The position numbers and the translations under genes were made by a program. A stretch of DNA of 48,567 nucleotides from Eubacteriaceae bacterium. GTDB taxonomy: Bacteria; Bacillota; Clostridia; Eubacteriales; Eubacteriaceae. Shown piece after piece: positions 1 through 48,567 of the stretch. Under the pieces are notes generated by a model that saw nothing but the letters and a program-made list of their open reading frames with translations, did no database searches and was not told the DNA's origin. Numbering within the stretch: the stretch's first letter is position 1; each line of letters begins with the position of its first letter. The stretch spans positions 1 through 48,567 of the forward strand of contig JAENWK010000007.1 in assembly GCA_016650045.1 (NCBI GenBank). Direction: 5' to 3'.

Positions 1-88
1 CCAACATTTCGCCAGCTTCATCAATTACACGCACTTCGCGATCACGGATCTCATTGTTAATTTCGTGTTGAACATCTTTGCTAATAAT
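1..88 (-). CDS. infC: Translation initiation factor IF-3, N-terminal part, cut by window edge
   Basis: Only about the first 29 codons are present. The peptide contains INNEIRDREVRVIDEAGE, the recognisable IF-3 N-terminal domain, which binds the 30S subunit and monitors initiator tRNA. No ATG, GTG or TTG precedes this motif in frame. Instead two consecutive ATT codons (88-86 and 85-83) follow a GGAGG ribosome binding site at 6 and 9 bases, so translation must start at AUU. Rare AUU starts are known in infC of other bacteria and allow IF-3 to limit its own synthesis. I chose position 88, but 85 is equally possible. thrS lies upstream; rpmI and rplT would normally follow outside the window. Confidence 0.93.
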   Translation of the reverse strand, partial: MISKDVQHEINNEIRDREVRVIDEAGEML

Positions 89-110
89 ATTATACCTCCA
101 TATAAAAAAA

Positions 111-137
111 TTGCAGGTAGAAACACTCCACCTGCAA
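111..137 (-). terminator. Intrinsic terminator (attenuator) just upstream of infC
   Basis: On the minus strand an 8-bp perfect stem (arms 130-137 and 111-118, TTGCAGGT/ACCTGCAA) with an 11-base loop is followed by seven T residues, and only then by the infC ribosome binding site. A terminator placed between promoter and start codon implies transcription attenuation of infC rather than an operon end. Confidence 0.85.
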
Positions 138-222
138 AAAAATACTCACGAACATTGTTCATTTATATTTACCTATCTCCATAAGAAATGAGGTGAGAAG
201 TGTGTTGCCTCTACTTTGTTAC
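138..222 (-). promoter_or_regulatory. infC operon leader, probable L20-type autoregulatory leader
   Basis: This is the transcribed leader between the predicted start of transcription near 222 and the attenuator hairpin. It can form GAGG/CCTC-closed hairpins (for example the segment holding ACTTCTCACCTC). In Bacillus the infC-rpmI-rplT operon is repressed by ribosomal protein L20 binding such a leader. The position, the attenuator and the sequence style fit that family; I did not run a covariance search. Confidence 0.6.
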
Positions 223-228
223 TCGACT

Positions 229-257
229 ATTATACGTCCTGTGTGTTCACTTGTCAA
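229..257 (-). promoter_or_regulatory. Sigma-A promoter of infC operon
   Basis: Consensus -35 TTGACA (252-257 on the complement), a 17-base spacer and consensus -10 TATAAT (229-234). It separates infC transcription from upstream thrS. Confidence 0.88.
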
Positions 258-314
258 CTGTTTTTATTTTTTCATTACCGATTGTTTTAAAACAATTGTC
301 ATTAATCGGATTTT

Positions 315-2231
315 TCAATCAAGAGTTAATGATTTCGTCTTTATTTTTTCAATGAGTTTTTCTTTTAAATCGTCCAGACTGATTAATCCTGTATCGCCGG
401 TATCGCGCATTCGCAGAGCAAGATCGCCGCCTTCGGCTTCTTTATCTCCGACAACCAGCATGTAAGGAATTTTTTGCATTTGGGCATCACGTATGCGATA
501 ACCTAACTTTTCATCGCGATAATCACAGCTGGCCCGAACGCCGATTTCTTTTAATTCATTGGCGACGCTTTGAGCAAAATCATGATGGACATCAGCTACC
601 GGAATAACTATGACCTGTATCGGAGCTAACCACACAGGGAATTTCCCGCCAAAATGCTCAATAAGAATACCAAAGAAACGTTCAATACTGCCTAGAATGG
701 TACGATGAATAATCGCCGGACGATGTTTTTCTCCGTCAGAACCAATATAATTCAAGTCAAAGAGTTCCGGCATTTGGAAATCTAATTGAATAGTTCCACA
801 TTGCCAGGTACGTCCCAGACTATCTTCCAAATGGAAGTCGATTTTCGGACCATAAAAAGCCCCATCCCCGGGATTCAATCGATAATCAATACCTTTTGTC
901 ACTAAAGCATCCCGCAAAGCGTCGGTGGCTGTTTCCCAATCTTCATCGGAACCAATGGAATTTTCAGGTTTTGTGGACAATTCAACTCGGTAAGTAAATC
1001 CGAAGATTTTATAAACATCATCGGCAAGATCAATGACCTTAATAACTTCTTCTTTGATTTGATCAGGGGTCATAAAAATATGAGCATCATCCTGGGTGAA
1101 ATTACGAACCCGCATAAGCCCGTGCAGTGCCCCATGAAGTTCATGGCGATGGACTGAGCCTAATTCTCCCATGCGTAGTGGTAAATCTCGGTAGGAATGC
1201 CCCTTGCGTTTGTAAATAAGCATACCTCCGGGACAGTTCATGGGTTTAATGGCATATTCACAGTCATCAATTTCAGTGAAATACATATTTTCTTTATAAT
1301 GGTCCCAATGTCCAGAGCGTTTCCAAAGTTCGGAATTGAGCATCATCGGCGTTCTTATTTCTTCATAGCCCCGACGCTGATGTTCTTCCCGCCAGAAGTT
1401 TTCCAGCTCATTTCGAATAATCATGCCCTTGGGATGGAAGAATGGAAAACCGGGGCCTTCTTCATGTAATGAGAATAAATCAAGCTCTTTTCCAAGCTTA
1501 CGATGATCCCTTTTTTTAGCTTCTTCCAGGAGCTCTAAATAATCGGTTAATTGGCTTTTTTTAGGAAAGGTAATCCCATAAATACGCTGGAGCATTTTAT
1601 TTTTTTCATCGCCATGCCAATAGGCGCCAGCCAGACTCATGAGCTTAATGGCTTTAATGGATTTTAAATCACTGATATGAGGTCCGGCACAAAGATCAGA
1701 GAATTCTCCCTGGGTATAGAAGCTGATAATCGCATCTTCGGGAAGGTTTTCAATGAGCTCTTCCTTATATATTTCTCCTTCTTTTGTAACCTTTGCCAAG
1801 GCATCGGAACGGCTCATTTCAGAGCGCTCAATCACGAAGCCTTCTTTAACTATTTTCGCCATTTCTTTTTCAATTTTTTCCATGATTTCAGGGGTGACGA
1901 TAACATCCATATCAATATCATAGTAGAAACCCCGATCAATGGCAGGCCCAATGGCAAGCAATGCCTGGGGATAGAGACGTTTAACAGCCTGGGCCAGTAA
2001 ATGGGAGCCGGTATGCCAAAATGCATGCTTTCCCCCCTCATCTTCAAATTTTAAAAGATTCAGTGTTGAATCTTCTGAAATGGGTTGGCAAATATCAACC
2101 AGGTTTCCGTTAAGTTCGCCGGCTAAGGTGACTTTTGCCAAACCGGGGCTAATATCTTTTGCAACTTCTAACACCGTAATGCCTGGTTCATAGGATTTTA
2201 CAGTGCCATCCTTGAGAGTAATATCAATCAT
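315..2231 (-). CDS. thrS: Threonyl-tRNA synthetase
   Basis: Class II aminoacyl-tRNA synthetase charging tRNA-Thr, 638 residues, the usual length. Domains in order: an N-terminal TGS domain (MIDITLKDGTVKSYEPG onward), the SAD editing domain with HTGSHLLAQA and a later CAGPH, the catalytic core with motif 2-like NFTQDDAHIF, and a C-terminal anticodon-binding domain (VIPVADVHHDFAQ). The open frame extends 27 codons further upstream, but that part lies in the T-box terminator. The ATG at 2231 has an AAGGAG site and is the family start. Regulated by the T-box leader directly upstream. Confidence 0.98.
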   Translation of the reverse strand: MIDITLKDGTVKSYEPGITVLEVAKDISPGLAKVTLAGELNGNLVDICQPISEDSTLNLLKFEDEGGKHAFWHTGSHLLAQAVKRLYPQALLAIGPAIDRGFYYDIDMDVIVTPEIMEKIEKEMAKIVKEGFVIERSEMSRSDALAKVTKEGEIYKEELIENLPEDAIISFYTQGEFSDLCAGPHISDLKSIKAIKLMSLAGAYWHGDEKNKMLQRIYGITFPKKSQLTDYLELLEEAKKRDHRKLGKELDLFSLHEEGPGFPFFHPKGMIIRNELENFWREEHQRRGYEEIRTPMMLNSELWKRSGHWDHYKENMYFTEIDDCEYAIKPMNCPGGMLIYKRKGHSYRDLPLRMGELGSVHRHELHGALHGLMRVRNFTQDDAHIFMTPDQIKEEVIKVIDLADDVYKIFGFTYRVELSTKPENSIGSDEDWETATDALRDALVTKGIDYRLNPGDGAFYGPKIDFHLEDSLGRTWQCGTIQLDFQMPELFDLNYIGSDGEKHRPAIIHRTILGSIERFFGILIEHFGGKFPVWLAPIQVIVIPVADVHHDFAQSVANELKEIGVRASCDYRDEKLGYRIRDAQMQKIPYMLVVGDKEAEGGDLALRMRDTGDTGLISLDDLKEKLIEKIKTKSLTLD

Positions 2232-2266
2232 TGTGTTCTCCTTTTGAATAATTTTAAATAAAAAAA

Positions 2267-2500
2267 GTCCCTCTGTAAAAACAAAGGGACGACAATACGC
2301 GGTTCCACCCAATTTGATCCACGTTTACGAGGATCCACTTAAGTACTGTATAACGGTCAGCGCCGAAGAACCCTACTGATTTCAGGCCTTAACTCCAAGG
2401 GGGTTTTCAATTATCTTTCTTATAAGCAATTCCAGCCAGGTTGCTTATTCTCTGTTAAACGTTAATAATTTACTCGTCCTTATCATCATCTATTTCTATT
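2267..2500 (-). promoter_or_regulatory. T-box leader of thrS
   Basis: The leader contains the conserved T-box core GGGTGGAACCGCG (complement of 2298-2311) and a stem I start of the type AAGGACGAGTAAAT. The terminator hairpin GTCCCTTTG/CAGAGGGAC has a T-run (2267-2290, T-run at 2260-2266). Uncharged tRNA-Thr should bind the specifier loop and the T-box bulge and stabilise the antiterminator. An ACC triplet lies on the 3' side of stem I in about the right place for the threonine specifier; I could not fix it with certainty by eye. Confidence 0.95.
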
Positions 2501-2506
2501 AGATTC

Positions 2507-2535
2507 AGTATACCCTTTATATAATAAAGAATCAA
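2507..2535 (-). promoter_or_regulatory. Promoter of thrS
   Basis: TTGATT (-35, 2530-2535), a 17-base spacer and TATACT (-10, 2507-2512) on the minus strand. Transcription would start near 2500, just ahead of the T-box stem I. Confidence 0.75.
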
Positions 2536-2541
2536 TACTTT

Positions 2542-4263
2542 TTAGCAAAAATCCTGGTGAATACAAACAGACTTTCCCTGATGAAAAATAACCAGGGAAT
2601 GTTGGTTATCCGAATCAAGGTGTTGGCCTTGAATATATCTAATCCAGGTACTTGAAAACCCCTGAATTTTCACTTGGGTGTAAATTTTCTTGGGCGGGGT
2701 ATTAATAAACTCAGGCAAATACTCAGCAACATGGTTTGGATCTTTGAGAAAATCGAAGATCCACTCTTTATCCGGAGAGGTATCCCTAAAGAAAGGAGGA
2801 AGATGTCCCGTGCCAAGGAGGAGATAGTCAAATTTAATGGCTTCTTCCATTAACCCTTCTCCATCAAAGCTTTTGAGAAAATCATGAAGTATAGCATAAA
2901 GCTGTTCCTTGGATTTTCCCAGATCATAATAACCCTGGGTGGTCCAATACTCAGAAAACTGCTCAAAAAAATCAAAAGGTGAGTGAAAAAGGTTTGATTC
3001 AAAGAGATAACTTAGGGACTTTTTAAATCCACCGCTATTGAAATAGCGATCAACCAAAACTTCAATCTGACGCAGCCCATAAAGTTCCCCACTTTTAATG
3101 TATTTATTTGAAATAATCTCATAGGGCGGGAAACTGGCATAGAAATAGCCATGAACCTCCCCTTCACTTCTGATACGGGTTCCCTTCAGACACTTGAGAA
3201 ACCCCAATTGAAGCATATCCGGCTTTAATGCTATAATCTGGTTAAAGGATGTTTTAAAGACCTCATAGGTCTCATAGGGCAGTCCGGCAATGAGATCCAG
3301 ATGAAGGTGGATATTTTCATAAGATAGGATCTTTTGAACGTTTTCTTCCAATTGGGTGAGATTGGTTTGTCTCCCAATGGCTTTTAGGGTGTTTAAATCC
3401 GTACTTTGAACACCAATTTCAAATTGAATTAAACCGGGTTGCGCTTTTTTAAGCAAATCAATGAGTTCTTCATCCAACTGGTCCCCGGTCATTTCAAAAT
3501 GGAAATTCGTTTTCCCCCCGGCTTCAATAAGATGACTAAAAATGGCCTTGGCCCGTTTAATGTCAAAGTTAAAGGTCCGATCAACCAGCTTTACCTGTTT
3601 CATTCCAGCAGCGATGAAAAAATCCAGATCCTTAAAAACCTGAGCCAAAGACTTGGTGCGTACCCCCTGGTTTGTGGAAGACAGGCAATATGAGCAGTGG
3701 TAAGGACAGCCACGCATGGTTTCATAATAAATGATTTTATCCTTGAGTTTAAAACATTCTTTAGTTGAATATGGAAAATTGAGTGTTTCCAGATTCATAG
3801 CCTGTTCAGCAGGGCCATGTTCAATTTGCTTCCCGCTTGTTCTAAACCAAAGTCCCGGAATATTTTCAAAAGCTCGGGGATCGTCTTTGGATGCCAGTAG
3901 CATTTCCAGGGATTTCTCCCCTTCCCCGGCAATAATACAATCTAAGAAGTCATGGGCTTTTAAACATTCTGCTGAATCAAAACTCACCTCGGGACCGCCT
4001 AAAATTATGGTTGCTTCAGGCCGGGATTTTTTAAGGATTTCAGTAACTTTAAGCACTAATTCCATATTCCAGATATAACAGGAAAAGCCAAAAGTTAAAC
4101 AATTCATTGCCAGACAATGCTCGACCATGCGGTGAATGGAATCGTTAATGGAGATTTCAATGATGTCAACCTCATAGTCACAGAGCTGGGCTTTGAGAGA
4201 CCGCACAGCCAGGTTGGTATGAATATATTTTGCATTAATAGCAACCAAAACGAGATCTTTCAT
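2542..4263 (-). CDS. B12-binding radical SAM protein (DUF4080-type)
   Basis: 573 residues. The N-terminal 130 or so residues (VLVAINAKYIHTNLAVRSLK, then ILGGPEVSF) look like a cobalamin-binding Rossmann domain. The radical SAM cluster motif CPYHCSYC follows near residue 185 and binds a 4Fe-4S cluster for S-adenosylmethionine cleavage. The C-terminal part fits the DUF4080 extension common in Clostridia. The substrate is unknown; members of the superfamily often methylate or rearrange unactivated carbons. ATG 4263 is preceded by GGAGG; the longer frame upstream runs through a terminator and repeats and is not coding. Confidence 0.88.
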   Translation of the reverse strand: MKDLVLVAINAKYIHTNLAVRSLKAQLCDYEVDIIEISINDSIHRMVEHCLAMNCLTFGFSCYIWNMELVLKVTEILKKSRPEATIILGGPEVSFDSAECLKAHDFLDCIIAGEGEKSLEMLLASKDDPRAFENIPGLWFRTSGKQIEHGPAEQAMNLETLNFPYSTKECFKLKDKIIYYETMRGCPYHCSYCLSSTNQGVRTKSLAQVFKDLDFFIAAGMKQVKLVDRTFNFDIKRAKAIFSHLIEAGGKTNFHFEMTGDQLDEELIDLLKKAQPGLIQFEIGVQSTDLNTLKAIGRQTNLTQLEENVQKILSYENIHLHLDLIAGLPYETYEVFKTSFNQIIALKPDMLQLGFLKCLKGTRIRSEGEVHGYFYASFPPYEIISNKYIKSGELYGLRQIEVLVDRYFNSGGFKKSLSYLFESNLFHSPFDFFEQFSEYWTTQGYYDLGKSKEQLYAILHDFLKSFDGEGLMEEAIKFDYLLLGTGHLPPFFRDTSPDKEWIFDFLKDPNHVAEYLPEFINTPPKKIYTQVKIQGFSSTWIRYIQGQHLDSDNQHSLVIFHQGKSVCIHQDFC

Positions 4264-4287
4264 AAATAACCTCCAAAATAAAAAAAT

Positions 4288-4307
4288 GGGATGTCCCAGG
4301 ACATCCC
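4288..4307 (-). terminator. Terminator downstream of ychF
   Basis: The hairpin GGGATGTCC/GGACATCCC (9 bp, tight loop) is followed on the minus strand by seven T residues. It ends the ychF transcript and lies only about 25 bases before the next start codon. Confidence 0.85.
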
Positions 4308-4357
4308 TCAAACGGAAACAAGACAGCGTGTCATTATGTAATGCATATCCCCTGTAG

Positions 4358-4498
4358 GGGCGGGTAGTACCCGCCCGAAACGTCATGAGAAATCCAACGA
4401 TTATATTTAGGCTCAACGTTTGCGGGCGATTAATAATCGCCCCTTGCGAATGCGGAAACAAACGCCCCACAACGAATGCCAAAACAGGCGCCCTACAA
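4358..4498. repeat. Cluster of GC-rich palindromes and a 26-bp tandem repeat
   Basis: Between ychF and its terminator lie two GC-rich palindromes, GGGCGGGTA/TACCCGCCC (4358-4376) and GGGCGATT/AATCGCCC (4424-4442). Two adjacent near-identical 26-base units (4447-4472 and 4473-4498) follow; they share CGAATGC, AAACA, CGCCC and ACAA at the same positions. The base composition is clearly GC-richer than the surroundings. This resembles REP-type extragenic repeats of the TGTAGGGGCG kind seen in many genomes. No protein is encoded. Confidence 0.7.
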
Positions 4499-4505
4499 CG
4501 ATGTG

Positions 4506-5603
4506 CTACACGTTAAATCTGAAAAAGGTAACATCCCCATCGACCATAACGTAATCCTTGCCTTCGATACGGGTAACCCCTAATTCTTTAGCTTTTACAT
4601 CCGAGCCAGCTTCGATCAACTGATCGTAGCTGGTAATTTCTGCCCGGATAAACCCACGTTCAATATCACTGTGAATTTTGCCGGCAGCCTGGGGAGCTTT
4701 GGTACCGGCAGTCACCGTCCAGGCACGACACTCATCAGGACCTGCGGTTAAAAAGGTCACAAGACCTAAAAGTTTATAGCCCACACTGATCACCTGATCG
4801 AGACCTGATGCTTCCAAACCTAAATCGGCTAAAAACTCTGCTTTTTCTTCATCATCAAACTGGGCAATTTCTTCTTCAATTTTTGCGGATATTTTAATAA
4901 TATCCTTATGGTTCCCAGAATAGTTTTCAAAAATAGCGGCTTTAAGGCGTTTCACCATGTCATTGTCTTCATGAAGATCGTCTTCTGAAACATTGGCAAT
5001 GTAAAGCACCGGTTTGATAGATATTAACTGTATAGTATTGATGAATTCCCATTCTTCAGGCGTAAAGTCATCATCATTTGGCATTTTGCCGCTTTCGAGA
5101 AGTTCTCGAAGTCGCATAGCAATTTCCACATTTGTTTTTTCCTGAATATTGGTTTTTGCCAGTTTTTTGTTTTTCTCAATCCGACGATCCAGCATTTCAA
5201 GATCAGCGAAAATGAGCTCAAGGTTAATGGTTTCAAGATCATCGATGGGATCAATCTTACCTTCAACATGCACCACATTTTCATCTTCAAAGCAACGGAC
5301 CACATGTACGATGGCATCTACTTCCCGGATATGGGACAAAAACTTATTCCCAAGACCTTCTCCTTTACTGGCACCACGCACAAGACCGGCAATATCCACA
5401 AATTCAATGGTGGTTGGAACGACCTTTTTTGAGGTGTACATTTTATCTAAAACCGCTAATCGAGGATCGGGAACCGAAACGATTCCAATATTTGGGTCAA
5501 TGGTACAAAAGGGATAATTGGCAGACTCTGCTCCAGCTTTTGTGAGTGCGTTAAAAATAGTACTCTTTCCTACGTTGGGCAGGCCGACGATTCCAATTTT
5601 CAT
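4506..5603 (-). CDS. ychF: Redox-regulated ribosome-associated ATPase YchF
   Basis: 365 residues, the usual length of the YchF/Ola1 family of Obg-related P-loop NTPases that bind ribosomes and prefer ATP. Visible parts: a G1 motif at the N-terminus (GLPNVGKST), a G3 motif (DIAGLVRGA), the altered G4 region NVSE typical of this ATP-specific family, a coiled-coil insert around residues 130-200, and a C-terminal TGS domain ending in FRFNV. ATG 5603 has a GAGGAC-type site. It stands as a single gene with its own downstream terminator. Confidence 0.97.
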   Translation of the reverse strand: MKIGIVGLPNVGKSTIFNALTKAGAESANYPFCTIDPNIGIVSVPDPRLAVLDKMYTSKKVVPTTIEFVDIAGLVRGASKGEGLGNKFLSHIREVDAIVHVVRCFEDENVVHVEGKIDPIDDLETINLELIFADLEMLDRRIEKNKKLAKTNIQEKTNVEIAMRLRELLESGKMPNDDDFTPEEWEFINTIQLISIKPVLYIANVSEDDLHEDNDMVKRLKAAIFENYSGNHKDIIKISAKIEEEIAQFDDEEKAEFLADLGLEASGLDQVISVGYKLLGLVTFLTAGPDECRAWTVTAGTKAPQAAGKIHSDIERGFIRAEITSYDQLIEAGSDVKAKELGVTRIEGKDYVMVDGDVTFFRFNV

Positions 5604-5679
5604 AAATGTCCTCTTTCTATATTATAATTCTTTGTTTTACAGTTGTGGTTGGAAGGCCGGTCATGGTACTGGCGGTAAA

Positions 5680-6006
5680 TCAGCTGATTGCAAAAGTAAT
5701 CCCTGCGGATACTATTTCCAGCCCAATAACAAGCATCGCGGTCTTTCGATAGGAAACACCATAAACCACACTAAGTCCGATAATGGTAATAAAAAGTTTC
5801 CGGATAATCAAAACTTCACCAGAGGTTGGCGGAACAAGTCCTCCCAGAACGTTTAAAAAGGTGGATTTTCCAGACCCCGAAGGACCAAGAAGCGCCACCA
5901 TTTCACCTTGTTCAATGTTAAGGTTAATCCCTTTGAGTATGCTGATACTATTTTTACCTAATTTAAAATCTTTGCGCAAGTTTTCTACTTTAATAAAAAT
6001 TGAAAT
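5680..6006 (-). pseudogene. ABC transporter remnant: ATPase N-terminus fused to a membrane-protein tail
   Basis: The frame reads VENLRKDFKLG, then a Walker A motif GPSGSGKST and the following NVLGGLVPPTSGEVLI. This is the first 60 or so residues of a LolD/MacB-type export ATPase. It then switches without a frame break to a hydrophobic tail of about 40 residues (LFITIIGLSVVYGV and more) with no Q-loop, signature or Walker B. At the 5' end there is no start codon: an in-frame TAG (6007-6009) directly precedes ISIFIKVENL. An internal deletion joining an ATPase gene to the 3' end of another gene explains this best. The tail's parent family is not recognised. Confidence 0.8.
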
Positions 6007-6036
6007 CTACCCACTTCAATCGGATTAAACAAAAAT

Positions 6037-6381
6037 CTATCGGATGACGATACCATCTTCCCAGAGTTTTTCCAGGTTATATAAGCCCCGTTCTTCCTCA
6101 TGGAAGATATGAACAATAACATCATAATAATCTAAGAGAATCCAACGACCTTCTCTTTGTCCTTCAACGCCTTTGGGAAATATTTCCAGTAGTTTGGCTT
6201 CATCTTCAATATTATCAGCAATGGCCTTGACTTGACGCTCTGAGCTACCGCTGGCAATAACAAAATAATTGGCAATGCTCGTTAATTCTGTGACATTTAT
6301 GCTTTGGATATCAGTTCCGCTTTTTGCTTCAATCCAACCTTCAACTTTTTTTGCAAATTCTTCAGGATTAATAATAATCAC
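6037..6381 (-). CDS. rsfS: Ribosomal silencing factor RsfS
   Basis: 114 residues of the RsfS/Iojap family, which binds uL14 on the 50S subunit and blocks subunit joining in stationary phase. Typical features: IANYFVIASGSSERQVKAIAD and the RWILLDYYDVIVHIFHEE block near the C-terminus. The start codon is GTG (6381) and no ATG fits. It follows yqeK by 7 bases, so the two are translated from one message, as in most Firmicutes (nadD-yqeK-rsfS). Confidence 0.97.
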   Translation of the reverse strand: MIIINPEEFAKKVEGWIEAKSGTDIQSINVTELTSIANYFVIASGSSERQVKAIADNIEDEAKLLEIFPKGVEGQREGRWILLDYYDVIVHIFHEEERGLYNLEKLWEDGIVIR

Positions 6382-6388
6382 TCGCTTT

Positions 6389-6964
6389 CTATTTATTTTT
6401 TTTTAGTTCTTTAATAATTAAATCGTTTCTAGCTGTAACCGTTTGTTTATGAATCAGAGAGTTAATCGATGAAACATAACGAATGGTGTTTGTGAGAGCC
6501 ATGATGGTGGCTTTATCCAAGTCTTCAAAGGCAATGCTGCGAAGCTTATCAACACCGGGATAAGTTCGGCTTGGTTCAATAAAATCCGCCAGATAAATAA
6601 TCTTTTCCAGCTTGGACATATGCTCACGTCCGGTGGTATGATAGTGAATGGCATTGAGTACTTTTTTATCCGTGACACCATAAGTTTTTTCAGCAACAAC
6701 AGCGCCTACAGGTCCATGGAGGAGTTGTGGCTCCAGTCGCGTAACAGGATCTATTTTCATATCGTTGGCTTTTGCATAAGCAAGAAGTTCCTCACATGAA
6801 AAGTTTTTCGCACAATCATGCAACAATGCCGCCAAAGAAGCCTTATCCACATCAGCATGATACCTCAGTGCCAGACTTTCTGCGATTTTCACAACATTCA
6901 TGGTGTGCTCATAACGATTTTTAGTTAATGCTTTCTTGAGTTTTACGTCAATGGTTTTATTCAT
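6389..6964 (-). CDS. yqeK: YqeK, HD-domain Ap4A hydrolase
   Basis: 191 residues of the HD superfamily. Members hydrolyse diadenosine tetraphosphate symmetrically to ADP. Metal-binding motifs are visible in order: RYEHTMNV, LLHDCAKN (the HD pair) and LLHGPVGA, then HYHTTGRE. The start at 6964 lies 8 bases inside the 3' end of nadD, indicating translational coupling. The longer upstream frame runs through nadD in another phase and is rejected. Confidence 0.95.
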   Translation of the reverse strand: MNKTIDVKLKKALTKNRYEHTMNVVKIAESLALRYHADVDKASLAALLHDCAKNFSCEELLAYAKANDMKIDPVTRLEPQLLHGPVGAVVAEKTYGVTDKKVLNAIHYHTTGREHMSKLEKIIYLADFIEPSRTYPGVDKLRSIAFEDLDKATIMALTNTIRYVSSINSLIHKQTVTARNDLIIKELKKNK

Positions 6965-7592
6965 TTTCACTCTCTGTTTCTTTGTTGGGAAGATACAGTT
7001 TTTCTTTATATATATATTTCTCAACGGCTTTAGGCAGTAAATATCTGATGGAGTACCCGTTTTTGATCCGGGAACGAATGTCTGAAGAAGCAATGTCCAT
7101 TTCCGTTGCATACAATTTAAAAATCGATGCTTCGTAAATTTCCTGGAGCTCCTGGATTCGGGTATCTAATTTTTCATGGCTGTATCCCGGCCGGAAAGTT
7201 GTAATAAACTTCACTGATTTTAAAAGCTCAGGAGCGCCTTTCCACAGGGTGATTTCGAACATTAGATCGGCACCGGTAATAAAATAAAAATCGCCTTCTG
7301 GACAGCTTCTTTTTATTTTTTCAATGGTGTCAATGGTATATGTAATGCCCGTTTGATCAATCTCATGGGTCATTACTTCAAATTGCGCATTATCTTCAAT
7401 GGCCAATTCCACCATTTTCAAACGATGCTCCCTGGAAATATCGTCCTGGGCTACTTTAAAAGGATTATTCCCGGCAGGAATAAATATAACACTGTCCAGC
7501 TCAAATTGATCCCGTGCTGACTCAGCCAGAAGCAGATGTCCGGTATGTATGGGATTAAAGCTCCCTCCAAGGAGACCGATTTTTTCCTTCAT
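6957..7592 (-). CDS. nadD: Nicotinate-nucleotide adenylyltransferase
   Basis: 211 residues. It makes deamido-NAD from nicotinate mononucleotide and ATP in NAD synthesis. The nucleotidyltransferase signature GGSFNPIHTGHL (with the HxGH-type motif) is at the N-terminus and the C-terminal ISSTxIR-like motif appears as SSDIRSRI. ATG 7592 follows a GGG-rich site. It sits between yhbY and yqeK and overlaps yqeK by 8 bases. Confidence 0.97.
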   Translation of the reverse strand: MKEKIGLLGGSFNPIHTGHLLLAESARDQFELDSVIFIPAGNNPFKVAQDDISREHRLKMVELAIEDNAQFEVMTHEIDQTGITYTIDTIEKIKRSCPEGDFYFITGADLMFEITLWKGAPELLKSVKFITTFRPGYSHEKLDTRIQELQEIYEASIFKLYATEMDIASSDIRSRIKNGYSIRYLLPKAVEKYIYKEKLYLPNKETESENE

Positions 7593-7609
7593 TTCTACCC
7601 TTTACCTAT

Positions 7610-7972
7610 TTAATTCTCAAACTTTATTGGAGTACCCAAGGTTCTTCTTTTCTTGACTTTTTTAATGACTTTTTTGTTTTTTGAGGGTACTTCAATTTTA
7701 GTTTTTAATAAGTTCTTCTTATATAAAATAAACTTATTCCCGATGGTACATACTATGTCTGATTTTGTGGAAGCTGCTAATTCCCGGGCAACATCATCCA
7801 CGTTGGCCAATGAATTGTTTTGCACTTTTCCTTTAATGAGTTCCCGAGCAATAATGGCGTCTCTGGTTTGAACAACAACCTGAGGAGTAACACCATCCTT
7901 ACCAATAAAAATGATATCAGGAATTTCACTGGCAAGCTTTTTCAAATGGCTTCTTTGTTTACTTGTTAACAT
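7610..7972 (-). CDS. yhbY: YhbY-family CRM-domain RNA-binding protein
   Basis: 120 residues. The CRS1-YhbY (CRM) domain spans about residues 1-95 and carries the GxxG-like loop IGKDGVTPQVV; the remainder is a lysine-rich tail (NKKVIKKVKKRR). YhbY-type proteins associate with pre-50S particles. It sits between obgE and nadD, an arrangement common in Clostridia and consistent with a ribosome-assembly role. Confidence 0.93.
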   Translation of the reverse strand: MLTSKQRSHLKKLASEIPDIIFIGKDGVTPQVVVQTRDAIIARELIKGKVQNNSLANVDDVARELAASTKSDIVCTIGNKFILYKKNLLKTKIEVPSKNKKVIKKVKKRRTLGTPIKFEN

Positions 7973-8022
7973 TTTTTCTCTACTTTCTTTTGTGATATTA
8001 TAACATAAATTAAGGGGTTGAT

Positions 8023-9306
8023 CTATTTAAAATATTCAAACTCAACTTCATGCAATCGAACATAATCTTCATCTTTAATGCCCATGGCTTCAAGTTCAAC
8101 AAAAACCCCTTTATCTTTTAAAACTTTCTGGAAGAATCCAATGGAATCAAGATCTTCAAAGTTAACCGAGTTAATGAGACGTTCTAAAAATGCACCTTCA
8201 ACCACAAACACATTATCAATTTTTTCGATGGTAAATTGATTTTCTTTAAATTCAGGGGTATAAAGGGTTTCATCCACAGCTTCGATATCAAAGATGGGTT
8301 CTACTTCGCCAATTTCATCCAGCAATAGTACGACCCGGCTCATGAGTTTATCCAATCCCAGTCCGGTAACCGCAGAAATAATAAAGACTTCATAGCCAAG
8401 GGCTTCAAGCTTTGTTTTTAAAACTTCTACATCTTCAAGATCAGGCAAAAGATCAACTTTATTCAGGACAACAATTTGTACCCGTTGGGCCAGTTTTTTA
8501 TTGTATTTTTCAAGTTCATAATTAATGGCGTTAAAGTCTTCTAAAGGGTCACGTCCTTCGCTGCCCGATGCATCCAAAAGATGGACAAGAAGCTTGGTCC
8601 GCTCCACGTGTCTTAGGAATTGATCCCCAAGGCCGGTGCCTTCATGGGCGCCTTCAATAAGACCTGGAATATCAGCAATGACAAATGTTTTATAATCACG
8701 CCACTCAACCACTCCGAGATTGGGAATCAGGGTGGTGAAATGGTAATTCGCAATTTTAGGTCGAGCCTTGGTAACAACGGAAAGCAGTGTAGATTTCCCG
8801 ACGTTTGGAAAACCAATAAGCCCTACATCCGCCAAAAGTTTAAGTTCGAGAATAACGGTTTTTTCTTCTCCCTTAATACCCCCTTGGGCAAATCGAGGGG
8901 CTTGTCGTGTTGGTGTTGCAAAGTCCATGTTTCCACGACCGCCCCGTCCGCCTTGAGCCACTGTAAATTTTTGTCCATCTTTGGATAAATCACAAAGGAC
9001 TTGTCCGGTTTCTTTATCTTTCACAATGGTTCCAACCGGGACTTTAATGATCAAATCACTGCCGCTTTTTCCGGCGGATCGACCACCGGTTCCCATTTCT
9101 CCACTGTCTGCTTTGTGTTTTCTTTTATATTTAAATTCCATTAGTGTACGATAGCCCTGATCTGCCATGAAGACAATATTACCGCCATGACCGCCATGAC
9201 CGCCATCCGGCCCACCCATGGGAACATATTTTTCCCGACGGAAACTTACGCCGCCATGGCCGCCATTACCTGCTATAAGAATAATCTCTGCTTTATCTAT
9301 AAACAT
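8023..9306 (-). CDS. obgE: GTPase Obg
   Basis: 427 residues with the full three-domain Obg layout: a glycine-rich Obg fold (residues 1-155, AGNGGHGGVSFRREK), a GTPase domain with G1 GFPNVGKST, G3 DIPGLIEGA and G4 NKVD, and the C-terminal OCT domain (about 345-427). Obg acts in 50S maturation and stress signalling. ATG 9306 has a GAGGTG site; an alternative start three codons upstream lies too close to it. Confidence 0.98.
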   Translation of the reverse strand: MFIDKAEIILIAGNGGHGGVSFRREKYVPMGGPDGGHGGHGGNIVFMADQGYRTLMEFKYKRKHKADSGEMGTGGRSAGKSGSDLIIKVPVGTIVKDKETGQVLCDLSKDGQKFTVAQGGRGGRGNMDFATPTRQAPRFAQGGIKGEEKTVILELKLLADVGLIGFPNVGKSTLLSVVTKARPKIANYHFTTLIPNLGVVEWRDYKTFVIADIPGLIEGAHEGTGLGDQFLRHVERTKLLVHLLDASGSEGRDPLEDFNAINYELEKYNKKLAQRVQIVVLNKVDLLPDLEDVEVLKTKLEALGYEVFIISAVTGLGLDKLMSRVVLLLDEIGEVEPIFDIEAVDETLYTPEFKENQFTIEKIDNVFVVEGAFLERLINSVNFEDLDSIGFFQKVLKDKGVFVELEAMGIKDEDYVRLHEVEFEYFK

Positions 9307-9356
9307 TAGTTGCACCTCACTTTTTTTAGGTTATCTACCCTAATATAACAAAAAAT

Positions 9357-9395
9357 AAAACCCCTTATCAGTCAGAAAACATAATAAGAGGTTTT
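9357..9395 (-). terminator. Terminator between rpmA and obgE
   Basis: Inverted repeat AAAACCTCTTAT/ATAAGGGGTTTT (arms 9384-9395 and 9357-9368 on the minus strand), with a 15-base loop followed by ATTTTTTG. It ends the rplU-prp-rpmA transcript, so obgE needs read-through or a promoter in the short gap; I saw no strong one. Confidence 0.82.
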
Positions 9396-9424
9396 ATCAG
9401 ATGTATTATTTTGTCACTGGGAAA

Positions 9425-9712
9425 CTAAATGGCTACCCTTGGATAAATACTTACTTGTTTTTTATCTCTGCCTTTACGTTCGAAACGTACAATGCCGTCT
9501 TCTAACGCAAATAAAGTATCATCGCTGCCTTTACCAACATTGGTGCCAGGATGAATCTTTGTTCCTCTTTGTCGAACGAGAATATTACCGGCAAGAACGA
9601 ACTGACCGTCTCCTCTTTTAGTACCAAGACGTTTTGCTTCACTGTCTCGACCATTTCTTGAACTACCAACCCCTTTTTTATGGGCAAATAGTTGAAGGTT
9701 CATTTTAAACAT
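9425..9712 (-). CDS. rpmA: 50S ribosomal protein bL27 with cleavable N-terminal extension
   Basis: 95 residues. bL27 lies near the peptidyl transferase centre. The start [14 protein letters not shown] carries the Firmicute-specific extension, whose [11 protein letters not shown] type of site is cut by the protease Prp; the next gene upstream encodes Prp. The body shows [15 protein letters not shown] and IHPGTNVG. I chose ATG 9712, with AGGAGG 8 bases before it; a GTG three codons upstream overlaps the ribosome binding site. Confidence 0.97.
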
Positions 9713-9724
9713 AACGCTCACCTC

Positions 9725-10057
9725 CTATTTTTTTTCTTCTTTTATTTGTATATAATCTCCATAGGCTTCCTTGATCCCCTGGATTCCCAGTTGATAGGTT
9801 GCTATTAATGTATCAGTTTTGATTGTTTGCAATTCGTTGGAAGTCTTTGGAATGGTAAAATGTGTGTAACCATCTTTTACCGACGCGCAAAGATCTTTGC
9901 GACCGACGATTTCCGTAAGGCCATTAAGAATACTAATGGTTAAAACAGAAACGGCTGCACAAATAATATCTTCTCCCTCATCTGCAAAACCAGCATGTCC
10001 CGATACGGTTATTTCATCAATTTCATTGTTCCTAATTAAAAATTTAACTGAAATCAT
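9725..10057 (-). CDS. prp: Ribosomal-processing cysteine protease Prp
   Basis: 110 residues. Prp removes the N-terminal extension of bL27 before assembly. The family's catalytic His and Cys are in SGHAGFADEGEDIICAAVS. It lies between rplU and rpmA as in other Firmicutes, 12 bases before the bL27 gene that encodes its substrate. Confidence 0.96.
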   Translation of the reverse strand: MISVKFLIRNNEIDEITVSGHAGFADEGEDIICAAVSVLTISILNGLTEIVGRKDLCASVKDGYTHFTIPKTSNELQTIKTDTLIATYQLGIQGIKEAYGDYIQIKEEKK

Positions 10058-10065
10058 TGGATGTC

Positions 10066-10383
10066 CTAAGCTTGAATACTTGTGATTTTAACTTTCATAA
10101 ATGGTTGACGATGTCCTTGTTTCTTACGGTAATCTTTTTTAGCTTTATACTTGTAAATAATAATTTTTGGTCCTTTAGCAACCAAAAGAATTTCAGCTTT
10201 TACAACAGCATTTTCAATGATTGGAGTTCCAATAATCATTTCGCCGTCTTTGTTAATCGCTAAAACATCAGTAAAAGAAATTTCTGTAACATTGTCTTCT
10301 TTGAAATTGATTTTTTCAATTTCGATCACATCATTTTCTTGAACACGGTATTGTTTACCACCTGTTTTAATAATTGCATACAT
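10066..10383 (-). CDS. rplU: 50S ribosomal protein bL21
   Basis: 105 residues, usual length. Typical start MYAIIKTGGKQYRVQENDVIEIEK and C-terminal YKAKKDYRKKQGHRQPF. First gene of the rplU-prp-rpmA operon, with AGGAGG in front of its ATG and a structured leader upstream. Confidence 0.98.
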   Translation of the reverse strand: MYAIIKTGGKQYRVQENDVIEIEKINFKEDNVTEISFTDVLAINKDGEMIIGTPIIENAVVKAEILLVAKGPKIIIYKYKAKKDYRKKQGHRQPFMKVKITSIQA

Positions 10384-10460
10384 ATTCTACACCTCCTCAT
10401 TCCAGACTCGCCACAAAAGGTGCTTTCGACTTAAAACCTTTTATGTGCGGCTACATAACT
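10384..10460 (-). promoter_or_regulatory. Ribosomal protein L21-type leader
   Basis: The leader can fold into a long hairpin: GCCGCACA pairs with TGTGGC and AAGGT pairs with ACCTT, around the loop segment TTTAAGTCGAAAGC. It ends just before the rplU ribosome binding site. Location and shape fit the Rfam L21 leader found upstream of rplU in Firmicutes; no model was run. Confidence 0.65.
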
Positions 10461-10466
10461 TTATAA

Positions 10467-10495
10467 ATGATACCATGAATAACCAGCCTTGTCAA
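10467..10495 (-). promoter_or_regulatory. Promoter of rplU-prp-rpmA
   Basis: TTGACA (10490-10495), a 17-base spacer and TATCAT (10467-10472) on the minus strand. Confidence 0.82.
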
Positions 10496-10570
10496 TTAAA
10501 ATAAAAATGATAGCATTTTACCAAGAATTGGATATAATAGGAAATAAAGATTTCAAATCAGGAGCGTAAA

Positions 10571-11311
10571 ATGACGAAAATTAAAACATCCCATCGAATA
10601 ATATCCCTGATAAGCACAGTTTTCATACTGGCTGCAATAGGTGGTGTCGTTTATTATTTCTATCCCCAAATTATGAAAACTTTTCAAAAACAGACGATTA
10701 TCGACATTTCCCAGGGAGAAGTTACCAAAAATACGGATACCATTGATTTTGAGGGGCTCAAAGCCATAAATCCTGAAACCGTTGGCTGGGTTTCAATCAA
10801 AGGCACTCCCCTGGATTATCCGGTGGTTCAAACTGACAATAATGACTACTATCTCCACCATAATTTTGAAAAGAATTCAGCCATTGAAGGCACGGTTTTT
10901 CTGGATACTGTGTGTACAAAGACAACGGCTCGTAATGACATTCTCTACGGCCATTATATGAGAGATGAATCCATGTTTGGCGTCTTGTGGCAGTATCAGA
11001 ATGAGGCATATTTTAAAGACCATCCTTTGATTCAATATGATCGGCCCGGTGATCCCGGACAATGGGAAATATTTTCGGTATATATCACAGATGCGGATTA
11101 CGATTATCGCCAACCTGAATTTGCAAATGACGATGACTTTCTCAGTTATATGAACCGGGTAAAAGATCGTTCCATTTATGATACCGGAGTTGTGCTTAAC
11201 CCCACCGACAGTGTTCTAACCCTTTCAACCTGCATTTATACCTTTGATAATGCCCGTTTAGCCATCCATGCCCGAAAAATTAATCGGGTAGGGGGACTAA
11301 TGGCAGTATAA
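10571..11311 (+). CDS. Class B sortase
   Basis: 246 residues. Sortases cut a C-terminal sorting signal and attach proteins to peptidoglycan or to each other. An N-terminal membrane anchor spans about residues 10-30. The catalytic domain has His in ILYGHYM, the active Cys in TLSTC and the Arg in the ARLAIHARK region. The long insertion between His and Cys is class B-like. The gene has a GGAG site. No neighbouring substrate with a sorting motif is visible, so its target must be elsewhere. Confidence 0.93.
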   Translation: MTKIKTSHRIISLISTVFILAAIGGVVYYFYPQIMKTFQKQTIIDISQGEVTKNTDTIDFEGLKAINPETVGWVSIKGTPLDYPVVQTDNNDYYLHHNFEKNSAIEGTVFLDTVCTKTTARNDILYGHYMRDESMFGVLWQYQNEAYFKDHPLIQYDRPGDPGQWEIFSVYITDADYDYRQPEFANDDDFLSYMNRVKDRSIYDTGVVLNPTDSVLTLSTCIYTFDNARLAIHARKINRVGGLMAV

Positions 11312-11344
11312 TATTAAAAACAAAAATGAAAAGGAGAGAAAAAA

Positions 11345-12220
11345 ATGGTTTTTGTTATTACACCACTTATTGTTATTGTTATTGGTATTGCAGTATTCAT
11401 AGCCGGTATTCGAATTGTAAGACCTACAACCCGAGGATTGATTGAAACATTGGGAAGATATTCAAAATATGCTGAGCCTGGTTTTCACTGGATTATTCCC
11501 TTGGCTCAGAGAATATTTGTTGTGAATATCACTGAGCAAATGTTTAATGCAGAACCGCAGGTCATCATCACCAATGATAATCTGAATGCAACCGTGGATG
11601 CCCAGGTTTATTTTAGAGTTAAATCTGATGAAGAAAGTGTTAAAAATTCTGTTTACAACGTCAATAATTATAAAGTACAGATTGTGAATCTTGCCAGAAC
11701 TACCCTTCGTAATATTATTGGAACGCTGACCTTGAAATCCGCCAACAGCGAAAGAAGCCGTATCAATACAGATTTACTTAAAACACTGAAGGAAGAAACA
11801 GATAAATGGGGGATTGATATTGTACGAACTGAATTAAGAGAAATAGATCCACCACAAGACGTTCAGGAAACCATGAACAAAGTCGTTAAAGCGGAAAATG
11901 AAAAAGTAGCCGCCATTGATTTTGCCACAGCTGCAGAAACAACGGCAGATGGAATTAAGCGAGCTGAAATCAAAAAAGCTGAAGGTATCAGGCAAGCGAG
12001 AATTCTTGCAGCCGAAGGTGAAGCCCAGGCCATTAAACTTGTCAACGAAGCAGCTGAATTATACTTCATCGGGAATGCTCAACTTTTAAGACAGTTACAA
12101 GCCACCGAAACTGCACTTATGAACAATGCTAAAATTGTGGTTCCATCCAATACCCAATTAATAAACGTCATTGGAGAAATGGCTGGAATACTGCCCATTG
12201 ACAGCCAAAAAAAGAAGTAA
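11345..12220 (+). CDS. SPFH/band 7 (slipin/stomatin-like) protein
   Basis: 291 residues. An N-terminal hydrophobic segment (residues 3-22) is followed by a band 7 domain (RPTTRGLIETLGRYSKYAEPGFHWIIP) and a charged coiled-coil rich in Ala/Glu (about 180-235, KRAEIKKAEGIRQARILAAEGEAQA). Such proteins oligomerise in membrane microdomains and often regulate proteases. No NfeD partner gene is adjacent, which differs from many slipin loci. It follows the sortase by 33 bases with AAGGAG in front. Confidence 0.93.
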   Translation: MVFVITPLIVIVIGIAVFIAGIRIVRPTTRGLIETLGRYSKYAEPGFHWIIPLAQRIFVVNITEQMFNAEPQVIITNDNLNATVDAQVYFRVKSDEESVKNSVYNVNNYKVQIVNLARTTLRNIIGTLTLKSANSERSRINTDLLKTLKEETDKWGIDIVRTELREIDPPQDVQETMNKVVKAENEKVAAIDFATAAETTADGIKRAEIKKAEGIRQARILAAEGEAQAIKLVNEAAELYFIGNAQLLRQLQATETALMNNAKIVVPSNTQLINVIGEMAGILPIDSQKKK

Positions 12221-12281
12221 CGAATGAGAATATGAAAATTCAATAATAACAAGAATCACAGTAGCAAATAATAATGAGTGA

Positions 12282-12521
12282 ATGAAGTTAAGTACCACAA
12301 GTAAAAGTGAAGCCATGTTTTGTGCCTTTGAACCAAGTCATTGTATTGATGAAATAAAAGGTTGTCTCTGTGCAGATTGCGAAATGTTCAGGGTTAATGG
12401 CATGTATTCGGAATTTTATTTTTCACCAAAAAATAACAAAAAGGAGAAAATGTCATCCTCCTTTTTGTTTCTAAATATAGGTACCACCATAATTTGCTCA
12501 AACCAAAGCCAATTCGGCTAA
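12282..12521 (+). CDS. Small cysteine-rich protein, possibly DUF2769-like
   Basis: 79-codon frame. Its N-terminal half carries Cys residues spaced as FCAFEPSHCIDEIKGCLCADC, which resembles the metal-binding cysteine cluster of DUF2769-type small proteins. The last 30 or so codons run through a strong hairpin (12435-12469) and look non-coding. Either the real 3' end was lost by a frameshift or the stop is recent. No clear ribosome binding site. I regard it as a marginal or decaying gene. Confidence 0.45.
   Translation: MKLSTTSKSEAMFCAFEPSHCIDEIKGCLCADCEMFRVNGMYSEFYFSPKNNKKEKMSSSFLFLNIGTTIICSNQSQFG
12435..12469 (+). terminator. Terminator-like hairpin after sortase/SPFH group
   Basis: Perfect 12-bp stem AACAAAAAGGAG/CTCCTTTTTGTT with an 11-base loop, ending in TTTTTGTTT. 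It lies inside the 3' part of the small Cys-rich frame. Confidence 0.75.
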
Positions 12522-12579
12522 TAGTAAGATAAACCAAAATTTACTTGGCACGCACTCTAAGTGATCATAGAACACGGCT

Positions 12580-14175
12580 TTAGGCCAGTGTTTTTTTATA
12601 GTCTATAAATTCATCATATGTAGATAACCGATCCAGGGTACCTTCTTCACGTACTTCAATGATTCGGTTGGCCACAGTTTGCATGAACTGGTGATCATGG
12701 CTGGCGAAAAGAAGAATCCCCTTAAATTCCATGAGCCCGTTGTTAACTGCGGTAATGGATTCAAGATCCAAATGGTTGGTTGGTTGATCCATAACCAAAA
12801 CGTTAGATTCATTCATCATCATTTTAGACAGCATGCAACGAACCCGCTCCCCTCCGGATAAAACCTGTACTTCTTTATAAATATCATCTCCTGAAAAAAG
12901 CATTCGTCCGAGGAATCCACGAATATAAGTCTCAGTAATTTCTTCGGTATATTGTTGTATCCATTCGCATACATTCAGTGTGCAGTCGTTGAAAAATTCA
13001 CCGTTATCCTTTGGAAAATAGGATTGACCGGTACTCACGCCCCACTTAAAGCTGCCTTCATCAGGTTCAATTTCTTCCATGAGAATTTTAAATAACGTCG
13101 TCATGGCGATTTCATTGTCAGAAACGAAAGCAATTTTATCTTCCTTACTTACCCGAAAGCTAACATTATTTAAAACCTTGACCCCATCAATGGTTTTGGA
13201 TAAATGTTCAACACTGAGAATTTCTTTACCGGGTTCGCGATCAATTTGAAAGCCTACCCATGGGTATTTTCGTGAAGACGACGGCATATCTTCAATGTTT
13301 AGTTTATCAAGCATTTTCTTACGAGAAGTTGCCTGTTTTGATTTCGATTTATTCGCTGAAAAACGGGCAATAAAGTTTTGAAGTTCTTTGGCTTTGTCTT
13401 CGCTCTTTTTGTTTTGATCCTTAAGCAATCGTTGAATCAACTGACTGGATTCATACCAGAAATCATAATTCCCGACGTAAACTTTTATTTTATTATAGTC
13501 AATATCCACAATATGGGTACAGACATTATTTAGGAAGTAACGATCATGGGAAACCACAATCACTGTACCTTCATAATCCATAAGAAAATCTTCTAACCAA
13601 AGCACTGCCTGAATATCCAAATGGTTGGTAGGTTCATCAAGAAGGATGATTTCTGGTTTGCCAAACAAGGCTTGAGCCAATAAAACCTTTACCTTTTCAT
13701 TTCCATTAAGTACATTCATGGTATTATCCAAAATATCAGCACTCAAACCTAATCCCTGGATAATCCGGGAAGCATCGGATTCCGCTTCCCAGCCTCCCAT
13801 TTCGGCAAATTCCCCTTCAAGCTCTCCGGCTTTAATGCCATCGGCATCGGAAAAATCTTCCTTCATATATAATGCATCTTTTTCTTTCATAATGGCATAT
13901 AATCGCTGGTTTCCCATCATAATCGTATCAAGTACCGAGAATTCATCATAGGCATAATGATCCTGTTTTAGTACTGACATCCGAATGTGTTCTGGGATAA
14001 ACACATCTCCTGTCGATGGCTCAATTTCTCCAGATAATATATTTAAAAAGGTCGTCTTACCTGCGCCGTTAGCACCTATTATTCCATAGCAATTTCCTGG
14101 AATAAACTTTATATTAACGTTGGAAAAAAGATTTGTCCCGCTAAAATTCAAACTTAGATCTGAAACTGTAATCAT
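12580..14175 (-). CDS. ABC-F family ATPase (YkpA/YbiT type)
   Basis: 531 residues, two ABC domains without membrane segments. The first has Walker A GANGAGKTT, then NGNEKVKVLLAQ as a degenerate signature and Walker B IILLDEPTNH. The linker of about 60 residues is lysine-rich (FSANKSKSKQATSRKK), matching the P-site tRNA-interaction motif region. The second domain has a weak Walker A (VSDNEIAMTT) but a good signature (LSGGERVRC) and VLVMDQPTNH. The loss of the canonical Lys in the second P-loop is typical of the YbiT-like branch. Such proteins rescue or protect ribosomes. Confidence 0.93.
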   Translation of the reverse strand: MITVSDLSLNFSGTNLFSNVNIKFIPGNCYGIIGANGAGKTTFLNILSGEIEPSTGDVFIPEHIRMSVLKQDHYAYDEFSVLDTIMMGNQRLYAIMKEKDALYMKEDFSDADGIKAGELEGEFAEMGGWEAESDASRIIQGLGLSADILDNTMNVLNGNEKVKVLLAQALFGKPEIILLDEPTNHLDIQAVLWLEDFLMDYEGTVIVVSHDRYFLNNVCTHIVDIDYNKIKVYVGNYDFWYESSQLIQRLLKDQNKKSEDKAKELQNFIARFSANKSKSKQATSRKKMLDKLNIEDMPSSSRKYPWVGFQIDREPGKEILSVEHLSKTIDGVKVLNNVSFRVSKEDKIAFVSDNEIAMTTLFKILMEEIEPDEGSFKWGVSTGQSYFPKDNGEFFNDCTLNVCEWIQQYTEEITETYIRGFLGRMLFSGDDIYKEVQVLSGGERVRCMLSKMMMNESNVLVMDQPTNHLDLESITAVNNGLMEFKGILLFASHDHQFMQTVANRIIEVREEGTLDRLSTYDEFIDYKKTLA

Positions 14176-14434
14176 TTATTATTAGTCCTCCATTGTATTT
14201 ATAGTCATAAAGAAAAGGCCATCGTCAGTTTCTTCGCTGATAATGAACCTAGACTTTAATACATATAATTATACACTTTATTTCATTTAATTTCCAGTGT
14301 TATTCTTAAATACTTAAATATTATTTAACTATGTAACGTCCATTCATCCGATGCCCAATCTTTTTGAGTCCGGTTCGCTTTAAAAATTGTACATTCTCAA
14401 AAACACTTTTTTTCTTAAACCATTGTTATTTCTC
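14176..14434. other. Intergenic region with probable ABC-F leader
   Basis: No gene seen. On the minus strand a TATAAT box (in AAAGTGTATAATTATATG, near 14265) would give the ABC-F gene a leader of about 90 bases. The leader can pair weakly and contains the tiny frames MAFSL and MTINTMED just before the ribosome binding site. Neither has a convincing ribosome binding site of its own. ABC-F genes in Firmicutes are often controlled by such leaders, but nothing here proves it. Confidence 0.35.
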
Positions 14435-14464
14435 TTGTTTGTAAACACTGGCTTTGGGTATAAT
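14435..14464 (+). promoter_or_regulatory. Promoter of MazG-like gene
   Basis: TTGTTT (14435-14440), an 18-base spacer and TATAAT (14459-14464), 20 bases before the start codon. Confidence 0.65.
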
Positions 14465-14483
14465 ATGATAGAGGTGATAGATT

Positions 14484-14819
14484 ATGAAAGTAGAATATAA
14501 TAAACTCGTCAGAGACAAAATTCCAGAAATCATTAAAGAAAGCGGACGCACCTGTGAATACAAAATCCTGGGTAAATCCGAAGTTAAAGATGCTTTAAAA
14601 GAAAAGCTCTTGGAAAAGGCTCAAATATTTTCAAAGAAACCCTCAGAAGATGAACTTTCTGATATCTACGAATTGTTGGGAGCTATTATCGAAACCTTCG
14701 AATATGAGCCACTTCATATTGATTATCTGAAACTCCAAAATAAAGAAACTAAAGGGTCCTATTCTAAAAAAGTCTTTTTAATTTCAGTTGATGATGGCAA
14801 GTCAAAGAAATCTAACTAA
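14484..14819 (+). CDS. MazG-superfamily nucleotide pyrophosphohydrolase-like protein
   Basis: 111 residues, opening with YNKLVRDKIPEII, the hallmark of the phosphoribosyl-ATP pyrophosphohydrolase-like family. It continues with ALKEKLLEKAQ and SEDELSDIYELLGAIIETF, the helices carrying the acidic metal-binding residues. Members are thought to hydrolyse non-canonical nucleoside triphosphates. A single gene with its own promoter and a GAGGTG site; it converges on yraN. Confidence 0.85.
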   Translation: MKVEYNKLVRDKIPEIIKESGRTCEYKILGKSEVKDALKEKLLEKAQIFSKKPSEDELSDIYELLGAIIETFEYEPLHIDYLKLQNKETKGSYSKKVFLISVDDGKSKKSN

Positions 14820-14825
14820 AAAAAT

Positions 14826-14880
14826 ATCAAGACAGGCGACGACCGCTGTTAGAAAAACAATGGTCGTCGCCTGTCTTGAT
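14826..14880 (-). terminator. Long hairpin terminator between convergent genes
   Basis: A perfect 19-bp inverted repeat (arms 14826-14844 and 14862-14880) with a 17-base loop. On the minus strand it is followed by ATTTTTTT, so it terminates the yraN operon. On the plus strand no T-run follows. The length and perfection of the stem are unusual for a simple terminator. Confidence 0.85.
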
Positions 14881-14902
14881 TGATTCTATTACATGGTATG
14901 CA

Positions 14903-15271
14903 TTATCTCAATGGAAATGCGTTTTCAAAATGATTGATGACCCGTTGTCCATCATCTTCAAAATAGATTTCCAGTACATCAAACCGCACACCACAATCAA
15001 AAATATTTTTTTCTTTGAGATACCAAAGTGCGGTTTTCCCGATGCGCTTTTGCTTTTTTACATTTACCGCTTCTCGAGGATAGCCATAATCTAAATTTTT
15101 TCGAAACTTCACTTCAATAAAAACAATGGTATCGTTTTTATTTGAAATAATATCAATTTCTCCCGAGGGACGCTTGTAATTTCTTTGGAGAATTTCATAA
15201 TTATTTTCAATTAAAAATTGAATGGCCAGGTCTTCCCCTTGACACCCTTTTTTGTAATTATGGGTTTTCAT
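14903..15271 (-). CDS. yraN: YraN/UPF0102 family nuclease-like protein
   Basis: 122 residues. Restriction-endonuclease-like fold residues are visible: GEDLAIQFL, RNYKRPSGEIDIIS and VFIEVKFRK, the GEID...EVK pattern of the family. The biochemical role is unclear, but the gene nearly always follows rnhB in Clostridia. Its ATG directly abuts the rnhB stop codon, so the two are coupled. Confidence 0.94.
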   Translation of the reverse strand: MKTHNYKKGCQGEDLAIQFLIENNYEILQRNYKRPSGEIDIISNKNDTIVFIEVKFRKNLDYGYPREAVNVKKQKRIGKTALWYLKEKNIFDCGVRFDVLEIYFEDDGQRVINHFENAFPLR

Positions 15272-16048
15272 TTAAAAACCCATATTGCGGACAAAGCTTC
15301 TCCTATGAATGGGGGTTAGTCCATGCTTTCGAATGGCTTCTATGTGCCCGGCAGTACCATATCCCATATTGTGATCAAATCCGTATTCAGGGTATTCTTC
15401 ATGGTAAATTTGCATCATATTATCGCGATAAACCTTGGCGATAATACTGGCGGCACCAATGCAATAACAAATGGCATCACCATGAATGATTGACTTTTGA
15501 GGAATATGTGTGTCAATATGAATGGCATCCAAAAGCAAAAGATCAGGCTGAGTGGCTAATGCCTTTACTGAGTCTGTCATGGCCTTTTTGGTGGCATTTA
15601 AAATATTAATGGAATCGATGGTCTCATTATCAACAATACCTATTTCATAGTCCAGGACTTCATTTAAAAGCTGTTGACAAAGAGTTTCCCTTGTTTTTTT
15701 CGAAAGCTTTTTGGAATCATTGACATAAAGAATTTGGGAGTCCGGTTTTAATACCACCACACAGGTGACCACAGGTCCTGCCAAGGGGCCACGGCCCACT
15801 TCATCAATGCCACCAATCAGTTTTATTCCAGACTGATAATAGCCTTTTTCCAAAGCTTTCATTTTTTGAATGCGTTCTTTTTCATTAAATAAAACGACCA
15901 TCTTTTTTTCTAAGCCTTCTGCCATTTTTCGAACTGCAATCCGGGGATCTCTTCTTAATATCGGAATAATCTCAGGATAGGCATTAATATGGAGGGCATC
16001 CACGACTTCTTTAATGGCTTTTATGGTTTTATTTTGAATTTCTTTCAT
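15272..16048 (-). CDS. rnhB: Ribonuclease HII
   Basis: 258 residues. It cuts RNA in RNA/DNA hybrids and single ribonucleotides in DNA. Catalytic acidic residues are in GGIDEVGRGPLAGPV and LLLDAIHI. An N-terminal stretch of about 75 residues precedes the catalytic domain, as in other Firmicute RnhB proteins. The start at ATG 16048 falls just after the rbgA stop; the longer frame upstream overlaps rbgA in another phase. Confidence 0.96.
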   Translation of the reverse strand: MKEIQNKTIKAIKEVVDALHINAYPEIIPILRRDPRIAVRKMAEGLEKKMVVLFNEKERIQKMKALEKGYYQSGIKLIGGIDEVGRGPLAGPVVTCVVVLKPDSQILYVNDSKKLSKKTRETLCQQLLNEVLDYEIGIVDNETIDSINILNATKKAMTDSVKALATQPDLLLLDAIHIDTHIPQKSIIHGDAICYCIGAASIIAKVYRDNMMQIYHEEYPEYGFDHNMGYGTAGHIEAIRKHGLTPIHRRSFVRNMGF

Positions 16049-16055
16049 GGGCTCT

Positions 16056-16913
16056 TTACTCCATAAACGTTTTATTCGTTGGGCGTTCAAGGGTGATTCG
16101 ACCAATACGTCCATTTTTAAAATCATTGAGCACCAATTCACTGGTTCGGGAATAATCATATTCCCCGCCTTTTATAAGCAATCCTCGACTTTTTGCAATG
16201 GCATCATAAACCGCAACAATGTTTTTGTCGTCCAAGGTAATTTTATACATAACTTCTAACTCTTTGGGATAATAGCCAATAAGATATTTGAGAAGATCCG
16301 CTGCGATGTTTTCTTTTTCATAAATAGTATCTTTTATAGACCCCAACCAGGCCAAATGAAGGCCTACCATGGGGTCGTCAAACTTAGGCCATAAAATCCC
16401 TGGAGTATCCAGAAGCATCAAATTATCCGGAGTACTCAACCATTGCTGGCCTTTGGTAACACCGGGCTTGTTCCCTATTTGGGTTTTCTTTTTACCAATA
16501 AGGCTGTTGATGACGGTTGATTTTCCGGCGTTTGGAATTCCGCAAACCAAACACTTCATTTGAAACTTATTTTTTATGTTCAAAGAATGGATTAATTTAA
16601 TGAGTTCTGCTTTGAGACGTCGATCAAAGGCATCATAAAGCATGACATGTTGGATATCGGTATTTTCTGTAAACCAATCCATCCAAGCCTCGCTCACCTT
16701 TGGGTCTGCCAAATCGGCTTTATTCAATAAAAGAATGTGTTGTTTGTTCCAGGTATACTCGTTTATATCCGGATTTTTACTGGAAATGGGTAAACGGGCA
16801 TCAACGACTTCAATCACAACGTTAATAAGCTTTAGCTTCTCTTTGATTTCACGTTTGGCTTTAGCCATATGTCCAGGATACCATTGTATATATTCGATTT
16901 TTTCAACAGACAT
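16056..16913 (-). CDS. rbgA: Ribosome biogenesis GTPase RbgA (YlqF)
   Basis: 285 residues of the circularly permuted GTPase class. The G4 motif LLNKADL comes first (residue 60 or so), then G1 GIPNAGKST and G3 LLDTPGIL. The N-terminal IQWYPGHMAKAKREI is diagnostic. RbgA drives late 50S assembly. It overlaps lepB by one base (TAATG). Confidence 0.97.
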   Translation of the reverse strand: MSVEKIEYIQWYPGHMAKAKREIKEKLKLINVVIEVVDARLPISSKNPDINEYTWNKQHILLLNKADLADPKVSEAWMDWFTENTDIQHVMLYDAFDRRLKAELIKLIHSLNIKNKFQMKCLVCGIPNAGKSTVINSLIGKKKTQIGNKPGVTKGQQWLSTPDNLMLLDTPGILWPKFDDPMVGLHLAWLGSIKDTIYEKENIAADLLKYLIGYYPKELEVMYKITLDDKNIVAVYDAIAKSRGLLIKGGEYDYSRTSELVLNDFKNGRIGRITLERPTNKTFME

Positions 16914-17443
16914 TAGTTCACAACTCCTATGGCATTAAGAGGCCAAATTCTAAAGATTACTTTTCCATCAATGGCACTCTTCTCAACGAAGCCCAAGCTT
17001 GGGTAGCGACTATCTGAGCTATTCGCTCGATTATCCCCCATTACAAAATAGGTGCCGACGGGAACAGTGACTTTGGCAAAATTATCATAGGGCTCCGGGC
17101 TAATATAATCCTCGGAAAGCGGTTGGTCATTAAGGTAGACTACCTGGTCTTTAATTTCAACAGTATCCCCACCTTTTGCAATAACCCGTTTAACGTATTC
17201 TACATTTTTGCTGTAGCTTAATATGACAACATCTTCATAGTTGGGTTCACCAATGGTATAACCGATTTTATTGATAATTAGCCGATCGCCATTTTCAAGG
17301 GTTGGAACCATGGAACTGCCTTGAACCATAACGAAGTCGAACAGAAACATTTTGATAATAAATGCAAGAATAATGGCAATAATTGCTGACTGAAACCATT
17401 CTCTAAGTTCCAAGCTGCCGCTACGTTCTCGATCGCCCTTCAT
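16913..17443 (-). CDS. lepB: Signal peptidase I
   Basis: 176 residues. One N-terminal membrane segment (about 17-37) is followed by the catalytic Ser in QGSSMVPTL and the Lys in YVKRVIAKGGD; the conserved GDNRANSSDSR block lies near the C-terminus. It removes Sec/Tat signal peptides outside the membrane. Coupled to rbgA by a one-base overlap. It starts about 30 bases after the rplS terminator, so read-through is likely needed. Confidence 0.97.
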   Translation of the reverse strand: MKGDRERSGSLELREWFQSAIIAIILAFIIKMFLFDFVMVQGSSMVPTLENGDRLIINKIGYTIGEPNYEDVVILSYSKNVEYVKRVIAKGGDTVEIKDQVVYLNDQPLSEDYISPEPYDNFAKVTVPVGTYFVMGDNRANSSDSRYPSLGFVEKSAIDGKVIFRIWPLNAIGVVN

Positions 17444-17476
17444 TTCTTCACGTCCTCACTGTAAAATAACCAAAAA

Positions 17477-17493
17477 AGAGGCTGAAAGCCTCT
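17477..17493 (-). terminator. Terminator after rplS
   Basis: Hairpin AGAGGC/GCCTCT with a 5-base loop followed by TTTTT on the minus strand, three bases beyond the rplS stop. Confidence 0.8.
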
Positions 17494-17496
17494 GAC

Positions 17497-17850
17497 TTAC
17501 CCTCTTTTTTCTTTTTTCTCTTTAACTTTAGCGGATTTTCCAATACGTTCTCGAAGATAAAACAACTTAGCTCGTCGTACTTTACCATGTCGAACAATGA
17601 CCACTTCTTCGATTTTTGGTGAATGTACCAGGAATGTTCTTTCGACTCCAACGCCTGAGGAAATTTTACGTACTGTAAAGGTTTCTCCAACACCGCCGTT
17701 TTGTCTTTTTAAAACGACGCCTTCAAAAATCTGAATTCTTTCACGTTTACCTTCAATAACTTTTACATGTACTTTAACAGTGTCTCCAACATTAAACTTT
17801 GGTGGCTCTGCTTTCATATTTTCTAACTGAATCTTCTTAATTATGTCCAT
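17497..17850 (-). CDS. rplS: 50S ribosomal protein bL19
   Basis: 117 residues. Typical motifs [22 protein letters not shown] and [16 protein letters not shown]; lysine-rich tail. It has its own promoter and leader downstream of trmD and a terminator directly after it, so it can be expressed apart from the rpsP-trmD genes. Confidence 0.98.
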
Positions 17851-17922
17851 TTTTTTCTCCTTTAAATTGAATTTCGACGTTCGTGCATCAAGTGCAGAGG
17901 ACCGTCACCTTTATTAACATAC
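17851..17922 (-). promoter_or_regulatory. Probable ribosomal protein L19-type leader
   Basis: A leader of about 70 bases before rplS with short complementary blocks (TGCAC/GTGCA-like elements around GGTCCTCTGCACTTGATGCACG). An L19 leader family is known at this position in Firmicutes. Assigned from location and partial structure only. Confidence 0.5.
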
Positions 17923-17928
17923 CATCGT

Positions 17929-17957
17929 ATTATACACTGTGTTTATTTTTTATGCAA
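17929..17957 (-). promoter_or_regulatory. Promoter of rplS
   Basis: TTGCAT (17952-17957), a 17-base spacer and TATAAT (17929-17934). The -35 box lies inside the 3' end of trmD. Confidence 0.75.
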
Positions 17958-18641
17958 GCTTTTTTCATGATTTTCGAACAAATCCGGACGATTATTTTTA
18001 GTTTTTTCTTTAGCCTTCGTCAGGCGCCATGCTTCAATGGCCTTATGATTTCCGGATAAGAGAACTTCAGGAACCAATGACCCTTCAAATTCCCGGGGTC
18101 TGGTGTAATGAGGATATTCCAGAAGGTTTGATTCAAAGGATTCTTCCTCCAGGCTCTTACTGTTTCCTAAAAAATCAGGGAGATGCCGTGCAATGCAATC
18201 AGCCATGGTTAAGGCTGGAAGCTCGCCTCCGGTGAGAACATAGTCACCAACTGAAAATTCGTTGGTAACATAGAGGTCAATGACTCGTTGATCAATGCCT
18301 TCATAATGACCGCAAATAAAAATAATCCCTGATTTTTCTGCTAGAATGGTACTATCCTCTTGTTCAAAGGACTTTCCACTGGGAGTTAAATAAATCACTG
18401 GCAACGATTCATAGTTGTCAATGCTTTTAAGGGCATTGACAATGGGAGGTGCTGTCATGACCATGCCAGCACCGCCACCAAAAGGGGCGTCATCCACTTG
18501 ATGATGTTTATCTTCTGAAAAATCCCGAATATTTAACACCTCATAGTCAATGAGACCTTTTTCGACCCCACGGCTCATCATTCCGGACTGAAAATAAGTG
18601 TGAAATATGTCTGGAAATAAAGTTAGAAAATAATATTTCAT
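17943..18641 (-). CDS. trmD: tRNA (guanine-N1)-methyltransferase
   Basis: 232 residues. It methylates G37 next to the anticodon to prevent frameshifting. Knotted SPOUT fold signs: DDAPFGGGAGMVM, ICGHYEGIDQRV and SVGDYVLTGGELPAL. The start overlaps the rimM stop by four bases (ATGA). Confidence 0.98.
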   Translation of the reverse strand: MKYYFLTLFPDIFHTYFQSGMMSRGVEKGLIDYEVLNIRDFSEDKHHQVDDAPFGGGAGMVMTAPPIVNALKSIDNYESLPVIYLTPSGKSFEQEDSTILAEKSGIIFICGHYEGIDQRVIDLYVTNEFSVGDYVLTGGELPALTMADCIARHLPDFLGNSKSLEEESFESNLLEYPHYTRPREFEGSLVPEVLLSGNHKAIEAWRLTKAKEKTKNNRPDLFENHEKSLHKK

Positions 18642-19150
18642 AACTCCAATATTTCTTGCGGAATATTAGCCTTGATGCGCCTATCTTCAACATTAACATC
18701 TTCAAAATAAATTTTTCGGGCTGGCACACAATAGGTTTTTTTTCCGCCAGTAATGATATAAACATCAATGCCACCTGTTTGCATCACATCCGTGAGTTTA
18801 CCCAGAAGTTCATCGCCATTATAAACGGATAGCCCAAGAATGTCCTCAATAAAAAACTCATCTTCATGAAGTTCCACTGCCTGGGTTCGGTCAATGGCAA
18901 TGAGTTGACCCATTAAGGCTTCAGCATCATTGCGGGTTTTTATGCCTTCTAAAAATATTATGACATTATTTTTATGAAGACGTTGTCCGGTAATGGTGTA
19001 ATCCACCCAGTTTTTGTCTTTTGATATTTTTATGGTATCTAAATCAAAGAAACGCTCAGGGTCATCGGTAAGAGGCAATACTTTGATTTCCCCTTTAATC
19101 CCATGGACCCCAAGAATCCGGCCGATGATCATCGTGTTATCATTTTTCAT
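18638..19150 (-). CDS. rimM: 16S rRNA processing protein RimM
   Basis: 170 residues. RimM helps mature the 30S head and contacts uS19. N-terminal domain IIGRILGVHGIKGEIKVLP and C-terminal PRC-barrel (EDEFFIEDILGLSVY, then VYIIT). ATG 19150 has GGAG. The upstream extension of the frame runs through a hairpin and is rejected. Coupled to trmD. Confidence 0.97.
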   Translation of the reverse strand: MKNDNTMIIGRILGVHGIKGEIKVLPLTDDPERFFDLDTIKISKDKNWVDYTITGQRLHKNNVIIFLEGIKTRNDAEALMGQLIAIDRTQAVELHEDEFFIEDILGLSVYNGDELLGKLTDVMQTGGIDVYIITGGKKTYCVPARKIYFEDVNVEDRRIKANIPQEILEL

Positions 19151-19212
19151 GTTTTTCTCCTGATAATAAATAAACCACAAGAAACTATAGTTGTGTTTCT
19201 CTTTGGTTCCCA

Positions 19213-19257
19213 GGCAGTTGTTGCCAAGTGAGTACAAGCACTGACTTGGCAACTGCC
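19213..19257 (-). promoter_or_regulatory. Stable hairpin in the khpA-rimM gap
   Basis: Arms 19245-19257 and 19213-19228 pair over 13 bases with a three-base bulge and a 16-base loop. It has no T-run, so it is not a simple terminator. It lies just after the khpA terminator and 60 bases before rimM; a role in processing or control of rimM-trmD is possible but unproven. Confidence 0.5.
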
Positions 19258-19274
19258 TTCACGAAAAAAAAAGA

Positions 19275-19288
19275 GCTGTGTAAACAGC
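19275..19288 (-). terminator. Terminator after khpA
   Basis: Short stem GCTGT/ACAGC with a four-base loop, followed on the minus strand by TCTTTTTTTTT. It splits rpsP-khpA from rimM-trmD. Confidence 0.75.
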
Positions 19289-19300
19289 CCAGCACCTCAA

Positions 19301-19531
19301 TTATTGGACAATCTCCAACATGACGCGCTTATCTTCTTTCGTGGCAGCGGCTTTTATGACGGTACGAATTGCTTTTGCGATTCGACCCTGTCTTCCAATG
19401 ACCTTGCCCATGTCATCGTTGGCAACCTTTAATTCCAAAGTTATGGATTGATCGCCTTCGACTTCTTGAACAAAAACTTCATCGGGATGATCAACCAGAG
19501 CCTTTGCAATAATTTCTACAAGTTCTTTCAT
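19301..19531 (-). CDS. khpA: KH-domain RNA-binding protein KhpA
   Basis: 76 residues, essentially one KH domain with the GxxG loop in [14 protein letters not shown]. KhpA pairs with KhpB in Gram-positives and affects sRNA stability and cell elongation. It lies in the standard rpsP-khpA-rimM-trmD order. ATG 19531 follows AGGAGG by six bases; a GTG one codon upstream is less well placed. Confidence 0.95.
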
Positions 19532-19547
19532 CACTTACCTCCTGATA

Positions 19548-19793
19548 CTACTCGATTACGCTTTCTCTCTTTAATAGATACTTAACGGTATCTGTTGGTT
19601 TTGCTCCGTTAGCTATCCACGCCTTTGCTCTTTCTGCATCAACTTTTACAAGTGATGGATCAACACAAGGATTGTAGTATCCAATTTCTTCGATGAATCT
19701 ACCATCTCTTGGAGCACGTGCGTCAGCAACAACGATTCTATAAAAAGGTTTTTTCTTCTTACCCATTCTTTTTAATCTAATTTTAACTGCCAT
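19548..19793 (-). CDS. rpsP: 30S ribosomal protein bS16
   Basis: 81 residues. Typical start [22 protein letters not shown] and the [15 protein letters not shown] block. First of the rpsP-khpA pair; ffh lies upstream at a spacing of about 60 bases. Confidence 0.98.
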
Positions 19794-19852
19794 GTTTATT
19801 TCCCCCTTTCTTAGACTTCTTTATCTAATGACAATGTGTCATAAATAACATT

Positions 19853-21190
19853 TTACATAAAAGGTAGCTTCATGCGACCTTTTTTAGCAAGATTTGGATT
19901 GGACATTTGTTTCATCATCTTCTTGGATTGCTCAAACCCTTTTAAGAGACGGTTCACATCGGCAACTTTTGTTCCACTGCCAAAGGCAATCCGCTTACGG
20001 CGACCGGCATTAATCATACCTGGCTTATGGCGTTCTTCCTTTGTCATAGACAAAATAATGGCTTCTGTTCTTTTGGTATCAGCTCCGGATAAATCAACAT
20101 TTTTCAGAGCCTTTTTATTGGCACCCGGAATCATTTCCAGAAGACTGTTCATGGAACCCATACTCTCGATTTGCTTAATCTGATCCAGAAAATCATTGAG
20201 ATCAAATTCCTGGTTTCTGATTTTTTCTTCCAGCTTCTTTGACGTTTCTTCATCCATCATGCTTTGCGCTTTATCAATGAAGGAAAGAACATCACCCATC
20301 CCTAAAATACGGGAGGCCATACGATCTGGATAGAAAAGTTCAATATCGGTGAGTTTTTCACCGGTACCAATATATTTAATGGATTTCCCGGTGGTGTATG
20401 TAATGGACAATGCTGCCCCACCTCGGGTATCCCCATCAAGCTTTGTTAGAATCACTCCGGTTATTTCCAGGAGACGATTAAATTCGTTGGCAACATTCAC
20501 AGATTCCTGACCTGTCATGGCATCAACGGTTAATAATATTTCAGTAGGTAAAATGGCTTTTTTAATATTCACCAGTTCTTCCATAAGCGCTTCATCAATT
20601 TGAAGCCGACCGGCGGTATCAAAAATCACTAAATCATAGTGACCTTCCTCGGATTTTTTTAATCCGCGTTTTGCAATACCCACGGGGTCTTTAACATCAT
20701 GTTCCGAATAAACATCAATGTTTAATTCTTCCCCAAGAATTTCAAGCTGTTTTATGGCTGCAGGACGATAAACATCACAGGCAACCAGCAACGGTTTAAA
20801 CTTTTTTTCTTTGCGCAGAAGATTGGCAACTTTACCGGCAGTGGTTGTTTTACCAGCGCCTTGAAGACCGACCATCATGAAAACATTCGGACGGCCATTA
20901 ATAAAGTCCATTCGCTCAATTTCTCCGCCAAGGAGACTGGTCAATTCGTCGTTCACAATTTTAATGAATTGTTGTCCCGGTGTCAGGCTGTTTAAAACTT
21001 CCTGGCCAACAGCACGTTCACTGATTTTTTTTGTAAACTGTTTTACAACTTTAAAGTTAACATCGGCTTCTAACAGCGCAAGCTTTATTTCTCGGCTGGC
21101 GGCTTGAATGTCTTTTTCATTAAGCTTTCCCTTGCGTTTGAGTTGAGAAAATATATTCTGAAATTTTTCATTTAATCCTTCAAAGATCAT
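19853..21190 (-). CDS. ffh: Signal recognition particle protein Ffh
   Basis: 445 residues. The N and GTPase domains have G1 GLQGAGKTT, the DTAGRL motif and TKLDGDTRGG. The Met-rich M domain at the C-terminus (FEQSKKMMKQMSN) binds signal peptides and 4.5S RNA. It targets nascent membrane proteins to FtsY. It lies 10 bases after ylxM. Confidence 0.98.
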   Translation of the reverse strand: MIFEGLNEKFQNIFSQLKRKGKLNEKDIQAASREIKLALLEADVNFKVVKQFTKKISERAVGQEVLNSLTPGQQFIKIVNDELTSLLGGEIERMDFINGRPNVFMMVGLQGAGKTTTAGKVANLLRKEKKFKPLLVACDVYRPAAIKQLEILGEELNIDVYSEHDVKDPVGIAKRGLKKSEEGHYDLVIFDTAGRLQIDEALMEELVNIKKAILPTEILLTVDAMTGQESVNVANEFNRLLEITGVILTKLDGDTRGGAALSITYTTGKSIKYIGTGEKLTDIELFYPDRMASRILGMGDVLSFIDKAQSMMDEETSKKLEEKIRNQEFDLNDFLDQIKQIESMGSMNSLLEMIPGANKKALKNVDLSGADTKRTEAIILSMTKEERHKPGMINAGRRKRIAFGSGTKVADVNRLLKGFEQSKKMMKQMSNPNLAKKGRMKLPFM

Positions 21191-21200
21191 GCTTTCACCT

Positions 21201-21557
21201 CTAGTTTTCGTCGCTGACTTTTTTCAGCTTTTCAATCACTGAGTTCAGTTGAGATTTTAGCTTCAGGTCTTTTATGCCTTTTGTCAGATCAGCCAAATCC
21301 TTTTGGATGTCTTCCAGGAGCATTTGGGCTCTTAAAAACTTTTCTATCAGCCCAAGTTTTTCTTCATATACTTCCATCATAGTCTTTGAGCGTTTAATCA
21401 CATCAAAGATACCCTGACGGGTGACTGACATCACTCCAGCTATTTCTGCGAGACTATAGTCCTCATTATAATAATAGTCTAAAATCTGCTTTTGTTTTTC
21501 AGTTAGGAGCTCACCATAGAAATCAAATAAAAATTGTTCGCCAACTTTTTTTTCCAT
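21201..21557 (-). CDS. ylxM: YlxM, SRP-associated helix-turn-helix protein
   Basis: 118 residues. Sigma-70 region-4-like helix-turn-helix (LTEKQKQILDYYYNED, then LAEIAGVMSVTRQGIFDVIKR), followed by a helical tail. In streptococci YlxM modulates the SRP pathway by contacting Ffh and its RNA. ATG 21557 has AAGGTG; the frame opens four codons earlier at an ATG that overlaps that site. Confidence 0.94.
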   Translation of the reverse strand: MEKKVGEQFLFDFYGELLTEKQKQILDYYYNEDYSLAEIAGVMSVTRQGIFDVIKRSKTMMEVYEEKLGLIEKFLRAQMLLEDIQKDLADLTKGIKDLKLKSQLNSVIEKLKKVSDEN

Positions 21558-21635
21558 AAACACCTTCAATGTCGTAAAGGAATATTACTTGACGACTTCA
21601 TTATTGTAAGTCCTGGGGGTGAAATTGTCAAGCTT

Positions 21636-22538
21636 TTATTCAAATAAGAGATCAACAAATTTTTTGGGATCAAATTCAATGAGATCCTCTTGTTTTTCAC
21701 CAATTCCTACATATTCAATGGGAATTTGCATTTCATCAATAATGGAAATAGCAATCCCCCCTTTGGACGTGCCGTCAAGCTTGGTTAATACAATCCCGCT
21801 GATCTCAACACAATCGTGGAAGACCTTGGCTTGATTAAGAGCATTCTGTCCGGTAGTGGCATCCAAAACCATCAGGTTATGGATATTAAAGCCGTCTCCT
21901 TCGCGGTTCACGATGCGACTAATCTTTTCAAGCTCTTTCATAAGGTTAACCTTATTATGAAGTCTTCCTGCGGTGTCGCAAATTAATATGTCTGTTTTGC
22001 GAGCTTTGGCAGCACCAATGGCATCAAAAACCACTGAGCTGGGATCGGCGCCTTTGGTGCTTTTTATAATTTCGACACCCACCCGTTTGGACCATTCCTC
22101 AAGCTGTTCAGTGGCGGCGGCACGAAAGGTATCCCCTGCTGCAACCATGACTTTTTTACCTTCTTTTTTATATCGGCTCGCAAGCTTGGCAATGGTGGTG
22201 GTTTTTCCAACACCATTCACACCCACCACCATCATAATCATCGGGGTAGTTTGTGGTTTTCCTTCAACGCTCACCATGTCAGTTAAAATATCTTTAAGAA
22301 ATCCCATCACCTCTTCTTTGGTTTTTGCATGGGTTTCAATGATCTTTTTTCGGAGTTGCTCAGTAATTTTCATCGCTGACTCAGCGCCAAGATCGGTTAG
22401 AATCAGGGTTTCTTCTAATTCTTCAAAAAAGTCGTCATCAAAATTCCCCAGGTACATCACATTTTCGATCTTTTCCTTGAAATTATCTTTTGTCTTAATG
22501 AGCTTATTTCGCATTCGTTCATATAAACTTAATTCCAT
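21636..22538 (-). CDS. ftsY: Signal recognition particle receptor FtsY
   Basis: 300 residues, the short Firmicute form without the acidic A domain. GTPase motifs: GVNGVGKTTTIAKLA, DTFRAAATEQL, DTAGRL and TKLDG. ATG 22538 follows AAGGAGG. The frame continues upstream for 29 codons into a palindromic element and is not coding there. Confidence 0.97.
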   Translation of the reverse strand: MELSLYERMRNKLIKTKDNFKEKIENVMYLGNFDDDFFEELEETLILTDLGAESAMKITEQLRKKIIETHAKTKEEVMGFLKDILTDMVSVEGKPQTTPMIMMVVGVNGVGKTTTIAKLASRYKKEGKKVMVAAGDTFRAAATEQLEEWSKRVGVEIIKSTKGADPSSVVFDAIGAAKARKTDILICDTAGRLHNKVNLMKELEKISRIVNREGDGFNIHNLMVLDATTGQNALNQAKVFHDCVEISGIVLTKLDGTSKGGIAISIIDEMQIPIEYVGIGEKQEDLIEFDPKKFVDLLFE

Positions 22539-22606
22539 TAGTTCCTCCTTTATTTTTTTATTTAGGTAATCACGAAATTCATAAATACAATCGTAAATTA
22601 CTTTGA

Positions 22607-22730
22607 TGTCAGTTTTCATAACCAATTTTGTAACGTATAGGCGAACAGTCGTTAGACTGTCCGACGTATAGTGGAAAAATTGGTTAATGTAAACTGACAG
22701 CGAAGTTCACAGTACTTTCGCACTTACATT
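22607..22730. repeat. Nested palindromic element between smc and ftsY
   Basis: Outer arms 22607-22629 and 22676-22699 are near-perfect inverted repeats of 23-24 bases. They enclose an inner hairpin ACAGTC/GACTGT (22645-22660) flanked by two direct copies of ACGTATAG. A second hairpin follows, built on AATGTAA/TTACATT and GCGAAGT/ACTTTCGC (22686-22730). No coding capacity. It could be a small non-autonomous mobile repeat or a structured RNA at the end of the smc message. Confidence 0.75.
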
Positions 22731-22736
22731 AATTTT

Positions 22737-25700
22737 TTAGATATAGTCCGACAATCGTACGGATACCAATTGGGATACACCATCTCTGGACATGGATACC
22801 CCATAAAGATTATCACAAACCTCCAGGGTTTTAAGCCGATGGGTAATGGTAATGAATTGGTTGTTGACAGCGATTTTCTTTAAATAACTGATGTAGCGAT
22901 AAATATTATGATCATCCAGGGCAGCATCAATTTCATCAATAACACAAAAAGGTGATGGATTAATTTCTAAAAACGAAAACAGCAGGGCAATGGCCACCAT
23001 GGATTTTTCTCCTCCGGAAAGAAGAGAAATATGGCGGAGCCGTTTTCCCGGTGGTTGAGCTACGAGTTCAATGCCACCTTCTAAAATCCCGGTAGGATCA
23101 GTGAATTCCAAATAGGCTCGGCCGCCTTCAAAAAGAATCCCAAAAATCCTTGTAAACTTTTCCTGGAGAATGATAAACTTTTCCTTAAATTGATCCGTCA
23201 TGGCATCATACAAGGTGTTAATAATATCAAGAAGTTCTCGTTTGCCGGCTTGTAAATCATCCATTTGATCTTTCATAAAGGCATGACGTTCTACAATTTC
23301 CGTATAATCCTCAATAGCACTGAGATTCACATTTCCCAGGGCTGTGATCTTTCCTTTTAATTCTCTTTGGCGTTCCTCGGATAAATCCAGGCCTTCACCG
23401 TCTTTTTCAGCTGCCAGATCTTCGTAGATATCTTCAACCATGAGATAATTCAACTCATAGTCTTTATAAATGGCTTCTTCCCAATGATCCATATTGATTT
23501 GAAGACCACTAATTTTGGTTTCCAACTTATTTTTTTCATCGTTGTGGATGATTAAATCATGATTAAAGGTTTTGATTTCCTCACGAAGTTTTTCTAATCG
23601 GCTGCCGTTTTCTTTTTGCTGATTCAGGGCTGATTTGCTTTTATCCCGATGGGCATCTAATGCCGCACTGAGTTTAATGATTTCGGTTTCCAGAGATTTT
23701 TGACGCTGAGACAGCTCCAGGGATTGTTTTTCATATTGGGAATTTTCACTTTCCAATGCTGTTTTTCTTTGGACTTGGCGCTTAAGCTGTTCATCGATTA
23801 AAAGCATTTGTTGTTCAAAGCCGTTAATCTCACCATTAAATCGGGTAACTTCCATTTGAATCTCGGATGTTTCTGCTCTAAGTGTGTCCAATTGAAGCCG
23901 GATATCATCAACCACCGCTCTTGGTGCCTGGGCTTCTTCCAAGGGGTGCTTGACCATGGCAAGGGATTTTTCGGCTTCGGCAATTTCATCTGAAAACAGG
24001 AAATGCTTTTGAGCCAAAAATTCTTTTTTTTCTTTCAGATCATCAATGGCCCGGCCATTTTCTGCTTTTGTATGAGCCAGTGTTTCAGCTTGTTTATTAT
24101 TTTCCCATATTTTTTGTTTAGTGAGATTAATGTTACCTTCAAGTTCTTTGAGTTCATCCCGGTAATTTAACAGTGTCTGGGTCTTAGCTTGTTCTTGTTT
24201 ATGGAGTTTTTCCAGGAGTTCTTCCTGATGAATCATTTCTTTTTTAAGATTTTCGATTTCCACCTTTTTAAATAAGGGAGATTGTCGGCTGTCTTTCTTT
24301 TGCCCCCCCACAATGGCTCCACCAGGATAAAATATTTCACCTTCCAAGGTGACCACGGTGAATTTTCCCTGGAGATTTTTTTGAATTTCTTTTCCTGCCA
24401 TAAAGTCCTTGGCCACAATGGTTCGACCCAGAAGACTGTCAATGGCCTTTTGATAAGTTTCAGGGGTTCTCACAAGCTCACTGGCAATGCCTTCAAATCC
24501 TTTTAATCCTTGAATTTGTAACCGTGTTCTCTGATCAATAAGAGAATACCGCAGATTGTCTAAAGGTAAAAAAGTGGCTCGCCCAAGACGCTGGGCTTTT
24601 AGGAGGTTAATACAATCACTGGCGGTTTTAACGTTTGCCACCACAATGTTTTGACTTTTCCCCCCCAGGGCGATATCAATGGCCTGGGTAAACCGGCTGT
24701 CCATGGAGATCAACTCTCCAACCGGACCATAAACTTGATGAATGACTTCTCCCAGGATTTTTTCAGAGGTCATTAATTTTCGAATCGCCGGAAAATAATC
24801 CTGGTAATTTTTTTGAATGTTTTTGAGATAGTCTGTTTTAGAAGCATTCACCTTCAGATTGTTTGAAAGTGTATGGCATTCTCCCAGGAGATTTTTCTGA
24901 ACGGCAGTGTCCTGGTTGAAAACCTCATGAATTTTTTGATATTGGGTTTCCAGCTGTGATTTTTTCTCATGTAACTTGAGGGAGTTTTTTTGCAAATCTT
25001 CTGTGATCTCCAAACTCAAAGCCTGGTCCTGTGATAAGGTCAATAATCGTTGGGACACAAATTCCGCTTCAGTTTTTGTTTCCTGAATCACCGTTTTTAG
25101 GTTAAACAGTTTTTCTTCTAAAGATTGCCGCTGGGATTGATTGGAAATAATGGATGCATGCTGAGCCATTTCACGTTCTTTTTCGCTTTGCTCTTCTAAA
25201 AGCAGTGCATTAAGGGTAGTCTGCAGATTGTCTTGTTTCTCCTGATAATGACTTAGCTCATTTTTCTTTTTTTGTGTTCTGAGTTCTAAATCAGAAATTT
25301 TTTTCTGGTTTCCTTTAATTTCCAAATCAAGGCCTGACAGCTCCTTAACTAAACGTTCCTGGCTAATGATATTAGCTTCAAACTGGCTTTTGCCTCGAAT
25401 GTTTTCTTGCTGTGCCTGATCATATTCAGCTCTCAGGGTGGAAAGGGTTCTTTTCCCAGTGTCTACCAGAAATTCTAATTCCCGATTTTGGATGGTGAGC
25501 TTCTGGTATAACCCATCCTTTTCTTCAATGTTTTTTTCGTCAGATTCACAAAGGCCTAATTGAGCATTAAATTTTTGTTGAAGCTGGGTCATTTCTTCGA
25601 GCGCCAAGGTCATTTTCTCATAAAAAACGACTAAATCCACGGTTTTCAGCTCTTCATGGAGCGTCAACCAGGTTTTAGCCTTCCGGGACTGATTTTTCAG

Positions 25701-26312
25701 TGGCCCTAATTGTTTTTCTATTTCAACCATAATATCCCTTAAACGATCTAAATGATTCTGAGTTTGCTCAAGTTTTTTTTCTGCTTCATTTTTTTTTGTT
25801 TTATAGGACACAATCCCTACAGCTTCTTCAAAAATATTCCGAAGTTCGCTGGGGGAACTGGCAATAATGTTTTCTATACCCCCTTGGCTAATGAGGGAAT
25901 AGCCATTTTTCCCAAGGCCGGTATCCATGAAAATGCTATGGACTTCCTTCAGCTTACAGCTTTTTTTATTAATGGCATAATCACTTTCTCCTGAACGAAA
26001 GAGTTTCCGGGAAATAGCAACTTCCTGGGGATAATCGATAAGAGATCCATCGCCATTATCCATTACCAGCACAACCTCTGCATAACCAGTGGCTGATTTT
26101 TTATCGGTTCCTGAGAAAATAACGTCTTCCATTTTTTTTCCGCGAAGAGACTTAATGCTTTGTTCTCCCAGAACCCATTTAATGGCATCGGTAATATTGC
26201 TTTTCCCACTGCCGTTAGGTCCAACAATGGCCGAGATTCCCTGGGAAAACTCAAGGCTTACAGGGTCTGCAAAAGACTTAAATCCTGATATATATAATTT
26301 TTTTAAGTACAA
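22737..26312 (-). CDS. smc: Chromosome segregation protein SMC
   Basis: 1191 residues, the usual length. N-terminal ATPase half with Walker A GPNGSGKSN; long coiled coils about residues 170-500 and 670-1000; the hinge near 520-640 (VYGPVGELI to TIVAKDFMAG); C-terminal half with signature LSGGEKSM and Walker B FCVIDEIDAALDD. It loads with ScpAB to organise origins. The start codon is TTG at 26312 after a GAGGGTGG site; no ATG is close. It follows rnc by 45 bases. Confidence 0.98.
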   Translation of the reverse strand: MYLKKLYISGFKSFADPVSLEFSQGISAIVGPNGSGKSNITDAIKWVLGEQSIKSLRGKKMEDVIFSGTDKKSATGYAEVVLVMDNGDGSLIDYPQEVAISRKLFRSGESDYAINKKSCKLKEVHSIFMDTGLGKNGYSLISQGGIENIIASSPSELRNIFEEAVGIVSYKTKKNEAEKKLEQTQNHLDRLRDIMVEIEKQLGPLKNQSRKAKTWLTLHEELKTVDLVVFYEKMTLALEEMTQLQQKFNAQLGLCESDEKNIEEKDGLYQKLTIQNRELEFLVDTGKRTLSTLRAEYDQAQQENIRGKSQFEANIISQERLVKELSGLDLEIKGNQKKISDLELRTQKKKNELSHYQEKQDNLQTTLNALLLEEQSEKEREMAQHASIISNQSQRQSLEEKLFNLKTVIQETKTEAEFVSQRLLTLSQDQALSLEITEDLQKNSLKLHEKKSQLETQYQKIHEVFNQDTAVQKNLLGECHTLSNNLKVNASKTDYLKNIQKNYQDYFPAIRKLMTSEKILGEVIHQVYGPVGELISMDSRFTQAIDIALGGKSQNIVVANVKTASDCINLLKAQRLGRATFLPLDNLRYSLIDQRTRLQIQGLKGFEGIASELVRTPETYQKAIDSLLGRTIVAKDFMAGKEIQKNLQGKFTVVTLEGEIFYPGGAIVGGQKKDSRQSPLFKKVEIENLKKEMIHQEELLEKLHKQEQAKTQTLLNYRDELKELEGNINLTKQKIWENNKQAETLAHTKAENGRAIDDLKEKKEFLAQKHFLFSDEIAEAEKSLAMVKHPLEEAQAPRAVVDDIRLQLDTLRAETSEIQMEVTRFNGEINGFEQQMLLIDEQLKRQVQRKTALESENSQYEKQSLELSQRQKSLETEIIKLSAALDAHRDKSKSALNQQKENGSRLEKLREEIKTFNHDLIIHNDEKNKLETKISGLQINMDHWEEAIYKDYELNYLMVEDIYEDLAAEKDGEGLDLSEERQRELKGKITALGNVNLSAIEDYTEIVERHAFMKDQMDDLQAGKRELLDIINTLYDAMTDQFKEKFIILQEKFTRIFGILFEGGRAYLEFTDPTGILEGGIELVAQPPGKRLRHISLLSGGEKSMVAIALLFSFLEINPSPFCVIDEIDAALDDHNIYRYISYLKKIAVNNQFITITHRLKTLEVCDNLYGVSMSRDGVSQLVSVRLSDYI

Positions 26313-26357
26313 ACCCCACCCTCACTTTCTATTTCAAACCGCTGCTTTGATCATTCT

Positions 26358-27020
26358 TTACTTTGATAGAACTTCAAACATATAGTTTTTTGCTGCATCC
26401 TGTTCCCCTTCTTTTTTACTCTTACCAACACCCTTACTAACACACTGACCATTAAGCAGCAAATCAATGTAAAAGGTTTTGTTATGCTCAGGTCCTTCAG
26501 ATTTTTCCAAAACATATTCAATGACATTGTCACTATTCTTTTGGATATGTTCTTGAAGTTCTGTTTTATGATCCTTTACCAAAGCTCCGGATAAAGCCAA
26601 CTGAATATTAGTGTCTAAAAGCCGAAGCACCATTTCCCGGGTGGTTTCAAAATTACTATCCAAAAAAACTGCCCCGATGATTGCCTCAAAGGCATTGGCT
26701 AAATTCGATTTCCGTCGTCGGCCTCCGGTAACAATCTCTCCTTTTCCCAGAAGTATATGATCTCCTAAATAAAGATCATAGGCTGCTTTTGAAAGAGACT
26801 CGGCACATACAATATTGGAACGGATTTTCGTCATCTTACCTTCTGATAATTTATGAGATTCATATAAATACTCACTGATAATCAGTTCCAATACTGCATC
26901 CCCCAAGAATTCCAGCCGCTCGTTATTTTCGGCATTTCCAGCATGAGAGCTGTGGGTTAATGCAATTTTTAAAAATTCTTTTTTTTCAAAACGATATTTG
27001 ATTTTTTCTTCAATCGTCAC
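26358..27020 (-). CDS. rnc: Ribonuclease III
   Basis: 220 residues. RNase III signature NERLEFLGDAVLELI, second acidic patch ANAFEAIIGAVFLD, and a C-terminal double-stranded RNA-binding domain (KTELQEHIQ to EQDAAKNYM). It processes rRNA precursors. The GTG start at 27020 has GGAGG nine bases upstream; a TTG further up lies inside that site. Confidence 0.97.
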   Translation of the reverse strand: MTIEEKIKYRFEKKEFLKIALTHSSHAGNAENNERLEFLGDAVLELIISEYLYESHKLSEGKMTKIRSNIVCAESLSKAAYDLYLGDHILLGKGEIVTGGRRRKSNLANAFEAIIGAVFLDSNFETTREMVLRLLDTNIQLALSGALVKDHKTELQEHIQKNSDNVIEYVLEKSEGPEHNKTFYIDLLLNGQCVSKGVGKSKKEGEQDAAKNYMFEVLSK

Positions 27021-27080
27021 TTGATAACACCTCCTCAAAAGTGAGTGCCGCCGTAATTCAGCGGCACCATTTATTTGTCT

Positions 27081-27305
27081 TTAAGATATTGCAGTTAAAA
27101 TATCTTCAACCGTCTGAATATTTTCCAGAACATCATCGTCAATTTTTATTTTAAATTCATCTTCAAATGCCATAATCAACTCAACAACGTCCAGTGAATC
27201 AGCTTTAAGATCATCAATAAGAGACGTTTCAAGGGTGATTTCCTCAAGCTCAATATCAAGCTGTTCAGCAACAATCTCTCTTATTTTTAATAATCGTTCA
27301 TCCAT
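27081..27305 (-). CDS. acpP: Acyl carrier protein
   Basis: 74 residues. The phosphopantetheine attachment Ser is in [17 protein letters not shown]. It carries acyl chains in fatty acid synthesis. It starts three bases after plsX, whose product uses acyl-ACP. Confidence 0.98.
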
Positions 27306-27308
27306 GAT

Positions 27309-28304
27309 TTAAGCCTCCATCTTTTTCGCATTTTCGCTAATTTTTTCTAAAACATCATTTTCAATAAATTTTATACTTTGACGCACTGCATTTTTAATGG
27401 CGAAGGCATCACTGCTGCCATGGGCTTTGATGATACCACCCTTCACCCCTAAAAATGGGGCGCCGCCATATTCTGCATAATCAAACTGTTTTTTAAAGCT
27501 TTTCAGGTTGTTCTTAATCAGAAGACCCCCGATTTTCCCTTTAACATTGCTCATAATTGAGGTTTTAATCCCCTTTAACAGGTAGGCTGCAATCCCTTCA
27601 GTAAGCTTTAAGACAATATTGCCTGTAAAACCATCACAAACCAGAATATCTGCTTCTGTTTCTGGAATATCCCGCGCTTCCACATTGCCCAAAAAATTAA
27701 AGTTACCAGCATCCAGCAGCTCATAGGCTGCTTTCACAAGACTGTTTCCCTTTTTTGCTTCAACGCCAATATTAATAAGACCAACCTTAGGGTCTGTCTT
27801 ACCCAGTACATTTTCAGAATAAATTTTCCCTAACTGGGCAAACTGCTCCAGATATTCAGGTTTGCAATCGGTGTTTGCGCCCGTATCAATGAGTAAAAAA
27901 ACGCCGCCTGTTTTTGGCAGAGTTGCTGCCAATGCCGGACGTTTTATCCCCTTAATGCGGCCTAATTTTAAAATCCCTCCAGCTAATAAAGCTCCGGTGC
28001 TTCCTGCTGAAATAAGCACCGCATTTTCCCTTTTTTTCATTTCTTCGAGAGCAACCACAAGAGAGGAATCCGTTTTACGGCGAATGGCCATTGCTGGTTC
28101 TTCGCTATTTTCAATCACCGTCTCTGCATGGAGAATGGTGATCTTCTCTTTTGGGTAAGTGTATTTTGAAAGCTCTGCTTTTATGGCGTCCTCTCGACCG
28201 ACAAGGGTTAATGCAACATCATATTCATTAACCGCATCAATGGCGCCCTTAACAATTTCGAAAGGGGCATGATCTCCACCCATAGCATCCAGAAATATAT
28301 TCAA
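27309..28304 (-). CDS. plsX: Phosphate acyltransferase PlsX
   Basis: 331 residues. It converts acyl-ACP to acyl-phosphate for phospholipid synthesis. Start region NIFLDAMGGDHAP and later GGVFLLIDTGANTDCKPEYL and CDGFTGNIVLKLTEG. The start codon is TTG 28304 with GGAAGGTG in front. An ATG seven codons upstream has no ribosome binding site and would cover that site. Confidence 0.96.
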   Translation of the reverse strand: MNIFLDAMGGDHAPFEIVKGAIDAVNEYDVALTLVGREDAIKAELSKYTYPKEKITILHAETVIENSEEPAMAIRRKTDSSLVVALEEMKKRENAVLISAGSTGALLAGGILKLGRIKGIKRPALAATLPKTGGVFLLIDTGANTDCKPEYLEQFAQLGKIYSENVLGKTDPKVGLINIGVEAKKGNSLVKAAYELLDAGNFNFLGNVEARDIPETEADILVCDGFTGNIVLKLTEGIAAYLLKGIKTSIMSNVKGKIGGLLIKNNLKSFKKQFDYAEYGGAPFLGVKGGIIKAHGSSDAFAIKNAVRQSIKFIENDVLEKISENAKKMEA

Positions 28305-28369
28305 AAATTCACCTTCCTTTTTCATTCTATGTGATTCAAACCAAAATATTTAATCCCGGATAGAGAAAA

Positions 28370-28389
28370 AACAGAGTATGAACTCTGTT
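28370..28389 (-). terminator. Partial terminator overlapping the rpmF stop
   Basis: Stem AACAGAGT/ACTCTGTT with a four-base loop, followed by TTTTTC on the minus strand. It overlaps the rpmF stop codon and may lower transcription into plsX relative to rpmF. Confidence 0.75.
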
Positions 28390-28568
28390 TATTCGTCGAT
28401 ACTAACAACACTAACATCTTTGTATGTTCCACAAGATTTGCAAACACGATGAGGTAATTTAATCTCACCACATTTTGGACAAGTACTCATACCTGGTACA
28501 GTTAATTTATAATGTGTTCTTCTCTTATCTCTTCGAGATTTAGAAGTTTTTCTCTTTGGTACAGCCAT
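28389..28568 (-). CDS. rpmF: 50S ribosomal protein bL32
   Basis: 59 residues. Typical [19 protein letters not shown] start and a zinc ribbon of four cysteines (CPKC and CKSC). Placed between yceD and plsX, the conserved arrangement that links ribosome and lipid synthesis. ATG 28568 has GGAGGT; the upstream ATG in frame overlaps it. Confidence 0.98.
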
Positions 28569-28600
28569 CACTAACACCTCCTATATAAAAGTCATATCAC

Positions 28601-29059
28601 TTACAATAAATTTTTCAGAACTTCAAAACGGGGATCATAATCACCGTTTTTGTCACAACTACATTGTTCGTGATTTAAATTATTGCCACATTTTGGACAC
28701 AAACCCGCACAATCGTCACTACATAAGATACGATAAGGCTCGTTAATATAAATGCATTCTTCAACGATTGGTAAAAGGTTCAGAATAACCTCATCCTCTT
28801 TAACCGTTATTGTTTCCGAATACGCATAGCTACAATCTACCGGGGTTGGTTCCAGGCAACGGGCACAGGGATAGATCATGGTCATCTTCGTCGTTACAGT
28901 CACTAAAAAAGTACCACGTGACAACTTCTCAATGGTTCCACGAACTGAAGCGCCTTCTTCCCCGATTTCTCCTTCAATGTCTTTTAAATCCTCATTTTTC
29001 AGAGTAAAGTCAAAGGGGATCGTTTCATCTTGTAATAGCTTATTGATTTCAAAATTCAT
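28601..29059 (-). CDS. yceD: YceD/DUF177 family protein
   Basis: 152 residues. DUF177 pattern with CARCLEP in the middle and a C-terminal CPKCGNNLNHEQCSC. In E. coli YceD affects 23S rRNA levels, and in plants the homologue is needed for 23S maturation. The extra Cys pairs suggest zinc binding in this lineage. First gene after the strong promoter at 29086-29114. Confidence 0.93.
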   Translation of the reverse strand: MNFEINKLLQDETIPFDFTLKNEDLKDIEGEIGEEGASVRGTIEKLSRGTFLVTVTTKMTMIYPCARCLEPTPVDCSYAYSETITVKEDEVILNLLPIVEECIYINEPYRILCSDDCAGLCPKCGNNLNHEQCSCDKNGDYDPRFEVLKNLL

Positions 29060-29070
29060 TTTATCACTCC

Positions 29071-29114
29071 AAATGGGCAATCATCATTATATAGACGATT
29101 GCCCATTTTGTCAA
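29071..29114 (-). promoter_or_regulatory. Strong promoter with overlapping palindromic operator, yceD-rpmF-plsX operon
   Basis: Perfect TTGACA (29109-29114), a 17-base spacer and TATAAT (29086-29091). A perfect 12-base inverted repeat AAATGGGCAATC/GATTGCCCATTT (arms 29097-29108 and 29071-29082, 14 bases apart) covers the spacer and the start of transcription. This is a typical place for a repressor. The sequence does not match the FapR operator I know. Confidence 0.85.
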
Positions 29115-29129
29115 GTGAAATACTTTACA

Positions 29130-30320
29130 TTATTTAACTAAGGAGAGAGTATCTCTTGCAATCATTAATTCTTCATTGGTTGGAATGACCATGACCTTTA
29201 TTTTAGAATCAGTATCTGAAATAATTATCACTTTTCCCCGGTTGCTGTTGGCAACAGGATCCAGAGTCACACCTAAATATTTCATGTGACTGCAAATCGC
29301 CTGACGAGAGGTTGATGAGTTTTCGCCTAAACCTGCGGTAAAGATAATGCCGTCAACGCCATCCATGGCAGCTACATAAGCGCCAATAGTGGTGCGGACA
29401 CGGTAGTGGAAAATATCCAGAGCTAATTGAGCACGTTTGTTGCCGGTATTGGCAGCGCCTTCAATATCACGAAAATCTGAGCTAATGCCTGAAACTCCAA
29501 GAACACCGGATTCTTTATTCATCATGGTATCCACTTCTTGAATGGTATATCCTTTGCTGACTAGAAATGGCACAATGGCAGGATCAATATCCCCGCAGCG
29601 TGTTCCCATTTCAAGACCGGCAAGTGGGGTTAATCCCATAGAAGTATCAATGGATTTTCCATTACGGATGGCACAAATACTGGCACCATTTCCTAAATGA
29701 CATGAAATCAGTTTTAATTTCTCGATTTTTTCACCCATTAATTCAGCAGCGGCAATGCTTACAAATTTATGAGATGTTCCGTGAAAGCCGTATTTTCTGA
29801 TTTTATACTTTGTATACATTTCATAGGGCAGTGGGTACATATACGCTTCATCCGGTAATGTTTGATGAAAAGCAGTGTCAAAAACAGCAACCATGGGTAC
29901 CCCTGGTAATAATGCCTGACAAGCCCGAATACCAATAAGGTTTGCAGGGTTATGAAGAGGTGCCAATTCAGAACACTCTTCTAATGATTTTATAACAGCA
30001 TCATTGATCACAACAGAAGCTGAGAATGTTTCCGCACCATGAACCGTTCTATGACCAACAGCAGAAATTTCTGTTAAAGTTTTAATAACGCCATGATTGG
30101 GGTTTACCAAGGCAGCCATTAAAATATTCAAAGCTTCCTTATGTGTTTTCATAGGTTGTTCAAATTTAACTTTTTCCTGACCCGGAACTTCATGAATCAA
30201 AACAGATCCCTCAATCCCTATTCTTTCGGCCAAACCTTTAGCTAATACTTCTTCAGTGGACATATCAAGCAGCTGATATTTTAGTGAAGAACTACCACAA
30301 TTAATAACAAGTACATTCAT
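29130..30320 (-). CDS. ackA: Acetate kinase
   Basis: 396 residues. It interconverts acetyl phosphate plus ADP and acetate plus ATP; in acetogens this is the substrate-level ATP step of acetate formation. Motifs [22 protein letters not shown] and [11 protein letters not shown] 30320 gives the family N-terminus, although a TTG two codons upstream has the better-spaced AAGGAG. No phosphotransacetylase gene is adjacent. Confidence 0.98.
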
Positions 30321-30380
30321 TAACAATTACTCTCCTTAAGTTTTTAATTGATTACATCACATAACTTCTATATAATAACA

Positions 30381-30389
30381 GTTATACCA
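30381..30389 (-). promoter_or_regulatory. Candidate extended -10 promoter of ackA
   Basis: TGGTATAAC on the minus strand, about 60 bases before the start codon; no good -35 box. Other AT-rich hexamers nearby could serve instead. Confidence 0.4.
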
Positions 30390-30478
30390 AAATAATTCTA
30401 TTAATTTTTTGTACAATTACAGAAATATGGATAAAAAGTGTTAATTTTTTGTCATTTAAAAAAAAAAGGAGGTCTAGT

Positions 30479-31720
30479 GTGAAAATTCTTGGGATTATTA
30501 CCGAATACAATCCTTTTCATAAAGGACACGCCTGGCAGCTTGAAAGCACTAAAAAAAGTTGTGAAGCCGATGGTGTCATGACGCTCATGAGTGGCAGCAT
30601 TACCCAGCGTGGTGACTTTGCCATCATCAATAAATGGCAGCGTACCCAACTGGCTTTAGCTTCCGGAGTGGATCTGGTTTGCGAACTCCCCTTTGGCTAT
30701 GCCTGTCAAAGCGCCGAGGCCTTTGCCCAAGGCGGCGTGAAAATTTTAAACGCCACCGGAGTATGTGATTTTCTTTCCTTCGGGTCTGAACTTGGGTTTT
30801 TGGCACCGCTGAACACCTTGGCTAAAATTCTAGCCCTGGAGTCTCCAGAGTTTAAGCGTCTTCTGACTGAGTCCCTGGGAACTGGTATTTCCTTTCCCAG
30901 GGCCAGAGAACAGACCATTCAAACCCTTTTTGGCCAGGAAATGAGTTCCTTACTTTCTTCCCCCAATAATATTTTGGCCATTGAATATCTTAAAGCCCTG
31001 ATCGTCACCAAAAGCACCATCACTCCGCTGACGGTTAAACGTCAAGGGGCCGGTTATCACAGTCTTGACACTAAAGACTACCTCAGTGCCACTGGCATTC
31101 GAAAAATCCTATTAGAATTTTTAAATACTGATCATTTGGACTCAAATTCCAGACTGACTCTAAAAAATAACCTTCCTTATTCTATAGAGATGCTTTTAAA
31201 AGCCATGAACAATGTCCATTCCCACGGAGACCAGAGTTTTCTTAATGCACTGAGACTGACCATTCTTTCACGGGATGTTGGTCATCTAAAAATCACACCC
31301 TATGTCACTGAAGGTTTAGAACATAAAATCCGGGATGCCGTAAAAATCGAAAAAACCCTGGATGCCCTGGTAGATGCCATTATTTCCAAACGTATTCCCA
31401 AAACCCGGGTTCAGCGGATTTTATGTAACCGGATTTTAGAATTGGATAAAACAACATTATTAAGCTTCCAAGACCCGGGCTTTAGCCCTTACCTGAGGGT
31501 ATTAGGTTTTAATGCTAAGGGTCAGGCAATTCTTCATCAAATAAAAAAACAAGGGGACATTCCGATCCTTACCAATCTGAGCCGGGGTGAACGTTTTCTC
31601 TCTCCTTCTCAGAAAGAAATGTTGTACTATGATATCCGTTCAACGGATTTACATAATCTATTTTATGAAAATGACTATCACTATCACAGGGACTATACCC
31701 AGAGTCCTATCCGAATTTAA
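30479..31720 (+). CDS. tmcAL: tRNA(Met) cytidine acetate ligase TmcAL
   Basis: 413 residues. TmcAL uses ATP and free acetate to make N4-acetylcytidine at the wobble base of elongator tRNA-Met. The nucleotidyltransferase motif is ITEYNPFHKGH; further SGSITQRGDFAI and LPFGYACQSAEAFA are family marks. GTG start at 30479 with GGAGGT five bases before. Divergent from ackA, so the genes for acetate production and for an acetate-using tRNA modification share one intergenic region. Confidence 0.95.
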   Translation: MKILGIITEYNPFHKGHAWQLESTKKSCEADGVMTLMSGSITQRGDFAIINKWQRTQLALASGVDLVCELPFGYACQSAEAFAQGGVKILNATGVCDFLSFGSELGFLAPLNTLAKILALESPEFKRLLTESLGTGISFPRAREQTIQTLFGQEMSSLLSSPNNILAIEYLKALIVTKSTITPLTVKRQGAGYHSLDTKDYLSATGIRKILLEFLNTDHLDSNSRLTLKNNLPYSIEMLLKAMNNVHSHGDQSFLNALRLTILSRDVGHLKITPYVTEGLEHKIRDAVKIEKTLDALVDAIISKRIPKTRVQRILCNRILELDKTTLLSFQDPGFSPYLRVLGFNAKGQAILHQIKKQGDIPILTNLSRGERFLSPSQKEMLYYDIRSTDLHNLFYENDYHYHRDYTQSPIRI

Positions 31721-31765
31721 AAAACCACGGTTGAGATTTATTTTAATCGTTAAAGGAGAACATCG

Positions 31766-33337
31766 ATGCCCAACGACAGAAACAACAAACCTGAATTACC
31801 GAGAAATCCTGAACTCAATCCACCCTGTGGCCCAGTGAAAGGCCAGTATCGCAAAGGTGTTTCAAGCTATAAAGGAATTCCCTATGCCCTGCCTCCTGTC
31901 AGAGAACGGCGATTTAAAGCACCGGAGCCCATGCCACCCTGGGAGGACCTCCGGGACTGCCTGAAACCTGGAAATACGGCGATGCAAATGGGTGGAATTT
32001 TAGTTGATACTCCGGGGACCTATCAAATGGAAGATAAAAGCGAGGATTGTCTTTTCTTAAATGTATGGACACCCGTTAATACCCCAGATGAACGTTATCC
32101 CGTGTATGTTTTTATTCATGGTGGCGCTTTTGCCACAGGATCCAGTACTGAAATGATGTACGATGGCACTCGAATGGCCCAGGAAGGAGTGGTAGTCGTC
32201 ACCATTAATTACCGCCTGGGTGCCCTGGGATTTCTTGCCACCCACGGTCTTTATGAAGAGGCCGGCACCACTGGCAACTACGGATTGCTGGATCAAATCC
32301 AGGCCCTTCGTTGGGTTCAGGAAAACATTGAAGCCTTTGGAGGAGATCCTAAACAGGTCACATTAGGTGGAGAATCAGCCGGCGCTTTTAGCGTCACAGG
32401 GCTGATGCTTTCGCCTCTGGCCAAAGGACTTTTTCATCAGGCCATTGTGGAAAGCGGCTCTATTTTATCAATTGCATGCTTTGCCCCACATAACCGCGGT
32501 GATTTAGAAAAATCCATGGCCAATGGCCAGCTCCTTTGCGAAACATTTGGAGTCAAGGATACCTTCGAGGATTTATATAATCTGAGACGAATTCCTGAAG
32601 ATGCGTTAGCTGCCGCATCCATTGTCAAATCCGACCAATCCACTGCCCCAACGGCTTTTGGTTTTTGGCCAGTCTATGATGGGGTGGTGCTTCCCAAGGA
32701 TCCTGTTAAGGCACTTGCCCAGGGAGAGGTTAATCCTGTCAAGCTTCTGATCGGTTATAACACCAATGAATCCTCATTATTTATTAAAGGACACACAAAT
32801 CCGGGAATATACAAACTGCTGTGTATTGAGATTTTCGGCTCAGAAAAAGCTCGCTTGGTAATGGAACATTTTCCGGTGGACGATGATCACACCCCTTTGG
32901 AACGCATGCTGGAAATCTATACCCATTCGGCTTTTGTGATCGGTATGGTGATGATAGCAAAAAAATATGCATGCCTTGGTGAAGATGTGTTTTTTTATAA
33001 TTTTGATTATGACCCCGCCATTCTAAAAATAGTGGGTTTAAATACCGCCCATGCCATGGAGCTTCCCTTTGTTTTTGGCAATGGCATTGGTCATCATCGC
33101 GCCACTAAATTCAGCAATCTTTCCTGGGTGATGCAAAATTCCTGGGCAAACTTTATTAAAACAGGCAATCCAAATTTTAAAGTGGAATACAAAGGTCAGG
33201 TACCCTGGCCAAAATTCGACCCGGAAAAAAAGAACATCATGGTGTTTGATACCCATTTGTCCAACAAGATTTTGCCCTATCAAGAGGACTTGGCATTTTT
33301 AGAAGAAATCATGTTTGGCACCGAGGAATCAGTTTAA
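31766..33337 (+). CDS. Type B carboxylesterase
   Basis: 523 residues of the alpha/beta-hydrolase carboxylesterase/para-nitrobenzyl esterase family. Oxyanion-hole region FIHGGAFATGS, nucleophile Ser in GGESAGAFS near residue 205, and the catalytic His probably in LNTAHAMELPFVFG. No signal peptide, so cytoplasmic. The natural ester is unknown. The gene follows tmcAL by 45 bases with AAAGGAG, but no functional link is obvious. Confidence 0.92.
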   Translation: MPNDRNNKPELPRNPELNPPCGPVKGQYRKGVSSYKGIPYALPPVRERRFKAPEPMPPWEDLRDCLKPGNTAMQMGGILVDTPGTYQMEDKSEDCLFLNVWTPVNTPDERYPVYVFIHGGAFATGSSTEMMYDGTRMAQEGVVVVTINYRLGALGFLATHGLYEEAGTTGNYGLLDQIQALRWVQENIEAFGGDPKQVTLGGESAGAFSVTGLMLSPLAKGLFHQAIVESGSILSIACFAPHNRGDLEKSMANGQLLCETFGVKDTFEDLYNLRRIPEDALAAASIVKSDQSTAPTAFGFWPVYDGVVLPKDPVKALAQGEVNPVKLLIGYNTNESSLFIKGHTNPGIYKLLCIEIFGSEKARLVMEHFPVDDDHTPLERMLEIYTHSAFVIGMVMIAKKYACLGEDVFFYNFDYDPAILKIVGLNTAHAMELPFVFGNGIGHHRATKFSNLSWVMQNSWANFIKTGNPNFKVEYKGQVPWPKFDPEKKNIMVFDTHLSNKILPYQEDLAFLEEIMFGTEESV

Positions 33338-33452
33338 TATTTTAATCTTATTAAGTGCCCGTTTTTGCTGGGTTCACTTCCGGTCACATCAATCCAAGCC
33401 TCATCCAATCCAAAGAGTTCCACTAAATCAGCATAACGACAATATATTTTAT
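33334..33452 (-). pseudogene. DNA polymerase IV (DinB) fragment
   Basis: The minus-strand frame reads YCRYADLVELFGLDEAWIDV and then TGSE, the conserved palm segment of DinB-type Y-family polymerases, about residues 85-115 of the normal protein. A stop follows within 15 codons. Nothing else of the roughly 400-codon gene remains. It overlaps the esterase stop codon. Confidence 0.85.
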
Positions 33453-33519
33453 CATTTATGATTATTTTTCATTGAATTTAGTTCATTAATCCCTTATACT
33501 AAAGTCAGAGGTGAAAACA

Positions 33520-33771
33520 ATGATTAACGAACAAATTAAGGCATTAAAAAAGCAGTCAAAAATGACTGCAGTTCAATTATCTGAAAAATCCGAGGTGCCT
33601 TTGCCAACCGTTCGTTAAATTCTTTTCGGTGAGACTAAAAACCCAAAATATGAAATGTTGAAAGCCATTGTTGAGGCTTTAAATTATAGGATTCAGCTTG
33701 AACCCATACAAAATGGCGAAAAAAGTTTTTTTCCGAAAAGGAATTCGGCATTGTCAATTTATTTCATTTAA
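33520..33771 (+). pseudogene. XRE-family helix-turn-helix gene interrupted by a stop codon
   Basis: ATG 33520 with an AGAGGTG site opens a frame with MTAVQLSEKSEVPLPTVR. An in-frame TAA (33616-33618) stands where the family has Lys, and the same frame continues ILFGETKNPKYEMLKAIVEAL for 50 more codons. One base change (AAA to TAA) explains it. The intact product would be an 83-residue Cro/CI-type regulator. Confidence 0.85.
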
Positions 33772-33868
33772 TTCCAAATATAAACCGATTTTGCCAAGGG
33801 AATATGACAATATTCGTATCACAGGAAAAGTCCTGTCAAAATATGAAAAAAGAAAAGGAGAATAAAAA

Positions 33869-34342
33869 ATGCCAAAAATGTCAAGCATCAAACTTTTAAA
33901 ACAGAATGAACAACCCATCATATCCATTCGTACCAAAACGAGTGTTGAGCAATTACCCCATTTAATTGATGAAAGCAACCGTAAAATGGCCGCCTACCTC
34001 AATGAGCTCAATGAAACCTTATCAGATGTTCCTTTTGTAGCTTACCATGATATTACTGACAATGAAGCATTGGATGTGGAAATTGGGTTTCCTGTGGCCA
34101 ATCCCATTCCCGAAAAAGGCGATATTAAATCCGGAACAATTCCAGCCGGCCTGTTAATTTTTTCAATGAATCGAGGACCTTATAATAAAATGAAACCATT
34201 GCACCGAGAAATGTTGCAGTGGATCGAAAAAAATGGTTTTGAAGGGACTGGAACGGTTTACGAATATTATTATAATGACACCTCCTATCTTGAAATTGAA
34301 TTATTGACTAAAATTATTATGCCGTTAAAACAAACAGTTTAA
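33869..34342 (+). CDS. GyrI-like / effector-binding domain protein
   Basis: 157 residues. A stand-alone bacterial transcription activator effector-binding (GyrI-like) domain: PIISIRTKTSVEQLPHLIDE, a central VEIGFPVANPIP, and a C-terminal EIELLTKIIMPLK. Such domains bind small hydrophobic ligands, and SbmC/GyrI members protect gyrase. It has an AAGGAG site. The broken XRE gene is 100 bases upstream. Confidence 0.88.
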   Translation: MPKMSSIKLLKQNEQPIISIRTKTSVEQLPHLIDESNRKMAAYLNELNETLSDVPFVAYHDITDNEALDVEIGFPVANPIPEKGDIKSGTIPAGLLIFSMNRGPYNKMKPLHREMLQWIEKNGFEGTGTVYEYYYNDTSYLEIELLTKIIMPLKQTV

Positions 34343-34578
34343 ATTTTCTGTATTTATAGCAAAAGCTGACAAAATGCGGTATATTGTACAACACTATGAC
34401 AAAATGCAATGATGCAAATGTGGCAAATGACCGCTTCGCATCTTTTTTTATGCAAATGGCTGATTCTTTTTCTGAGGCACTCAATGAAATCATTGGCAAA
34501 ACAAAAACAATCAATAGTTCTTTAAAACGCATTGTGTATATTAAACCACTGAGAATTATAGCCTGATCTGAAAGGTTC

Positions 34579-34962
34579 CTAATCTATTTCACCATGGACT
34601 TCCTTATCTTTAACGCTTTTTATTGTATTTTCATCATCAAGCATCAGCACCTTGGGTTTAAACTGAGGTGCTTCTTTTTTGTCTAACATGGCATAGGAGA
34701 TAATAATGACTTTGTCCCCTATTTGGACCAGTCTGGCAGCAGCTCCGTTAACACAGATAACACCGCTGCCTCTTTCCCCTTCAATAGTATAGGTTTCGAA
34801 TCTTTCTCCGTTATTCACATTAACAACCTGAACCCGTTCCCCAGGAAGTATGTCCGATTTTTCCAATAATTCCACATCAATAGTAATACTCCCCACATAA
34901 TTTATATTGGCTTCGGTTATTGTTCCTCGATGTAGCTTTGATTTAAAAAGTGTTATGTACAT
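34579..34962 (-). CDS. panD: Aspartate 1-decarboxylase
   Basis: 127 residues. It makes beta-alanine for pantothenate. The self-cleavage site Gly24-Ser25 is in NYVGSITID; cleavage gives the pyruvoyl cofactor. [19 protein letters not shown] is the conserved C-terminal half. Last gene of panG-panB-panC-panD, 18 bases after panC. Confidence 0.98.
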
Positions 34963-34980
34963 TTCATCCCCGCTTACTAT

Positions 34981-35823
34981 TTATTCTAGAATAATGTTGT
35001 CAATCAGTCTTGTATCCCCAAAACGCACTGCCACTGCTGCCAAAGCCGGAGCTTCAATTTTTTTTATTGCTTCCAGGGTATTAAAATCAAGAATATCCAC
35101 ATAATCAATATCAGCCAGAGGCATGGTATTGATTCCATCAGATATGACCGCCTTTAATATTTTCACATCCGTTTCTCCAGTTTTCCAGAGATTCCTCGCA
35201 CGATTTAACGCCTGGCTTAAAATCAGCGCTTGTTTTCTTTCTTCCGGATTTAATCCGACATTTCTGGAGCTCAGTGCGAGTCCGTCGGTCTCTCTGACAA
35301 TCGGGCAGGCCACAATGGTGACCTGCATATGAAGATCTCGAACCATTTTTTTGATCACCGCAAGCTGTTGGGCATCTTTTTGACCAAAATAGGCCTTGTG
35401 AGGGCTAACGATATTAAACAGAGTGTTCACAACGGTGGTCACCCCTTTAAAATGTGCGGGTCTGGAACTTCCGCAAAGTTTTTTGGTGATGGCACCTTCA
35501 ACTTCAACAAAGGTAGAGGCACCAATCGGATATATTTCCCTGGCATCCGGGAAAAATAGAATATCCGCACCTGCTCCCTCAGCCAGTCTGGCATCCCTGT
35601 CCAAATCCCTTGGATAGGTTTCAAAATCCTCTCCCGGACCAAACTGAGTGGGATTAACAAAAATACTGACCACAGTGATATCATTTTCTGAGCTAGCTTT
35701 TTCAATCAGAGAAAGATGCCCTTCATGAAGAAAGCCCATGGTGGGTACAAAACCAATGGCTTTATTTTCCCCATATTCATTGATTGTGTTTCTTAGTATG
35801 TCAATATTCTTAATAATTTTCAT
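34981..35823 (-). CDS. panC: Pantothenate synthetase
   Basis: 280 residues. It joins pantoate and beta-alanine with ATP. Motifs VPTMGFLHEGHLSLI (HxGH), FVNPTQFGPGEDF and LALSSRNVGL. It follows panB by three bases, so is co-translated. Confidence 0.98.
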   Translation of the reverse strand: MKIIKNIDILRNTINEYGENKAIGFVPTMGFLHEGHLSLIEKASSENDITVVSIFVNPTQFGPGEDFETYPRDLDRDARLAEGAGADILFFPDAREIYPIGASTFVEVEGAITKKLCGSSRPAHFKGVTTVVNTLFNIVSPHKAYFGQKDAQQLAVIKKMVRDLHMQVTIVACPIVRETDGLALSSRNVGLNPEERKQALILSQALNRARNLWKTGETDVKILKAVISDGINTMPLADIDYVDILDFNTLEAIKKIEAPALAAVAVRFGDTRLIDNIILE

Positions 35824-35826
35824 ACC

Positions 35827-36663
35827 CTATTTGGAAATCTCTGCAATAATTTTATCGTCAATGGTAAAGGTGTGTTTTTCTTCCGGGAATTTTAAATCCT
35901 TTACTTCTGATATGTAATTTTCAATGGCTTCTTTTATGGTTTCATTAAGAGCCGCATATCGTTTGGAAAATTTTGGGGATTGTCCTGAGTACATGCCCAA
36001 AAGGTCATGTATCACCAAAACCTGTCCGTCACAGTATCTTCCGGCACCAATACCAATGGTCGGAATCGAAACATTTTTTGTGATCAGCTTGGCCAGTTTT
36101 TCCGGAATTCCTTCAAGAACGATTGCAAATGCTCCTGCCTTTTCAAGGGCTACAGCATCGTCAATCACAGCCATTGCCTGGGCCTTGTCTTTTCCCTGAA
36201 CTTTGAATCCCCCAAATACATTGACAGACTGGGGCGTGAGACCGATATGACCCATGACCGGTATCTGGGCTTTAACAATGGCTCTGACCTTGTCTGCCAT
36301 ATCTACGCCGCCTTCAAGTTTGACAGCATGGGCTTTACCTTCCTGAATCAGTCTTCCGGCGTTTCTCACGGCTTCCTCTTCACTGATATGATAGGATAAA
36401 AACGGCATATCTCCAACAATCAAAGCACTTTCTGTGCCTCTGGCAACCGCTTTACAGTGGTAAACCATATCGTCCATGGTAACCTCAAGGGTTGACTCAT
36501 AACCCTGAACCACCATTCCCAGGGAATCTCCCACCAGAATGGCATCAATGCCGGCGCCGTCGACAATTTTTGCCATGGAATAATCGTAGGCTGTTAGCAT
36601 GGTTATTTTTTCTTTGTTTCCCTTGGCCGTTAAAAAAGAGCTCACTGTAAATTTACTTTTCAT
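35827..36663 (-). CDS. panB: 3-methyl-2-oxobutanoate hydroxymethyltransferase
   Basis: 278 residues. It makes ketopantoate from 2-oxoisovalerate using methylene-tetrahydrofolate. Motifs [33 protein letters not shown] and [11 protein letters not shown] 36663 lies 11 bases inside the 3' end of the reductase gene, with AAAGGTG before it. The use of methylene-THF ties it to the folate branch of an acetogen. Confidence 0.98.
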
Positions 36664-37531
36664 TATTTTCACCTTTCGTTACTAAGTTCATTATTTTTAA
36701 ATATTTTTCTGAATCCATTCGTTTATCCTTGATCATATTTAAAGTGGTGATGCCCATGGTCTCATAAAGATCCAGATATTCAGGCATAATGCTTTTTATG
36801 GCATCCAGATGTTTGGAAATGGTATTTTCATCCCCCCGAACCATGGGACCTGTAAGGGCATCGACGGTGCCACACTTCTTCACATTATTCAAAGTGGCTG
36901 TGATCAGCGGCAGAAATGCCGGAGAGATTTTCTCCTGGTCGATCCCTGCCTTTTTTAACATTTCAAATCCTGAATCAATTAAAGTCACCATATAATTTGA
37001 AAGAACGCAGGCGGCGGCGTGGTAGATAATTTTACTCTCCTTATCGATGATAAAAAATTCATTATTGGTTGTCTTAAGAATTTTTCGAATGTCATCTTTG
37101 CCCGAATTATTTCCTTCCAGGGTAAATTTTGTCATCTCAAGGTCTTTGATCGGGGTTGTGACTTCTGAAAAAGTCATGATAGGATGCAGGGAGGCAACCC
37201 CACAGCCCGATTGGTCCAGGGGCTTGAAAACATCCGATGAAAGCGCACCGCTGGTATGGACAAATGTGCGATTTTCATTCAGGGTGGGCGACTGACCAAG
37301 AAGGTTCACCACTTCTGGAATGGCATCATCACCGGTGGTGATAAAAATGACCTCACTTGATTTAATCAGTGAATCCAGGTCTTCAAACAACACTGATCCG
37401 GTGAGTCTGGCTGAGCGTTCAGAGGAACTTCTGGTTTTGCTGTAATACCCCGACACCGACAAGCCCTTTTGTGAAAAAAAGTTTCCCAACGATGTGCCGA
37501 CTTTTCCGGCACCGATAAATCCAATTTTCAT
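36653..37531 (-). CDS. panG: PanG-type ketopantoate reductase (Rossmann + DUF2520)
   Basis: 292 residues. Rossmann motif [13 protein letters not shown] at the start, then [12 protein letters not shown] and SLHPIMTF, and a helical C-terminal domain ([18 protein letters not shown]). This is the Rossmann/DUF2520 family, distinct from PanE. A PanG class of ketopantoate reductase is known from Francisella and some Firmicutes, and the position as first gene before panB fits that role exactly. The assignment rests on family plus context. Confidence 0.82.
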
Positions 37532-37620
37532 AGTCACCATCCTTAACAATTAGTTTAGCTTAAATAAATCCCTGGCGCATACATCAAAATTTACAAATAT
37601 TAATTTTGGCAAAATAAAAA

Positions 37621-37658
37621 AGGACTTCTGCTTTGAAATGGACATAAGCAAAAGACCT
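37621..37658 (-). terminator. Attenuator terminator upstream of panG
   Basis: Arms 37646-37658 and 37621-37633 (AGGTCTTTTGCTT with AAGCAGAAGTCCT, 12 of 13 positions pair counting one G-U) and a 12-base loop, followed by TTTTTATTTT. It sits 90 bases before the panG start and after the pan promoter, so it is an in-leader terminator. Confidence 0.82.
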
Positions 37659-37717
37659 ATTTATATGATATAAATATGGTTCTGATTATTCAGTCTCTGT
37701 CCAAAGGATCAAAGCAG
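37628..37717 (-). promoter_or_regulatory. Antiterminator-capable structured leader of the pantothenate operon (candidate riboswitch)
   Basis: Segment 37698-37717 pairs with 37628-37644 over 15 base pairs (CTGCTTTGA with TCAAAGCAG; TGGACA with TGTCCA). This closes a junction holding two further hairpins, CTGA/TCAG (37682-37693) and the ACC...GGT stem at 37655-37680. The pairing uses bases of the terminator arm, so the two folds exclude each other. It may belong to the pan motif RNA class known upstream of pantothenate genes, or be something else. Confidence 0.65.
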
Positions 37718-37782
37718 GTTTTTAGTTTAATTTTTATCCGTTATGATAAAAGTGCAGCTCACTGAGATACCGCCTTGGGAGT

Positions 37783-37811
37783 ATAATACAATAAAACAAA
37801 ATAAATTGCAA
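37783..37811 (-). promoter_or_regulatory. Promoter of panG-panB-panC-panD
   Basis: TTGCAA (37806-37811), a 17-base spacer and TATTAT (37783-37788) on the minus strand; transcription would start near 37775, about 60 bases before the structured leader. Confidence 0.75.
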
Positions 37812-37863
37812 GTATTTTTATAAATTCTGAAAGTTGTTTGATCTTAGTCCGCACTCATCTGCG

Positions 37864-37905
37864 TTATAGAGTACCATCCCCGCCAATTAAGCCGATTGTC
37901 TTCAT
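37864..37905 (-). pseudogene. N-terminal stub of an aspartate/glutamate racemase-like gene
   Basis: With a GGAAAGGA site, ATG 37905 opens MKTIGLIGGDGTL and then stops at 37864-37866. MKTIGLIGG is the usual first strand of aspartate racemase family proteins, normally followed by the catalytic region. The rest of the gene is gone; the pan promoter begins 50 bases further on. Confidence 0.65.
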
Positions 37906-38052
37906 ATTTATCGTCCTTTCCAGCCACCTTTATATCATTTACTCAACTTTCCCAGCGTTGAAATACCGATATCTGTGCCTCCTTAAAACCTGCCAGAATC
38001 AACCAGAATTTGTAGGAACTTTTTCATATTCTTCTGTTATGCATAATTTTAG

Positions 38053-38178
38053 TTAAAAAAGCATTGATAAAATCATTTCCGCAATTATAATTTCCATTGT
38101 TTCTTCGTCAATTTCTTCTGCATGCGATTTTTTCAAATCATCAAAAAGCATTTCAACCGTTTTTTTCTCTTCCATCAT
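38053..38178 (-). CDS. Small acidic helical protein, 41 aa
   Basis: The frame starts 4 bases after the stop of the methyltransferase gene upstream, using a GAGG site that overlaps that stop. The product is acidic and Met-rich (KKTVEMLFDDLKKSHAEE, ending AEMILSMLF) and likely alpha-helical. No family is recognised. Tight coupling suggests a partner or subunit of the methyltransferase; it could also be chance. Confidence 0.45.
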   Translation of the reverse strand: MMEEKKTVEMLFDDLKKSHAEEIDEETMEIIIAEMILSMLF

Positions 38179-38182
38179 AACC

Positions 38183-39349
38183 TCAATATTTTCCATAATC
38201 ATGGACAAATTCATGAACTGCCCGAATATTTTCAAAACGTCCATCTTCAAGTGAAAGCATTAATTTATCTGTTGTGAAAATAAACCCTCCTCCCGGAGCA
38301 CATTCATCAATAACCCGTTTAGCCGTATCAATGCATTGCGCCTCAGTGCCATAGGCGAGCTGTGATATGGGCATTCCCCCTCCAATACAAAGATAATCAC
38401 CAACCCGCTTCTTAATTTCATAAAGATTTCCATACTCGAAAATACCAAATATTTTCCCTTTGGGAAAGGCTTCAAAATAATCCAAATAAGGTGTCCAGTC
38501 ATTTTCTAAAAAGAGACAAACCGTATAATCAGCACGTGTATAGATTTCCAAAACTTGGATCAAAAATGGAAGATAAAACGTTTCAAAATCTTTTGGCTTT
38601 AGGTAGGTCCCAAGATGAAGTGGTATCATAACACAATGCCCATCTTCCGGAGTATTATAAATTTTCATTTTCATTTCTGTGATACATGAAGTGAGCACTC
38701 TCGATGCTTCTAAAAAAAGCTCGGGGTAGCGATTAATATCAGTAATAACCCCCTGAAACCCCCTGAAAAATTCCTGTAGAATATCCGGTCCAAAGGAAGC
38801 AATTGTTCGTGCTAAAACAGGGATGCCTAAAACGTTTTCAGTTTGTTTGAATAAATGTATACTCTTTTGACGATGATCATGATATGCCTCGAAAGCCTCA
38901 TTGAGTGCATGGGCCGATCGGGAGTCCCCATAACTCAGAATCTCAAATTTCTTTGGAAAAAATTCGTTAAGCATGAATTTTAGTGGGTCTTTAATCAAAG
39001 AATCGTAATCCGAAACGTCCATATAATAACTATTTCGTTCTTCATAATTTACGATACCATCCGTTAGCACATAACTTCCGGTATTATTGAATGCTTCAAA
39101 AAGCGATTCGATCCAAAGGTTGCCAAGACTGTATAATCCATCGACATAAATTTCAGAAAATGTTTTTTCAAAGGCTTCAAAATAAAGAAGTGGATTCTTT
39201 AAAACGTCGCTTGAAGATAATCCGCAATGATGAACCGGCCACATTTCAGACATAAATAAAATTGGTACTCGATCAGGTATTTGTCTCTTGAAAGCAAGAT
39301 TGAAACGATTTAGTCTTTGTGTATAAAGTTCTTTTTTTAAAGAATACAT
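38183..39349 (-). CDS. Uroporphyrinogen decarboxylase-family methyltransferase, 388 aa
   Basis: 388 residues, URO-D superfamily fold. Recognisable: RQIPDRVPILF near the start, the HLGTYLKPKDFETFYLPF block, and the C-terminal IGGGMPISQLAYG and DECAPGGGFIFTTD. In acetogens and methanogens such proteins move methyl groups to or from corrinoid proteins (MtaA/MtvB-like). True heme-pathway URO-D is unlikely, given the neighbouring corrinoid genes. ATG 39349 follows AAGGGG. It has its own promoter and sits beyond a terminator from the other methyltransferase, so it may serve a different substrate. Confidence 0.85.
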   Translation of the reverse strand: MYSLKKELYTQRLNRFNLAFKRQIPDRVPILFMSEMWPVHHCGLSSSDVLKNPLLYFEAFEKTFSEIYVDGLYSLGNLWIESLFEAFNNTGSYVLTDGIVNYEERNSYYMDVSDYDSLIKDPLKFMLNEFFPKKFEILSYGDSRSAHALNEAFEAYHDHRQKSIHLFKQTENVLGIPVLARTIASFGPDILQEFFRGFQGVITDINRYPELFLEASRVLTSCITEMKMKIYNTPEDGHCVMIPLHLGTYLKPKDFETFYLPFLIQVLEIYTRADYTVCLFLENDWTPYLDYFEAFPKGKIFGIFEYGNLYEIKKRVGDYLCIGGGMPISQLAYGTEAQCIDTAKRVIDECAPGGGFIFTTDKLMLSLEDGRFENIRAVHEFVHDYGKY

Positions 39350-39376
39350 ACTGAACCCCTTCGTATATTTTTCATG

Positions 39377-39384
39377 ATTATAAC
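39377..39384 (-). promoter_or_regulatory. Extended -10 promoter of the 388-aa methyltransferase gene
   Basis: TGTTATAAT pattern (TGn plus TATAAT at 39377-39382) on the minus strand, about 28 bases before the start codon. No good -35 box at 17 bases. Confidence 0.5.
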
Positions 39385-39501
39385 ACAAAGCATACAACTA
39401 TTTTTATCAACACCAAAATTTATCCGTAATATTCCTGAGTTTTTTTCAGTAATAAAGATATTATCATCAAGCTCAGGGTATTTTCGCAATTACCTAAAAA
39501 A

Positions 39502-39556
39502 TTAAGCTCTATTCCAACTAATAACCTAATGAGGTTCATATCGGAATAAAGCTTAA
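39502..39556 (-). terminator. Terminator of the methyl-transfer operon
   Basis: Extended hairpin with paired blocks TTAAGCT/AGCTTAA, ATTCC/GGAAT and AACCT/AGGTT, followed by TTTTTTAGG on the minus strand, 20 bases after the 327-aa methyltransferase stop. Confidence 0.85.
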
Positions 39557-39577
39557 TAAATATTCTAATTTCTCTGA

Positions 39578-40561
39578 TTAAAAGATTTCCTTGCTGAGCT
39601 GGTCGATAATTTCACTTGTTGCTTCATAAACACCTGGGAATGAGCTGATGTTTAACCCTTGACTTAAACATGGAATAAAATAAAGTTTACCACATTCTTC
39701 ACAGGCTTTTTTGGTATCTTCATAAATCTTTTCCCGAGTCCAGCCTGGGAAATCGACTCGACCGCTGTCAATATCTCCCATAAATGTGATCTTCCCGCCA
39801 AATTGTTTGATGAGTTCAGGCACATTGTTGGTTGTCATAACACCCTGCCAGATATCGATACCCATGTCAAGCATTTCCGGAACCAGATTGGCTGCATAGC
39901 TGTCGCTGTGGTGAACAATCAATTCGACGCCGTTCGCTTTCCAGAATCCATAAACTTTCTTGTAAGCCGGCAGAATAAACTCATCGAACATTGCCGGTGA
40001 GATGAAGGACGAACGTTGACTGCCCCAGTCATCATGATGGAATAATGCATCCGGATGAATGTGTTTAACCACTTCTGCTGCATATGCCAGCTCATACTCA
40101 ACAACGTAATCAATCAGTTCCTTCATGGCTTCAGGTTCTTCATAGAGTGCCATCAATGCATCTTCCATACTCATGAGATGATGGGTCATTTCAAAAATTC
40201 CAGGTGCACAAAATGCAGTGACAAATTTGTCATTGCGGTCCACAGATTTAGCATGTGCTTCCGCTGCCGCCCATTCTTCATCGGTATAGAAAACAGAGGG
40301 AGCTTTGACACTTTCTTTCCAATTTGTAATGTCTTTCAGTACCTTGTGTTCATCGTCATGCATTGGAAAAGAACCGATTTGATCTGCTGGCCAATCGAAG
40401 GTGATACCCCATTTATTTTTGATCCGTGTACCTGGACCCGGCGCCAGGGGAAGATCCATCGGGGCCTCCAAAATGATGTCCATAAATTCGTATTGATTCA
40501 CAAAGCGATCCGGATTTCCGCCCTTCATGGTTTCCATTAAGTTCTGTCTTTTTGTTAACAT
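39578..40561 (-). CDS. Corrinoid-dependent methyltransferase I (URO-D family, MtvB-like)
   Basis: 327 residues, URO-D superfamily. Motifs: FHHDDWGSQRSSFISPAMFDEF, GVELIVHHSDSYAANL, WQGVMTTNNVPEL and a C-terminal YFIPCLSQGLN. With the corrinoid protein and methyl-THF methyltransferase upstream it forms the three-part set of acetogen O-demethylases (vanillate/veratrol systems; MtvB in Moorella). It should bind the methylated substrate and pass the methyl to Co(I). The exact substrate cannot be read from the sequence. AGGAGG-type site before ATG 40561. Confidence 0.85.
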   Translation of the reverse strand: MLTKRQNLMETMKGGNPDRFVNQYEFMDIILEAPMDLPLAPGPGTRIKNKWGITFDWPADQIGSFPMHDDEHKVLKDITNWKESVKAPSVFYTDEEWAAAEAHAKSVDRNDKFVTAFCAPGIFEMTHHLMSMEDALMALYEEPEAMKELIDYVVEYELAYAAEVVKHIHPDALFHHDDWGSQRSSFISPAMFDEFILPAYKKVYGFWKANGVELIVHHSDSYAANLVPEMLDMGIDIWQGVMTTNNVPELIKQFGGKITFMGDIDSGRVDFPGWTREKIYEDTKKACEECGKLYFIPCLSQGLNISSFPGVYEATSEIIDQLSKEIF

Positions 40562-40591
40562 ATTCGTTCCTCCTTAGATTTTATTAGGGTT

Positions 40592-41218
40592 TTAAGCGAC
40601 TAATTCTTTTGCTTTAACAGCGGCTGTACCGGCATCAGGAGCAAATCCATCGGCGCCGATTTCTGCTGCGTATTCCGGTGTCACAGGGGCTCCGCCAACA
40701 ATGACTTTAACATCTAATCCACTGGCTTTAATGGCGGCAACCGCTTCTCTCAGGGCTGGCATGGTTGAGGTCAGAAGACCGGAACAGGCTACTAATTTTA
40801 CATTATCGTTGTCTTTAATGGTCTGTACAAAAGTTTCTGCGGGTACGTCAACCCCAAGGTCAACCACATCAAATCCCGCACTTTCAATCATCATGGAAAC
40901 GAGATTCTTTCCGATGTCATGCAAATCGCCTGCAACGGTACCAATCACACAGGTTCCCAAAGAGGTTGCGCCATCTCCTGCAAGAAGCGGTTTTAACACA
41001 TCCACACCCTTTGACATGGCTTTTGCCGCAATGAGCATTTCCGGTACAAAAATTTCTCCGGACGAGAATTTTTCTCCAACCACGCCCATGGAATCCACCA
41101 TCGCCTGGAGTATTTCTCCCGGTGCGATTCCTGCGTCTAATGCTTCCTGCACCAATCCTGGTACGAGTTTTGATTTTCCGGCTTCCACTTTAGCTTTTAC
41201 TTCTTCAATTTTTGACAT
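40592..41218 (-). CDS. Corrinoid (methyl-carrier) protein, MtvC-like
   Basis: 208 residues. N-terminal helical cap domain (about 1-85, AGIAPGEILQAMVDSMGVVGEKFSSGE) and a B12-binding Rossmann domain with the base-off His in GDLHDIGKNLV and later GADGFAPDA. It carries the methyl group between methyltransferase I and the THF methyltransferase. High alanine and glycine content suggests strong expression. Confidence 0.95.
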   Translation of the reverse strand: MSKIEEVKAKVEAGKSKLVPGLVQEALDAGIAPGEILQAMVDSMGVVGEKFSSGEIFVPEMLIAAKAMSKGVDVLKPLLAGDGATSLGTCVIGTVAGDLHDIGKNLVSMMIESAGFDVVDLGVDVPAETFVQTIKDNDNVKLVACSGLLTSTMPALREAVAAIKASGLDVKVIVGGAPVTPEYAAEIGADGFAPDAGTAAVKAKELVA

Positions 41219-41318
41219 TCTTTCTTCCTCCTTATTTTTACTGGCCTAACTATTTTATTTTCTTGTGAACATGTGACTAATGAAATGATGCTTTAATATT
41301 TTGAATTGATCTAAATCC

Positions 41319-42125
41319 TCAGGCTTTAACCGGCCCAAAGATACCTTCCCGATAAGCGCCAATGTATTCCATGCAGTAGTCGTCGTCGCCAAGCAGGGCT
41401 TCGGTTGCAAAAATGATACCCATCAGATCACGGTTGGTTGGATCTAGAATGGCACTGTTCATGCCGGCATTCATGGCTAAAACGGTAAAGCCCATGTTAA
41501 CCATTTTACGGACTGGCAGGTTGAATGAAATATTACTCACAGCTCCAGTGACGTGAATAGTGGGATATTGTGCTTTTATTTCACGAATCACTTCGGTAAC
41601 CATGCTGATGCCTTCTTCGGAAGTGCAAAGCATTTCAATTAATGGATCGATGTGCATTCGGGAAGGATCGATTTTATATTCCTTCACCTTTGCCATAAGG
41701 TCCGAAAATACGTCCAAACGGTCTTTGGCGGTTTTGGGAATTCCCTTGTCGCTGTTTAAGAGCGCAACACATTCCCATGAGGTGTCAGCGATCGCAGTAA
41801 ATGCCGCTTCAATTTTAGCCCCTTCTAAAGATACGGAATTGAACAGTCCGGGTTTGTTGCAGTATTTCATGGATTCGATGCAGGTGTGCACGTTGGGGCT
41901 GTCCACTGCAATGGGGGTTTCGGTCACTTCCTGTACCAGGTCAATGAGCCAATTCATAGTTTCCAGTTCAATGTCATCGTCTACTGAAGCGCAGACATCA
42001 ATGAAACTGACACCGGCTTCAGTCTGAATTTTTGCAAGATTTCTTATGAAATCAGCATCTTTTTCGGCAATGGCTTTTGCGACGGATGGAATCGCTCCGT
42101 TAATTTTTTCTCCAATAATAATCAT
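41319..42125 (-). CDS. Methyltetrahydrofolate:corrinoid methyltransferase (MtvA-like)
   Basis: 268 residues, pterin-binding TIM barrel. IIGEKINGAIPSV at the start, VDSPNVHTCIES, then HVTGAVSNISFNLPVRK, whose Asn contacts the pterin in relatives such as AcsE. It transfers methyl from the corrinoid protein to tetrahydrofolate, giving methyl-THF for the Wood-Ljungdahl pathway. ATG 42125 with AAGGAGG. First gene of the operon, 100 bases before the corrinoid gene. Confidence 0.93.
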   Translation of the reverse strand: MIIIGEKINGAIPSVAKAIAEKDADFIRNLAKIQTEAGVSFIDVCASVDDDIELETMNWLIDLVQEVTETPIAVDSPNVHTCIESMKYCNKPGLFNSVSLEGAKIEAAFTAIADTSWECVALLNSDKGIPKTAKDRLDVFSDLMAKVKEYKIDPSRMHIDPLIEMLCTSEEGISMVTEVIREIKAQYPTIHVTGAVSNISFNLPVRKMVNMGFTVLAMNAGMNSAILDPTNRDLMGIIFATEALLGDDDYCMEYIGAYREGIFGPVKA

Positions 42126-42213
42126 AGTCAAACCTCCTTGTTTCTCTTATCAATAATTGTCATACAGGTGGTTGTCTGCAAAATTTTATTTAAACATTTT
42201 GTTGGATGTTACT

Positions 42214-42221
42214 TGTATACA
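42214..42221. promoter_or_regulatory. Candidate GntR/UTRA operator
   Basis: Perfect 8-base palindrome TGTATACA inside CTTGTATACACC, about 45 bases downstream of the predicted transcription start of the methyl-transfer operon. HutC/UTRA-type GntR regulators favour GT-TA-AC palindromes of this kind, and two such genes lie next door. A nearby GTGTTGCAC (42243-42251) is a second possible half-site pair. Confidence 0.45.
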
Positions 42222-42270
42222 CCAAATGCTATAAAAAAATAGTGCAACACCACATATTTCTCTTAATTTG

Positions 42271-42299
42271 ATATTATCACCCTATTTCTGAAATGTCAA
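42271..42299 (-). promoter_or_regulatory. Promoter of the methyl-transfer operon
   Basis: TTGACA (42294-42299), a 17-base spacer and TAATAT (42271-42276) on the minus strand; leader of about 140 bases to the first ATG. Such a strong core promoter would need a repressor or a leader to be inducible. Confidence 0.85.
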
Positions 42300-42351
42300 C
42301 CTTATTTTAAAACTTTTCGTTTTAAGATCACACTGACTTTTTAAGATGGTT

Positions 42352-43065
42352 TCATGAATGGTTGAGAAAGCCTTTAGTTGATACGCCGCTAAGCTGCATA
42401 TATTCTTTTTGGTAATAAACCGTTATTTTTCCAATAAGCTTTTCATATTGATCGTAACAGGATTCTTCGGCTACCAGTATTGGTGTATGCTGTGGAATTT
42501 TTAAAATCTCTGCAACAAAAGAAGGCGCTTCTTCACCAAAAATCCTAAGTTTGCGGTTTCGGCCAAAGGCCTTAAAAATCGCCGTTATTTTATCAGGATC
42601 AGAATACTTTGCCTGTTTTTGGGAAGAAAGCTCTTTTCGATAAAATAGTTTATAAATGGTAAATGCGGCTGGTATATTCCCCATATAAATAAGCTCCGGC
42701 AGACAATAGGTATTTGCTGTTATCGGATCAGTCTCCGAGCCTGGTGGTATAAAGTTCAACAAAGTTAGTTGTTCGATTCTAATTTGGTCTCGTTTTTCCC
42801 CCATGTACACTAATTCAGTCGGATTAAATGAGAGCAAGTATTTATTATGTTTCGGCACATTAACATAATAGCCGATGCGTTGAATCGCATAAAGATACCC
42901 TTTGTTCACAAGCTCATTTAATGCTTTTTTTACTGACGATTTACTTGTATCATAAATCTGACAAAATTCGGATTCCGTTGGGAGTTTGTCTCCGGATTTT
43001 AATGTATTGCTTTTTATTTTTTTGATAATATCCTCTTGAATCACTTGATAGATTTGCTGTTTCAT
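42352..43065 (-). CDS. GntR family regulator with UTRA-like domain (second)
   Basis: 237 residues. N-terminal winged helix (LKSGDKLPTESEFCQIYDTS) followed by a ligand-binding domain of UTRA type (PPGSETDPITANTYCLPE, then VAEILKIPQHTPILVAEES). Its ATG directly abuts the stop of the other regulator. The recognition helix differs between the two, so they may read different sites. It faces the methyl-transfer promoter, which begins 60 bases downstream of its stop. Confidence 0.9.
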   Translation of the reverse strand: MKQQIYQVIQEDIIKKIKSNTLKSGDKLPTESEFCQIYDTSKSSVKKALNELVNKGYLYAIQRIGYYVNVPKHNKYLLSFNPTELVYMGEKRDQIRIEQLTLLNFIPPGSETDPITANTYCLPELIYMGNIPAAFTIYKLFYRKELSSQKQAKYSDPDKITAIFKAFGRNRKLRIFGEEAPSFVAEILKIPQHTPILVAEESCYDQYEKLIGKITVYYQKEYMQLSGVSTKGFLNHS

Positions 43066-43773
43066 TTATTCACCTATAACAGACTCTCCTTCGATAAGAC
43101 AATTTTTATAATGACAGTATAGCTGTCCCCAACCAATTGGAGACCCTTCCAGATCCAATATTTTCTGTTCAATAATGAATACCGGATCATGGTTATTGAT
43201 TTTGAGCAACGTGCTTATTTCATTTGAAGGCATATCCATCCGAATAGAAATTTTTCGATGAATATCAAACATTGACGTACGATTGGCTATGATTTCAGGA
43301 AAAGTAATATAATTGATTTCTTTTTCTACAATCGGAATGCCCGTAAAATACGGAATATATTTAATATCGTAGGCTGCTAATTGCTTATCACTGTAAATTA
43401 AATGTTTGATAACAACAACCCTTTTGTTCGGAGAGATGTTCAGTTGGTATATAAGTTCCGCACTTGGTTTGATAATATCAACTTCCATCAATCGACTTTC
43501 CTTGTTTTTTCCTTTTATGATTTCAAGCTCGTCAAAGGTAAATAGATATTTATCTGTGGCTATTTTATTTGCAAAATAACCTTTTCCAGGAACAGAATAA
43601 AGGTATTTTTCATTAACAAGCACACTGAGTGCCTTTCGCACCGTCATTCGGCTTACATTGTATTGACTGCATAATGTATTTTCAGAAGGAAGCGCGTCAT
43701 TAGCTGAGATAAATCCATGGGTAATTTGGGTTCGGATATCATCCGAAATTTTTTGGTATACCGGTACTGCCAT
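43066..43773 (-). CDS. GntR family regulator with UTRA domain (first)
   Basis: 235 residues. Winged helix with ISANDALPSENTLCSQYNVSR, MTVRKALSVLV, then a UTRA domain ending in DPVFIIEQKILDLEGSPIGWG. Probable ligand-responsive repressor or activator. Lies between a corrinoid protein gene and a second GntR gene in one operon, which ties it to sensing of the methylated substrate or of the corrinoid state. Confidence 0.92.
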   Translation of the reverse strand: MAVPVYQKISDDIRTQITHGFISANDALPSENTLCSQYNVSRMTVRKALSVLVNEKYLYSVPGKGYFANKIATDKYLFTFDELEIIKGKNKESRLMEVDIIKPSAELIYQLNISPNKRVVVIKHLIYSDKQLAAYDIKYIPYFTGIPIVEKEINYITFPEIIANRTSMFDIHRKISIRMDMPSNEISTLLKINNHDPVFIIEQKILDLEGSPIGWGQLYCHYKNCLIEGESVIGE

Positions 43774-43776
43774 GAA

Positions 43777-44427
43777 TTATCTCCTTTTTTTGTTTTTTTC
43801 CCTTGTCCACGCCTGAATAATCTCAATCCCTTCAGTGGCATCCCGGCTAAAAGCATCAGCTCCAACAAAATTAAAGGTCTCTTTTGTCAATGGATTCCCA
43901 CCAATGATAATTTTCAATTTTTTTCTTAAATCATGTTTTTCAATTAAATCGACAGTGTCCTTCATACTTCGGATTGCTGTGTGTAAAACAACACTCAGTG
44001 CAAGAACATCCGGTTTTAGTTTTATGATATTGTCAACAAATGTTTGAGGATGGACATCAACCCCTAAATCAATAACACGATAACCGCAGGATTGGGCAAG
44101 ACTCGAGAAAAGATCCTTTCCAATATCATGAAGATCCCCTTTTACAGTTCCAATCAGGATTGTCCCAATATTACACTGATTTTCAAATTCTTTTAATGGC
44201 TGCATTCGCTCCTGGGTCAGAATTTCCTTGAAAATAATACCGGACATCATTAAATCAGCAATGAAGTAGTTTCCTATTTCATACTCTTTTCCCACATAAT
44301 CCATGCCTGTTTTAATGCACTCGGTAATCTCCTTTGCAGTTAATCCCGATGCAAAGGCTTGATCCACCAGCATGAGAATATCTTTCTCATTCACATCTTT
44401 TACTGCCTGAATCAGTAAATTTTTCAT
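43777..44427 (-). CDS. Second corrinoid (B12-binding) protein
   Basis: 216 residues. Cap domain (VNEKDILMLVDQAFASGLTA, then GMDYVGKEYEIGNYFIADLMMSG) and B12 domain with GDLHDIGKDLF, VIDLGVDVHPQTF and IIGGNPLTKETFNFVGADAF. It keeps the cobalt-ligand His. It differs strongly from the first corrinoid protein and is co-transcribed with two GntR genes rather than with a methyltransferase, so a sensory role is possible. ATG 44427 has GAGG; the long frame upstream crosses promoter and relic sequence. Confidence 0.9.
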   Translation of the reverse strand: MKNLLIQAVKDVNEKDILMLVDQAFASGLTAKEITECIKTGMDYVGKEYEIGNYFIADLMMSGIIFKEILTQERMQPLKEFENQCNIGTILIGTVKGDLHDIGKDLFSSLAQSCGYRVIDLGVDVHPQTFVDNIIKLKPDVLALSVVLHTAIRSMKDTVDLIEKHDLRKKLKIIIGGNPLTKETFNFVGADAFSRDATEGIEIIQAWTREKNKKRR

Positions 44428-44445
44428 GAAAATTCCTCGGTTTCT

Positions 44446-44616
44446 ATGATTTATCACAGTATAGCAAATATCGACCAATCTTACAACTACCATATACATC
44501 GTTATCGTAAATGTCCCAATTGCAAAAAGACATTGCAGTTGCCAGTTAAGCGAGGAAAAAATACGGTCAAATGTCCGAGATGTCATGAAAAATTCGAGGT
44601 TCATATTATCGTGTAA
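44446..44616 (+). pseudogene. Zinc-ribbon protein 3' fragment
   Basis: The plus-strand frame reads YRKCPNCKKTLQLPVKRGKN, then VKCPRCHEKF, a four-cysteine ribbon seen at the C-terminus of small Clostridial membrane or regulatory proteins. The only ATG (44446) has no ribosome binding site, and the leading 18 codons show no domain. It is best read as the tail of a gene whose front was deleted, though a 56-residue protein cannot be excluded. Confidence 0.6.
44458..44486 (-). promoter_or_regulatory. Promoter of the corrinoid-GntR-GntR operon
   Basis: TTGTAA (44481-44486), a 17-base spacer and TATACT (44458-44463) on the minus strand, 24-base leader. It lies wholly inside the zinc-ribbon relic on the other strand. 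Confidence 0.7.
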
Positions 44617-44947
44617 ATAAAAACGCGGCTTTTTCAAAAGACCCGAATCCAATAAAAAAGTGAAATAAATAGTTCCACAATTCACCTCAATTGTACCATT
44701 TTCTTGTGAAACTTTATAACATCATCATAAAATATCTTGAAGAAAATTATGGAACTGTGATTACTGTTATAAATCAGGAGTTGAGAATTTTTAATTTTTG
44801 AAGCCATTTCTTTAACGTCATGGATATTTTAATAAGACCAGCTAATAAAAGTCAATAGTTAATTTCATATATTTTTAGAAATGAGGATTGATAAAAATGG
44901 CATGGCAAACAAGCCATCAAAAAATCCGAACAATGGCCAAAAATCAG
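44617..44947. other. Intergenic, no gene recognised
   Basis: AT-rich. A T-rich stretch after the zinc-ribbon relic (CGCGGCTTTTT) could be its old terminator. A minus-strand TTGACT with a 17-base spacer to TTAAAA (about 44830-44860) is a weak promoter candidate. A short hairpin ATGGC/GCCAT lies near the IS110 relic. Nothing else seen. Confidence 0.4.
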
Positions 44948-45252
44948 CTAATAGAAATTTACAGGGTTAAGCGACCAAAGTGAGGCCGGAAACAGCAGAT
45001 AAAGATCCGTGCACAGCCGGTTTTTCAGTTCAGTCAGCATATCTGAAATTGAATAGTACTCACGCAACAAAAACCGCAGGGCAAGAATCTGGGGTTCTGG
45101 AACCAGTGAATACTTGACATTCTGAAATTTAGCCAGCCGGGCAATGGATTCTGCATCTTTTGCATCATTTTTCACTTGTCTTAAGTCGAAATTTTTGGTA
45201 GAATGAACACATAGAGGATTGAGGACAAATCCTTTGAGATCATCCGATTTTC
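44948..45252 (-). pseudogene. IS110-family transposase fragment
   Basis: The minus-strand frame reads GFVLNPLCVHSTKNFDLRQV followed by KNDAKDAESIARLAKF, the DEDD-domain signature of IS110 transposases. It goes on to ALRFLLREYYSISDMLTELK and KNRL. About 95 residues of a protein that is normally around 400; upstream a TGA stop and downstream unrelated sequence end it. No terminal structures found. Confidence 0.88.
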
Positions 45253-45390
45253 AAAAAGATTTTTATTATATCAACATATAATTCATCAGCTAAATTAACG
45301 CTTAAACAAAGCTGAGTTGTTAATGCACTGCAATAATATTAACATCTTTTTCACCAACAAGCTGACTTTGCTCTCAGAATGCAGAAACGA

Positions 45391-45684
45391 TCATTCTTTA
45401 CATTCTAGCAATTTATTCAATTGCCACTGCCTTTCATCTGAAACAGCTTCCATACATTCAGGTTTCATTAGGTTTATTACTTTTACAGAATAATCACTTG
45501 CTACCATTGCATGCTCTCGCATATGACCGCTTCCGACAGCCTGTCCTACAACTCTCAATGCCGTTTTTTCAATTTCATTTTCACTGGTTCTTGCCTGTTG
45601 ATGAATTTTAAAACCTGCCTGACGCACATCATACATTCTGGCTTTCCCATTCTGCCACCGTACATTTGTATCAAATTTAAACAT
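45391..45684 (-). CDS. Hypothetical protein, 97 aa
   Basis: Soluble, mildly basic product (MFKFDTNVRWQNGKARMYD at the start). No family recognised; the pattern of a short beta-rich start and a Met/Glu-rich end gives no firm fold. A GGAG lies very close (one to two bases) to ATG 45684, so translation initiation may be poor. It stands alone between an IS110 relic and a nitroreductase gene. Confidence 0.5.
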   Translation of the reverse strand: MFKFDTNVRWQNGKARMYDVRQAGFKIHQQARTSENEIEKTALRVVGQAVGSGHMREHAMVASDYSVKVINLMKPECMEAVSDERQWQLNKLLECKE

Positions 45685-45710
45685 TCTCCAAGATTTTAAT
45701 TACCAGTATT

Positions 45711-46250
45711 CTAAAAATATTTTACAATTTCCTCGGCTGCTTTTCTTTTTGGCATATTAGGTTCCTGGGTGCCATAGCCCAATGCGATGACAGACACAAT
45801 AATTTCATCTTCACTTACGGATAGCATTTCCCGAATTTTGTCAGCATCTCGAATTCCCATGACTAATGTATCCAATCCCATATCCTTTGCCTTAAGAATC
45901 AGAATGCTATTATTCAAACCCAAATCATATGATCCCCAGCCGTTGCCCAGTTCATTGGTAGGTTCTCCGCTTGGATCAAATCCGGATGCATTTTTAACAA
46001 ATGCAGTGATAATCAGTACCGGCGCATCCGCAGAATTGTTGGCGTTAAACGGTGGCAAACACGTTTGTTTGAATTTAGCAAGGGTTTCTTCTGACCGAAT
46101 GACATAATACCGGGCTGACTGAGAATTTTTCCATGATGGTGCCAAAATCGCAGCGTCGATAATTTCTTTAATCGTGGCTTCATCTACCTTTTTAGCCGGA
46201 TCATACTTTCTTACACTTCTTCTTGATTCAATGACTTTTTGAAATTCCAT
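45711..46250 (-). CDS. Nitroreductase family protein
   Basis: 179 residues. FMN-binding nitroreductase fold: VIESRRSVRKYDPAKKVDEATI, LAPSWKNSQSARYYVI, GLNNSILILKAKDMGLDTLVMG and ALGYGTQEP. Reduces nitro compounds, quinones or flavins with NAD(P)H; the substrate is unknown. ATG 46250 has GGAGGTC. It looks intact amid broken genes. Confidence 0.92.
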   Translation of the reverse strand: MEFQKVIESRRSVRKYDPAKKVDEATIKEIIDAAILAPSWKNSQSARYYVIRSEETLAKFKQTCLPPFNANNSADAPVLIITAFVKNASGFDPSGEPTNELGNGWGSYDLGLNNSILILKAKDMGLDTLVMGIRDADKIREMLSVSEDEIIVSVIALGYGTQEPNMPKRKAAEEIVKYF

Positions 46251-46484
46251 AATGACCTCCATGGTTTTATTATTTATTATACCGCAATTTTTAATATTAT
46301 TTAAACTATTTTTGACTTACTGCTAGATTATACTCAATAAAAACTTGGCGTTTATGACAGGAAAGGATCTATATTATGTCACTTTATTAATGGCAACAGA
46401 CCACTCATCCAGTTCGCTCATGAATAAGGCATGATGGCAGGGTATATAATTTATGGAACAAATTATGCTAAAGGAAGAATAATA

Positions 46485-46751
46485 ATGAGCATTGGCAATT
46501 TTTCAGTTAGTTTATCGGTAAAAGACATAAAGATTTCAAAGGAGTTTTATGAAAAACTGGGATTTAAAGTATTTAAAGGAGATATAGAACATAATTGGCT
46601 GATTATGCAAAATGAAGATTGTACGAATATTGGGTTGTTCCAAGGGATGCTCGAAAAAAACATTCTTGCATTTAATCCTGGCTGGAATTGTAAAGCTGAA
46701 GAAGTCAATCCTTTTCCAGATATCAGAACCTTGCAAAATGAATATCCTTGA
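46485..46751 (+). CDS. Truncated VOC (glyoxalase-like) protein
   Basis: 88 residues. VOC start NFSVSLSVKDIKISKEFYEKLGF and GLFQGMLEKNILAFNPGW are clear, but the family usually runs to about 120-125 residues with a final DPDGN-type strand. Here a stop follows DIRTLQNEYP. The next bases, in another frame, do not restore the C-terminal part convincingly. Probably a truncated gene. ATG 46485 has AAAGGAAG. Confidence 0.7.
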   Translation: MSIGNFSVSLSVKDIKISKEFYEKLGFKVFKGDIEHNWLIMQNEDCTNIGLFQGMLEKNILAFNPGWNCKAEEVNPFPDIRTLQNEYP

Positions 46752-46867
46752 AACTGAACTAAAAATGATTGCAAGCAAATTAATACCAAAGAAAAATTTC
46801 AGAGAATGTCAAAAAGAAGCGGAGAACCATTGGACTGACAGAATTCGAATCAATCATTTCGACCTTT

Positions 46868-47194
46868 TTATTTCAGAATCAATTTTTTCATTAATAAATC
46901 TTCAATATTCCGACGACCATCAAGAACTGAAATGATATAGACTTTGTCTGCTTCAATTTTATAAATAATTCGCCAGGGTGAAAGTAATATTTCACGATAC
47001 GTTAAAAAATTATAAGCTTTTAATTCTGAGACAATGCGTCCACGCATTGGTAACAATTCCAATTGAGCCACTTTTTCCTCGATTTTATCAAGGATTTTTA
47101 AAGCCAGGGATTTATCATCAAACGCAATGTATTCAATGATTTCAAATAAATCTTCTTTTGCCTGATTCGACCATAAGATCTTATATTGCTCCAT
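46868..47194 (-). CDS. RelE/ParE family toxin
   Basis: 108 residues. Fold marks: ILWSNQAKEDLFEIIEYIA, MRGRIVSELKAYNFLTYREI and WRIIYKIEADKVYIISVLDGRRN. Likely mRNA interferase or gyrase poison of a type II toxin-antitoxin pair. Three bases after the antitoxin gene, so co-translated. Confidence 0.93.
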   Translation of the reverse strand: MEQYKILWSNQAKEDLFEIIEYIAFDDKSLALKILDKIEEKVAQLELLPMRGRIVSELKAYNFLTYREILLSPWRIIYKIEADKVYIISVLDGRRNIEDLLMKKLILK

Positions 47195-47197
47195 TTG

Positions 47198-47479
47198 CTA
47201 TATCGCTTCGATGTTCTTTCTCAGTTCAGAAAAAACATCTTTGTTTTTATGAAGATTCCCCTCACTGATTGAATTTTCTGATATCTGAATCAATTTCATT
47301 AATGAAAGTGCATTGATCATATTCTGATACGATTCAACATCCAGCAAAACCCCGCGTGCTTCACCATTTTGTGTAACAATAATGGGATTCTTATTTTCAT
47401 TAATATAATTCAGCATATCCGCGGCATGAGTTTTAATATATGAAATGGGTCTAATGTCTTCTTTAAGATTGATGTTCAT
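47198..47479 (-). CDS. Phd/YefM family antitoxin
   Basis: 93 residues. DIRPISYIKTHAADMLNYIN, then NPIIVTQNGEARGVLLDVES, the Phd/YefM DNA-binding domain; the C-terminal 30 residues should wrap the toxin. It normally represses its own promoter. GAGGT site before ATG 47479. Confidence 0.93.
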   Translation of the reverse strand: MNINLKEDIRPISYIKTHAADMLNYINENKNPIIVTQNGEARGVLLDVESYQNMINALSLMKLIQISENSISEGNLHKNKDVFSELRKNIEAI

Positions 47480-47532
47480 TTGTTTACCTCCTAGTTCCAG
47501 TACAAATATAATACTATATTAAGACTAGCTCG

Positions 47533-47922
47533 TCAAGAGTAATCACTTTTATTAGGATTTCTATATAGCCTTCTGTTCCATTTATAAACAAAGTAGCGGC
47601 TGACCATGCCATATTTTGGATATTCACGATAACCGATGAAATTTCGGATCAGGCTGATCATCCGTTGTGTGGGAATCTTACCGCTGAGTTTACCGATTTT
47701 ATCCCGGTCTTCCACCTTGAGAATCGATAACTGATCGAGTAATTCGTTAATCGACGACGTTTCTCCAACGATTCTTTGATAGGCTTCAGTCGAAATGAAA
47801 AAACCATCCGGTACGCGGATGCCTTTAATCCTGGAAAGTTCCCCCAGGTTCGCGCCTTTACCCCCAACAGCTATGAGATTTGTTTTGTCAATATCCTCAA
47901 AACCAAGCACATAAAAGCTCAT
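47533..47922 (-). pseudogene. PEP synthase/rifampicin phosphotransferase-like gene with internal deletion
   Basis: The first 85 or so residues (DKTNLIAVGGKGANLGELSR, PDGFFISTEAYQRI) are the N-terminus of the PEP/pyruvate-binding domain. At about residue 88 the frame jumps to RNFIGYREYPKYGMVSRYFV, a segment that normally lies hundreds of residues further on in these 800-900-residue enzymes. It then loses homology and stops at 129. Start and ribosome binding site are intact, so a short product may still be made. Confidence 0.82.
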
Positions 47923-47979
47923 ATATTTTCCTTCTTTGACACCGTTTTTTCGTATTTCCCATCTCTACCTCCCTGTTCA

Positions 47980-48393
47980 TTATTTTCCACAACATTTTTT
48001 GAATTTTTGGCCACTGCCACAAGGACACGGATCATTCCGACCAACCTTATTTTTACTGATAGTCGGTTTGTTTATTGTCGAATCCTCTTGTGTGCTTTTA
48101 AAAGGCTCTTTGGGTAACGGTCTTAAATGTTTTCTGTCTTCCTGAAAGACCTCATTGGGTGTATGCCCTTTCAGCACCCATTGACGGGTACTATTATGCA
48201 CATCTGTGATTTTTTTAGCTAATTCCTCTGAAAATTCAAAAGATGGAAAAGCCAGCCGACTCTCCAGGTATTTTATGATCTGTATCAGCTTTGTCTCCTC
48301 ATTAATCATTCTGGTTATCTGTAAAATCATTTCATTTAAATCTGTTGAAGACAGCTCATAGTATTCATGAAGAAAACGGATGAGCTGATTCAT
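47980..48393 (-). CDS. SEC-C motif protein, 5' end uncertain
   Basis: The C-terminal zinc motif [20 protein letters not shown] is unmistakable; before it lies a helical region of about 100 residues. The first ATG (48393) has no ribosome binding site. The frame stays open to the window edge, but that part is antisense to a PadR coding sequence and so is not real SEC-C sequence. The gene has probably lost its 5' end at a junction near 48400. Confidence 0.7.
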
Positions 48394-48405
48394 TTCTGGT
48401 GTTTT

Positions 48406-48567
48406 GTCGATAAAATCACACGGCGGTTGAATGCTCTCGGCTTCACAGATGTTGTGGATGGAACTGTCTACAACATTTTGGTGCGGCTTGAAAAGAAGAA
48501 ACTCGTAGATATAGAAAAAAAGCCGTCCGATATGGGCCCGCCGCGCAAGTTTTATGTACTCAACGAC
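48406..48567 (+). pseudogene. PadR-family regulator, 5'-truncated, runs off the window
   Basis: The plus-strand frame reads [20 protein letters not shown], then [19 protein letters not shown] and [10 protein letters not shown], the second half of a PadR winged helix with the GTVY recognition turn. The first helices (the usual YGYE region) are missing: upstream sequence belongs to the SEC-C fragment on the other strand. The 3' end lies outside the window. Confidence 0.82.

Follow-up and report, generated by a model that had tools for sequence, protein, structure and literature searches.

The window, the whole stretch of 48,567 nucleotides that was analysed, encodes a pantothenate operon on its reverse strand, panG-panB-panC-panD, and a pan motif lies upstream of these genes on the same strand. 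The operon and its putative start comprise:

37783 to 37811, reverse strand: promoter-like site, TTGCAA-17 nt-TATTAT; a similar site lies at the same place in same-genus leaders (by eye)
36653 to 37531, reverse strand: panG-like ketopantoate reductase gene (Rossmann-like and DUF2520; Pfam PF10727, PF10728), first gene of the operon
35827 to 36672, reverse strand: panB (TIGR00222)
34981 to 35823, reverse strand: panC (TIGR00018)
34579 to 34962, reverse strand: panD (TIGR00223)

PanG is a ketopantoate reductase, the role assigned here to the first gene. Transcription would be expected to start about 7 nt past TATTAT, beside the first base of the motif. The promoter proposed in an earlier annotation made from the letters alone (the sequence-only reading) corresponds to the promoter-like site at 37811-37783 on the reverse strand, such sites being no commoner than chance in a scan. 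Just upstream of it (37905-37864, reverse strand), MKTIGLIGGDGTL and the stop codon after it resemble the degraded beginning of an aspartate-racemase-like gene. The assembly (G000) is 2.23 Mb in size at 98.9% completeness, other genomes of the genus being 2.7-4.1 Mb, and its small size reflects either a reduced genome or a partial bin.

The match to the pan motif (RF01749; cmscan, Rfam) at 37776-37687 on the reverse strand scored 56.5 bits against a cut-off of 36.2, spanned the whole model (1-92 of 92) and was the single copy genome-wide, in line with the earlier remark that a pan motif RNA occurs before pantothenate genes in some bacteria. Both tandem stems carry two conserved bulged A residues, on the left and the right strand, in the cmscan alignment:

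37750 to 37776, reverse strand: pan hairpin 1 (P1), with two bulged A residues (cmscan RF01749 alignment)
37691 to 37717, reverse strand: pan hairpin 2 (P2), CTGCTTTGATCC-TTT-GGACAGAGACTG, with two bulged A residues (cmscan)

With the window leader, a known but unsolved family gains a genuine and well-formed member. Described in 2010 (Weinberg et al., PMC2864571), this RNA element has stayed unsolved, and the accessible text of the 2010 paper names panB, panC and aspartate decarboxylase as its associated genes. The window leader shares with the element described there its tandem stems, the two bulged A residues in each and its position before panB/panC/panD-type genes, but the accessible text includes no expression platform, whereas a terminator and a P2-consuming antiterminator can be spelled out here, and in relatives the genes that come after the motif also include panT, OPT transporter, pantothenate kinase and coaBC genes. 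The other Rfam leaders in the window, all on the reverse strand, are a T-box (2495-2282), a ribosomal L20 leader (222-99) and a ribosomal L21 leader (10462-10394).

The part of the leader that extends from P2 towards panG can form two sets of structures:

37616 to 37658, reverse strand: intrinsic terminator, AGGTCTTTTGC / GCAGAAGTCCT plus T-run (sequence; conserved stem)
37709 to 37717, reverse strand: antiterminator outer helix, 5' strand CTGCTTTGA, pairing with 37636-37628 over 9 bp
37628 to 37636, reverse strand: antiterminator outer helix, 3' strand TCAAAGCAG, overlapping the terminator loop and 3' arm
37695 to 37703, reverse strand: antiterminator inner helix, 5' strand, TGGACA plus GAG, pairing with 37644-37639 plus 37648-37646
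37639 to 37648, reverse strand: antiterminator inner helix, 3' strand, CTT-A-TGTCCA, within the terminator arm and loop
37682 to 37693, reverse strand: hairpin CTGA-ATAA-TCAG inside the antiterminator (fold)
37655 to 37680, reverse strand: second hairpin inside the antiterminator (fold), whose ACC/GGT base occupies the first bases of the terminator stem

The terminator arms (AGGTCTTTTGC at 37658-37648 and GCAGAAGTCCT at 37631-37621) are paired at 10 of 11 positions, with TTTTTT at 37621-37616, and the hairpin alone folds at -13.8 kcal/mol; its T-run lies about 85 nt upstream of the panG start codon (37531). Assignment of this terminator to the upstream gene was rejected from its position downstream of the pan motif and promoter-like site. 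The long-range pairing of 37698-37717 with 37628-37644 (reverse strand) comprises the 9 bp outer helix and 6 bp of the inner helix (TGGACA at 37703-37698 with TGTCCA at 37644-37639), 15 bp in all, and encloses the two hairpins. Both this pairing and the terminator at 37621-37658, with its T-run before panG, were found where the sequence-only reading had placed them, and its claim that the two compete holds in that they are mutually exclusive, but P2 is a third party that it had not seen. The 5' strand of P2 pairs with the terminator loop and 3' arm, and the 3' strand of P2 with the terminator 5' arm and loop. Since P2 is itself the 5' side of the long-range pairing, the antiterminator must unzip the motif. 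It dismantles P2 and the terminator together, and the competition is three-way, with P2 and the terminator jointly on one side and the antiterminator on the other. This explicit P2-consuming antiterminator is new.

The whole leader folds at -40 kcal/mol against -27.9 kcal/mol for shuffled sequences (z -3.2), better than all 200 shuffles, and the window energies are -39.2 kcal/mol for the antiterminator state and -31.7 kcal/mol for the state with P2 and terminator. In folds of the growing window transcript, P2 had a probability of about 0.6-0.75 up to nt 139, the inner antiterminator helix was present from nt 143 and the antiterminator had replaced P2 by nt 155, the terminator probability being near 0. 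By sequence and folding the leader has both parts of an attenuator, an intrinsic terminator before the first gene and a competitor helix that excludes it; together with the gene context these pairings and folds support the earlier proposal of a transcriptional switch that would control panG-B-C-D.

The P2:terminator pairing in the window (-25.9 kcal/mol) was matched by 0 of 300 and by 2 of 500 (p 0.006) dinucleotide shuffles of the terminator. This plain shuffle breaks the terminator hairpin and overstates the P2:terminator signal, and the null relied on was one that preserves the hairpin by keeping the same pairs, under which 2 of 500 shuffles matched the window pairing (p 0.006). When just the 16-nt terminator loop of the window was shuffled, 1 of 300 sequences had as good a total fold energy; the same loop-only shuffle in 12 other genus leaders gave no significant gain in antiterminator energy, and the exact antiterminator is therefore not claimed as conserved. 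The hairpin-preserving test was extended to 34 terminator-type pan leaders from several families, from which five near-duplicates had been excluded. The mean z was -1.08 and the Fisher p 1.7e-7, or 7e-6 with the window and its sister L002 removed, and individual p values fell below 0.05 in six leaders; because the remaining leaders are still partly related, the true significance is lower than these p values state. As a set, related terminator-type pan leaders share an excess of P2:terminator complementarity, weaker than that in the window, and this evidence on related leaders is also new.

A protein search returned close relatives including Acetobacterium dehalogenans, A. wieringae and an A. 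woodii MAG, from which the genus is taken to be Acetobacterium or one very close to it. The leader with its terminator was present in every one of the 13 genomes of this genus where a close panB was detected (leaders L001, L002, L006, L008, L009, L011, L012, L014 and L101-L105). Rfam scored eight of these 13 leaders, the five others, mostly with long P1-P2 linkers, being read by eye. Twelve leaders of the genus were aligned with an outgroup from the Eubacteriaceae (L111). Across these 13 aligned leaders P2 was retained in every one, with one pair changed on both sides (A-U/G-C), the terminator stem was paired in 97% of cells, and P2 and terminator jointly in 94%. The window antiterminator was 74% paired in the same alignment, against 38-64% when slid, and its covariation score was equalled by 2 of 500 shuffles. 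The column pair 7-97 varies as U-A, U.G and C-G, and neither hairpin explains this change, because column 7 pairs in P2 with column 23, an invariant G, and column 97 lies unpaired in the terminator loop. The antiterminator covariation is limited, resting on a small number of independent changes, and counts as support rather than proof. A lack of covariation of the pairings in relatives had been named beforehand as an outcome that would speak against the switch; the weak covariation seen leaves the antiterminator standing. Most of the genus (L006-L014, L101-L105) has a homologous antiterminator helix with mismatches, and when folded these leaders pair the P2 region with the terminator loop in other ways. 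Applied to the 13 leaders, RNAalifold gave P2 and the terminator alone, a single-structure method being able to give just one structure. Upstream of panG in L122 (Alkalibacter mobilis) and L127 there is apparently a single P2-type hairpin right after the promoter, with P1 absent and a longer structured stretch between this hairpin and the terminator (by eye).

The genes that follow the motif bear on what is sensed. Among 71 pan loci from relatives of the same class, 55 preceded panG/panB/panC/panD, 10 a PanT-type ECF S component, five an OPT-family transporter and one coaBC, and in several loci panT was followed by coaX (type III) or a type II pantothenate kinase; in L034 and L085 the type II kinase (Fumble, PF03630) stands after the pan-controlled panT in replacement of coaX. 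Six PanT genomes (G045, G325, G257, G339, G076 and G117; completeness 90-99%) were searched for panB, panC, panD and DUF2520, and none was over the cut-off; in G180 panB is present, but neither panC nor panD was found. The folate cofactor used by PanB would fit the suggestion in the sequence-only reading that the leader senses folate or one-carbon state or a pathway intermediate (ketopantoate or pantoate). This is a very improbable reading, since in importer genomes with no detectable panB, panC, panD or PanG-type reductase an intermediate or the PanB cofactor makes a poor candidate, and folate (THF) riboswitch models had no match in the window, where the Rfam hits were only the T-box, L20, L21 and pan leaders. 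The same importer genomes set aside PanB, PanC, PanD and PanG as a general sensor. The presence of the motif on importers, kinases and coaBC without detectable biosynthesis genes, a constraint that is likewise new, narrows the signal and points to pantothenate or a compound made from it. CoA or a near precursor is the preferred candidate over pantothenate in this gene arrangement, because kinase and coaBC genes, whose products would consume pantothenate, are under the same control; a shared operon alone could also account for the placement of these genes.

The leader is best read as a pan-motif transcription attenuator that probably turns panG-B-C-D off at sufficient product. Transcription would begin just before the motif, and P1 and P2 would form first. 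A signal that holds P1-P2, directly or via a protein, would keep P2 closed, allowing the terminator to form and transcription to stop before panG; with no signal, the incoming terminator sequence would invade both strands of P2 (9 bp outer, 6 bp inner), and the antiterminator so formed would break P2 and the terminator and permit read-through into the operon. Since P2 is lost when the antiterminator forms, any factor that keeps the motif together should favour termination, and this sign, bound being off, would fit feedback control. Equilibrium energies agree with unbound read-through for the window, L130, L123, L036 and L124. In unbound equilibrium folding the terminator probability was greater than 0.5 in 29 of 34 leaders, including the nearest relative L002; the off-when-bound sign is therefore one that we infer, and 'read-through unless bound', to hold as a general rule, would need kinetic effects or something beyond this model. 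The folding of relatives' leaders towards termination without ligand would suit the opposite sign, with a signal that promotes the antiterminator and so switches the operon on, but forming the antiterminator takes P2 apart, and P2 is the conserved element for any ligand or protein to recognise. Importers and biosynthesis genes are, moreover, commonly repressed by their end product, and the opposite sign is quite improbable.

That the terminator is already the favoured fold in most relatives could also mean that it is constitutive, the motif affecting RNA stability or translation only and the P2 complementarity being a by-product of two short hairpins. Many pan loci indeed have no terminator and end near or in a ribosome-binding site, leaders with a long motif-to-gene gap being mostly those with a terminator. 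Against this stand the excess of complementarity over the hairpin-keeping null and the covariation of columns 7-97, which neither hairpin accounts for, and we consider such an explanation unlikely. Each of the 15 transporter loci has a motif with a GGAGG-like ribosome-binding site at its end (GAACGGAGG or a variant of it), and the first G of this site is, in our own reading of the sequence, the last paired base of P2. This overlap argues that closure of P2 is the 'off' act in both kinds of platform.

Whether the sensor in such an attenuator would be RNA alone or a bound protein is a nearly even choice. A metabolite-sensing protein, perhaps a dimer, bound to the tandem hairpins, with the RNA as operator and the same attenuation logic, has not far short of an even chance. 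The accessible text of PMC2864571 proposes a dimeric protein from the simple stems and tandem arrangement; the hairpins are small, with two bulged A residues on opposite strands, and single-hairpin versions appear to exist (L122 and L127, by eye). No such protein is known, however, and the pathway enzymes PanB, PanC, PanD and the PanG-type reductase, as stated, gave no match in some motif-bearing genomes. It is possible, if rather doubtful, that in the pan motif RNA alone senses CoA or a close precursor (4'-phosphopantetheine or dephospho-CoA), which two small cooperating hairpins would bind. If true, this would supply a sensor for a cofactor with no riboswitch known in 2022, CoA being listed as such in a review of that year (PMC9971707). 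Literature searches for a pan ligand, a binding protein, a pan riboswitch or a binding or termination experiment, and for a pantothenate or CoA riboswitch, found none in the accessible papers; for the search terms used, PMC11487621, on CoA synthesis in B. subtilis (2024), and a 2025 review (PMC12570885) gave no mention of the pan element.

Among known systems, the leader resembles metabolite riboswitches with a terminator and antiterminator in that the conserved sensor overlaps an antiterminator that excludes the terminator, but the usual aptamers are larger and more complex than the pan hairpins, and the pan ligand is only a candidate. PyrR acts on pyr leaders as a protein-controlled attenuator. 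The likeness to PyrR-type attenuators lies in a leader hairpin that, once recognised, sets the choice of terminator or antiterminator for a biosynthetic operon; they differ in having a known binding protein, and the pan element most often comes as two hairpins in tandem. PyrR is mentioned in PMC4342826. For assays, the window leader would serve well as a template, and its clear-cut terminator and antiterminator, with a large predicted fold change, make ligand and protein candidates testable by run-off transcription.

Four loci (L007, L010, L084 and L091) have birA on the upstream side of their pan motif-panT-coaX unit. BirA was considered as the regulator and rejected, being absent beside most loci and with nothing in its support. 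In five other loci, L078 (1611-3109), L087, L088, L090 and L092, the pan motif ends in a GGAGG/GGGGG ribosome-binding site and a short ORF follows 8 nt on, encoding MMYFISVFQT in L087, L088 and L090, MIILSICHICLSP in L078 and a longer reading in L092; in each case the short ORF is followed by an OPT-family transporter gene (PF03169). The genome with L078 (G372) was searched for panC, panD and a PanT homologue and none was found, which makes its OPT protein a candidate for pantothenate import, possibly accompanied by a leader peptide.
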